Part shown: piece after piece, positions 1 through 64,000 of the stretch
How the letters are laid out: each line of letters starts with the position of its first letter
Numbering within the stretch: position 1 is the first letter of the stretch
NCBI GenBank assembly: GCA_026413225.1
Contig: CM048560.1
Location: forward strand, 13,534,001-13,598,000
DNA: 64,000 nt
Direction of reading: 5' to 3'
From: Otis tarda
Taxonomy: Eukaryota; Chordata; Aves; Otidiformes; Otididae
Notes under the pieces: generated by a model
The model's input: the letters and a program-made list of their open reading frames with translations, nothing else
Databases searched by the model: none
What the model was told of the DNA's origin: nothing
Made by a program: the position numbers and the translations under genes

Positions 1-61
1 AAATTATACTTCTGTATATTAATATTTTTTTCCTATCTGTTTATATAGTTTAAAATCCCAG

Positions 62-3000
62 CAAGGTCTCTTGGTAGACTTCTCTGCTTTCCCACAAAAA
101 TTTATAGATCTACTTCAGCAATGCATTCAGGAACAGAACAAAGATATCCCAAGGTAGGTTATAAATGAGTGCTGTATTACTGTGTGGGTGTGGGGGTGTC
201 TGTGTGTGTTGAGGTCTTAAAATAGTGGCGTCCCTCAGGGGTCCGTGTTGGGCCCGGCCCTGTTCAACATCTTTGTCGGCGACATGGACAGTGGGATAGA
301 GTGCACCCTCAGCAAGTTCGCCGATGACACCAAGCTGTGTGGTGCCGTCGACTCGCTGGAAGGGAGGGATGCCATCCAGAGGGACCTTGACAGGCTGGAG
401 AGGTGGGCCCGTGCCAACCTCATGAAGTTCAACCAGGCCAAGTGCAAGGTCCTGCACCTGGGTCGTGGCAATCCCAGGCACAAATACAGGCTGGGCGAAG
501 ATTGGATTGAGAGCAGCCCTGAGGAGAAAGACTTGGGAGTGCTGGTAGACGAGAGGCTCAACATGAGCGGGCAATGCGCCCTTGCGGCCCAGAAGGCCAA
601 CCGCATCCTGGGCTGCATCAAGAGGAGCGTGGCCAGCAGGTCGAGGGAGGTGATTCTGCCCCTCTACTCTGCCCTGGTGAGACCCCACCTGGAGTACTGT
701 GTCCAGTTCTGGAGCCCCCAACACAAGAAGGACATGGACCAGTTGGAAAGGGTCCAGAGGAGGGCCACCAAGATGATCAGAGGGCTGGAGCACCTCTCCT
801 ATGAGGACAGGCTGAGAGAGTTGGGGCTGTTCAGCCTGGAGAAGAGGAGGCTCCGGGGGAGACCTGATAGCGGTCTTCCAATACCTCAAGGGGGCCTACA
901 GGAAAGATGGGGAGAAGCTGTTCAGTAGGGCCTGTTGTGATAGGACAAGGGGGAATGGGTTTAAATTAGAAGGAGGTAGGTTTAGATTAGATATTAGAAA
1001 AAAATTTTTTACAATGAGAGTTGTAGAGCACTGGAACAGGTTGCCCAGAGAGGTGGTGGATGCCCCATCCCTGGAAGTGTTCAAGGCCAGGCTGGATGAG
1101 GCTCTGAGCAACCTGATCTAGTCAGGGATGTCCCTGCTCTTGCAGGGGGGTTGGACTAGATGACCTTTGAAGGTCCCTTCCAACTCTAACCATTCTATGA
1201 TTCTATAATACTTGTCAGCCCCTCAGACTGAGAAGAGTCAGCAGAACAAGAATAATTAGATGCATCGGCATATCAGGCAGTGGATGTTGCTGACAAAACT
1301 GAAATCAAGGGGACAGAGCAGTGGAATTGAGGTCTAGTTATGGTCTCCCCATCTGAGTAGAAGCTGGCAAGCTTCACAGGTGAGCAGAAGTGCAAGGATG
1401 CAGCACGAGTCCTTTTTTTTTTTTTTTTTCTTCTTCTTTTAAAATTTTTTTTAACAGTTTAATCCTAGAGAACTAAACTGAATTTGATGGACTGAGGTGT
1501 AAATCATTCTGATTCACAGGAGAAGGCAAAGTTATAAGGCATTCTGACATGGATTTTTTTAAATTTTCATTTCAGTGTTTAGATATTAGTATGTGAGGGG
1601 GGAGACCTGAGGTCCAGCCGTCCGTGTAGTCGCCTTTTCATATGTTATATTTGTTTGTGTGAGTACAGAGGAAAGCCCCGTCCACAGTACCCAGCTCCAC
1701 TCCAGTAGTTGGGCCATTTCCTGCAGTATGTACTGTGAGCTAGGAATTTCACTAGGCTATAGGATACCTAAAAGTCAGGAGTCTGTTATCCTTTTGAATT
1801 TGGTTACAAAGGCCTTACTTGGTTTTGGACTCCTAAGTCTGAGATGGACTTCTGAAAATTTTAAAAATAAACAAACTGATTAGTTTTGTACATTTTTATT
1901 ACAAGGTGCAAGCATTTTAGTTGACATTTGTAGTATTAACTATAACACAGGGACTGAATTTAGTAGTTCTTTTTCAAACAAAAACTGCATAGCCTTTTGT
2001 TACGCATATAAAAATGTATTTTATTTTAAAATTTCTTGTAGGATCTACAGGTAGTTTTAGGAAAATACATATGCTAAAAATTTCATTATTTTTTATTTTC
2101 CCTAGGTTTTTGCTGCAGTTAGTTTCCTCAGCACCTCTTCTAGATCACACACCCGTCTCCTTAAATGTAGTGGAGACCAACCCTTTTAAACATCTTACCC
2201 ACCTCTCTCTAAAATTCCTTCCGGGAAATGATACAGAAATAAAGAAGTTTTTAGCCAGCTGTTTGAAATGCCTTAAGGTAAAATGAAGGCTAGTCATATC
2301 TGCAAGTAGGCCCTGATGCTATGTGTACTTAAGCATTTTTTCAGTCTTAATACTTCAAAAGTATGTACCAAATTGTATGTTCTGGTTTATTTTTTATTTT
2401 AGCTCATATATGTCATGGCATGCAGTTATTTGGGTGTGTGTTATAAAACAAAATTGTTACTGTCACTCTGGCAATGAAAATATCGTGTATATTCCACCAA
2501 GCACTATAATTTGAGCTGGCAGAAAATCGGGTATTTTACGCATGCAGTGCATGTGGTGTGCAGCTGTTGAATGCTTCTGAATCCTTCAGCGTCTCGTGCT
2601 TCATAGCCTTGTGCCGATTGCCAGATCAACTGCAGAAGTAAAATACTGTAAGCTTTCCGTGTCTTTGTTCTGCAGTTGGGTTTAGGAAAGCATGTGTGTA
2701 TATATAATTCTAAGGCTTTATGGACTTCAAAGGGCTGGTAGCTATAAAGAGCAAATTAAAATTGCAATGTTGATGCAGTTGGTAGCATGCTAGGTTTTAT
2801 TTGATGAAAATTAATAGTTTCGTAGTTTGACTGTTGTCTGTTTCAGTTTCATAGCCTGGGATTTATGTCTCTTACTGTGCTGTCAAGTTTATAGCCACCA
2901 AATAAGCCATTTTAATAATATGACTTTAAAGTTGCTTTGTTGTTCATGCAACTCCTCTGTAAACAAGTCTTTATGACAAGATACTGTTTCCTTATAGAAA

Positions 3001-6000
3001 CTTGGTAAGAATTTAATTCAGAGTTTTTACCTTGTGAGCCAATGCCTTTTCTTTTAAATTTATTAATTGTATCTTATTGAATATGATGTTTACTTAATAA
3101 GATGAGTTTTCAGAAAATATAATTGATATGTGGTTGCTGAGGCACAGTATGCTGATAAAATGGAAGTTAAATACTACTTGTATTTGGGGAGCTAAGGATT
3201 TGACCTGATCTCAATTTGTACATAGGAAGACAAAATTATGTTGGAAGAAAAACTTAGAAAAACTGAAGAGGATCTTACCAGACAACTGAGCTACACTCAG
3301 CAGGTAATGTAAATTTTTAACTTTCCTGTTGCAAGTTGCCCCATTTCTAGTGTGTGGGAAACATACCTTCCTGTGGGCTGGCTGGTTAGCCACCACTAGC
3401 CAAGATAATTGACTTGGGAGTGAGTGAAAAGGAGAAAAGTAGCCTACTGTAGCTTTTCTTAAGAATGAGTAAAGCATGCAACTGAAGAATAAAATCTAGT
3501 TCTTACAATACTAAACCAGAACTTTACTTTATTTGTTAGAGAGATCTGTCTGTGTGTGCACACACAAATTATACACTCAATACATGGCAGTGTGAAGATA
3601 AATATACTCTACATATTCTGTGAATGGTTGGAAATCCTTACACTTGAAAAACTGTGAAATTGCAATAAATCGGAAGTCTTGGACTTCAGTTTACTACTTC
3701 TTGATTTTTGCAGTCAGCCCTGTAACGACTTCACTTTTCTGTTTCAAGAGGATGATTTGGGTCAAATTCTAGAATTAGATTTTTTGGACTATCATTAAAC
3801 AGAAAAATTCTGTTAAATATCCTATTATGGAGCTTTTTTGGAACAGAATACTTGTTTACGTCATCTTTGCAGTTTCAGTTGGAGTTACTGGAATGTATTT
3901 GCTGAATGGGAATGCAGAATTACAAATCAAAAAGAGGAAAAGGTGCTGCTGAAGAACTACTTCCCCACCCTCCCACTCTGTGTGAGGGATTTCATTGTGG
4001 GAAATTATAAGCTGCACACAGCTGTGAGAACACAACCTTGGAGAGGGGAGCTGGGAGGGTTGTTATCTCGGAGAGGGGAGCTAGGAGGGTTGTTATTGAG
4101 CAGGATGTTGCTGCTATCCAGGAACCACTGTTAGCCAGCAGGGCATGTACTTGGCAGGCCTTGTTGCATGTGCTGGCCACTGAATGTGCTGAGGGTATAA
4201 ACAGGGGTGGCTCAGAGCAGAGGGAGAGAGAAAGGACACAGAGCTCACTCTGTGAACAACAGGGGACGCCCTGAAGGTGCTGTGCCTACCTCCCTTCTGT
4301 GCTCTGACCCCACTGATCATCATCCTCCTGCTCGGCGGTGTCTCTGGCTTAGTTGGATTGATAAGACTCTCATAAAGGGAAAACAATACGCTGGTAACTG
4401 CTTGTTCTGTTAACTGCTTATGCAAGGCTATAATAGAGCAATAAATACCGTTGTGCTTTTAAATATCATATGTTGGGTGAGCTTTGTGCATAGGAATCCT
4501 GCAAACCGGGTACAACCCCATCCCTCCCCTCAAGAACACTTTGTATTATAAGGGTAGGGAACATCAGCAGACTGTTTTTTTCACTCTTAAAATAGTGATT
4601 GGAAGAAATGAGAATTAAAGATGAAAATTATTTTATCCCCAATGCCAGAAAAGTGCTCTTTAGCTTCTCAGTGCCTTACTTTCCTGTTTACAGAATGAGC
4701 AGATATTTTGTCATCTGGTACTGAAATATAGACTTTTCATAATTCCATATCCTTTTTAAGAACTAACAGTAAGGAATCATTCAGTATTGACTGAAATGCT
4801 TGAATTTTTAAAACTCTACATGCTTTGTCAAACAGAGCTTGTCAGACAAGAGCAGAGAACTAGACAAACTGAAAAATGAATGGACATCGTACACTACAGC
4901 TCTAACAAACAAACACACACAGGAGCTGACAAATGAAAAGGAAAGAACTCTCCAGGTATGACAACAGAAAATAACTAACAATATTCTTATATGTGAATAG
5001 TTTCTCAGCTTAATTTTCAGATTCATTGAATAACTACTTAATTTCTTTGCTTCTCACAGGCACAAGCTCAGTACCAACAACAACATGAACAACAGAAAAA
5101 GGAATTGGAAAATTTGCATCAGAAAAGTATTCAACAACTGCAGAATAGACTCTCGGAACTCGAGGTCATCAATAAAGATCTAACAGAAAGGAGATACAAA
5201 GGAGACTCCACAGTTAGAGAACTGAAAGCAAAGCTTTCTGGAATAGAAGATGTATGACAATAATTTCCATAACCAAACTTACTATTTTTAGAACATTAAC
5301 ACTGCTGCCTCTGCATGTAACGGAAAACATAGCATATTAAGTTTGTTCAGCTCATTTTCATTCCACATTATGCTTACTTTTTAGATACATGTGTTTAAAT
5401 TACTGTTGCAGACTTTCTTAAAAAAATAAAATGCCTTCCCAATATTCTAGGAATGTCAAAGAGCGAAGCAGGAGGTGCTGTCACTGCGTCGGGAGAACAC
5501 CACTCTGGATGCTGAATGTCATGAAAAAGAGAAACTCGTTAATCAGCTACAGACACGGGTTGCTGTTCTGGAACAAGAGATCAAAGATAAAGATCAGCTA
5601 GTTATTAGAACAAAAGAAGTATTAGATGCGACTCAAGAACAAAAGGTTCCTTCAAGTTTCAAAATAATTTCCTCTAAAGCTCTGTAGAACCTTCTTAATT
5701 GCAGTCTCTATAAATTAGCAATGAAGTTTTTGAAGTTTTTATGAATACAGCAAGTAAGCTTTCAAATGTAGTTAAAAGATTCTAAATTACAGCATCAAAA
5801 GTTTACTGGATTCGGTTTTACAAAGGCCACTACTTTTTTTGTGTTGTGGTATTGGAGTAAAGTTAGTGGTACTTTTTGTAAACAAAAAAATGGATGAATA
5901 GAGATCCTGTGTAATTTGACTGAAAAGCAAGGACTGAATATCTTGTAAGGATTAGCTCTCAATTATTGAGGTTCTACTTGAAATCATAAGCAATCTCTAT

Positions 6001-9000
6001 CACATATCTTTATTATAATATTTTAAATATTCTTTTAAGGCGATACTGGAAGAGAGCACAGAGACAAAACAAAGTCACATTGAAAAACTAGAGACAACAA
6101 TTAAGTCGCTGTCAGCTGAACTTCTTAAGGTTTGTTTGAGCATGCCATTATCCTTGTCAAATATCTTCCTTATTTTTAGGTGTTTATTTTGAGAATATCT
6201 GATTATATTTTTTTTAATAGGCTAATGAAATAATCAAGAAGTTACAAGGAGACTTGAAGACTTTGATGAGTAAATTAAAATTGAAAAATACAGTAACAAT
6301 TCAACAGGAAAAACTATTGGCAGAAAAAGAAGAGAGACTTCAAAAAGAGCAGAGAGAATTGCAGGAGACGGGACAGTCTCTTCGACTGAAAGAGCAGGAG
6401 GTACTGTGATAGGTTAACCCTCTGTCCTGTAAACGCTCTTGTATGTCATGTGTTTGTGGTTTTAAACTTATTTATTTACAGCAATAAGGTCTTAAGTCTT
6501 TCTGTGGAATAGAAGGGATCTTTTACTTAGTTAACACATTTATTTAAATGTGTAATCAACTCTTCTTTTTTTTCATGTTAAACTGATTTTTAAGAGCCAT
6601 CCACCCATATGGAAGAAAACTACAATTGTATTAAGAGAACAAGGCAGTATAAAGGATGAATTGACATGCTTTAGAGGGCATGTTCATGTGAAAGTTGGTG
6701 AATGAGGCAAGAAGAGAGTGAACTTTTTCTTCTGTTAAGTATATTCCCTGCTTAAAGTCCTTGCATTATTTAATCAGAGAAGAATTAAGGTTTGAAAAGT
6801 TTCTGGCTGTCATCCTATCGAAATTCTAGCTAAAAGTAGGGCTTATTTTAATTACCATATTGCTTTTGTAAAAAATTGAATTCAAATTTCTCTAAATAAT
6901 TTTGGAACAACTTCATAGATCCTTTTTATTTATTTAAATTTTTTCTTCAGTTAATAATTAGTAGTAGCTCCTGATGATAACTATTATGGGAATATTGCAG
7001 GTTTGCAAGCTCCAAGAACAGCTGGAAACTACAATAGAAAAACTAGAAGAAAGTAAGCAGTTACTGAAAACCAATGAAAATGGTACATTTATACAATTTC
7101 ATTTCTCCCTCTAAAAATGACAGTCATCTAGCTGCTACTGAAAATTAATGGAAGCAACTATATTGGTTACCTATGTTTTTCCCTGTAAAGAGCTGCCATT
7201 GTTGGGGTTTATGCAAAATAAGCTTCTTTCTGTAGTGGGCATGCAACAAACTAGAGCTGCAAGGAGAGAAGCCTTCCTTTGCAGTTGATGCTAGTGGTTG
7301 CTATGGGTTGTGCATGTAGGGGGCTAGCTCAAGAGGAAGGACAGAACGGCAGAGGAAGGACAGAAGGGCGTGCAGGGGTGGAGGAAGCTTGAACAAAAAG
7401 GCTTTTCGTGAGAGTAGTACTTCTAGTGATGCTTGAGCTTAAGGAGGAAAAGTGAACCATCAGGCTGTCACTTTGAGGGCTACCTGCTGTTTTTAAACAG
7501 CCTGTAAGAGACAGGAAGTGAGCGTGACCTTTTTCTTCTCTCTTCAGTGATCACATGGTTAAACAAACAGCTCAATGAAGTTCAGATGGCCAAGAAGCTA
7601 GAGATTCCTGCTGGTACACATGGTGGTGTTAGGACTGCCGTTTCACCTCACGGCATGGTAAGCTACAGCTGTAACTAACCTGGTGATGGTGTGCTTGTTT
7701 CCTGAAATGTATGGCCCTCAAAAAAAAAAAAAAAAGCTTTCCTCTCCTTTGGGCTCTATAGGTTGGGGTGAGTGTGGGTTTTTTTTATTTTTGTTTTGCT
7801 TAAGTTTTTATGTGTTTTTTTTCTTGTTTGTTTGTTTTTGGTTTTGTTTAATAACAGAACCCCCTGCTGGGTGCTACTTGATGCCCTGGCCTTCTAAGTG
7901 AGAATTTTCTAAGCTTTCATTTATTAAAATACATAAACTAATGCTAAAATTAGCTTGGAAAATATAAAATGCTGGGAGAAAAGAAAAAAAAAGTCTTTTT
8001 TGTGTTGTGAGGTTAACTTACATACTAATTATCTCTGTGTGGGTGGAAAATGTACTATTTGCATACTTTTATTAGTGAGATTTAGAAACATGAAAGAAGA
8101 GGTAAGAAACATTACCGATCTTTGTTAAGAACCAATAAGCTACAGTACTTTTCTTTGTTGTCCTCGTGTACAGATGTCTGTTTTCACCTAGCAATTCATG
8201 AGCTTCTTATTCAGTACTGGAAGGGCATATTCATGCTGAGAAGCCTCTGATTTATAGCTAATGCATTTAATATATTAATCAATTACAGGGTGTTTAGCTT
8301 ATTTTTAAGCTTATGATTAATAGCTAAAAGAGTGCTGAACTTGTCTAACTTTTAAAAAGTTACAAGTTTTCCTTCAGAATGTGAATCTAGGAAAAAAGGA
8401 TGTTTTCTTCCTATCAGGAAGAGCATTAGCTTTGTAATTGTGGTAATTTGTTAATTTTGGAACTTCAAATCTCTACAAACAATTACTTACTTAAAGAATT
8501 ATTTTTTCCTTTATGTATGTATTCTATTTCTCTTACAGTCTGACCGGCCATCCTTTCCCAGCTCAGGAATCAGTCATCCCATTTCTCCTCTGTATGCCTT
8601 CCAGACCTTTCCAGACCCAGCACACAACAAAACCACCAATCCACAATGTCCAGTACAAAAGGCAGGCGCTTTGGCTTTTCTGTTCAGTTAAGAATGTGAT
8701 AGCATAAAATATCAAAGCTTCATGGTTTGAATTTTTCTCAAAATGCGTGGATATTTACTGAATATCCTAGTACTGTTAAACTCCCTCTTTGGAACATTAT
8801 CACTACTAGTAATAGCTAATGCTTGGTTTTAGGTTGCTTATTCTTCCATGCTTGGCTGTACAGAAGTGCTGTGCAAGGTACAGAAATGTTAATCCCTGAG
8901 AGGTTCACTCTCTGCATACACTCACTGGTGGATAGTGATATCTGGAGTAGCTCTCTTTAACCTGCAGCTCTTCTGTTTCTGCAGGTTCAGTTTAACACAC

Positions 9001-9825
9001 AGCTCTCTAAAATGAATCGATGTTCAGATGTTCAGACAGCGACTGCTGCAACTAGTCATCCAGCAAATAAGGAGAAGTAAGTGTCACCTATTGCATTTTT
9101 AGTGGTGTGGTTTTTTTTTTTTTTAATTTTATTTTTATAAAACCATTTGACTTCTGGGTGTGTCTGGAACTAAGCAAAACATGACCAGTACCAAGCTAGT
9201 TCTGTGACTTGCCTTTCTTCATCAATGTTAATGAATTTTAAGTTGCAGCAGACTGAATTGGTCACTAAGCATGGTTTGTAGATAGCACAAGAGCCATGCT
9301 TTCAGGAGGGGGTCCCACGGAACAACAGTTAAATGTCCCTCCTGGGGAACATCTAAGGCTATCAGGGACGGGTCTGTAAAAAAATTAGTTCTAGACTGTT
9401 CTTACCTACTCAGTGATGGCTTGCCTTTAAATGATAACATTCACAGAAAGGCAGTAGTTCTTTTTCTGAATGAGTCTGTATCCACACTTGTTAATGCACT
9501 GCTAACTAACTACATTTGTTTTAAATTTTAATTAGCCTTTTCATTTCTAGTGGTGATAATCTGGGGCTGGAAGCAAAATATTTCAAGAAAAAAGATGACA
9601 GCATTCCTTTACGAGGGCTTAGTCAAAATACACTTAGCTCAGGTATGTGTGGAAATACCAAAACAAGATCTGAAGTGTACTTTAAGGGTAATAGTAGTTA
9701 CAGTTCTATGAATAGTATCTTGTTTCTGCTCTTCTACAGAGTATCTGAAACCGTACTTATCAACAAAAGCCCAGCCGTCACCAAAAGCTGCAGTAACACC
9801 GGTCTCAGCTTATTTTCCTGGATAG
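62..9825 (+). CDS. SASS6: Spindle assembly abnormal protein 6 homolog (SAS-6), 3' part of gene
   Basis: SAS-6 is the centriolar protein whose dimers, joined by head domains and a long coiled coil, form the nine-fold cartwheel hub of new centrioles. Coding exons read: 62-153, 2106-2277, 3226-3303, 4836-4955, 5060-5251, 5451-5645, 6040-6129, 6221-6400, 7001-7082, 7548-7657, 8539-8661, 8985-9076, 9551-9642 and 9740-9825 (TAG). Phases are consistent throughout and give 567 codons before the stop. The human protein is about 657 aa, so roughly the first 70-75 residues lie left of the window. Exons 1-2 hold the end of the globular head (QGLLVDF, then [15 protein letters not shown]). Exons 3-10 are Lys/Glu/Gln/Leu-rich coiled coil ([43 protein letters not shown]). 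The last four exons are a Ser/Pro/Thr-rich tail with the conserved [12 protein letters not shown] and the ending SAYFPG. Two donors are unusual: GTTCCT after 5645, and a possible GC donor after 8661. A CR1 and a solo LTR sit in the introns. Identity rests on recall of the vertebrate protein and is very secure. Confidence 0.96.
154..2105 (+). other. SASS6: SASS6 intron holding a CR1
   Basis: Intron between exons 62-153 and 2106-2277. A GT-rich patch (about 180-210) precedes the CR1, and a T17 run lies at 1,413-1,429. Nothing else recognisable. Confidence 0.8.
222..1206 (+). mobile_element. CR1 LINE, 5'-truncated, 3' end with reverse-transcriptase C-terminal half
   Basis: The element opens inside the reverse transcriptase core: [10 protein letters not shown], then the catalytic FADDTK motif. 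It continues without a stop to about 928 ([33 protein letters not shown]), then a CR1 3'UTR ends in the diagnostic ATTCTATG ATTCTAT tail at 1,192-1,206. The 5' truncation is typical of CR1. The long uninterrupted frame suggests a fairly young copy. It lies in a SASS6 intron in the sense direction. Confidence 0.95.
3979..4514 (+). mobile_element. Solo LTR of an endogenous retrovirus, copy 1
   Basis: This is one of two closely matching elements in the window (the other is 49,914-50,503). LTR hallmarks are TG...CA ends (TGTGTGAGGG to GGGTACA), a TATA box at 4,196-4,202 after a GC-richer upstream region, and AATAAA at 4,440-4,445 about 240 bases downstream. A 30-bp tandem duplication (GAGAGGGGAGCTRGGAGGGT core, about 4,035-4,095) lies in the upstream part. 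No retroviral genes adjoin it, so it is a solo LTR. Target-site duplications are not evident. It sits in a SASS6 intron, sense orientation. The family cannot be named from sequence alone. Confidence 0.82.
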
Positions 9826-11070
9826 TAAACAGAGTTCTGAAAAGTAAGAGTCTGCTTTTGACTGTTTGGGGATTTTTGGGATGTCCTGTAGTAATGTACT
9901 GGTAACCTATCAGTGTGAACTGACAGCATTTTAGACGTCTGAATCTATTTTCTTTGAGAAGGAGAGAGATCTTGGCTGACGTGTCAGGATACTCGAACCA
10001 GTTCAGCAAAAAGAAAACTTCTTTAAGCAGCCTCGATGTTGGTAAGAACACTGCTGTAGTTAAGTCGCTACGCAGAACTTTCTCTTCATATACTGGAAAC
10101 CCTGGAGTCTTCCTAAAAACTGAATTAAGTGCACTGACTTTTTTTTTTTTTGTTTGTTTTGTTTTGTTATAGAAATCAACAAGTGTGGCTCTGTAACAGA
10201 TGAAATGTGCACTCTGGCATTCCCTGAGAGAGCACATTTCTCTATAAATACTTTTCTTGACTCCTTTCAGAGAAAGGATGATGCAAATAGTGCTGGAGAA
10301 CTGGGTGATGCTGTCAGTTTTAATAATGGTCAAGCTCCTAAATTAGCATGCCTGCCTCACTAATCCTCCCTTACAGTTTTAATTTTAAAAACTTGCTTAA
10401 TTTTGGAACCAGCTTATTTGAACTGCATATAGACTTACAAATAATTGATATCAATCAAAGATGTTAAATTATTTCACTGATGGTATAAAATTTGAGTATA
10501 AAAATTGTAATTCTTGGTTACCCTCACGTTTCTGTTAATCTGTGAGCATTATATTCCACAGGCCCCCATGCAAAAAACATAAGGTGAAGTATCTGAACAG
10601 TTAACTAGTGAAAGTATCACAACATCCAGAAGCTATTTTATTTTTACTGATCATATGTAACAACTGTAAGACTCTACAGAAATTTAAGATACTCTACCTC
10701 TCAAGTTTCGGTGGGCTGAGTCTGTTCAGCTTGTTCTGGGTTCAAATGCTAGAATCGCCTAACAAGGCCATTCTGCGCCATCTTTGATTTGGCATCCCCA
10801 TACAGGACTATCATGCAAGTATTTGTAACATACAAAACACACTTTTAAAAATGACTATTTACAAACTTCTGTTGTTTAAGATATTTCATACCTTTTACCT
10901 TAGTTATTTACTTAAGTAAGTGCAGCCAGAGGACTGTATTTTTAAGTGGTTTGTTTTGCAGTGCAAAATGTGTATATTTGTTTATAAATCACCACATTAA
11001 TGTTTATTTACTTGTTGTGTTATGTGTAAGTTTCAATGGAAATATTAAATGTTTTTATTAAAAAAAAAAG
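9826..11070 (+). other. SASS6: SASS6 3'UTR (contains possible alternative coding exons)
   Basis: This stretch runs from the SASS6 stop to a poly(A) signal near 11,044. It is AT-rich. The first 540 bases are not featureless: an open frame runs about 9,924-10,041, followed by a good donor, a T-rich acceptor ending at 10,172 and a second open segment to a TAA at 10,361-10,363 (see findings). The remainder shows no coding signal. Confidence 0.7.
11044..11049 (+). terminator. SASS6: SASS6 poly(A) signal ATTAAA
   Basis: ATTAAA is followed by a second ATTAAA at about 11,057 and by T/G-rich sequence. It lies 1.2 kb past the SASS6 stop, before the oppositely oriented MFSD14A 3' end, so cleavage is expected near 11,065-11,080. 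Inferred from motif and position. Confidence 0.55.
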
Positions 11071-11757
11071 TTGATTAGTAATGTTTTAAGAATCTCTATT
11101 GTGCTGAAATGCCAAGATGAGGTAAGTCCCAAAATGGTCCTATTTTATTCACCTTACCTTTTTGTGGAGTTTTATTCCCAGATTATTCATTTCCCCATGC
11201 TGGGCAGTGCTACTGGACCAGCACGATGACACACCTACACTCTCCAGCTGGCAGCCACCCCCTTCTATGGCCTGTGCTTACACTGCTATTTCTAGCTATT
11301 TTTTCTAGCTATTATTATTTGCCATTTCTAGCTATTATTTCTAGCTATTTCTAGTCAGTGTAAATTGATGTGAGTCTGGTCTGTTTCCCTTGAAGTACAC
11401 ATGAGCCACTCTCAAACAGGAAGCTGTCCTCTTCAGATCTAAAAATGAAACACAACTGTAGTGGGCCTGGGAAGACGACCCCAGGAGGCAGAAGCTGCAG
11501 TGTACGAAAAGCTGGCTTGTCTTGGCTAGTGACCTGTTTCCTGTAGCCTGTGTCTATCACCATCCTGTTCCATTAGATTCCGAGGAACCACGCACGCAGC
11601 CTCTGCTGCTCAACAGAAGGGGAGAATATCACCTTATCCAACAGGTAAAACACAGCTGGGCCTGTACGCCAGGCTTCTTTTCCCACTGCTGCACTATAAC
11701 ACACATACATTATAGCCCTTCAGTTAAGGTTTTAAGAGACATTAACAGTTATTTAAA
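11071..11757. other. Convergent SASS6 / MFSD14A intergenic spacer
   Basis: About 0.7 kb separates the two facing poly(A) sites. It holds a short tandem repeat at 11,286-11,354. No gene seen. The small open frames in either direction have no support. Confidence 0.6.
11286..11354. repeat. Imperfect tandem repeat, unit near TTTCTAGCTATTA
   Basis: Five or so spaced copies of TTTCTAGCTATT or a close variant occur in 69 bases, between the 3' ends of two convergent genes. Confidence 0.8.
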
Positions 11758-12915
11758 AATTCATTAAAATATTCAACTTTATTAACAGTATATTTACATA
11801 ACTATTTTTTTTTCCTGCTCTTGGTCAACCATGGTGAATGTTCAAAGGTAAAAAAGCATTAAGCAATAACCACAAGATGAAAACATTTTAAACCTATACA
11901 ATACTTTATACACAAATTTATACAAAGGAACACTTAAATAATACAACTGGACACAAAAATATACACTTTTAGAGAAATTCACATCAGTAATTGTATAAAG
12001 CTCTCTTCTGTACTAAGGGTCCTGAAAATGTAGGACTAGAACGTTAGCTCTGTAATGCAAAAGGGTTATTGTGACAGTCCTCAAAGGCCACTGTAGAGCA
12101 CACGGACATGTTCAAGGCTATCAGCTTATAGTTCAGTCTGTGTATTCAAGTTTTGAGGTCCTTTATGATTACGCGAACATCAGAAATAGAGTGGTATAAT
12201 AAACGGTACTTAGAAAAGCAGAGTTTTAGAGCCAGTACTGAACGCTGTAGGCTCAAAACACCCACTTAATATTTAACCAAGTGTTTGATACGACCGTTTA
12301 TTCAAAAAAATAGAAAGAGTAAATGCACTTACATAAAAATAACTTTTACTGTTCAGCAAGCGTGCTCATGTGATTTTTATATTAGTATAAACTTAAAAAT
12401 AAAAAAAAAAAAACTAAAAACCTGCCATACGACTTTTAAGACAAATGATACCAATTCACCTGCTCCCTAACTTGAGTACATTTACTTTAAGGCTTTGAAT
12501 AGTCTGACCCAAGATTTTACAACTTTAAAATGAATGGGTCCCCACGGATGCCAGTGTGTCTCACTGAGACTCAGCATGACCAGAATTAAAGCTCACCACC
12601 TTAAGGAAACAGAAGGACACATGCTCATGCCTTGACTATATTCTGTTTTGGCTCCGCACTAGAATGTAAAGTTTAGTAGTAACAGTATTTCATGGCAAGA
12701 GACAAGTACGTAACAGTTTGTTTTCAAAAGCAAATTATTAATTCAATGGCAACATCTTTGGAGAAACTTCCTTTGTTTTTTAAATTCCTATGAATTTCAT
12801 GCAGAAAGATGTTTCTTAAGATTACCTTAAGAAATTATGGTTTTGATGCAATTGGAATGTGTATCCCAAACCGCTGATGGAAAAAGAAAGTCTAAAAGAT
12901 CTTCCTGGATCTTTG
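11758..12915 (-). other. MFSD14A: MFSD14A 3'UTR
   Basis: About 1.15 kb between the MFSD14A stop and the AATAAA at 11,778-11,783 (minus strand). AT-rich and without an open frame. Confidence 0.65.
11778..11783 (-). terminator. MFSD14A: MFSD14A poly(A) signal AATAAA
   Basis: TTTATT on the plus strand reads AATAAA for MFSD14A, about 1.13 kb past its stop. It faces the SASS6 poly(A) site 0.7 kb away. Confidence 0.6.
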
Positions 12916-15900
12916 TCATACGTTTGTATCTTGCAGTAATGGTTCTTTAGCTTCACCAGGAGTTTGTGGACTGTGGGGATGGCCGTGGCTGCCACCGTGT
13001 TTCTTCCAGTTGCTGGATCGTACGTTTAGGTTTGTGTGTTCCGGAATAAACAAGGCAACAAGTAGTGCCAACAGCACAGAGCATGCTCCAAACAAGAACG
13101 GGGGGCCAGGAATTATAGAATTCTGAAAACAACAGTAACACCACAAAGTATTAATGAACCAGTAGACACAGGTTAACAGACTACAATTGCAAAGTACAAA
13201 AGTGTCAAACATGGGGAGAACTTTTCTATGCTACCCTAGCCAATACACTGTTTGTCTCCATGGGGAGGCTTTTAGAATAAACGTGGAAAGAATGTTACAT
13301 CCCAAGACGGAGGAGAGGGAGAATATGGTTCTTATTAATGCCTGCCAGCTTTCTTTTTTAGTGCAAGTTCTTACTGCTGAGCTTTCTCAACAAATTAATA
13401 TCTATTAAGAACTAAAAAACAACCACTGAGAGCTTGTTTAAAAGACTAAAGGACAACAAAACAAAACCATACAAGATCAGAAAGGTAAATACAGTGGCAG
13501 GGAGAAAAGAGGAGAGGGAGATGCTGTTGTTATTAGTCCCTCCTTCCCTCAGTCTGTTCTCTTTACAAGGGTCATCAGTTATCTGATTACTGTCAGCTGT
13601 GTCTATTGGGAAGTTACACTAAACCAGTCCATTTAGTGAAAAGCATAACTTAAGAACCTCTTTTTACAGCTGGCATAACAAAATGTAATACAGCATCATA
13701 CACAAGAACTGGTGGGCACATGCTCCCTTCCCAATTTCGTTTTTTTGGTTTTTTTTTTTTTTTTTTTGAATCAGTACGCAGAAGAATACCTGTTGTAACT
13801 GGTACTGTGTGACCACGCTACCTCCTGATGGCGATTCAGGCATGGGGAGTTCATTCAGTTCAACATGAAATATATAGAATATAAAACCATAAAGTGCTGG
13901 TCCCAAGCCATTACACAGTCCTCGAATTCCTGTTATCATCCCTTGAACAACACCTGGGAAAAGTAAAATACACTATTAGCTAGCTAGCTATAGATAATTA
14001 ACAGTTTTAATGGATCACGAATAGATCAGCAAGACTTTAGTCACTTCACCTTCAATCTGACGCAAGCAGAAGGCTTCTCTAAATGGTGTCGCACTATGGG
14101 TAGCAACAACCAACGGGCACAGAAAAACTGTCATGGCAGTAGATTCAAGGGTTTTTTTCCACCTTCCTATAAGCACAGAGTAGGACTTCTGTGCTGTGCT
14201 CATTCAGACACCAGTATATACACAGTATCCTTGCCATCCCTGTCCCGCAGTGTATGCAGCCTAGACAGCTAAGAAAACTTGTGTCAAAAGGAAGGAAAAT
14301 AAATGGCATATGAGGTTGCTAAATATTTTGCTGCTGCTGGGACCTGTTGAGTGTTTTCCCTCTGTGCCAGAAGGACACGATACACATGTATTACAACCTC
14401 CAAGCAACCTGGATTTTAACATTTTGTGACCTATGCTCAGGTGTACAGGCTGCTCTGTGCCAAGATTCAGGCTGACACACACTATGACAACACCCTGACG
14501 AGTCTGTCTTCACAGCATCCTTTGACTAATTATGACAAAACCTACCCTGCTGGTCAGCGTCAGCAGTTCGTGAAACCAGTGCGCTTACAGCTGGGAAAGT
14601 AATACTGGACATGGCTGCCACAGCTCCAGCTGCCCACATCATCCTGCAAAACACAGACTCCATGTAACTGCTCCGCACGGACGGCATTCTGCATCTGGAG
14701 CGTCTATCTGTATATAGGCATATGTTATATATACATATACCGACATGAAGTCACACACGCTTAAGTGTCTCCCTTGGATAAAGGATAAAATCCAGAAAAA
14801 TACTGTATTGCTCAGATATTAAAATCAAATGTACATACCATGGTTCTGATCCAAAGCCATACCACGCAAGTTGTAGTATTTGAAATCCTAGGCCCAGTAG
14901 GATGGTATTTTTATTTCCAATGGACCGCATAAGTAAACTCAAAACTATTGTCTGACAGAGAAGGGAAACAAGTTAATTAAAAAAAAAAATCAAAGAAAAG
15001 CAACATTTTATTCTAAATGTTAAATACATGCAAATAAATTTACTGATTTTTAAAAACCACACAAAATTCTCCCAAAGCAGTATTTGCTAAATATTCAGGA
15101 GCCTCCACCAAAAAACCAGCAATCTTTTAGCAATTCATACAAACAAACAGCCACGCCAGCTTTAATGCACAAAAGCATCTAGTTTTCACAACACAAGACA
15201 CTTGGGATATTACCGAACTAAACCCCTGGCTGGCAAGCTGTTTTTCCCACTAACCTGAAGTAAGAGTGTCAGTCAATTGTTACAGACTGTAAAGAAACAG
15301 CTACAGGAAAGGGGAGTCACATTTCTGGAACCGCAGTATTGTGGAAGTTCTCCCCAGTGCTTTGCTTTTTCAAAGTTATCAAATCAATGAAATACCTCGC
15401 AGTAACTCACCTGTGCAATAATGGAAAGAATCCCAAGGACTGCTATAAATGCCGCAACACTTTCAGACGAAAATCCCATTATCTGTATTTTTAAAAAAGG
15501 CAATTTGATTATTAACCATAAACCATGTGACAAATATCTGTGGGGGAACACAGAGTGCAGAAGACCAGTATTATTCAACTCTTCCCTAACTTAGGAAAAA
15601 AGTTGGGTTTTTTTTCATTAAATCCAGCAAGTGTATAAAAGTAAAGGAGCATAAAATAGAAAACAAGTAAATAGTTCCCTCAAAAAGTAAAAAACACCCA
15701 ACAGTTTAACATCGTGAACCTCCTAGCCCAAGAATAATGCGAATAATGACAAAACAATTTCTGGTATTTTATAAGTCATTCATCTCTCTTTCTCTCTAAA
15801 AACAGACAAACCCAGAACAGCAAACGGACTTAAATCAGCTGCTGTAAGCTTCTAAATTATACTAGTTATCTCTTCTTTCTGGATGAATTCAGTGATAATT

Positions 15901-18900
15901 GAAGGCTTTCCTATAAATTTACTTTTGTTCAAATCCATATCAAAACGTTGTTACCTGTCTGAGGTATAGGAAGAAGCTGGAATATTGACCTGCCTCTGGG
16001 AGGTAGGAAAGAAAGACTGTTATGCAGATCAGCAGCACGATTGAGTCCTGGCCGACTTTCTTCAGCGACTACGGCAAGAAAAAAGTATTACAAAAGATTT
16101 CATCTTCATATTCAGAAAAGCATACCTAGCAAGAAAAGCATGTCAATTAATGACGCTATTATGTGGTACCACCACAGCACTTCCTGCATATTTATCCCGA
16201 TCGCTGGTAATAGTATTAGCAGCAACACCACGTTATACTTAAAATAAAATAAAGGCTTTGTTTTTTAAGCTTGAAATACAGTAAATTCAGTCCCTTTCCT
16301 GTCTCTAAAGCTCAATGTTTGCAAATAAAATATTCCACATTTCAGTAGCTTACTGCAAAAGGGTCAGCCTGTTCCCATGAAATGGGTGCTCCCCAGGATG
16401 CTGGCCTCATCTTCTCTGGCAGCGACTCTGGTACAGCAACAAGAATGAAACAAATGTCTAGCAAAGCTATTGCTGTAGCCAGGACCACAACCAAGCTGTC
16501 TCCGTACACTCGGCCAAGGTAGGCACCGATAGCAGGGCTGGTAACTAAACTTGCTGCAAAAGTTGCTGAAACCTAAAACAAAAAACAACTGGTTAGATTT
16601 TCAATGATGTCAGTCACCAGTATTATCACCCCCTTTTTCTCATTTTCAGAAGCCTAACCATTTTAATGCGGTAGTGATGAAAAGTAACCTTTTTTTGATA
16701 ACTGGACAGCAATGTGAAGCTCACACCTCTCTTGCATGTACTGACATAATTAGGTTTAATTAACTGTACAGTCTGCTGATATCTCTGGAAGTGATGGGTT
16801 TTATTTAATCTTCCTATTAGTGAAATATGCAACTCCTGTTAAAAAAAAAAAAAAAAGCACATGTATCAAGGGCCTATTAACTTGAATATGCTGGTTAATC
16901 CAAGGCAGTACAACGGATCTTCAGAAAGCAGTTTCAGTGAACCAGCTGGCCTTGTTGTGAGGGATGTTAATTTTAAAACATATCTCAATCCCTGGTGTGT
17001 GTAGGCAGAAAGAAACTATTTAGTTCTGTATCCATTGCTTTCAGCTATTCCTGCTGAATATGAGAAGGGACTACGTAACTTGAACGCAACAAATAATTCT
17101 GCTATTCCATAACATCTAGGGCTGTGAGGGCTCCTGAGGTCTGGGAGAAATGGAGGCGCGTTGTAAAAACTTCAGACAGACAAGTTACTCGGCTACATTT
17201 GTCCTGATCTGAAGTGCAGCAGCGTGACTGGCAATGTGAACAGGAGCAGTCAGGATATCATACAATGGCAGTTCCAAAATTATCCAGGAACAAAAGGCTA
17301 GATATTTAAAAATATGGCAGAGTGTACTAGTGTGAGAAACAATGGAGGAATAACTAAAGCCCCTCAAATTACACCATTAACACTGATAACAACTGTTAAG
17401 ACAGATGTCCAAAGGACAGCTTTTACCATGGTCGCATTTTGTTGAAGCTAGAAGCAAAATATTCAATAGGAGACACAGGACTGGATTACAAGAAAATTAA
17501 ACAGAAAAATCTCACTTCAAACTAAAATCAACTTGCCAGAGAAGAAATAAAAATACAATTTTGAAAAGCTTTACCCACTGGAGTGTTTAGTACTGAATAC
17601 CACAGGAACAGAGTAAAAAAAAATACGTACCAAACCATAGGCCATGCTTCTTTCATGTTCTTGGGTTATGTCTGCTACATATGCAAAAACCACAGAAAAC
17701 GTCACTGCAAAAACTCCAGAGACAGAGATAACAGCGAAGTACCACCTAAGAACATAAAAAAATTAGAGCAGCTAAATAGAAACACAAAGTCTCTACTGAC
17801 AATCCACATACGGTTCAGTAGTAAATCATATTGTCCAACTTTTCCTGACAAATATTACGATAAACTTGGATAAAGCCAACGTGAATGTGTCTTGATACAG
17901 TTGTGTAACTCCTCCTTAGTGCACCCAGCTCAAAGATAAACTGCACAATTTTGTAACATCTATGAAAAGTTGCTGTGACTAAGTACTTCTAGGAAACGAG
18001 GCATTAGACTAACTGCGACTGGGTGCCTATGACCCAAAGCATTTTGGGAACTTCAGTACTTTGAGAATCTGGCAATTGAGAGGCCTCAGCAGTAGCCTTA
18101 TCTTTATGCTATAGACACTCATCATTTGAAACTTTAATCTACACTTACAAGCAAGCTACTTCCCAGAAAAGGGATGGAGAACCTGTGTGACCAGAGAGAG
18201 AACCGAAAAGGCTCACGGAGCTACCTGAACAGCTGGCTCTGCCCTGCGTCAGTGCAGTCTGTGGTATTTCAGCTACACCCTCAGGTACAGCACGCGGGTA
18301 GGCCAGCAACACCGAGTTCTGACTGATGCACTACCTGGGGAATGTACGCGCCAGTTAAGAGCTTACTAATTTGCACACAGTGTGCAAGCTGGTGGATTTT
18401 AAAACTTGAAAAACAGAAGTGTAAAACTGCAGCAATATTTTAGCTTACAAATGGTCCCTTCATGCACTAGCTAGCATTAAGTCAGGTTTTCATCTCTGCA
18501 TAGTTGGTTAGTATTTTAGCGCTATGGCCACAATAAAGACCTGCACAGTTTACTGGACAGCACTCTAATCTCTTTTGCAAATGTGCTGAAGTAGGAAGTG
18601 GGGCCTACAGCACAGAGCTCAAAACCAGCAGCTCTTAAAATTCTGACCAAAGCATTTGGCCTCACAGCAGCTACTTCAGTTTGACTGTTCTCCCAGCTTT
18701 GCACCAATGTAATATAAAAGCCTCAACTTTCCTTGGAGCACAAAAAATATTCTATCAACAACTCTAGAAACATAAGCATTATACAGCAACCTTGTCAAGA
18801 AATGGCAGATCTAGTGTAAAAGAAGTTACTAACCATGGGCTGATCTTCATTAGTGGTATTGGTGCACAGGTGAAAAAGACTGTTAGCAGCAAGAAGGACT

Positions 18901-21900
18901 TTCGTCCCCACACATCAGACAGGGCACCTATAAGTGGGGCACTGAGGAACGATAATAAGCCCTAAATGAAACAAAACATTTAAACCATGTTAGAACTAAA
19001 TGTCTGGAATCGTGACCACACCACAATCTGGTAGCAGGCTGGGCTCCATTCCTATTAAAGCTGATGTGCAGTGCAAAGGCAATATGGTCAGGGATTACTG
19101 ATCTCCTGTCCCATGTCTGGCTACATCAAATTTGAGATTGGTTACCTCAGAGCTACACTGAATTCAAAATGTGGATGATCTAGTGACACCAGCAGTTTTA
19201 TAAACTGTGTTTTATAGTTGTATGTCTTTAGAGTTCACATAAATGTAACTAATAGAAAAAAAAATCCTACTAGAGGAACAAGCGCCAAGTAAAAAATTCT
19301 CAGATTTTAACACCATGTGTGTCATTTGGGATTAGTAACTACCTTTCTGTTTGCTCAACCAAACCAGCAGGTACAGATGAAGCAATATCTTACTAAAAGT
19401 AAAATTATGTGTATTTGCTTTTTTCAGCAATAATTTCTTCGTGTGTTTTATTTATGCTGTGAAAACTATACTGAAAAACCTCTTGAATATTTCTCTCAGC
19501 TGGCAGTCATTTCTATATTCCTCCCACCATTCACTTTAAATTGTACCTGTGATTAACTTCTGTCACCTTACCTTTACTCCTTGAATGAGACCATTCATTA
19601 GAAATGTATGTTTTGGGAAGGTTTCATGCAAAACCTGGAGAAGAAATACAAACACTGTCATTTACACAATATTAACTGTAAATATTACTCATGATGCATC
19701 CAGCTTCTACACTGGCACACCCACAGTAGCTTTATATTTTCATAGAATACAGGGAAAGAAAAACAAGACACACCACAAATAATCTATTTAATCTTTAATT
19801 AATATGGATGTTACTCGGAAATTTTAGCTTTACTTGGTAGAGGCCTCAGTTCTCTCAACACTTTGAGAAGGATTCATGTCATCCAACTTCAGCATCTGAA
19901 ATCCAAATAGACCACAGAGAACCTAGAAAACTATCTCAGACCAGACTCTCCACACGTTACTGTGTCATCTGTAGGGGACTGGGGAGAGAGAGGAGAGAGA
20001 TCACCATTCTGAAGTGCCTCTCGATTTGTTGGCCAAGCCTAGATAGGCAAGTTAAAACAGGCACCTCTCTCAGGCTGACTTGTGTTACGTGAGACAGATT
20101 CCATTCAGTGCAGTTTACGTCCCAAGAGCCTGTTCATGGTTAACATCAGCTTACAGTACCGCACCAAGACTGCATTTTAGGTGGAGTTTGCTCAGCGATC
20201 TTTAAGCCTTCACTCCTTTTAATTGGTAAGCATATGTCACTCTAAGAGATTAAATCCAAATGGAAAGCAGCCAACTACATCAGAAAATAATTTGGTACAA
20301 ATATGTTGGTATGACTGTCTCGCTAATCACAGGGAAGCTTTAACTCGTGTAACAGGGTCTGTGCTCTGAAGCTTCCGTTTAAAGCACAGCCAGGTCAGCA
20401 AAGATCTCACTACCTACATACACAGCCACACTTGCATAATTTTACCAAATTGCAAGTGTATTTTTGTCCTTACATTTGTAATGTGCCAACTTTTTGTAGC
20501 ATCTTGGAAGGAAAGACAATTTCATTACTGTCTTACTGGTTTCAAGTCAGAAAATATTTATCTGTACGCTTGAGTGCTAGCAGACTTGCACATAACCAGC
20601 TATGCTGCACTATTACACTGCTTTAACAAAATAATTTTAAATTCCTGATTCCATGTAAAACACAACAGAGCAGCTCAATGATACATAATTTTAATTTAAT
20701 TCAGGTGATGTTCAGTGCCTTTGCAGTAATTACCCCACTTCCCATACAGCAAGAAAAAGCTGAAGCCTATCACTTACCACCAGAGTTGGTGCTGTTAAGA
20801 GTCCCCAAGCAAAAAACTCCAAGAAGATCACTATAACAGCATGGTAGACACTAGGTGAACCTATTCCTTGAGGCTAAAAAAAGAGAAAAAATAGGTGATT
20901 AAAACACTGTCACAGTAATGACAAATGCAGCGGAACACTATAAGGAGAACGATTAAGAAATTAAACAGGATGCAAAACATCGGAACACAGTTACTCAAGC
21001 TAAATGGTACTGAGTGAAACTCCTTTTTTAACCCTTTGCTGCTAATGTCCTGAACTGTCTTGATCCTCTCCAGAATACAAAGTGCACTCCCATCTCAAAT
21101 GAAAAAATAAACCACTTCTGCTGTGTGATGGTTAAGCCCGAGTTACCACACAAGTTTCTTGCTCACTCTCCCCCTCCCCAGCAGGACTGGGGAGAGAATT
21201 GGGAAAGGGGGACAGTTGCTTATTTTGTTGACCACATCCATTGGAATGTGACAACGTCCATCTTGCCATTTTACTCCTAGAAAATGGATATTAAAATATA
21301 CAAAATGAACAATCTATGTTTTCTCACTGCCCGATGTCCCAATGACCGATACAGCCTGTCCCGAGCAGCGATCACGGAAACAAAACCAAGCAGCAAGCAA
21401 AGGAGCAAAAAGGGAGCCAGCAAGGGAGAGGGAGTGATGCCAGCAAACAAGAGAGAGGGATGGATGCCAGGAAGGCAGATACCCAGCCTGGCCAGCCTCC
21501 ACTTATATACTGAGCATGACGTTTATGGCATGGAATACTCTCTTTGGCCAGTCTGGGTCAATTATTCTGTCTTTCTCCCAGCTTCCTGCATCTGCACATT
21601 AGCAAGACTTGGAAAGTCAGACAGTGTTCTTGGTCTCATTAACAACAACGCATACCATCAGGGTGTTTTATCAACATTCTTCACATACAAAATCTGAAAC
21701 ACACCAGCTACTGAGAGGAAAATTAACTCCATCCCTGCCAAAACCAGGACATACTGCCAGTCTGGGAAACAAGGATGCTACTGATAGCAGAAATACTCTT
21801 CTTTGGATAATTAGTTCCTTTTCCTTGAGAAAAATGCTAAAGGTCACACAATGCTGCACAGAAATAAAGTTTTCAGAATTTCAAAGCATGGCAGCATTCA

Positions 21901-24900
21901 CACTCGGCTACCCCGAAGTCTAACTACCTGGTCCATCAAACAGCTTTATAGTACTTCTGTTAGTAAAAGGCTCCACGGTTAAGTACAACACTTTGATAGC
22001 TTGAAGTCAAGAAAGAAAAACTGAGATAATGAACACCAGAAGTAAATCCTCAGAAACAGCACTCATCACGTCCCAAACACGCCTCCCAAATAGTAGGCCT
22101 ATTAGCTGCAATGGGCTTCAAATATAGGAAGAGATCTGGATGAAAGATCTGAAATAAGGAACTTCAAATACTTTGGTGATTTAGTATATTCAGAAGTACC
22201 TTTTGAGGAGAACAAAAAAAGCAAGGGTGGGACAAGCTGCTCATCTCATATACTCTGTAACTGCTACCCTGTCAAACAACATGCCACAGGTCACCATTTG
22301 CAAATTGGGGAAACGACGCACTAATTATTTTCATACGAATGTAGTATGAATAATTCATCAAAAATCTCATACGCATTCTGTAAGCTTAGAAGTGCTGCTT
22401 TAACATCTACTTCCCCGGGTCTGCGTGAAGTTGAGTTACGAAAGAAGTGGCATTTGATTAGATTTTATTTGATTAGACCGTGCATTTTATACTGAGTGCA
22501 GACATGCAGCCTGCAGTCCTCAGCTGCTTCTCAAGAAGGCTCAGGAGGATCTTATAAACACGTTAAAATATCTGATGAGAGGGAATGAAGATGACACAGC
22601 TAGACTCTTGTCAGAGGTGTCAGAGACAGGACTGGAGGCACACACTGAGATACAGAAAATTCTACTTAAACTTTGAACAAAACAAACCCCTGGAAACAGG
22701 CTGCCCAGTCAGGTTGTGGTATCTCCATCCCCCAAGGCTGACTGGATGAGCCCCGAGCAAACTGCTCCAGCTGACCCTGTCTGGTGGAAGAGGACGCGTA
22801 GTCAGATCAGAGATGTTCAGAGGTGCCTTCCAATCTCAAATACTGCACGATTTTCAGTTTCAGTTAGGTAATACCAGAGATTTTCTTATTACAAGATTTA
22901 TGCAAATCATACCTAGCTTTTCTTCCAGATTCCAATATTTCCAATACAGGAAGGAAAGAAGGAGGAAAAAAAAAAAAAAAAAAAAAAAAGCACCTTCTGA
23001 ACAACTGTAGGAAATACAGAAAACCAGACTGGCCTTCCCCGCTACAAAGATTTTCATTTCCAAAAATAACTATATCAATACATAAAAGGTGAGCTACAAA
23101 AGTACCTTAGCACTGAGCTATTTCTCTTTCCCAAGCCCTCTTCAGTAAATACAAACATCATACCACACAGATATCTCTGCTATTTTTATATACTATTCTC
23201 TTAAGGAGGTAAATTAACAGTTGTCTTAGGTACAGAAACTGGCTATAATTATCTTCACTTCCCACAATTCCTTTCCCTGTCCACCCACAACCCTTATTTT
23301 AGTTTCAGGTTAAAAATGTATCCAGCTCTGCACAAACTGTAAGTAACAACCTTAGCCATTTGCCTCAGTCTGATACAGAAAATCAGGATCATTCTCAGTC
23401 CTCAGATCCCTGCCAAGTTACTGGCTCCTGACCCTCCAAGGTATTACAGATAGTGAGGCAGCAGTCACGAACCATCCCTGTCCCTCCAAGCGCCAGGGAT
23501 CAAAAGCACCTCCATTCTGTTCACATACAGCAAACACAAGCTCAGCAGCCATCTGTCTCTACACAGCTCTTGTCCATTTCTGGGCAGCTACTCAGAGATC
23601 ACCTGCACAAACCAAAACTGCAGAATGAAAACAGTGGCTGTCCTGCTCACCTAAACTGTTGCTGATTTTAGAGGCACACAAGCCCCTGACTGCTGCCCTC
23701 TGCCTTGTCATCCAGCTGTAAGCAACCTGATCGGATGTTTCCATTACATTGGCAGAAACAAACAGAAGTGACATTTAGATCACCAGGGTTAATCTTCCTG
23801 GCTTGCCTGTTGCTAATACTCACTTATCACAGATACTGTTATTTGTTCTTATCTATAAAAATAAGTAATTCAGTCTCATTTAGATCATAACCTCTTAAAG
23901 ATCGCTGCAAATATAAAGTAGCAAAAATACTCCAGAGGTGGAAGAAAGAGGGAAGGAGATTAACAAGGGGTTACATTACAGTGCATTAAGATACGTTATG
24001 TCCATTCAGTCCACAAGACCCAAGTACTAGCCCAACGTACCCTTCTACCCCAACACGTACAGTGCAGGGGTTGGGTACTCAGCCCTGTCTTACTCTACAA
24101 ACTTGCCCCACTGTGCTTTACAAACTGGCTAACACAGTAAAATGCAATGCAATAACCTAAGTGCAACCAAATCAGAAGGCCTTAAACCTGGAGGTAAAAG
24201 ATACAGAGCCTTCATGTGAACAAAGATGTTCCAGTCAGAGTAAGAGCAACCCTTTTCTACACCCACGTAGCCAGAGCAGAGCAGATTTGTGTTTGGCGAA
24301 ATCTGTGGCATAAAACAACGCTCTAAGAATGCCCCTTTCTCTAGTCAGAGAGAAAACGACTTCATGCAAACACTTTGTACTGTCCGTCATGCCAGCGATA
24401 AGAAGTGTGTATCCCAGGTAACCCTAAGAACATGCATCTGACAACAACAAAATAACTATCAAAGCAACAAAGGCATCAGATATAACATCAGAGCTGCTGG
24501 TCCTCTGATGGAAACGAAGCAACACCAAATAAAGTACTGAGCTCTAATTCTTTCCAGCATTGCCCAGGCATGTATCTCCTAACCCATTTCACGAGTGCTT
24601 ACAAAAAAAAAAATGCATAACCTTACATAAGATGAATTCCAACTGGTCATATAGGAATGCAAAATTAAGAACGGCGTTGAAATCACTTCACTGGTGTTAC
24701 TACTTCTCCTTTGGTGAACCTGACAACACCCACTTGAGTACAGACACCATCACACATTGTTTTCTGTGATACAGCTACTAAGTTGCAATGAGAACAACAC
24801 AAAAATACCACCATGCATCAACCCATCCTCCTGCACCACCCACTGCCTCACCAAGGGGGCACAGTGTAACCTGCGGCAGGAAGCGAGGCTTTGTGGAGGC

Positions 24901-27076
24901 AATACGTGTTTTTTCCCTTTTGCTTATTTTTTTCTTTCCACATCAGAATTGGTAATTAGAAGTGACAATAAATTAAATTGACTGAAGTTTCCCCACCAGT
25001 AAACTCTTTTTGCATGTGACACTATCTCATTAAAAAGCTGCATGTTCTTCCAGGCAAACAAGTCACATATTTTGAAACTATTTGACATCGAAGAAAACTG
25101 AACCAATCAGGCTGAAAACTGTACACTTAGATGCTCGATTAATTACTGGCTTGCCACTTGGAGACATTCAAGACCTCAGCCATTTTCATTTACCTGTTTC
25201 CCATAACATCACATACCATGTTGGGTAAGCAAAGAAACTAAGGAGACTGAGCACAGAAGACTAATTAAATGTTTCAGCAAATACTCAAAAAAAATTCCAA
25301 GTTTTTGCTGTCATTATAAAGAATATTCTGCTATAACAGACTTTATAACTTTAAAAATGTATTTAAGACAAAAAAAAAGTCTCAAAACATTTATTTGAAG
25401 GCAGAAAATATCACAAGCTGGTATTTTTGTTATCTAACAACAATCTACATACCTTCAGCTAATGTTTATAGCCCATTTTTCCACTGTTTTAGAAACAACC
25501 GAAAATTGTCCACAACTCATGCAAGTTTGCACTCTGTTTTTGAAACTGGTGGGAGACACTGAATGCAGCACCACCACAGCTGAATGCAGCTGTTATAATA
25601 TCTTTTCTCCTCTCTTGGCACAAGAAAGTTCAGGTCCAGAGAAAGAGGACACTTGGAAGCATACTGTATTTTAATCAGTGATTACTCCAGAGAGAAATTA
25701 TGAAGCATGATGTCCCAGGAGCAACAACATTTACTCTGCTTCTATTACTCTTTCAAAAATATTTGTGTTTAACATTTGTACAAAGTTATCTCATACATTT
25801 CTATCTTTACAAAGAGCAGGAAAACATGTCCTGAAAAACATCAACATCCACCACTGGGATTAGTTTTGCTTCTTACCACTAAGTAACCCAGACAGTTGGT
25901 CATCAGTTCAATGAACAACTACAGTGCCACTGACAACTCCCCCTTCTCCATTATTGTTCCAAAAAGATTTAATGTCTCTTTATTTGTAATAATGATACTG
26001 TATTTAGAAGACTGCACATCAAAGCTACACAATGTTACACAGTGGAAAAAATCCAGGCGCAAAGACACGTTGGAAAAACCAAGCTGCAAGAGCCAAAACA
26101 CTTAAGAGCTTCCTTTCTTTTAAAATTTTGTGTATTTAAGAGGAAATAATATAATGGGAGGGAACTGCAAAACACTTCTGCTACTGTCTTGCATCTTTAT
26201 GGGATTTCTTTGATGCAAGAGTCTGTCCCACTCGCTAGCCTATTCTTTCCCAGACAACAGAGAGGACAGAAGGCTGCTGCGACGGCGATCCACTCACCGT
26301 GTGGGCAAAGCCCACCCCAGAACTGCACCCCAACCACAGTCAGCATCTCCTGCTCCCCTTTACAATGGCTAACTGCCTGCCCGCACCGTTCCAAGCTATT
26401 GTGCAGCCAACTGCTGCTCCCCAGCACACAGCTGGCTTCCTAACAGCTCTTCCCTCCGCAAACATTCATTTAAATAATTTTCCATGTAAAGTCGGGTTCA
26501 GACACGTAGTGCATGACCTCGCACAAATGTAAGTGGTCCATGTCTAACTTTCGAGCTGACGCCGTTTTGCACACTTGGTCCTGGGGCCGAAAAACTGGCC
26601 CACATCGAGAATGAGTATTTACGAAGACAACTAGCGTGACACCCTTACAGGTGCTTCTCAGCCAACTGCCTCAAACAAGCCAACCCGGGACGCGGGAACG
26701 AAACTACGGGGGCTGCAGCAACCCGCAGCGTAAAAGCAAGCGAAACCTTGCCATCGAGCTCAGCCCGGCGCCGCCGCCGGAGCACAGCCCTCTCCACGCG
26801 CCACCCGCGGCTGCCCCAGGCCCGCGGGACCCCTCGCCTCGGACAGGGCCCGGCCGCACCTGCCCCGGCCTCCTGCCAGTCCCCCGCACCGCCGCGGGAC
26901 CGGAGGTTCCCCCGCCGCCAGCTCGCCCCACAGCCGACCACCTCCCACTCCCGGAGCCGCCCCGTGTCCCCGGCCCCGCCCGGCCTCACCGTCCCGCCGT
27001 CCTTAATGATGATCTTCTTGGCCAGCATAATACTGCGGTTCACGGCGCGTTTCTTCTTCTTCCCCCCCTGGGTCAT
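12916..27076 (-). CDS. MFSD14A: Major facilitator superfamily domain-containing 14A (hippocampus abundant transcript 1), complete
   Basis: A 12-helix major-facilitator membrane protein. Its substrate is not firmly established, and it is usually described as an intracellular sugar-transporter-like protein. Coding exons in transcript order: 27076-26990, 20873-20778, 19634-19572, 18961-18834, 17745-17631, 16572-16354, 16068-15955, 15482-15411, 14951-14839, 14643-14546, 13953-13790, 13122-12916. All borders are GT-AG and the sum is exactly 492 codons (491 aa plus stop; human about 490 aa). The N-terminus is basic (MTQGGKKKKRAVNRSIMLAK). The family's motif A after helix 2 is intact (GALSDVWGRK). 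Other conserved blocks are LEFFAWGLLTAPTLV, SVVFAYVADITQEHERSMAY, SYLPEAGQYSSFFLYL, SIGNKNTILLGLGFQ and MITGIRGLCNGLGPALYGF. The tail ends EAKEPLLQDTNV with an LL motif that may act in sorting. The start codon lies in a CpG island. The loop at the end of exon 11 (PESPSGGSVV) looks the least conserved part. Very secure. Confidence 0.97.
21122..21751 (+). mobile_element. Degraded ERVL-type solo LTR in MFSD14A intron 1
   Basis: Plus-orientation landmarks match the common avian ERVL LTR layout: TGTGATGGTTAAGCCCGAGT near the start, then CTCCCCAGCAGGACTGGGGA, later GAGCATGACGTTTATGGCAT with GGAATACTCTCTTTGGCCAG, and a closing GAAAATTAACTCCATCCCTG followed by CCAAAACCAGGACA. The match is from recall of that family. 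It is diverged, has no internal retroviral sequence, and is antisense to MFSD14A. Confidence 0.72.
22525..22860 (+). mobile_element. Old CR1 LINE 3' fragment
   Basis: Diverged but ordered CR1 3'-region words: AGGCTCAGGAGGATCTTATA, CTGATGAGAGGGAATGAAGA, CAGACTCTTGTCAG-like text, GGAAACAGGCTGCCCAGTCA, GACTGGATGAGCCC and GTGCCTTCCAATCTCAAATA. The terminal octamer is no longer visible. Antisense to MFSD14A, in its intron 1. Confidence 0.7.
22966..22989 (+). repeat. A24 homopolymer
   Basis: An uninterrupted run of 24 A after a purine-rich AAGGAAAGAAGGAGG lead-in, about 100 bases past the old CR1. It may be a microsatellite or a leftover retroposon tail. Confidence 0.9.
23000..26620 (-). other. 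MFSD14A: MFSD14A intron 1, proximal part
   Basis: No exon-like segment, repeat family or RNA gene recognised in this stretch. GC content rises near the CpG island at its right end. Confidence 0.5.
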
Positions 27077-27300
27077 TTTACCATCCTACAGCCCCGGGGG
27101 GGAGCGGGGGCAGCAGCGGACCCTCCCCAGCAGCCGGGCCTCGGCTTCCCCTCCCCGCTCGGCCGCCGCCACCCCTCACGCACCCGGCGCCATCTTGGCC
27201 AGCCACCCCCGGGCGCAGCCGCCGCCGCGCATCACGCGATCGCCCCATTGGCCGGCCGCCGGTCACGTGCGCCGCCCGCCCTTCCCCCGGGCCCGGCTCG
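26740..27300 (-). promoter_or_regulatory. MFSD14A: MFSD14A CpG-island promoter
   Basis: Dense CpG sequence surrounds the first exon in an otherwise AT-rich region. Upstream of the ATG at 27,076 are an inverted CCAAT box (ATTGG on plus, 27,247-27,251), a palindromic E-box CACGTG at 27,264-27,269 next to a GC-box-like CGCCCGCCC, and a YY1-type GCCATCTTG (plus) at 27,189-27,197. There is no TATA box. Transcription probably starts between about 27,190 and 27,230. The E-box would suit USF, MYC or TFEB-type factors; that is inference from the motif only. Confidence 0.75.
27176..27193 (-). other. MFSD14A: Short upstream ORF in a TISU/YY1 context, MFSD14A leader
   Basis: On the minus strand CCAAGATGGCGCC contains an ATG in a context one base from the TISU element (SAASATGGCGGC). 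The frame reads Met-Ala-Pro-Gly-Ala then TGA, ending about 100 bases before the MFSD14A ATG. If the transcript starts upstream of 27,193 this would be a five-codon uORF. If it starts within the motif, it is simply the YY1 initiator. Confidence 0.4.
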
Positions 27301-29161
27301 GTGCCTTTCAAAAATTAATGGTTATAGTTGGAAAAACATAAATGCGTGTGAAAAAATAAAAGAGGCTGCCGCCAGAAGCTGAGCGGTTCGCTGTGGCGCG
27401 GCCGCCGGGGGCCCTGGCAGCGGCCCGGGTGCGGCAGTGCCAGGCCCGAGCGCCCAAGGACGAGGGAGCCCCCCGCCATTCTGTGCTACCTCTCCCTGAA
27501 CAACCTCCATCTTCTGGCACACCGGGGCCCCGACCTGTGCTGCTGGAGACACTCGACTTTCTTCCCCATCCAGACAACACTGGCATTTTACAGAACATTA
27601 TGGCAGCCTTCGCCACCCCTCAGAAGCCTCGGTTTCTCATGTACCTCTGCACGCACCAATGCTCCGCGCTGCCCCCTTCCCACCCATCCCAAAAGCCCGT
27701 TTCCAGCCCTTTTCTCCCCCCATGAGCTGGATGAGGGGCCTGGAAAAAAGGAGAAAAAAAATGGCCAGTTCTTACTGGGTATACCTGTTAGACATCCAGA
27801 GTCATTCCTACAGCCAAAGTACATAACCACACGTTATCCGTCTTAAGAATCCAACTTGGAGGTTTCTTACTCTCATGTTTTAAAGTTGGCTTACAAAAGC
27901 TTTAACAACTTTAAATGGGCAGGCCATCTCAGGTTCTGATTTCCCACAGAGCCTGCACGTACTAAGATAAGAGGGATCAGCTTTCCCAAGGCATCACACC
28001 CGTTAGTGGAGAAAATATTTTAGAAACATGTACTATTATTATTAATTATTCTGTGACTTATAGTTTAAATTCCTTCGCCACTGATGTCTGGCAGCACTAA
28101 ACACAGCAACATCCGTCCACATCCAGTACTATTACAATCATGATCTCAGATACAGCCCTCCATGGCCATATCCATACACCAGTCTCTTCTCTTATGTTCT
28201 TCTTCACTCAGTCCTCTATCTTCCAGCCCTCTTACTGCATATTCCCAACTCCCTCTTACTGCGTATCCCCATCTCCCCAGCTCCTGCAACATCCCTGTTT
28301 GCCCCAAAACCTCAGCCGCACATTAACATCATCTCTCTCCATACAAACAGTGGCTGCTACGCTGAACGCCAGCCCCAAGGTACAGCCCTGTACTCTAGCT
28401 CCCTTACAGAACAAACACCACTACATTAACAAAGGGGTGTAAATCACTCACCACTGAAGATCGTGTAAGCTTAAGCTAAACTTTTAGCTGTAAGACCAAG
28501 CACCCTCTTATAATGCAGCTTTTAAGGAATTCAGAATTTCATGAGGTGCAGCCCTACTCAGGCCAATGGATCTACTCGTCTCACAGCAAGACAAAAGCAA
28601 GTAGACACTAGCTCATGATGCAAAGTGGGGATCTACTGGGCTGCCCATAGGGGAAAAAGGATGTTTGCAGCCATTGCTATTATCAGTCATTTGTCACAAG
28701 TCTTAACAAGTTATGCCAAGTATGTGACAATTGCAGTATGTGCCAGGGTTTCCTCACTCCTTCTGTTTGAAAAGGAGCGAGGTCCTAAAATTTTGCTATG
28801 GTTTCAAGTCTGCTCCTTGGAGAGTGCTGTTACATTTTGGTCAGTGTCACAGACAGACATGTACATGACATGTAAGGAACTCACATTAAAAAGTTAACAC
28901 AACTACATCTCAGCAAAGACATTTTGTAACTAGACAGATTAAACAACTGTTTTTTCCATCCACACCTTTACCAACTCCTGTTACCGGTGTCATTATCCCA
29001 AAAATAAATGCATCTTAAATCTCAAGTTTGCTCACACAGGCTGAGCAAATGATTCAAGTAAGAATTCCCAACTCCAGAATAAACTATTGATAAACATGAC
29101 TTGGTTTTGTTGTCATGAATTTCAGCCAGCTACTTGTTTTCAAATATCAAACTCCACTTAC

Positions 29162-29235
29162 CTATGTAAGTCCTGACAGAATCCACTCTGCCATTATTTA
29201 ACTGAGGGACAAATTCCTGACAAACATTTAATCTC
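29162..29235 (-). other. Candidate exon, 74 nt, gene unknown
   Basis: A pyrimidine-rich acceptor (TTTCTCTTCTCAG) and a near-perfect donor (ATAG then GTAAGTGG) bound 74 nt. One frame is open through 24 codons (RLNVCQEFVPQLNNGRVDSV and four more). No homologue recognised. It could be a noncoding-RNA exon, an alternative leader exon of MFSD14A, or a pseudo-exon. Confidence 0.3.
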
Positions 29236-29455
29236 CTGAGAAGAGAAACAAAAATCGCCTGTTACATCTGAACACCTGTAGTGTTAAACCTTCTGTACAA
29301 AGTAAATGCGTAATACTGCCCGCTAGCTGTAGAAGATACTACTGTCTTTTTAGAAGTGGAATGAAAATGGACAGAGCACTTATCGTCTCCCCAAGGGAAA
29401 CCACTGATTCTAAAGCACAGACAGACGATGGCTTCCATGGTTTCAGTTAAGACTC

Positions 29456-29563
29456 CTACAAATTGCTTTTAGGCCAAAGTCGAAGAACAGCATCCCCTGC
29501 ATCCCAGTACTCTGTACCAGCTATGCTCCTTTGGTTACTTGATGAATAATATACTTCTGTCAC
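29456..29563 (-). other. Candidate terminal exon or repeat fragment, gene unknown
   Basis: After a weak acceptor (CCATTAG) one frame is open for 35 codons (VTEVYYSSSNQRSIAGTEYW, later VLRLWPKSNL) to TAG at 29,456-29,458. A diverged copy at 32,484-32,570 carries an internal stop in the same frame, so this may be an old dispersed repeat rather than a gene. Confidence 0.2.
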
Positions 29564-31264
29564 CTAATGGCTTAAAAATTTCAGTTTAAATCATGCTGCA
29601 CACAATCACTAAGATCAGAGCAGAATTGACAAAAGGAACTGACAGAAATGAAGAGTCCTGAAAATTACTGGTGCATAGCTGGTGAAATTACCTGATTTTA
29701 TTATATATATTATTTCTGTAAAGGACAGGGAAACATGTCATCCACCATCTACAGCGATATGTTTGTGAACTCTGTTCAGGTCTTTGATAGACTGTGAATT
29801 ATAGCTATACAAAATCTCAGCTTCTAAATTGTAACATGAATCAACGGATTGTGTTGTACTCGAGAGGGTATACTGTACAGTAGTTTCCACTGCTATCAAA
29901 ATTAAATATTTAAAACAGGGGAAAAATAGGTACTGAATAACCAACTGCCTCCTGGTAACTTGTGGCAAAACTCTCCTACACAGCATGACAGTGCGTTACA
30001 ATCACACACCATACTTTAACTTGGTACTTGATACCCAGACACTCCCTACCACCTCCAGTTCAGGAACCACAGTCCTGAGCAAGGCGATCAGGGGTTTCAG
30101 ACCAGAACGCAGAGACAGCCAGCCACAAGAACACTGCTGGAATGCGATTCACAAGAAGTCATGATAAAGTGGTCAAAAAGAAGCATGTCTCAGTCAAAAC
30201 TAAATTTCTGGCAAAATTCAGTAAGCTCTATGTTAAAGGATACCATTAACAAAAGTCTTAACAATAGCCTTCTGGAGTGTATACAAAATTATGCCAAAAA
30301 TTATATTCTGAAATAATAAATGTTAATTAAAACATTGTTTTATTCCTGCTAAAAATATGCATAAGGCAAGCCTCTCCATTTACAAAGCTCTCAAACAGTT
30401 TTATATCATATTCTTAATAAAGCCAGTACTTAATTTTAACCAGTTTATTACTGTAGTGACATTATCTACACATACAGGAGAAAAAAACCCCAGTATTTCA
30501 CCTCAATATGGGTTAAAAAAAAGACTGTATTAGGTCATGTAAGATGCATTCCATTGTTGAGCAGTGTTATACCAAAAATATAACCTGTTTCCAAACTGCC
30601 TGGAAACACCACATATTAGAATTGTATTCAGTGTGATCACACACAAACATCAACATAAACGTATAAAAAAAATCCTAAGACACTAAAAAATTTTGCTACA
30701 ATGTTCAAATATATTATTTATATTTGGGGTTGGATATTTAAAACTAAATTTAAATATAATGACAATAAAGACAAACTTTTTAAAAAAATCTAAAAAAGCG
30801 TTACTCATGGCAGCAAATATAAACATATGCTTAGCATATAAGCAATTTTTACTGAGCTATAAATTGCTAATGAAACGGATACGGCTAATTACAGTCAGAA
30901 TGATGATGGAAGATTGAAGGCAAGAGTTAAAAATGTCATGTCTACTCTTGGATGCAAATGTGCAGAAGACATTCAAGAATAAGCCCTGAACAGCACCTCA
31001 GGACAGTTTCGTTCTAGTTTTTTGTTTGTTTTTTTGGTTTGTTTTTTTTTTTTCTTTCTTCTAGAAAGAGTTATAAATTCATCTGTCAGGAAATAATTAG
31101 AAAAAGTTATAAATTAAACTGAACAGAAATTTGGATTCATGGTAACCAGAGCAGAAGATTACATCTAACTAATCCCAGTTATTTGGTTGAATTTTCCCCT
31201 GCATTTTTTTTTCCAGTAAAAATAACTTAATTCTAGATATCTAAAAAACATTTAATAAGCTTAC

Positions 31265-31294
31265 CTGGGAAGAGCAGAACTCTTTAGTAACTTC
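31265..31294 (-). other. Candidate 30-nt micro-exon, gene unknown
   Basis: A strong acceptor (TTCTTTTCCACAG) is followed by 30 nt and a strong donor (CCCAG then GTAAGC). It is open in more than one frame. In the frame that continues into 29,162-29,235 it reads KLLKSSALPR. Support is splice-site quality only. Confidence 0.25.
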
Positions 31295-34108
31295 CTGTGG
31301 AAAAGAATCAGCATTAAAAATTAACAGAACAATGAAAACAAAGGCAAGGGAAACACTTCTTGTACTTTCTTACAATAACTGAACACCATAGGTAATGATA
31401 CACTACCTCATACATGGTGTAATACCACGTTATAGATAAACACTACCTTTCTAATACACAAACCCCCCTTTATGTTTTTTAATATCTCATTCTTACAAAA
31501 CATGGATTTCAGTGAAGAAAACAATTAATAATCTTCCTCATTCACAACATCCAGCAAGAAACACTGTCAACAGTAGGAAAATGAGCAACAACTTCAAATT
31601 TGGAAAATTTGGATTTTGCTTAAATGTGACAGAACATGCACAGCTAATAATGAAATATATTAAAATATGAAAGTTACCGACAACAAAAGTCAGAAGAAAT
31701 GCAATGTTTCATTTTTCAATTTTAAAACAATTTAACAAAATCCATTACAGTCTTTTGAATTACAGCTATAAAAATAAGTTAGGAACACAAAACAATTATG
31801 TACTTCTAAAAAACTGTGAAAGTACTATATGAGTAATTGAAACACAAGTATATGCTACCAGAATAAGATTGTTTTTTTGAGGAAAAAAACACAATAGTTT
31901 CTAAAAAGTTACAGTAAAAATGCCAAGGTGTTATTTTGTAGAAGCTGAATCTGGAACTTAACATTACCCATTACTAAAGTAAACAAAAAGTGAAGTTTTC
32001 TTATAGTTTGTCTAAAACAAGGAAGTTGAATAGAACTATAAAGTTATCTGAATTATTTGAGGAAAAAAGATTATTGGGCACTTGTGGCTAGCACAGAAAT
32101 ACAATGTTTAAAGAAAAGTTTATCTTACTTTATTAGACTCAAGATTCTTCACTACTGAACTGTTGATTTGCTTTGAAGATAGTTCTACATTTAGTTATTT
32201 GACCATTTACCACCTATCCCAGAGACTCTCAAATAAAACTACCAAATATTTAAGTATTCAATAAATACTAGTACACTCATGATGCAAGTCTTAAAAAAAA
32301 TAAATCACATAATTCAAGTTATTGCAAATAAATATCTAGCTATAACTTTATAAATATTTAAATAAAATTCTGCTAAGGATAGGTTATCCTCCTAAACAGA
32401 CAACTAAACTAACAAATCTATTGTCTGAAAGTCAGAAAAATAGTTCAGAAAGACAGGTTTATTTTTGGAAAGTTAGACTACTACAGATTGCTTTTAGGGC
32501 AAACTCAAAGCACCCTATCCCCTACTTCCCAATGCTCTGTGCTAGATATGCTTCTTTGGTTAGTTAATGAGTTACAGACTTAAAACTGGTTTGCTTTTTT
32601 TTTTTGTTTGTTTGAGTTTGGTTTGGCTGGGGGTTGTTTTGTTTTTTTGACATTTAAAAATCCAGATACAAAAGTATCTCAGTGAGAAAATGTGCATATG
32701 CTCTCAGATTGCAAAGGTTACAGAAATCAGAAATCTGTTCTCAAGAAACATACGCTGTCTTCCCTCCATCTAGAACAATGCTTTTCAACCTGGAGGGCCT
32801 CAGACAAGAGTCTTTCCTTCACCTGTAAAGGGCTAAGGAAAGACAGCTCAAAATGCAAAGTCTTATTTCCTCTACAGCAACAAGCGTATGAAGAGATCTA
32901 TCCCTCTACTTATTTAATGGAAACTTTAATGGAAAATTTAATGGAACTGCCAGTTGTAAGCACGGAGGAGTCACTGATCTACAGACAGGAGTTACCCTTT
33001 CTTAGTACATAGATATATTGTTTTCCAAAGCTGTATGACATCCTATTCAAAAGCATAGAGCACATATTTCTATTCTTTCCTTTAAACTGATGCTTATTGA
33101 CAAATATTGACTGGTGCACATGAACCATTAAAGCTGGGTTATACACAGAGAACTCCAGCGACGTGGTGGTTATTTGGCCTATTTGGTCCCTTCCTGCGCA
33201 AGTGGCTTTAAAGTGTTCCCAACTTGCTGCTTATGTTTTTTGAGAAATTCCTCAAGCAAGTTACCAGTTGTATCACCTGAACATTTCCACTACTGTGATT
33301 CATAAAATTAAAAGTATTACGTAGGCCAAAATGAAATTCAGATATTACAACCAGCACTTCTCAGATCATTTCAGTCATGTACTTCCCATTCTACACTAAG
33401 CAACGCTGGAAGCCACTATTCTACGCATACATCTTACCTCATGCTGGATTTCAGTGGCAAAATGACTAAATGTAATGTTTCAAAGATTTTGCCACGTTGA
33501 CTGTTACAGGTAAAAGGTTTAATATTAACATAGAATGCCCATTTAGGGTAATAAGAATAGTTTTGACTATCAAGTAGCAGAGCTCCTGCAATTACGGCAT
33601 GCTGGGAAAGATTGACAGTTCACAAAGCTTAGCAAGCCCGTGGCATAACTCTGAAATTTCTTTTATGTCTTGCTCTGATATGATAAACAAACAAAAAGTT
33701 GATAATCCATGTCATTGCCAACAGAAGGAAAAAACTATTTTTACCTGGCTGACGTAAGTGGAATTTTTCCTTTCCCATTTACAACACTTCATTAAAAATC
33801 TCTTACACTCTTACAGAATCTCCTTGTCAATCGACAACTAAAATGTGGAAAAGAGGATGAGGTACTTTGGTAAACATTTTAAAACACCTCTCTCTTCACA
33901 AAGTCTTCATTAGCACAAGACAGAAGTGAGAAGGAGCACGAGGGAGAAAAACCAAAAATTATACGGTTTTACCACTTGCCATTCTACAGGTAAGAGATTA
34001 CTGGTATGTTTTTGTATAAATGTATACTTTTACAAGTGTCACATGGGTAAGAAGTCACTCTACATTAATATCCATTGTGAGCAGGTGTCCTGAAAACAAG
34101 TAATTTAG

Positions 34109-34142
34109 AATCATTTGGGTTGGAAGAGACCTTTAAAGGTAA
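34109..34142 (-). mobile_element. CR1 3'-terminal remnant
   Basis: TAGAATCATTTGGGTTGGAA followed by GAGACCTTTAAAG is the antisense of a CR1 3' end. Only about 34 bases remain recognisable. Confidence 0.65.
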
Positions 34143-35385
34143 TTTTTAAGACAGCTTTTTTGTTTATTAGTTCCGGCTTTATTTTTTTGGTGTTTCTGGC
34201 TACATGCAAACACTTCAAGAAGTAAAGTGTTTGTAACAGTCTAATTGATCTAAATTCTAATTGCATCTAGGTTTCTTTGTGAAGGTTTTTTTTTTTTTGT
34301 TTAAAACAGAAGAACAGCATGCTTTTATATTTACTTATTGCACAATTAATTACTTTTTTATTATGTTTCCTATTAAAGTATTTCCACTAGTAGACTCAAT
34401 AGCTCCAGAGAACCCGTTTTGGTCTCCTGGCTCAAGGACTCCCAGAACAAAAGAAAAATAATTTTTAAAAATTATCTCTAATTAAGCCATTACATAGGAA
34501 TGTACTGAAAAAGCCTTGGAGAGTTCATGAGTAAACAACACTTGTTTAAAAAACACCTCTGTAATAAAGTACAGTACACAGATGATATACCATAATAGCT
34601 CCAGATGGAGCTGTTACAGACAACAGCAATGCATTTAAAATGTTTATTATGGGCTTTTTTTTTTTTAACTTGTTGTTAAAAAATTCCCAGAGGATATTTA
34701 AAGCATAAAAACTATTTTAAAGTTTCTACCAACAACTTGATTTATAATCAATAAAAATAAAAATAATGAACATTACGTCTGAGCAAGCGCTCCATCAGAA
34801 CCCTGCTCTTAGTGCCAGGTTAGTGCAGTAGCCTCTGGCCTGTGTTCACAGTCACTGCATCTGTCGGAACACTGCAGGCTATCCTGATGAAGGCTGGAGT
34901 ATCAACACACCTTTCCAGCTTTTACTCCAAATTTCTCCCTTTGTGTACTTAGGTGAGACTGTTAACATTCTTACAATAGGTTTATATAAGCAACAGAATT
35001 ATAATATTATAATTTAATAACAGATTTCTGTTATTAAATCAGCCTTCTAAAAATATAAAAATATTTGATATTGTGAAAGTGTCTTTCAATCATACCTCAA
35101 TCTTCACAGTTTTAATAAGGAATACCTAATTAGAACCATCACTTTAGAACTATGATGTATATTAGCTGATTTCATGTAAATAGACAATTAAAAACATATC
35201 TACTAAGATTAAATATAGTCAAATTGCAAAAACATACAATCTGACAATGTTGTCATGTGCTCTTTCGAAGAGTGCATAGGACATATTTCTGCAGCAGTCA
35301 GTACAGTAAATTGTTTTGATGCAATCCCAAAGCTGTAAACATTCCTAATTGCAGTTTCTTGGAAACTTTTTGTTCCTTTCAAGTT

Positions 35386-35391
35386 TTTATT
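35386..35391 (-). terminator. SLC35A3: Proximal SLC35A3 poly(A) signal AATAAA
   Basis: First AATAAA on the minus strand about 250 bases past the stop. Distal motifs in AT-rich sequence down to about 34.1 kb could serve longer 3'UTRs. Confidence 0.45.
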
Positions 35392-35637
35392 AGCAAGTTG
35401 CACTGGGCATTCCCTTGCCTCTTTTTTTTTTTTTTTTTGTTCCCCCCCAATCAGTTACAGACAGTATCATCATCCACCTTTAACCCCTCTGGCTGTTCGA
35501 AACTACTCATAAGGATTTCTTCAGTAGATTCAGGGCAGCAATCCTTTCCTTGCAGTGCACAACAACGCTTTCCACACGCCGTTGTTAGCAAGGCCCCTAG
35601 TGCCTGATCTTGAGAAGCAGGTTGATGAGGAAGTCTG

Positions 35638-44471
<8,834 letters not shown>

Positions 44472-46582
44472 TCACAAAACAAAACCCAAGATTAAAAGGT
44501 AATATTGCAGATAGATGTTTCCCTGAGGAATCAGCATATTAAAAAGAAGTTATCCAGGGAGCTCAAAGGGAAACAACAAACCTAATAAGACTTAAAAAAA
44601 AAAAAAAAAAGAAAAAAAAAGGATATTAACACTTCAAAAATATTTTTCAAATACTTGATTACAATGGGGAAGCATATCAGAGTATTAAAAGAAGTGATAA
44701 ATAACAGAGAAATGAAATTAAATATTTCCCATCTGTAGTAATAATAAAGTAAAATAAATACTATTAACTGATAATTAGCTTTCCAATAACTGGTTTCACA
44801 AAAGAAATCTCCCAAGTTAAATCAACCACTGATTTCTTTACGTAGGTGAAGGCTCAGAAGGTATTTTCAAAGTGAAAAAGCCCCGCACTGTGGTACTGCA
44901 GAATGCCCAGTACCCCTGCTGCAATGGACTATTCCCAGAATGAAGAGATCTTCTTGTTCCTTCGCCTCCCCACAGTTTTTCAGGTTGCAGCATCTGCCTT
45001 GCCAGTTGACACAGTGCCAGTATAACACAGGGTGAGGGTTGGGCTGATTTAAATGAAAATGAGAGGTATGCCTGACACTAGAGGAAAGGGAGACTTGTGG
45101 GAAAGCAGAGTTGGATGGGAAGAAGTGAGATGGAGGAGCTGCAGGGGAAACAGGGCTAAACCTGTCCTGCTGATTATCCTGGTCAGAAAAAAATATTTCT
45201 ATGTAGATGACAAGGTGACTACACCTACTTTCTGATACTGCACGGACTACCACAAACCTTACATTAGTAAAGGTCTACCATGAACTTTCACTTTCAGGGT
45301 TTTCTTTGCCCTTTGTAACCAATTAAAGCATTAACTTAGTGCAGGAGACTAATAGAGAAAGCAATTCCCCTTTTGCAAACACAATATATTATAAGGAAAC
45401 ATAAAAAATGCATCAGTTATTCAGAATATTTTTTTCTGCTATTCTTCATATTAAGTATGAAGAATTTCCATATGCACTGAAATGAATGCTTTCTATAAAA
45501 AAGATTAACTACTACTGCCTTCACTGCCCATATATTAAAAAACAGAGCAGTGTTTTATAATGTCAAAGTAAAATAAAATAAGTAATTGAAAGTTAACAAA
45601 TACGTTTTCAAGTGAAAAAAGAAACAAACCAACACAGTAACAAGTCAAGACAAGAACACAGTCCTTGCTTTTGGAAGTCTAGAGGTGGCACAGGCAGCAC
45701 TCGTTGGATGCACATGCCAGAGCTGTCCCTATGCACGGTTTACGCCTACAGGCACAGAAGTTTTGACTCATTAACTACTTAGTTTTGTACACACTGCTGA
45801 AGGATGTGCTGGTATCTCTAAATATTTGTATCTGAAACTGAAGCTGTTTCTTGCTGACTGCATTTCTCTAGCTCAACATGCATTTCATAACAATTTTCAT
45901 TGCTATCTTTTCAGAGATCTGGAGAGCTATGCTATTCAAACATTCCTGACTTGCCTTTATCTTGTCTCTAAGCATTAATAGATTTTCTCCAGTCAAGCAT
46001 ACAAAGTCAAATTAATATCTGTGTGGCATGGACACTGCAGTAACCTGCAAACAAATATGAATTGCCAGCAGCTGCAGAGATATGAAGTACATACTTGTAT
46101 CCTACACAATAATATTGTTTACCTCAAGAATCCTATAGCTGTAAAAGTATTTGTAAAAGCATATTGTCAAAGGAGGAAGAAACTGAAGAAGAAAGACACA
46201 AGGATTCCTTCAAGGAATCTTAATAGAAGACACTTTGTATGAACTATAATCTCATTTAACTCACTGAAGAAACAAATACTAAAGATGCAACTGCACTGGA
46301 CAATATAAATCAGACAGAAATGCAAAGCACGAAGAAGAAAGCTGCAGACAACTGTCAAGAATTGCTAACCTTTTTCCACAGGTTCTGGTGGAATAACCCT
46401 TTACAAGAGGATGTTAACTGTGGAATTACACATCCTCAACAACAAAACTGAGAAGATCAGCTAGTCAATGAGGAACATCTTTGAAGAACAGATCTGCTAT
46501 ATCTGAGAACAAGGAGGAGAAACAGAAGAACAACTCCCATGAAAGGATGAAGAGGGACATGCAAGGTCAGAAATCACACTCA

Positions 46583-48660
46583 GAATCAGAGAATCACAGA
46601 ATACCAGACTGGAAGGGACCTCAAGGATCATCTGGTCCAACCTTTCTTGGCAAAAAAAAAAAAGTGTTGAGAACCTCTGTCTTTTCAGCATTGTTGGTGA
46701 CTAATTCATCTCTCCTGTTTAACAGCATGCCAGTATTTTCCTTCTGTTTCTGCTTGTTGTTTGCCTACCTGAAGAACCCTTTCTTATAGTTTTTGACAGC
46801 TCTGGCCAATTTCAATTCAGGATGAGCTTTTGCTTTTCTACCTGCATCTCTGCACAGGCCGGCAATGCCCATGTAGTTCTCAACATGTATTCATCTGCTT
46901 TTCTATCTCTGGTACACTTCCCTTTTGATTTTCAGTAGACTGAGAAGCTCACAGTTAAACCAAGGGGGTTTCTTGCACCACCTACTTCCCTTACCTTTAT
47001 AGCAGGTGAACTGCTTTTGTGCTTCCAGGAGAGCATTCTTGAAAAAACTCCCAGCACTCACTAGCTCCTTTATCCTCCATGGAAGCTTCCCACAGAATCC
47101 CTCCCAATTGAGCTCTGAGTGAGCTGAAGCTTACTCTTCTAAAACCCAAAACCTTTGTCTTAGTACTATCCTTCAAAGTGCTCAGCAGGATCCCTAACTC
47201 CACAATATTGTGATCACTGCAGCCAAGGCTATCACTGAGATACTACAAAGCAAGTTTTCTTGGTTTGTGAGTAGCAAGTCCAGTAGTGCCTCATTCCTGG
47301 TTGGCACATCTAACATTTGTATGAGGAAGTCGTCCTCTATGCATTCCAGGAACTTAATGGATGACATGTGAGTTGCTATACTGTTCTCCCAACAAACGTC
47401 TGGGTAGTTGAAGTCACCCATAAGAACCAGGTTCTGTTGACCCGAAACTTGCTTAAGTGACCTAAATATTGCTTCACTGGCATTATTGTCTTGGTCTGGA
47501 GGTTGGTAGCAGATGCCTACTCTAAGATCCTGACCTCTACGATCTTGACCCAGCAGCATTTGACAGGGCTTCCACAATCGCCATAGTTGACTTCTATACA
47601 CTAAAGGTTCTTCTTAACATAGAGCGTGACTCCTTCTCCTCCTCTTCTTCACTGCTTGTCTTTACAAAACAGCCTATACCATTGCAATCCTCCAGTCATG
47701 TGAGTTGTCCCACCATGTTACAGTTATTCCTATGATACATAACTTTCTGACTAGGCACAGAGCTCCAGCTCCTCCTTTTGGCTCCCCAGGCTGTGGGCAT
47801 TGGTATACATACAATTGAGGTGGCTGGTCTTCTGCTTCTCATCTTCAGAGGCAGCTAAGGAACACTGGTCACTGCTCTGGTTGGCTTGGCTTATTCCCCA
47901 GTTGGTTGCAATGGCATAAGCATTGCACTGTGGATCCCATACCCACATCTTTCAGTTTAAAGCCCACTTCATCAAGTTGGCCAGCTTGTTGCAAAAGATC
48001 CTCTTGCATCTTCTAGACAGGTGGATCCCATCCCTCCCTAACAGGCTGTAGTCATTGAAGAACGTCCTTTTCTCATAAATGCCAAAATCCTCACAATGGC
48101 ACATGCCACAAAGCCAGAAGTTGATTTTCTGCTGTGCTATCCGCCACAGGAGCATGGACCACTTATCTATCTCCGTCTCGGCCCCTCTAATACTGCGCAG
48201 CCTTTTAACTGTTTCCTGCAACTCGGCCACCTGATGCAATAGATCAAACTGCACACATCTTTCGCAGGTACTTACCTTTTCTCCAGGAGAAGGGTCTGGG
48301 CACTCATTGCGACCTACTGTCTGTACTGAAGTTTCCTTCCGTACTGGTTCGGTCTGAGTGGAAGCATTAGACATCTGAGAGGCTTTCTCTGTAGAAACAC
48401 TGGTTCTAGCTCTGAGGCGAGTGCCCACCGTTATGGTAGAGGCCTAGAGCACTTCCCTGGCCTGTGGGCAGGCTGCACAGCCTTTCTCAAGTGCCCCTCC
48501 GCACAAACTGCTGCACCCTCTTGATCCCTGTTTGCATGCCCTGTTGCGCAAACTGCTGCACCCTCTTGATCCCTGTTCGCACGCTCTGTTGGCAGCGCTC
48601 CTGGTCAATAGCGCTCCCCAGGGGCATTTAAATCTTCTGCAGTTGTTCCACATAAAGCCC
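46583..48660 (-). mobile_element. Long CR1 LINE with ORF1 and endonuclease, reverse transcriptase deleted
   Basis: Read on the minus strand. A 5' region contains a 45-bp unit repeated twice. An ORF1-like protein follows at 48,428-47,952 (TSVQTVGRNECPDPSPGE, CERCVQFDLLHQVAELQETV, GRDGIHLSRRCKRIF). Next comes an ORF2 endonuclease start (YTNAHSLGSQKEELE, about 47,790) and the endonuclease body (YQPPDQDN, LVLMGDFNYPDVCW, LLDLLLTNQ, 47,510-47,240), then a linker to about 46,800. The sequence jumps to the 3'-terminal text (AGAATCACAGAATACCAGAC complement) at 46,583-46,650, so the reverse transcriptase region is missing. Several frameshifts are present. Antisense reading of SLC35A3 intron 1 gives the same strand, so the element is sense to the gene. 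Confidence 0.85.
48501..48590 (-). repeat. 45-bp tandem duplication, two copies, in CR1 5' region
   Basis: Two adjacent 45-bp units share AAACTGCTGCACCCTCTTGA and TCCCTGTT, differing at a few positions. They sit just upstream of the CR1 ORF1 and resemble promoter-type repeats of LINE 5' ends. Confidence 0.85.
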
Positions 48661-49913
48661 AAGCCATGTCAGCCTCTCTCATGAGACATGCTGTCTCTTG
48701 ATGGGGCAATCTGCTCTTCCTTGGGTTTCCCAGGCTCTGGGAACCTTCCTGTACATGTTGATCTAGCGCTCAGCCACAGAACTCAGCACTGCCGCAGCTG
48801 TGTGCCTCACCGACTGAGGAATACACTCTGGAGAAATACGAGCAGCATAAAGAAGACAGTGGGAGAAAACAGGAAAGCAAAAAAGCCTCAAAATCCACTG
48901 AGAGAAAATACAGAACTGAACTTCATGAAAAGGTCTGCCTATGCTATTGGAGCAAACTGACATTGCAAATTTATGTGAACCAGCTTGCATAAAGAATTTC
49001 TTCCACCTTTTCTACCTATTTCATTTTTTAGTATAAAGACCTGACAATCTGGAAACACAAAGAGCAATATATAGTTAATATGAACAACACTAAATTTCAT
49101 GCAAGTACACTTACAGATAAATAAGTTTATAAAATTTTTGGTTTTCAGTTTTCACAATGCTTCTGAACAAACACAGACAATGGAAACAGACATCCCTCCT
49201 GAACTGGGACTCAAATTTCTGCATTCTGTGAGCCTGTGAAGTGACAAAGGGTTTAACAAACGTTCAAAATTCTCAGCGATCAATTCCCTAACCTTCAAAA
49301 TAGGTTATAATATCAGAAAATAATGTTCACATGAATTTCTTGCTGAAATACAAGCATCTATTTACTAAGCAGCTTAAAATGCAATTTTAGAAGGAAATCA
49401 CTAATACCTTGTGTGTGAGCAAGTATCAAAGCATTCAACATACCAACATCGACAATAGTTCAATAAGCCCAACAGCAAAGCCTTAAGGAATACATACCAC
49501 AATATAATCTTCAACTACAGTCTTGTCTTCTTTAGTAATCATGATTAAATAGGGAACTTTCTCCAGACAATGTGTCTCAAAGTTGCCAGTAGCAGTAAAC
49601 ATTTCTTTACCATAGTTCACTAAAGTAGTTTCAGAGTTTCCAAAATTCACACAAAATGGACTTTAAGTGTCCAGTGTGAGAGCTAAAATAAGGATATTTG
49701 TTAAAAGTTGTCCTGTCAGCGGTCAGCAAGACAGACTTGTAGAGAACAAGTGTGTGAAGTTTCATGCTGCACTTGCTAGTAGTTGGTTCATAGAGAAGGA
49801 ACTACAGTCCTGAAACGTAGGTATGCCAATAAACTAACCACCCTCTGCTGAGCACACATTCTTATCAGCTCTCCTGGTCCCTCTTCTTTCCTTTTAAAAA
49901 AGCTGTGTATCAG

Positions 49914-50503
49914 TGTGTGAGGGATCTCAGTGATGGTCCTTGCAGGGCCACTGTGGGAAATTACAAGCTGCACACAGCTGTGAGAACACAACCTTGGAGA
50001 GGGGAGCTAGGAGGGTTGTTATCTCAGAGAGGGGAGCTAGGAGGGTTGTTATTGAGCAGGATGTTGCTGCTCTCCGGGAACCGCTGTTAGCCAGCAGGGC
50101 ACCTACTTGGCAGGCCTGGCTGCATGCGCTGGCCACGTGTGCATCAACACCTGGTCAGTACTCTGCCACTGAATGTGCTGAGGGTATAAACAGAGGTGGC
50201 TTAGAGCAGAGGGAGAGAGAAAGGACTCAGAGCTCACTCTGTGAACAACAGGGAACGCCCTGAAGGTGCTGTGCCTACCTCCCTTCTCTGCTCTGACCCC
50301 ACTGATCATCATCCTCCTGCTCAGCGGTGTCTCCGGCTTAGTTGGGTTGATAAGACTCTCATAAAGGGAAAACAATACACTGGTAACTGCTTGTTCTGTT
50401 AACTGCTTATGCAAGGCTATAATAGAGCAATAAATACTGTTGTGCTTTTAAACATCATATGCTGGGTGAACTCTGTGCATAGGAATCCTAAGAACCGGTT
50501 ACA
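49914..50503 (+). mobile_element. Solo LTR of an endogenous retrovirus, copy 2
   Basis: Matches 3,979-4,514 nearly throughout, with the same TGTGTGAGGG start, 30-bp tandem duplication, TATA box, AATAAA and a GGTTACA end. It is about 55 bases longer: it keeps about 24 bases near the 5' end and a 31-base segment (GTGTGCATCAACACCTGGTC within) that copy 1 lacks. It lies in SLC35A3 intron 1, antisense to the gene. The 220 bases to its left contain another CCAATAAACTAACC and may belong to an older LTR. Confidence 0.82.
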
Positions 50504-50914
50504 ATTAGTTCATAGAACTCAGTGAAAACTGAGATCGGATCCAGAAAAGCGCTGAACTCACGCAGCTGAACTGTCTCCAGCTGCAGTTTCACAGCAGTTT
50601 AGATTTACAGATTACTAACAGAGGTGTAATCACTTTCTTCTGCCCATGAGTTCCTGCTGCCCTTACTGTGACAGACTGTTCAGTCATATATTAAATTAAC
50701 TATTGTCTTCAGTAACAGCCCACACTTCGATTGTCTTAAACCAGTAATGAAATGAAAGTTCCCAGCATGTTTCCTGTATAGAGTTACAACGGAGCTTGGA
50801 TTTCTTACTGGGCTTTGGACAGACTACTCAGTACTCTGCAAGATGCATCTGTTCCACAAATTTGATTTAGGTTTGCTAATTCAAAGACTAGAAGTTGAAT
50901 GGTCGCATTAACTT

Positions 50915-51000
50915 CATGACTTTTGAACTGTATATTACAGTGAGAGGTGCTAGGTACCTGCAGCTCATTGACTGTAGTGTAGCCTGTCACATTTGTTAAC
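50915..51000 (+). repeat. Left arm of an imperfect inverted repeat
   Basis: GACTTTTGAACTGTATATTA, then CAGTGAGAGGTGC, TACCTGCAGCTCATTGACTG and GTAGCCTGTCACATTTGTTA. The reverse complement of 53,166-53,250 carries nearly the same words. Confidence 0.75.
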
Positions 51001-51413
51001 TCAGTGACTAGGCTCATTATTCTTTTCATTTAATAGTCTAGGCAAAAAAAAGTAAACTGCTTCAGTGTAGTTTACTCAGTGTATCATGTAGACACACCCT
51101 ACGTAGCAGAGGAAGAAGTTAATAAAGGCAGGTCTATATGGGAAGTCAACACGCAGCAAGCCAAGATGGTATTTACAGCCACGTAACATTTGACTTCAGT
51201 AGACACAGGTGAATAAAATGCAGATGGATACTACGTGAAGAGTTGTTCTCCTTAAAAGTGTAACGGAAGAGGACCCAGAAAAGGTTTTACAGACTGAGAA
51301 AACAGAACATAACAAAACAATCTGTACAGGAAGTAATACCTTCAGCTCAACGCAAAGTCTGAAAAATACCTGTTCAAAGGAAGCAGCTTTTTTTTTTTTA
51401 AAGTGGAAAATAA

Positions 51414-51792
51414 TAGAATCATAGAATCATTTGGGTTGGAAAAGACCTTTAAGATTACTGAGTCAAATCACAAACCTAACACCGCCAAGTCCACCACTAA
51501 ACCATGTCCTTAAGTGCCACGTCTACACATCCATTAAATAACTCCAGGGATGGTGACTCAACCAGCTCCCTGGGCAGCCTGTTCCAATGCCTGACTACCC
51601 TTTTGGTGAATAAATTTTTCCTGATATCCAATCTAAACCTCCTCTGGTGCAACTGTCTCCTCTTGTCCTATTGGTTGTTACTTGAGAGAAGAGACCAACC
51701 ACCACCTTGCTACAACCTCATTTCAGGTAGTTATAGAGAGCGGTAAGGTCTCCCCTCAGCCTCCTCTTCTCCAGACTAAACAACTCCAGTTT
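51414..51792 (-). mobile_element. CR1 LINE 3' fragment
   Basis: Minus orientation. It starts from the terminal tail (AATAGAATCATAGAATCATT on plus) and continues through TGGGTTGGAAAAGACCTTTA, GCTCCCTGGGCAGCCTGTTC, GGTGAATAAATTTTTCCTGA and CTCAGCCTCCTCTTCTCCAG. 5'-truncated. Confidence 0.93.
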
Positions 51793-53165
51793 ACATATTT
51801 CCATTTCATAATATTCATTCCAACAAAATTAATAAATTTCTGACTGGCAGATTCTAGTCTCCTTTAGTAATTTCTCTACCAGGGGCTAAAATTTCATATT
51901 TTACATTTTATTTTTATATTGTCCCTGCACTTTCCCTCCTAAAATACTGGCAAATTCTAATGTTTGCAGATTAAATACATTAGACCAAAAGGAACATAAT
52001 CAATTTGACTTAATACATATATATTTTATTTTCCTCTATCCATTCTTAACAAAACTTGCTAATATTAATCAGGATTTACCACATGAACAAGATTACGATT
52101 ACAGGACTTTTCTTAACCTTAAGAATCTGTCTTTTAAAGATATGATAGTATAAAATTTTGAGCTTCTTAGCTGCTAAATATCTATAGTAACAGAATCTTC
52201 TGCAAAATTAAGGATTAGTTTGATTTTGTCCTATTCTTGAGTTTTTAGAAAGTCTCAAAATCTGACAAAAATACTTTAGTTTGAGGTATCTAAAACATTA
52301 AAAAAAAAAAAGAGAGGTCCAGAAGGAAATGTGACTAATTTATTTTAAATACTCTTTAGTTAAACTCAGAGACTAGAGACTGTCTTGAGACATTTCACAA
52401 AAATGTTGGAGTTACACTGCATATTATGGAGATCCTCCCAGCAAGCATGGCTTAACACCATCTGCAAGAACAAAAGAGCATGGGCAACTCCACAGATTCA
52501 GCCACTCCTGAAATTTCACACCATGCTGATGCAAATGTATTAAAATAAAGTGAGCACAGAACTGTTAAGACTCACCTTCATCTAACATCAAGTATCTCGT
52601 TGATTAGCATGTTTTAGACTCACTGAAATTTTAAGGTTGGGGTGCCTTACATTTTCACTATTATTTTATAAATAAAAAAGATTATAGTTCATGCACAAAT
52701 AATCCAAATTTTGTTTATTTGACTGTGCATTTCTTCCGCATTAATTACATTGGAAGTTCTTTCAGTGTCCCAAACTATCCAGTATTCTGCATTATATTTC
52801 ATTAATGCAGCCTGAATTACTAAGAAAGCTTTTCTTAGAGCCACTACAGCTGGCTCACTTTTTAATATATTCATCAAATTTAATTTTCCTTAAATTTCTG
52901 AAACTTCAGGGGAATATCAGAGAAAACTTGGAAAAAAAAAAAATCAACATCCAAAAAAGTCCAAGCATCTAACATTATCTCAAGAAATAGCTAACACAAC
53001 CAAAAAAATCAATTAACAATGAATTCCAATTAGTCCCACTGCAAAAAAAAAAAAAAAACCAACAAGTTAAATTCACAGATTAAAATAACAATATGCTCTC
53101 TGTCAAATGACTGAGCAATTCAGAGTAAGAGTCATGCATGCCATTAGTTTGTATTTTAACTACCA

Positions 53166-53250
53166 GGTAACAGATGTGACAGGCTACCTTACAGTCAATG
53201 AGTCGCAGGTACTTGGCACCTCTCACTGTAACATACAATTGAAAAGTCAC
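53166..53250 (-). repeat. Right arm of an imperfect inverted repeat
   Basis: Reading minus: GACTTTTCAATTGTATGTTA, CAGTGAGAGGTGCCAAGTAC, CTCATTGACTG and GTAGCCTGTCACATCTGTTA, matching the left arm at roughly 85% by eye. The arms are 2.2 kb apart. They may be two copies of one unclassified repeat or the ends of a DNA transposon. Confidence 0.75.
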
Positions 53251-54251
53251 TTAAAATAGTTTTGAGGTACCTGGGGTCATGATGTCTACAAATCAAGGTC
53301 CATTTACCACTTACCACTGACACATCTTTAGAACAAGTCCATACAGATAAAAGGAGAGGGATTCATGACAGCGGGAAGGTGAAAGGAACCGCTGGTTTAG
53401 GCTCCCATCCTGCCATTCACATCTCTCTGGCAGAGCTTAGGATTCTATCCAGGCCCAAAAGCACAGGCCTTTCTAGGCCATGGCCTGGGGCTGCACCCTA
53501 TCCAAAACAAACGCACAGAGAGTAACAAAATGGCGAAATGAGGCCTTTGCACAGGCTACAGAGTTAATGTTTGTATTATTTTCTACCCATTTACCAAAAG
53601 ATTTGACATGAAATAACTTCTACTGGCAACTATTTATTTATTCCTCCCTACTCTGTCACAAGGAAAATCAAATTAAAAAACCACCAAATTACTAGCTACT
53701 ATTATACTTCCAGTCTTCATAGTGATGGCATTACACGAATCACGTTCCCTCCAGCCTAGCTGTGAAACGTTTTCCCTGCTGATGGTCTTTTAGAGTAAAA
53801 AGCCAAGTTACTGCTATTAGTTATTGCTACTGCTAGCTCTTATTCTTTTTTACGATTAGGAGTTTAAGACTGTTTAACCAAACGTAAAGCCAAACAGAAG
53901 CAGACAACCAGCCTCTTAAAACTGCAAAAGGCAAAGTTTAAGTTTCGTGTGCCAGTGCACCAAGTTCTACGTCTGGGATTTGCCAGAAAATAAACACTGA
54001 TTGAGTCTGCCTTACTGAAGGAAAACCAGAGTGGGAAGTAAAGTACAGTATTTGGTTCCAGTGGAACAGGTATGGACACACATCCTAGGCATTTGCTCTG
54101 AAATGAAGAGAGCAGATTAAAGACATAGGTTTGAGTTCTTGTATTTCTCAAATGAGACGTGAATCCAGCACTGATGCTACACCTATACAAACATAATAAG
54201 CTGGCAACAAAGAGGAAAAGCACAATTGGGGGTGAAAAATTGGTCAGGAGT

Positions 54252-54886
54252 CAGCAATGCACGCTTGCAGCCCAGAAAGCCAACCGCATCCTGGGCTGCA
54301 TCAAAAGAAGCGTGGCCAGCAGGTCAAGGGAGGTGATTCTGCCCCTCTACTCTGCTCTGGTGAGACCCCACCTGGAGTACTGCATCCAGCTCTGGAGCCC
54401 ATAGGACAAGAAAGACATGGACCTACTGGAGCAAGTCCAGAGGAGGGCCACAAAAATGATCAGAGGGCTGGAACAACTCCCCTATGAAGAAAGACTGAGA
54501 GAGTTGGGGTTGTTCAGCCTGGAAAAGAGGAGGGATACCTTATTGTGGCCTTTCAATATATAAAGGAGGCTTTTAAGAAAGACAGAGACAGACATTTTAC
54601 TGGGGCCTGTAGTATCAGGACAAGGGGTAATGGTTTTAAACTGAAAGAGGGTAGATTTCAATTGGATATATAAGGAATATATATTTTTTTATTATGAGGG
54701 AACCAAGGCACTGGAACAGGTTGCCCAGAGAAGCTGTGGAAGCCCCATCGTTGTAAGTGTTCAAAGTCAGGTTGGATGGGGCTTTGAGCGACCTGGTCTA
54801 GTGGAAGATGCCCCTGCCCATGGCAGCGAGGTTGGACTAGATGATCTTTAAAGGTTCGTTCCAACCCAAACCATTCTATGATAAAT
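54252..54886 (+). mobile_element. CR1 LINE 3' fragment
   Basis: Closely similar to the 3' two thirds of the CR1 at 222-1,206: GCCAACCGCATCCTGGGCTG, CCTCTACTCTGCTCTGGTGA, CTGGAGTACTGCATCCAGCT, and the 3' tail CCATTCTATGAT at about 54,871. The reading frame is broken by a stop after CTCTGGAGCCC. Antisense to SLC35A3, intron 1. Confidence 0.93.
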
Positions 54887-54899
54887 ATCCCAGACAGTA

Positions 54900-57800
54900 C
54901 TGAGGGTGCACAGACCTTTCTGAATCTAGTAAGTGCTGCTGAACTGGGTTATGAACAAGATTTTACATACATATGAATATTTTAACTGCTATCATTCAAC
55001 AATGCATTCCTTTCTCCCCTTATCTCCCAAATATGTAATATTTCATATCTGCATAATATTTTGTATAACCACATGCTATAAACATTTCTAATTATCTTAA
55101 ACCTTGATGCCTCAGTTTAAAATGTCACTATTAATGCTTTCCGTCTTCCTCATACTTGATACAGGGTTCTTCTCTGTTCCCTCCCATAAGCTATCTATAA
55201 TTATCAGCTATTCCTCCCCACATACATGGCACTTTTCAACTAAACCACTGCAAATCACTTCATAATTTTAAAACTTACTTTGCTCTTTCTTTTGTTTTTC
55301 AGTTTATTACTCATTCTTCTTGATTGATACATTATAATGTGTATTAAGTACACTATGGAAAAAATAAGCTATGTTTTTCTTAGAACTTGTATTCCTCTTC
55401 AGAATCGTTATTAAAAGCAAATCCTCTAGCAAAGTTTTTTTCCTTACTCTTCTAGCAGAAACTGAGTAACAAAGAGTTTTTCACATGAAGGTTTCCTTCA
55501 GGCAGTATTTCCAATTTCTGCATTTACATTAAAAAAATTCTTAACTGGTGAAAAAAAATTAAGACATTACTGCATTCAAATAATATTTTCATGACAAGGA
55601 TTTCACACGCAACACAGTGGAACACTGGTGGACCTTGCTCCTGCAATGCCACGTAGCTCCCCAGCCACAATCCTACCTTGGCCTTCTTTAAATCATGCAG
55701 ACACTTTTTAGCACTGGGAAGCACACTTACCCACAGAGCAGTTACACATTACTTTGTAACTGCTAAAGGTCAACCAACAATTTCTTCTCAATTTTGCTCC
55801 AAAACCCTAGGCTTTTGCCAAGGATGGCTGCATCAGTGATTCCCTGGCCTATCATTCAAGCAGGAAATTCCACCAGTGCCAAGTCTAACAAAGGAAAGCA
55901 ATTACATATTAACTAACTTTTAATGTCACACAATGCTATAAATCGATTGGGACTCGCATAAGGTTTGCTTATAGGCTGACAGAAAATCTAGCAGAAAGGG
56001 AACTTAACACTGCTGAGTTTTTTTATGATCTCATAGAAGTTTTTTGGCTTTTTTTTTCCTTTTATTGTGAGAAAGAAAATCACCATTCTCATCTATGTGT
56101 CACACAGGAAAAGTTGGGCATTGTGAATCTTAAACGTGACATTGGTGGCTCAATACTCTTTCAGCCCACCCCACCCCCTTTACACCAAACCTAAGAATGC
56201 AAAGATAAGATTTCTTTGACTGATGAGAATTTGATTTTATTACTATTAAAGAAATCACATGTTGAGTGTAAAACTCAGCATTCAGGAAATTCAGGCCCTC
56301 ATTCAGCTAAATCTAACACCAGTACTTCTCGTAAGATGAAGGCTTCAACTCTGTGCACAGTAGTGCAATAGTTTTATATTGACATAACAGTCATTAAGCC
56401 AAACGCTGCCTGCCAGCATGGAAATTTGATACAACCTGCCTTAACTGCCTCCCTCTTTTTCAAACAGTACATACACTGCGCTCATTGTAGAGACCACAGT
56501 ACAGACAGATCCTAGCAGTCACATTCAGATTCTGTGAGCAAGGAGGCATTCAGTTCTCAGTTTTAGTTCAAATGCCCATCCCTCCTCAAGCACACAGGAG
56601 TGCAATGCCATGAAGCGAAGCACTGCTTGAATGCGACTCCTGCAGATGTATTAGGCCAATGAAGGAGCTTGATTTAAGGTGCTGAAAGACTGAACACTGA
56701 ATACAGCTGGGGTTCAGCTACAGCTTCCATTACGCTATTTCTGAATTACTAATAAAGTCTGTGTGCTCCAGGCAACGCAGCCACCCTCAGCCAAGGTGAC
56801 CTAGTTTGAGTAGAGTAACACAAACCAGATACTACAGTTAAAATAAATCTGTAGACACTTATTGCAGAAAGCTAGTAATTACAAATAAAATCAGACAGCT
56901 GAACAGTGTACCAAAGGGGTATGAATACAAGACAAGAAGGTTCAAAAATTCAATGGGAAAATCCCGAACTCTTTACCATCTGACATTACTATGCTAGGTC
57001 CCAAGAGCTACAGATCTTCAGAATCTCTCCTCCGCTCTAGAGACACCCCCTATTGATGTGATCCAGCTGTGCAGCCTCATGAGTTCCAGGGAAGGTACTG
57101 AGCTTGCGCAAGCAGCATGCGTATGGGTATGTACTGAAGTAACTGGTGTAGAGTAAGCCCAGGTGCCAAGCAACCCAAGAATAATAAGAGAGGAATAACT
57201 GTATCTAGCAAGCCTGTCTCAAAGATCAAGAATCTGTTGCCCTCACTTAACACTGTCAAATGTGAAGCTGTTTTAAGCAGACGTCTGATTTGATTTCCCT
57301 AGGTACCTAGCTCAGATGATAGTTGCCTTTTTCTTGTTATTGCAAACACCAGCTTAAGTAGCATAAGGAATAAGGCTGTGTAGGCAGCCTGTAGAATTGT
57401 TAAAGACAGAGTCACTCCTAACAATACATTGCTCTAAATAAAACAAATTTATCCTTAATACCACCATAGTCTTTCCCAAAACCAGTATTTTTAATATGCA
57501 TTCTACTTCTACAAACCAGAACATCACACACCCCAAACCAATGGATCCTTATCTCTCAGAAGTGTAATTCTCAATCACAAGTTCTCACAGTGCCTGATAA
57601 TGTACACGGGAATCATGAGCTACAATTTCTAAAGGAAGAGGTTGCTGTAAATCAGTTTCTCCGCAACTATCACCTCCTCCAAACTCACCCTACAGCCTCT
57701 AAAGAAATTTGATGTTACTTATTCTTTTGGGAGAAGGAGTCCATCACCTAATGTTCATTCTAAACCCCATTTTGTCAGTCTGCACATATGTTCTTTGAAA

Positions 57801-58230
57801 AGCAAGGGTTGCGTTAGATCCCAGCCCTCCTGTGTAGAGGCCACCACGGCAAATAAGCTTTTCACTATGGTGCTCACTTAGTTTTATAAAGGTTTGTTGC
57901 ATATGTTCTTTACGTCCCAAAACACACACCCCTCCATTGCAGAAAGCAGTCTCAGCCTTCTCCACCCAATCATTCCTTAAAAAAAACCCCTTCCCTCTGG
58001 TATTCAAGCCTTCCTCACTCCAATTTAAAATACAGTTTATAGGATATAATAAAATGAAACAACTTGGAGTACCTTTTGGTGTTTATCTTTCACTTTCCAG
58101 TCTATCCCACAATATTTATTATATTTCCACATTTATTATCTCTGCATCTTCTGGGTTTTTTTTACTTAATCCATAAGCTTTGTACTGTTAGAGCATTTCA
58201 CATTTCAAAAGCCCAGTACGAAACCGCGAT
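54900..58230 (-). other. SLC35A3: SLC35A3 intron 1, promoter-proximal part
   Basis: AT-rich intron with no exon, repeat family or RNA gene recognised. Confidence 0.45.
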
Positions 58231-58239
58231 GCCATTACC

Positions 58240-59215
58240 ACCCCTACAAGCGTGCGCGTCTGTTAACTTCACACACAGCCCGGCACCAAGCACAGCGAGG
58301 ACCCTCCCAGCACAGCACCGGCCGCACGCTCAGAAGAGGGAGAAATCCAAAAGCGAGCCACAGCCTTAGCAACAACGGCTCAGGTCCGTACCCCTTCTCA
58401 ACTTCACAGGGAGCTGATCCCCACAGCAACTTCACCTTCACCCCCCCTCTCCCTCCCTCTTGCCCAGGCCATTCCATTTTCAGGCATTTCTCTCTGTACC
58501 TCCTCAAGCTCACTCTTCCCCTCCCGAGCCTGCTCCCACAGACCGGCTTCCCGCCCCATCCACCAGCCCCAAACGCCTCCTCCTCCCACACCAAAGCCCT
58601 CCCTCAGGCTTCTTTCCCTCATCCGTAACCCTCGCACCGCTCGCACCGGGGCAGCCTCACCCGGCCCCGGCCCCGGCCTCCCACCTGCAGCACCCGGCCG
58701 GCGGCCCAGCTCGCCCCTCGCTGCCGGCTCAGCTCGCTCCAGCCACCCGGTGTTTCCGGGTGCCGCGGTCCCGTCCCGCTAAGGCTCCGGCTGCAGCCGT
58801 GGCTCCGCCCGCTCCGTTCCCAGCGCCGCGGCAAAGCAGCGCGCCCCGCCCGCCACGGGCCCCGACAGCCTGCGAGTCCGGGAGCGGGGGGGCCGCGTTC
58901 GCGTCAGGTGGAGGCGGGCGGAGGTCAGCAGGGGCTGCGGCCGCGGCGTGAGGAACCGCCACGCGGGGCGGGAAGGGCCCACAGAGCTGCGGGGGGCGGG
59001 CCCTTGGCGGCGGCTGGGGCGGGCGGGGTCCCGCTGCCGGTAGGGCGCTGCCCGTCCCCCTCCATTGGCGCCCCGGCGGCCGTTCGGGGCGGGGGGAAGC
59101 TGCGCGCCGGGCCGGCGCCACCCAACGCAGCCCCTTCCAGCCAGGGAGTGCTCGGCCGTCAGGGGCCCGGCGGACGCGGAGCGTCTGAGGGAAACATCTT
59201 TTAACAGGGGGGGTT
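58240..59215 (-). promoter_or_regulatory. SLC35A3: SLC35A3 CpG-island promoter and noncoding first exon
   Basis: A dense CpG block, the only one upstream of the SLC35A3 coding exons. It has several GC boxes (GGGCGG-type, about 58,910-59,090) and an inverted CCAAT box (ATTGG, 59,064-59,068). There is no TATA box. Plausible minus-strand donors for a noncoding leader exon are GTGAGG at 58,655-58,660 and GTGGGA near 58,680. The exact start site and leader exon are not resolved by sequence. Confidence 0.65.
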
Positions 59216-59219
59216 CTGC

Positions 59220-60765
59220 AGTGAATGACACGAGTGTTTTCTATGAAATCCACAATAAATTGATTAAAGAAGTGCAAGGCTAGTTCGAATTAAGGCGTGG
59301 GCCTCTCAAATGGAACTTTATTGTGTATTCCTAGGAAATTGTCCACCAAATTTTGAAGATCATATTTAGACAAAACTCCCTTACGCTTCAATGACAGCTT
59401 CAGAGACTTCGGTTGACTGGCAGCCATCAGGGAAAGGGGAGCGTGCCCTGTGCAGCACATCAAACACGGGCGAGAGCCCGGCCCCGCTGAGGCTGGTAGC
59501 GGAACGTGAATGGAAATACGTTTCGTCAATTACAACTGCAAACCATGGGAGACAAGCATACTACTACTAAATGTAATTGTAAGACTAGGCAATGTTCAAC
59601 AAGGCATGAATTAGAACGATGCTTTAGGAGAATACACGTTGTTGACGCCAAACAAGCTTAGCCCACGGCTCTGGCTGACGCAGGAGCTGTAGAGAGGGCA
59701 GTTCAATGGACGCAGCACTACTAACAAGGTGCCAGAGCAATAGTCACTGCACCAACAGAAGGTGGCTCTGTCAGCTCCAAGACAGTTTGCCACAAGATAT
59801 GGAACTGCTCCTGAACTCAAAAGCAGGCCATGGTCTTTCTACGACCACATTTACTGTACTTGCAGATGTCAGCATCATTCTTGAAATAAAACTTGCGGAT
59901 ATATTGAGTATCACAGGTTAGACTAAATACTTGAGAAAAGGAGCCAAGACAGTATAAGTTTTATGAATTTAATAACATTTGCATTCCTTCCTAAGGGAAA
60001 ATGTATTGGTTTTCATCAGCTTTCAGACTATCAGCCTAATCTGGGGTGCATTGCCCCATACGTGTCTCCAGAGAACTCTAGGTATTTGCAACCAGTTTGA
60101 TCAGAGTTTGGCATTTCTTTGCTCTGAGCTGTTTGGCTTCTCTAATGAATAAACTTTAATGAACCCCAGAAAATTTCAGTCCCATGGAGTAATTTTTTTT
60201 TTTTTTTTTTTTGCTTTGCAACCTCCATATTGAACTTGCATTTGATTACAATAGACTAAAACCAATACTCTGATATTATTTTAGGATCTTTTCTTGTGTC
60301 CCATGAAGGACTGCTTATCAGATGTTTATGTTATCACATAAACTAAGGCTGATGACCAGGCATGGTGCTCAGTTTGCATATAAAACAATTTGTTTGACCT
60401 CTTCTGCTTTGGTTAATAACCAAATATTTTCTAAGCATTTGTTTGGTACACCAATCAGATTTCAGGTAGGTATTGATCACATTCCCCATTGGAAATAAAA
60501 ATAGAAGTAAATCATATAGGTATGGTACAATACGCTGTCTTAAAATGATGCCTAAAACACTGACAAAACTAATGATATCTACTAATGACTAAAACCAAAG
60601 GGAAACTAATGAGAGGCGTGACGTACTAGCTAGACATACAAGATAACAACCAAGTAGCATCTGCCAATTTGACTTAAGGATTTTTTTTTTTTCTTACATC
60701 AAGTAATTAATCTAACATTACTGAATATAATCCATGTCTAGGATGCCAAGCAGCTCTTCAGAAGT
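59220..60765 (-). other. Probable 3'UTR or spacer downstream of the micro-exon gene
   Basis: AT-rich, with a T22 run near 60,190. AATAAA on minus at 59,317-59,322 and ATTAAA-type motifs near 59,960 and 60,137 are candidate poly(A) signals for the gene to the right. The first would place its end within about 150 bases of the SLC35A3 CpG island. Confidence 0.4.
59290..59529 (-). other. Unassigned open frame, 79 codons
   Basis: A minus-strand frame with Lys/Leu-rich text (MAASQPKSLKLSLKRKG, DLQNLVDNFLGIHNKVPFER) directly upstream of the SLC35A3 island. No homologue recognised. It could be chance, a retrocopy fragment, or part of the neighbouring 3'UTR. The AATAAA at 59,317 lies inside it, which argues against it being coding. 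Confidence 0.12.
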
Positions 60766-60864
60766 TCATATAGACCATTTTGATGTAGCAGCAGAGAGAG
60801 CAAAAGCACTCAAAACACTGAACAACAGCAGGAATCCGGGAGAGGAGTGTTTCCCAGCAGAGCT
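60766..60864 (-). other. Terminal exon with hydrophobic C-terminus
   Basis: A long pyrimidine tract (CTCTTTTTTTTTCACAG) precedes 33 codons ending in TGA. The order is small polar residues, a His/Ser/Pro spacer, a 16-residue hydrophobic stretch and a short tail. Confidence 0.55.
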
Positions 60865-63800
60865 CTGTGAAAAAAAAAGAGAGCAACATGATAAACCCAA
60901 TTCAAAATGGTTCTATTTATTACTATTATACAAACACAGAAAGTTTCAAAGAAATCTTTTCCTATTAGCCCATTCCATTACGTAGACATTTCCGATGTTA
61001 AAAAATCATGCGCCACATCTAAAGTACATGATGTTCAGTTTTCAAGAGAAAGGCAGTATCAAAAGTATAAAGCACTTATGTGGTTCCAGTTTTCCTAATT
61101 TTTGTTGACACTATTCCTATTTATTATGTTGCACTTGTATTCTCAAACCTTTATTCAGATACAGGAAATCTGACAGATATCTCACCGTATAAACAGTACT
61201 TTCAGTTTTCTACAATATGTATAGGAAGAAACCAGTACAAACAACCACTTGACTTACCACTTGACTGCCGCCTGAGGAAGGTGAATTCTGAAAACAAACA
61301 AACAAATAAATCTAGAAGTGTTCCCACCCAGTGGTTTGGAACACAGTTTTGCCTGTGATCAATAAAATTTTAATAGCTTAACCCACAGCATGGTTTTAAC
61401 TTGTTGAAGAGGAAGGTAGCTTTGCATAGATAAAGTAATTAGTTTTAGTTACACACTATCTCATCTTACATCTGAAAATTTCAGCTAAAATTGATAAAAG
61501 GGCAAAAATATATTTTTCTTACATTCCATTATCATATTCCATACAGAGTTTTTCATCCCCATAGTTGAAAGCAGACACTAAAATTGATGAGTACTGGGGG
61601 TGGAGGGGAAGGCAAGTGCAAAACCAGGTAACTTGACAGTGAAAAACTCAACAATCTAGCTTATTAAAAAAAAAAAAAAAAAGTGAAGGATTAACTGAGC
61701 AGAGCCTATAAAAATCTACAAATAACAGAAATTTTGAAATAGAGGACAGCAAAATAAAACAAGACCTCTAACTGGAATGTGAAGAAAGACAGATTCAGAT
61801 TTAAATGTAACTGATACTGAAATAGCTTTCCCAGGCTGAGGCTGTATTTTCCACAGGAGTTTCTTTAAATATGCTCTAATACAAATGGAACTAATACAGA
61901 ATGTTCTCTTCCCAAAGTCATCCCAAACTTGCTCTATCAACCACCCAGGTTCTTTGTTTACTAAGAAAAGAAGATTAAAATGCTATGATGAAATTATTCT
62001 TACCGGTTTCCCAGAATAAGTGCTTCCTGAGCTAGAGAAACCCTGTAAAATAATTATAAACCATTTATTTTTTGTTCTATGAGACACCTAGTGAATCGTG
62101 TCCAAAGAGCACACAGCAGTCTTGAAAATGCCCTAGGTATTAGTAGTTTTGATACTGACTTTGATTTATCTTTTTCCTTCTACTTTTTTCCCCTACTTTA
62201 ATTGAATGGTCTCAAGTAAACACAACAGTCCTCTCTATTCCATGAATAAAGTTTCAGAGGATTTTCAAAGCAATATCATTGACTGAACTACAAAGTTTGC
62301 AACTGAAAGAGTTATTCTGGTATTTAAATACATCATTCTTAATAGAGTGATCCAAGCATGTTCCCTATGAGTAAGTAACAGAATACAGCAACACTTTCCA
62401 ATGAATACTGCCGCATCCTGAAGTTCAAGTTTGAACAAAATGGTAGAATCATAGAATAGTTTGGGTTGAAAGGGACCTTTAGAAGTCATCTAGTCCAACC
62501 TCCCTGCAATGAGCAGGGACAAAAATATTCCAATTTTTACTGGTCAGTTTTCTCAGATATTTACCATTGTAACATAATTTTAAATTTCACCCTCATTGTT
62601 ACCTATTTTAAAATACCAATATACATATTTCTAGCTTGGTTGTGGAATACTGAAAGAAGAATATCCTTACTGGCTTTCCTTGATGACTGCCTCCTGAGAA
62701 AGACGAACCCTGAAAAAAGATACTCGTTTTCGACTCTAAGCCTATTTGTATTTAGTATATTCTTGCTGTCTAGAATAAAGGACCACAGGAGAACAAACAC
62801 TGTTTTGTGTCCAGTCATCCAAAAATCCCAGGGAAAAGCTTATTTGAAATACAAATATTTAATATATTTCTGTTACAAGTATTCTTTTGAATGGTGCATT
62901 AGTCAGAGAATTTAATTCAAAGTTTTCAAGAAGAAGGAGCTGTTTGGTAGTTCTGATGTGTTTAATACACAGAAAGGAAAAAAATAATAAGGTCCAATTA
63001 AACATTAATTCACCTGCAATCAATCTACAGTTAGATTTTGGGGGAGTAGAGGTAAGCGTTAAGAGTCCTTTACACCACTACTTGAAGAAAGCTCCTATAA
63101 GGAAGGTAACTGAACATAAAAGAGGATACTGAAAAATTAGAAGTTCTGCAAGAGTCTTACTCAGTTTTCTGGCAAAGTTGCTCTGCTTATTTGGATATCA
63201 TTGCCAACAGGAAATCTTACAAGCCTTGACTCTTTAAGAAATGCCATCAAATATACTAAACAAAATGCCTCAGCTTTATGATTCATGTATAAGAAAATGT
63301 AACATTTGTGCCCACTTTTTAATAACAGGTGGATACACTTTATTTTCTATAAGAGATAAGCTAAAACATTGGGTGTGTTCATTTATATCTCCTGTGATTA
63401 ATGACAACAAGAGAAAGGTCTAAATTACATAGTAAAAAAAAGTGGTCTGAAACAGAAGATGAAAATATGCACAGTCAAATGTCAATTATTATTTCCTTCA
63501 AAAAGAAAAAGAAAATATTTTCTTCAAAGCAAGCCAGAAATACTTAAGATAAATGCATATAAAACCAATGAAAAAAAGTGAGCCCTGAGCATAAAGTATA
63601 TTATTACTATTAATTTAAACAGAACTAACTGTTTAGAAGTAACTGTTCAGAAGTCTCTTATAAAAAAATAAAGATCCTGTAATCTAATTCTATGATTACT
63701 AGAACTAATCCAGATATTGACTAGAAGTTCAGTTACAGAGCAAAATGCTGGCTCAAAACTATGGAACTGTGTGAAAATAAATACTGTATTTGCATTTGTT

Positions 63801-63986
63801 GAGATTATAGCAGGTAAGTAAATCATGTGACACACTTTGCATATGTAAGTAATTCTCAGAAAAATGTCTAGCCCATAACTAACTGGATATAATTTTTAAC
63901 AGGCTTATAAGAAAAAAGAAAAGTAAACTTGAAATTTTTTTACTTACTGGTTTACCGTGTTGTCTGCCTCCAGAAGAATATGGGCC
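60766..63986 (-). CDS. Unrecognised gene: micro-exon-encoded Gly/Ser repeat protein with GPI-signal-like C-terminus (3' part)
   Basis: Five minus-strand exons with canonical splice sites: 63986-63948, 62709-62671 and 62042-62004 (39 nt each), 61287-61258 (30 nt) and a terminal exon 60864-60766 ending in TGA. All introns are phase 0. The three 39-nt exons each code one 13-residue repeat of the form G-x-x-x-S-G-[GS]-x-x-x-G-K-P. The 30-nt exon codes a shortened unit. The last exon begins SSAGKHSSPG, followed by the hydrophobic FLLLFSVLSAFALSAA and a short TSKWSI end, as expected for a GPI-anchor signal (small residues, spacer, hydrophobic tail). The 5' part, including any signal peptide, lies beyond the window's right edge. 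It sits upstream of SLC35A3 in the same orientation, where mammals have only the distance to AGL. I do not recognise a homologue. Alternatives are a single-pass membrane protein, or a gene now decaying. Confidence 0.6.
61258..61287 (-). other. Micro-exon, shortened repeat unit 4 (NSPSSGGSQV)
   Basis: Acceptor GTTTTCAG, 30 nt, donor GTAAGTC. Codes NSPSSGGSQV. It lacks the three residues that close the other units. Confidence 0.6.
62004..62042 (-). other. Micro-exon, repeat unit 3 (GFSSSGSTYSGKP)
   Basis: Acceptor ATTTTACAG, 39 nt, donor GTAAGAA. Codes GFSSSGSTYSGKP in phase 0. Confidence 0.65.
62445..62521 (-). mobile_element. CR1 LINE 3'-terminal fragment
   Basis: Plus strand shows TAGAATCATAGAATAGTTTG, GGACCTTTAGAAGTCATCTA and GTCCAACCTCCCTGCAATGA, the antisense of a CR1 3' end. 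It lies in an intron of the micro-exon gene. Confidence 0.88.
62671..62709 (-). other. Micro-exon, repeat unit 2 (GSSFSGGSHQGKP)
   Basis: Acceptor TCTTTTTTCAG, 39 nt, donor GTAAGG. Codes GSSFSGGSHQGKP in phase 0. Confidence 0.65.
63948..63986 (-). other. Micro-exon, repeat unit 1 seen (GPYSSGGRQHGKP)
   Basis: Acceptor ATCTTACAG, 39 nt, donor GTAAGTAA. Codes GPYSSGGRQHGKP in phase 0. Confidence 0.65.
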
Positions 63987-64000
63987 CTGTAAGATGTCAA

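Follow-up and report, generated by a model that had tools for sequence, protein, structure and literature searches.

We identified in Otis tarda, between AGL and SLC35A3, a gene that, judged by its conceptual translation, is a bird Reeler gene encoding a signal peptide and Reeler head, a silk-like stalk built from micro-exons and a probable membrane anchor. The gene spans about 51 kb from start to stop on the minus strand (C9:13594766-13646308), and its 74 coding exons (four for the signal peptide and Reeler domain, 69 micro-exons and a terminal exon) yield a conceptual protein of 1081 aa. The window analysed, a stretch of 64,000 nucleotides, holds just the 3' end of the gene (63986-60766, minus strand), with 4 of the 69 micro-exons and the terminal exon, and the remainder extends rightwards, beyond the window, towards AGL. 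Extension in this direction, suggested by the sequence-only reading of the window, recovered both further units and the signal peptide; the Reeler domain, the kinship with FRRS1 and the size of the array lie outside the window and hence were absent from that reading. When positions 60766-61300 were used as a DNA query against the Otis tarda genome, one match was obtained (a lower bound), and the Reeler matches in this genome, at least seven, are distributed as two in this gene, three in FRRS1, one on C4 and one on C6; together these results support the view that the gene is single-copy. Rfam, at gathering thresholds, yielded no match within the window. Upstream, an exon candidate encoding MPTHHHSVDK (115105-115076 in the extended numbering, followed by gtgtgtag) resembles MPTHQHLVDK, which precedes the signal peptide in bird models; this candidate was excluded from the gene model.

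The five exons in the window, all on the minus strand, had been placed correctly by the sequence-only reading, with AG acceptors, GT donors, agreeing translations and a stop codon closing the terminal exon. Three are phase-0 micro-exons of 39 nt, namely, the 66th of the 69 (63948..63986; GPYSSGGRQHGKP; at least 69% identity in all five birds compared) and those at 62671..62709 (GSSFSGGSHQGKP; 77-92% in five birds) and 62004..62042 (GFSSSGSTYSGKP; 69-92% in five birds). The final stalk unit, NSPSSGGSQV, is encoded by a 30-nt phase-0 micro-exon (61258..61287; 80-100% identity in five birds) and is followed by the terminal coding exon (60766..60864; 99 nt including the stop; SSAGKHSSPGFLLLFSVLSAFALSAATSKWSI; 84-91% identity in five birds), which has a hydrophobic, GPI-signal-like end. 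The other 65 micro-exons lie on the same strand beyond the right edge of the window (64412-108366 in the extended numbering, that is, C9:13598412-13642366). Pairwise comparison of the three 39-nt units gives 27, 20 and 26 identical bases out of 39, against a mean of 10.2 and a maximum of 24 for 20,000 pairs of 39-mers drawn at random from this strand; two of the unit pairs thus exceed every random pair, and the third falls below the random maximum.

All 69 micro-exons are in phase 0 and measure 18-45 nt (29 of them 39 nt), each length being divisible by 3; the donors are GT in 68 cases and GC in one. A typical stalk unit corresponds to one micro-exon of 10-15 residues, with Gly first and Gln last in most units, and the stalk is rich in Ser (26.9%), Gly (24.0%), Gln (11.0%) and Tyr (8.0%), a low-complexity composition more familiar in silks and RNA-binding proteins. 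Such a stalk would be flexible and, possibly, self-associating. A uniform filter (phase-0 open frame, Gly/Ser-rich composition, pyrimidine tract and good donor) retained 51 candidates on the minus strand and 3 on the plus strand of the 48 kb of the array, compared with 0-5 in each of twenty dinucleotide shuffles and 1-2 per strand in the adjoining 58 kb and 45 kb. Altogether, 53 micro-exons were called prior to comparison with any relative and 16 were added afterwards; bird proteins match 52 of the former and all 16 of the latter, whereas shuffled stalks match 8-17 of the 69 units. One unit (75443-75405) is unmatched in the five birds compared. Blocks within the array are 92-98.5% identical, introns included, which bears out the suggestion that the protein grew through exon duplication.

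The head matches the Pfam Reeler domain (PF02014) across profile positions 1-131 of 131 (E 2.9e-29; 102.7 bits, with the cut-off at 21), a test for the Reeler fold was positive, and the head is 77-86% identical in the birds compared. In a search of the 1081-aa model against Pfam with E up to 0.1, Reeler was the sole domain, with DOMON, cytochrome b561 and S100/EF-hand absent. Likewise, no Pfam domain besides Reeler was found in the duck protein P0065, and NCBIfam, a prokaryote-oriented library, gave no match in P0065 or P0098. A single-sequence phmmer search with the Reeler part missed F-spondin in the PDB, and a profile search recovered it. FRRS1, in which DOMON and cytochrome b561 domains follow the Reeler domain, shares the Reeler domain and its intron structure with the present gene: in the Reeler exons, three intron places and phases are identical, and 50 of 132 residues (37.9%) are the same, whereas the C4 Reeler gene is without the second intron of that set. 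In the present gene, the place of DOMON and cytochrome b561 is taken by the micro-exon stalk and tail exon. These features point to a paralogue of FRRS1, with common descent of the Reeler exons, that is, kinship rather than membership. Identity as FRRS1, as suggested by some database names, was rejected because FRRS1 sits separately, on the other side of AGL and on the opposite strand (C9:13731336-13733146), and because the protein has no further domain.

In the whole protein, only two 15-residue stretches exceed 1.7 on the Kyte-Doolittle scale, at residues 4-23 and 1057-1076, with a maximum of 0.81 between them. The layout is that of a GPI-type protein, with a signal peptide, small residues followed by a hydrophobic stretch at the C-terminus, and no other membrane span. 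The hydrophobic C-terminal exon proved conserved among birds, and their C-terminus is likely a GPI-attachment signal, as predicted from its sequence, with a polar TSKWSI end that is unusual for such a signal. An SKWSI or SKWSV end is present in 35 of the 44 full-length proteins, 28 of these 35 being isoforms of one crow species. Three full-length-like bird models without the tail, P0095 (sparrow), P0099 (finch) and P0101 (potoo), are apparently cut short. Anchoring may not be general, since 4 of the 6 squamate models (P0047, P0056, P0105 and P0106) lack a tail and stop at ...RC, around the position of the SSGCANKK block of birds; the C-terminal end of the crocodile model differs as well. The C-terminal 81 aa alone, a short low-complexity query to which such searches are blind, gave no Pfam family and no useful PDB match (a single one, at E 6), and a homologue search up to E 10 was equally empty.

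Frame, units and splice borders are kept across birds, and the relatives found in bird and other sauropsid gene models agree with a sauropsid surface or secreted protein encoded between AGL and SLC35A3. Unit-level matches outside birds are few (crocodile 12 of 70, gecko 5, python 3), barely above or inside the range of 0-9 obtained with shuffled stalks against birds. The named relatives are all sauropsid, ten rows of one search being nameless; as this word-based search has a limited reach, it supports the absence of the gene from mammals only weakly. The number of units varies, as predicted, between species and isoforms, according to the models compared and to the crow, for which 28 isoforms (database gene models) differ chiefly through the skipping of whole units. 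The description of the gene as undescribed holds in part: many birds have models of it that bear misleading names (hornerin-like, filaggrin-2-like, loricrin-like, spidroin-2-like, uncharacterized or FRRS1 reductase), and in chicken an unnamed Ensembl gene, ENSGALG00000046652, lies between SLC35A3 and AGL, but among the literature matches listed there was no title about the gene and no description of it. In the excerpted text of one of the two papers found to carry this identifier, ENSGALG00000046652 is tabulated among genes raised in early wooden breast, with a log2FC of 1.55 with Galgal5 and no significance with GRCg6a (PMC6826700), so that expression may be testable from existing data. Excerpts of two further papers mention SLC35A3 as a transporter, without the AGL-SLC35A3 locus (PMC12616123), and report a Hdd11 result in salmon that concerns a fish protein (PMC7177938).

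Taken together, the gene is probably a sauropsid paralogue of FRRS1 for an extracellular Reeler-headed protein with a micro-exon stalk and, in birds, a GPI-type C-terminus. If the bird C-terminus indeed is a GPI-attachment signal, it would place the Reeler head on the cell surface, at the tip of a flexible stalk. As the stalk exons are all symmetric phase-0 exons, gain, loss or skipping of any one could leave head and anchor intact, and stalk length and make-up could thus be set through block duplication in evolution and, in an individual bird, through alternative splicing. The head is presumed, on the analogy of F-spondin and the insect Reeler proteins, to be a binding module for matrix or a microbial surface. 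It is quite unlikely, in our estimate, that the gene is a combinatorial splice gene, in which independent choice among about 69 interchangeable units would yield a large, tissue-varying set of surface isoforms in each bird, the anchor would sometimes be swapped for the Golgi nucleotide-sugar transporter SLC35A3, and the choice would be informative in adhesion or recognition beyond stalk length, as in Dscam or schistosome micro-exon genes (MEGs).

The Ser/Gly/Gln/Tyr composition, the source names hornerin-like, loricrin-like and spidroin-2-like and the tail-less squamate models would also fit a secreted structural or matrix protein, akin to silk, elastin or the cornified envelope, with a hydrophobic end that is not a GPI signal and with cross-linking of Gln-rich units and the few Lys (GKP) units. 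However, tail identity across five birds is 84-91%, equal to or above that of the Reeler part (77-86%), and Pfam detected neither S100/EF-hand nor any other known structural domain; we consider this reading unlikely, while granting it some weight. Glycans are a further consideration, given the Ser content of 26.9%, 38 Ser-Gly pairs in the stalk and eight N-glycosylation sequons across the whole protein. Mucins have Pro/Thr/Ser-rich tandem repeats, and no repeats of this type are found in the stalk, which contains 2.4% Thr and 5.2% Pro and is dominated by Ser, Gly, Gln and Tyr; on this composition the mucin reading was rejected, which leaves unsupported the mucin-like part of the original interpretation, the rest of which (a sauropsid protein, exon duplication, variable unit number and a hydrophobic C-terminal exon) stands. 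With, in addition, only 3 of the Ser-Gly pairs having an acidic residue shortly before them, a mucin-like or proteoglycan-like coat protein with O-glycans or glycosaminoglycans on the stalk is very improbable.

Fused gene models raise the question of whether the array consists chiefly of upstream exons of SLC35A3, with a Reeler-stalk-transporter fusion as the main product and the 60766 exon as a minor end. In duck P0107 (UDP-N-acetylglucosamine transporter isoform X18), ...NSPSSGGSQV is joined in frame to EKNNQEMSTNLKYLS, with the 61258..61287 unit as the donor for the splice, and the protein contains Reeler and Nuc_sug_transp domains, as do P0103 and P0104. The frame is also open in the Otis tarda window, where the region at 44369..44447 (minus strand), covering the initial part only of the first coding exon of SLC35A3, has an acceptor and then EENSQE in frame with an 11-residue stretch and is a candidate alternative acceptor for the stalk-SLC35A3 fusion. 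Against this, only 3 of the 44 full-length matches are fused, compared with the 35 that carry the conserved tail (28 of them crow isoforms), and SLC35A3 has a G+C-rich region of its own at 58-60 kb; the fusion as the main product is very improbable. Finally, the gene is known here from DNA and database models, and it includes one unit unmatched in five birds and one GC donor, as might be seen with frames open by chance, a gene in decay or an RNA that is not translated; given the conservation of frame, units and splice borders across birds and the 69 of 69 lengths that are multiples of 3, the probability of this is next to nil. Chance frames in particular were rejected on the 51 candidates versus 0-5 in shuffles and on bird unit matches beyond those of shuffled stalks.

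If the favored reading of a Reeler-headed, probably anchored protein is right, a single bird gene contains 69 consecutive micro-exons of 18-45 nt, which, to our knowledge, exceeds any vertebrate gene. It would provide a model system for the splicing of dozens of tiny exons in series, for repeat-protein growth via exon-block duplication and for the role of isoform choice at the cell surface. Furthermore, many hornerin-like, filaggrin-like, loricrin-like, spidroin-like or FRRS1 reductase models in birds would be one misnamed Reeler gene, a point of relevance to comparative skin and iron biology.

Among known systems, hornerin, filaggrin, loricrin and spidroin are alike only in Gly/Ser-rich composition; hornerin and filaggrin have an N-terminal S100/EF-hand domain, which is missing here, and the 74 coding exons of the bird gene contrast with the one large repeat exon of these systems. 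Elastin and titin PEVK, with their long arrays of in-phase exons, low-complexity sequence and alternative splicing, are closer in organization, but their exons are longer and the proteins are different. F-spondin (SPON1) shares the Reeler domain at 20-22% identity in structural matches and possesses other domains that are missing here. Insect Reeler genes are immune-responsive, and their proteins, in the excerpted text, comprise hardly more than a signal peptide and the Reeler domain (PMC3616906); this part is common to Reeler/Hdd11/noduler immune proteins and the bird protein, whereas the insect ones have neither stalk nor anchor. Schistosome MEGs, described in an excerpted source as restricted to schistosomes, encode secreted or surface proteins through exons of up to 36 bp that can be skipped without a change of frame (PMC8293314). 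Rows of skippable symmetric micro-exons, 69 of 69 symmetric in the bird gene, are the shared feature, but as only 20 of the 69 are 36 nt or shorter, the MEGs serve as a working analogue of the bird gene, which is not a member of their class.

In the window, the five minus-strand exons proposed by the sequence-only reading (63986-63948, 62709-62671, 62042-62004, 61287-61258 and the terminal exon 60864-60766) were confirmed in both borders and translations. Compared pairwise, the three 39-nt units agree at 27, 20 and 26 of 39 positions; 20,000 random 39-mer pairs from the same strand averaged 10.2 identical bases and never exceeded 24. The minus strand of the window also carries SLC35A3 (coding matches spanning 44429 to 35641) and MFSD14A (27076 to 12919), both placed by protein sequence, and the intron 62671-62042 contains, at about 62500-62440, a stretch resembling a CR1 retrotransposon tail that ends in ATTCTATGATTCTA.

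The further units and signal peptide anticipated to the right were both found. Sequence was obtained up to AGL (minus strand; GDE_C domain ending at C9:13678574) from the bustard's own assembly (1.198 Gb, 116 contigs), in which the window is C9:13534001-13598000; extended coordinates carry on the window numbering (13534000 subtracted from the C9 position). The array, made up of small exons in phase 0, runs on for a further 44 kb; between 60 and 108 kb, fixed criteria returned 51 exon candidates on the minus strand and 3 on the plus strand, compared with 0 to 5 in each of 20 dinucleotide shuffles and 1-2 per strand in flanking stretches. Beyond the array, a signal-peptide exon (extended 112308-112113) joins in frame to three minus-strand exons at 110727-110591, 110277-110186 and 109121-109013, and together these encode the signal peptide followed by a full-length Reeler domain (Pfam, 102.7 bits, E 2.9e-29, profile positions 1-131 of 131). 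Further upstream, a candidate coding exon, MPTHHHSVDK (extended 115105-115076, C9:13649105-13649076), resembles the MPTHQHLVDK that precedes the signal peptide in several bird models and is a possible translation start.

We catalogued 69 micro-exons of 18-45 nt, every length being a multiple of 3 (39 nt in 29, 42 in 16, 36 in eight, 30 in seven, 45 in four, 33 in two, and 27, 21 and 18 nt once each). Fifty-three were called blind, from splice sites and composition, and 16 were added after comparison with bird proteins; 13 of the latter were already present in earlier splice scans (11 in one, 2 in another), and three (88658, 75551 and 66850) were first spotted via words from bird proteins. Borders are AG-GT in 68 of the 69, with a GC donor in 66850-66812, and the intervening introns range from 69 to 2361 nt, with a median of 456 nt. 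Conceptual translation gives a protein of 1081 residues, 871 of which form a stalk with 26.9% Ser, 24.0% Gly, 11.0% Gln, 8.0% Tyr, 5.2% Pro and 2.4% Thr. Stalk units begin with Gly in 45/69 cases and end with Gln in 50/69; non-repeat units form individual short blocks, such as DTSHVLSRRDYDVQ, VVVVANSNPFPPV and GGCICPDGSTGNIQ, several with Cys.

A Reeler-part query matched 63 proteins at E up to 1. The closest comes from another bustard, the kori bustard Ardeotis kori (Otididae; 97% over all 178 residues), the next reaching 89% or less; identity within the matched part is 75-89% for the other named bird rows, 60% for a turtle and 50-52% for snakes, and ten of the 63 rows lack a name. Database names among these relatives include "FRRS1 reductase, partial", "putative defense protein 3", "RELD1" and "hornerin-like". 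Full-length-sized relatives number 44 at E up to 0.001, 28 of them isoforms of one crow, Corvus kubaryi; they are called filaggrin-2-like (swan), hornerin-like (crows, cuckoo, crocodile), loricrin-like (sparrow, finch), spidroin-2-like (ostrich) or uncharacterized (duck and others), with the duck row representing a cluster of 80 sequences and the Corvus cornix row one of 79.

Comparing 70 units (the 69 micro-exons plus the terminal exon) at an identity of at least 60%, with assignment uncertain where units are near-identical, we matched 62 in duck, 62 in crow, 57 in cuckoo, 51 in ostrich and 46 in swan (841-aa isoform), and 12 in crocodile, 5 in gecko and 3 in python. Of the 69 micro-exons, 68 had a match in one or more of these five birds (52/53 blind, 16/16 added); the sole exception, 75443-75405, is an identical copy of 69360-69322. 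With the stalk residues shuffled 20 times, the five birds together matched 8-17/69 and any single bird 0-9, so the matches in birds are genuine. Against that single-bird range, the crocodile count is only slightly higher and the gecko and python counts fall inside it; thus, kinship outside birds is carried by the Reeler part plus a few blocks.

Strong hydrophobic stretches occur only in the signal peptide and the last exon, which is 84-91% identical across the five birds. An SKWSI or SKWSV end recurs in 35/44 full-length relatives (28 of the 35 being crow isoforms), and the ends of sparrow P0095, finch P0099 and potoo P0101 apparently lie in introns or are cut short. This pattern fits a GPI signal, for which the polar final residues are unusual. 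Of six squamate models, four (Vipera, Crotalus, Python and Eublepharis; P0047, P0056, P0105 and P0106) end in ...RC without the tail, near the bird block SSGCANKK around the middle of the bird protein; the other two, from Laticauda and Ahaetulla, terminate before this point. The anchor and the stalk's second half may be younger than the gene, an addition in archosaurs or birds; alternatively, the squamate models may be short.

Growth by exon duplication, as first proposed, is borne out by micro-exon blocks copied with their introns: extended 80255-81116 versus 81341-82205 (98.5% identical), 94079-95106 versus 96321-97363 (97.0%) and 68840-69390 versus 74923-75473 (96.6%), besides further copies at 92-94%, 86-90% and about 74-76%. 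Such growth looks recent and repeated, with an assembly effect possible in some blocks. The copied blocks, right of the window, hold one to several micro-exons; the recent duplications, in 94079-97823, 80255-82205 and 68840-69390 with 74923-75473, are 92-98.5% identical. Unit number varies among species, complete-looking bird models with the conserved tail spanning 841 to 1145 aa. Compared with the longest of the 28 Corvus kubaryi isoforms, all database gene models, the other 27 differ by whole-unit blocks (10, 13, 26 residues and so on), with mismatches too in seven alignments (P0073, P0076 with one, P0078, P0079, P0081, P0087 and P0092), mostly similar units placed opposite each other by the aligner; all 28 models keep the C-terminal exon.

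In duck, the record P0107, labelled UDP-N-acetylglucosamine transporter isoform X18, starts in an incomplete Reeler domain, continues along the stalk to NSPSSGGSQV and passes into EKNNQEMSTNLKYLS of SLC35A3; Pfam finds Reeler and Nuc_sug_transp in it, and P0103 and P0104 carry both domains as well. In the window, the first coding exon of SLC35A3 likewise opens, after an acceptor, with EENSQE in frame with the start codon, in phase 0. The last stalk unit, 61287-61258, is compatible with in-frame splicing to this exon at 44447-44429, the very junction that P0107 contains. Unless reads show otherwise, we attribute the fusion to read-through splicing between these head-to-tail neighbours or to merging of their gene models.

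FRRS1, named by position after the chicken gene list, lies on the plus strand on the other side of AGL (C9:13731336-13733146). Its Reeler domain is 37.9% identical (50/132) to that of the present gene, and the sequences have three intron places and phases in common: phase 1 after ..IE/G, phase 0 before NSAV and phase 2 after QF. Other Reeler matches in the genome lie at C4:14859792-14860037 and C6:3562329-3562466; the C4 fragment shares 22/66 residues, and the C4 gene reads through the second intron place. The simplest account is that an FRRS1-type gene was duplicated in inverted orientation, and that the copy acquired the array and either lost the reductase part or never possessed it. In chicken, a table in PMC11222857 places ENSGALG00000046652, an Ensembl gene without a name, between SLC35A3 and AGL, a position that suggests orthology. 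According to Table 1 of PMC6826700, its expression is increased in muscle with early wooden breast when Galgal5 is the reference (log2FC 1.55), the rise being not significant with GRCg6a.

The gene, which is conserved in birds, encodes a Reeler protein of the secreted type whose low-complexity stalk is modular at the exon level. It is already in databases under names that follow composition or the Reeler domain, and no paper on it was found among the matches listed in the literature searched. To our knowledge, the architecture and exon design of this Reeler protein occur in no other vertebrate gene. The protein is probably GPI-attached in birds, and exon number and skipping would set the length and make-up of the stalk. 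By analogy, the Reeler head might have a binding role; insect Reeler genes are described in PMC3616906 as immune-responsive and as mediating nodulation. Compared with the schistosome micro-exon genes, as portrayed in PMC8293314, the bird gene is not a member, because just 20 of its 69 micro-exons are 36 nt or less, but its mode of working is similar.
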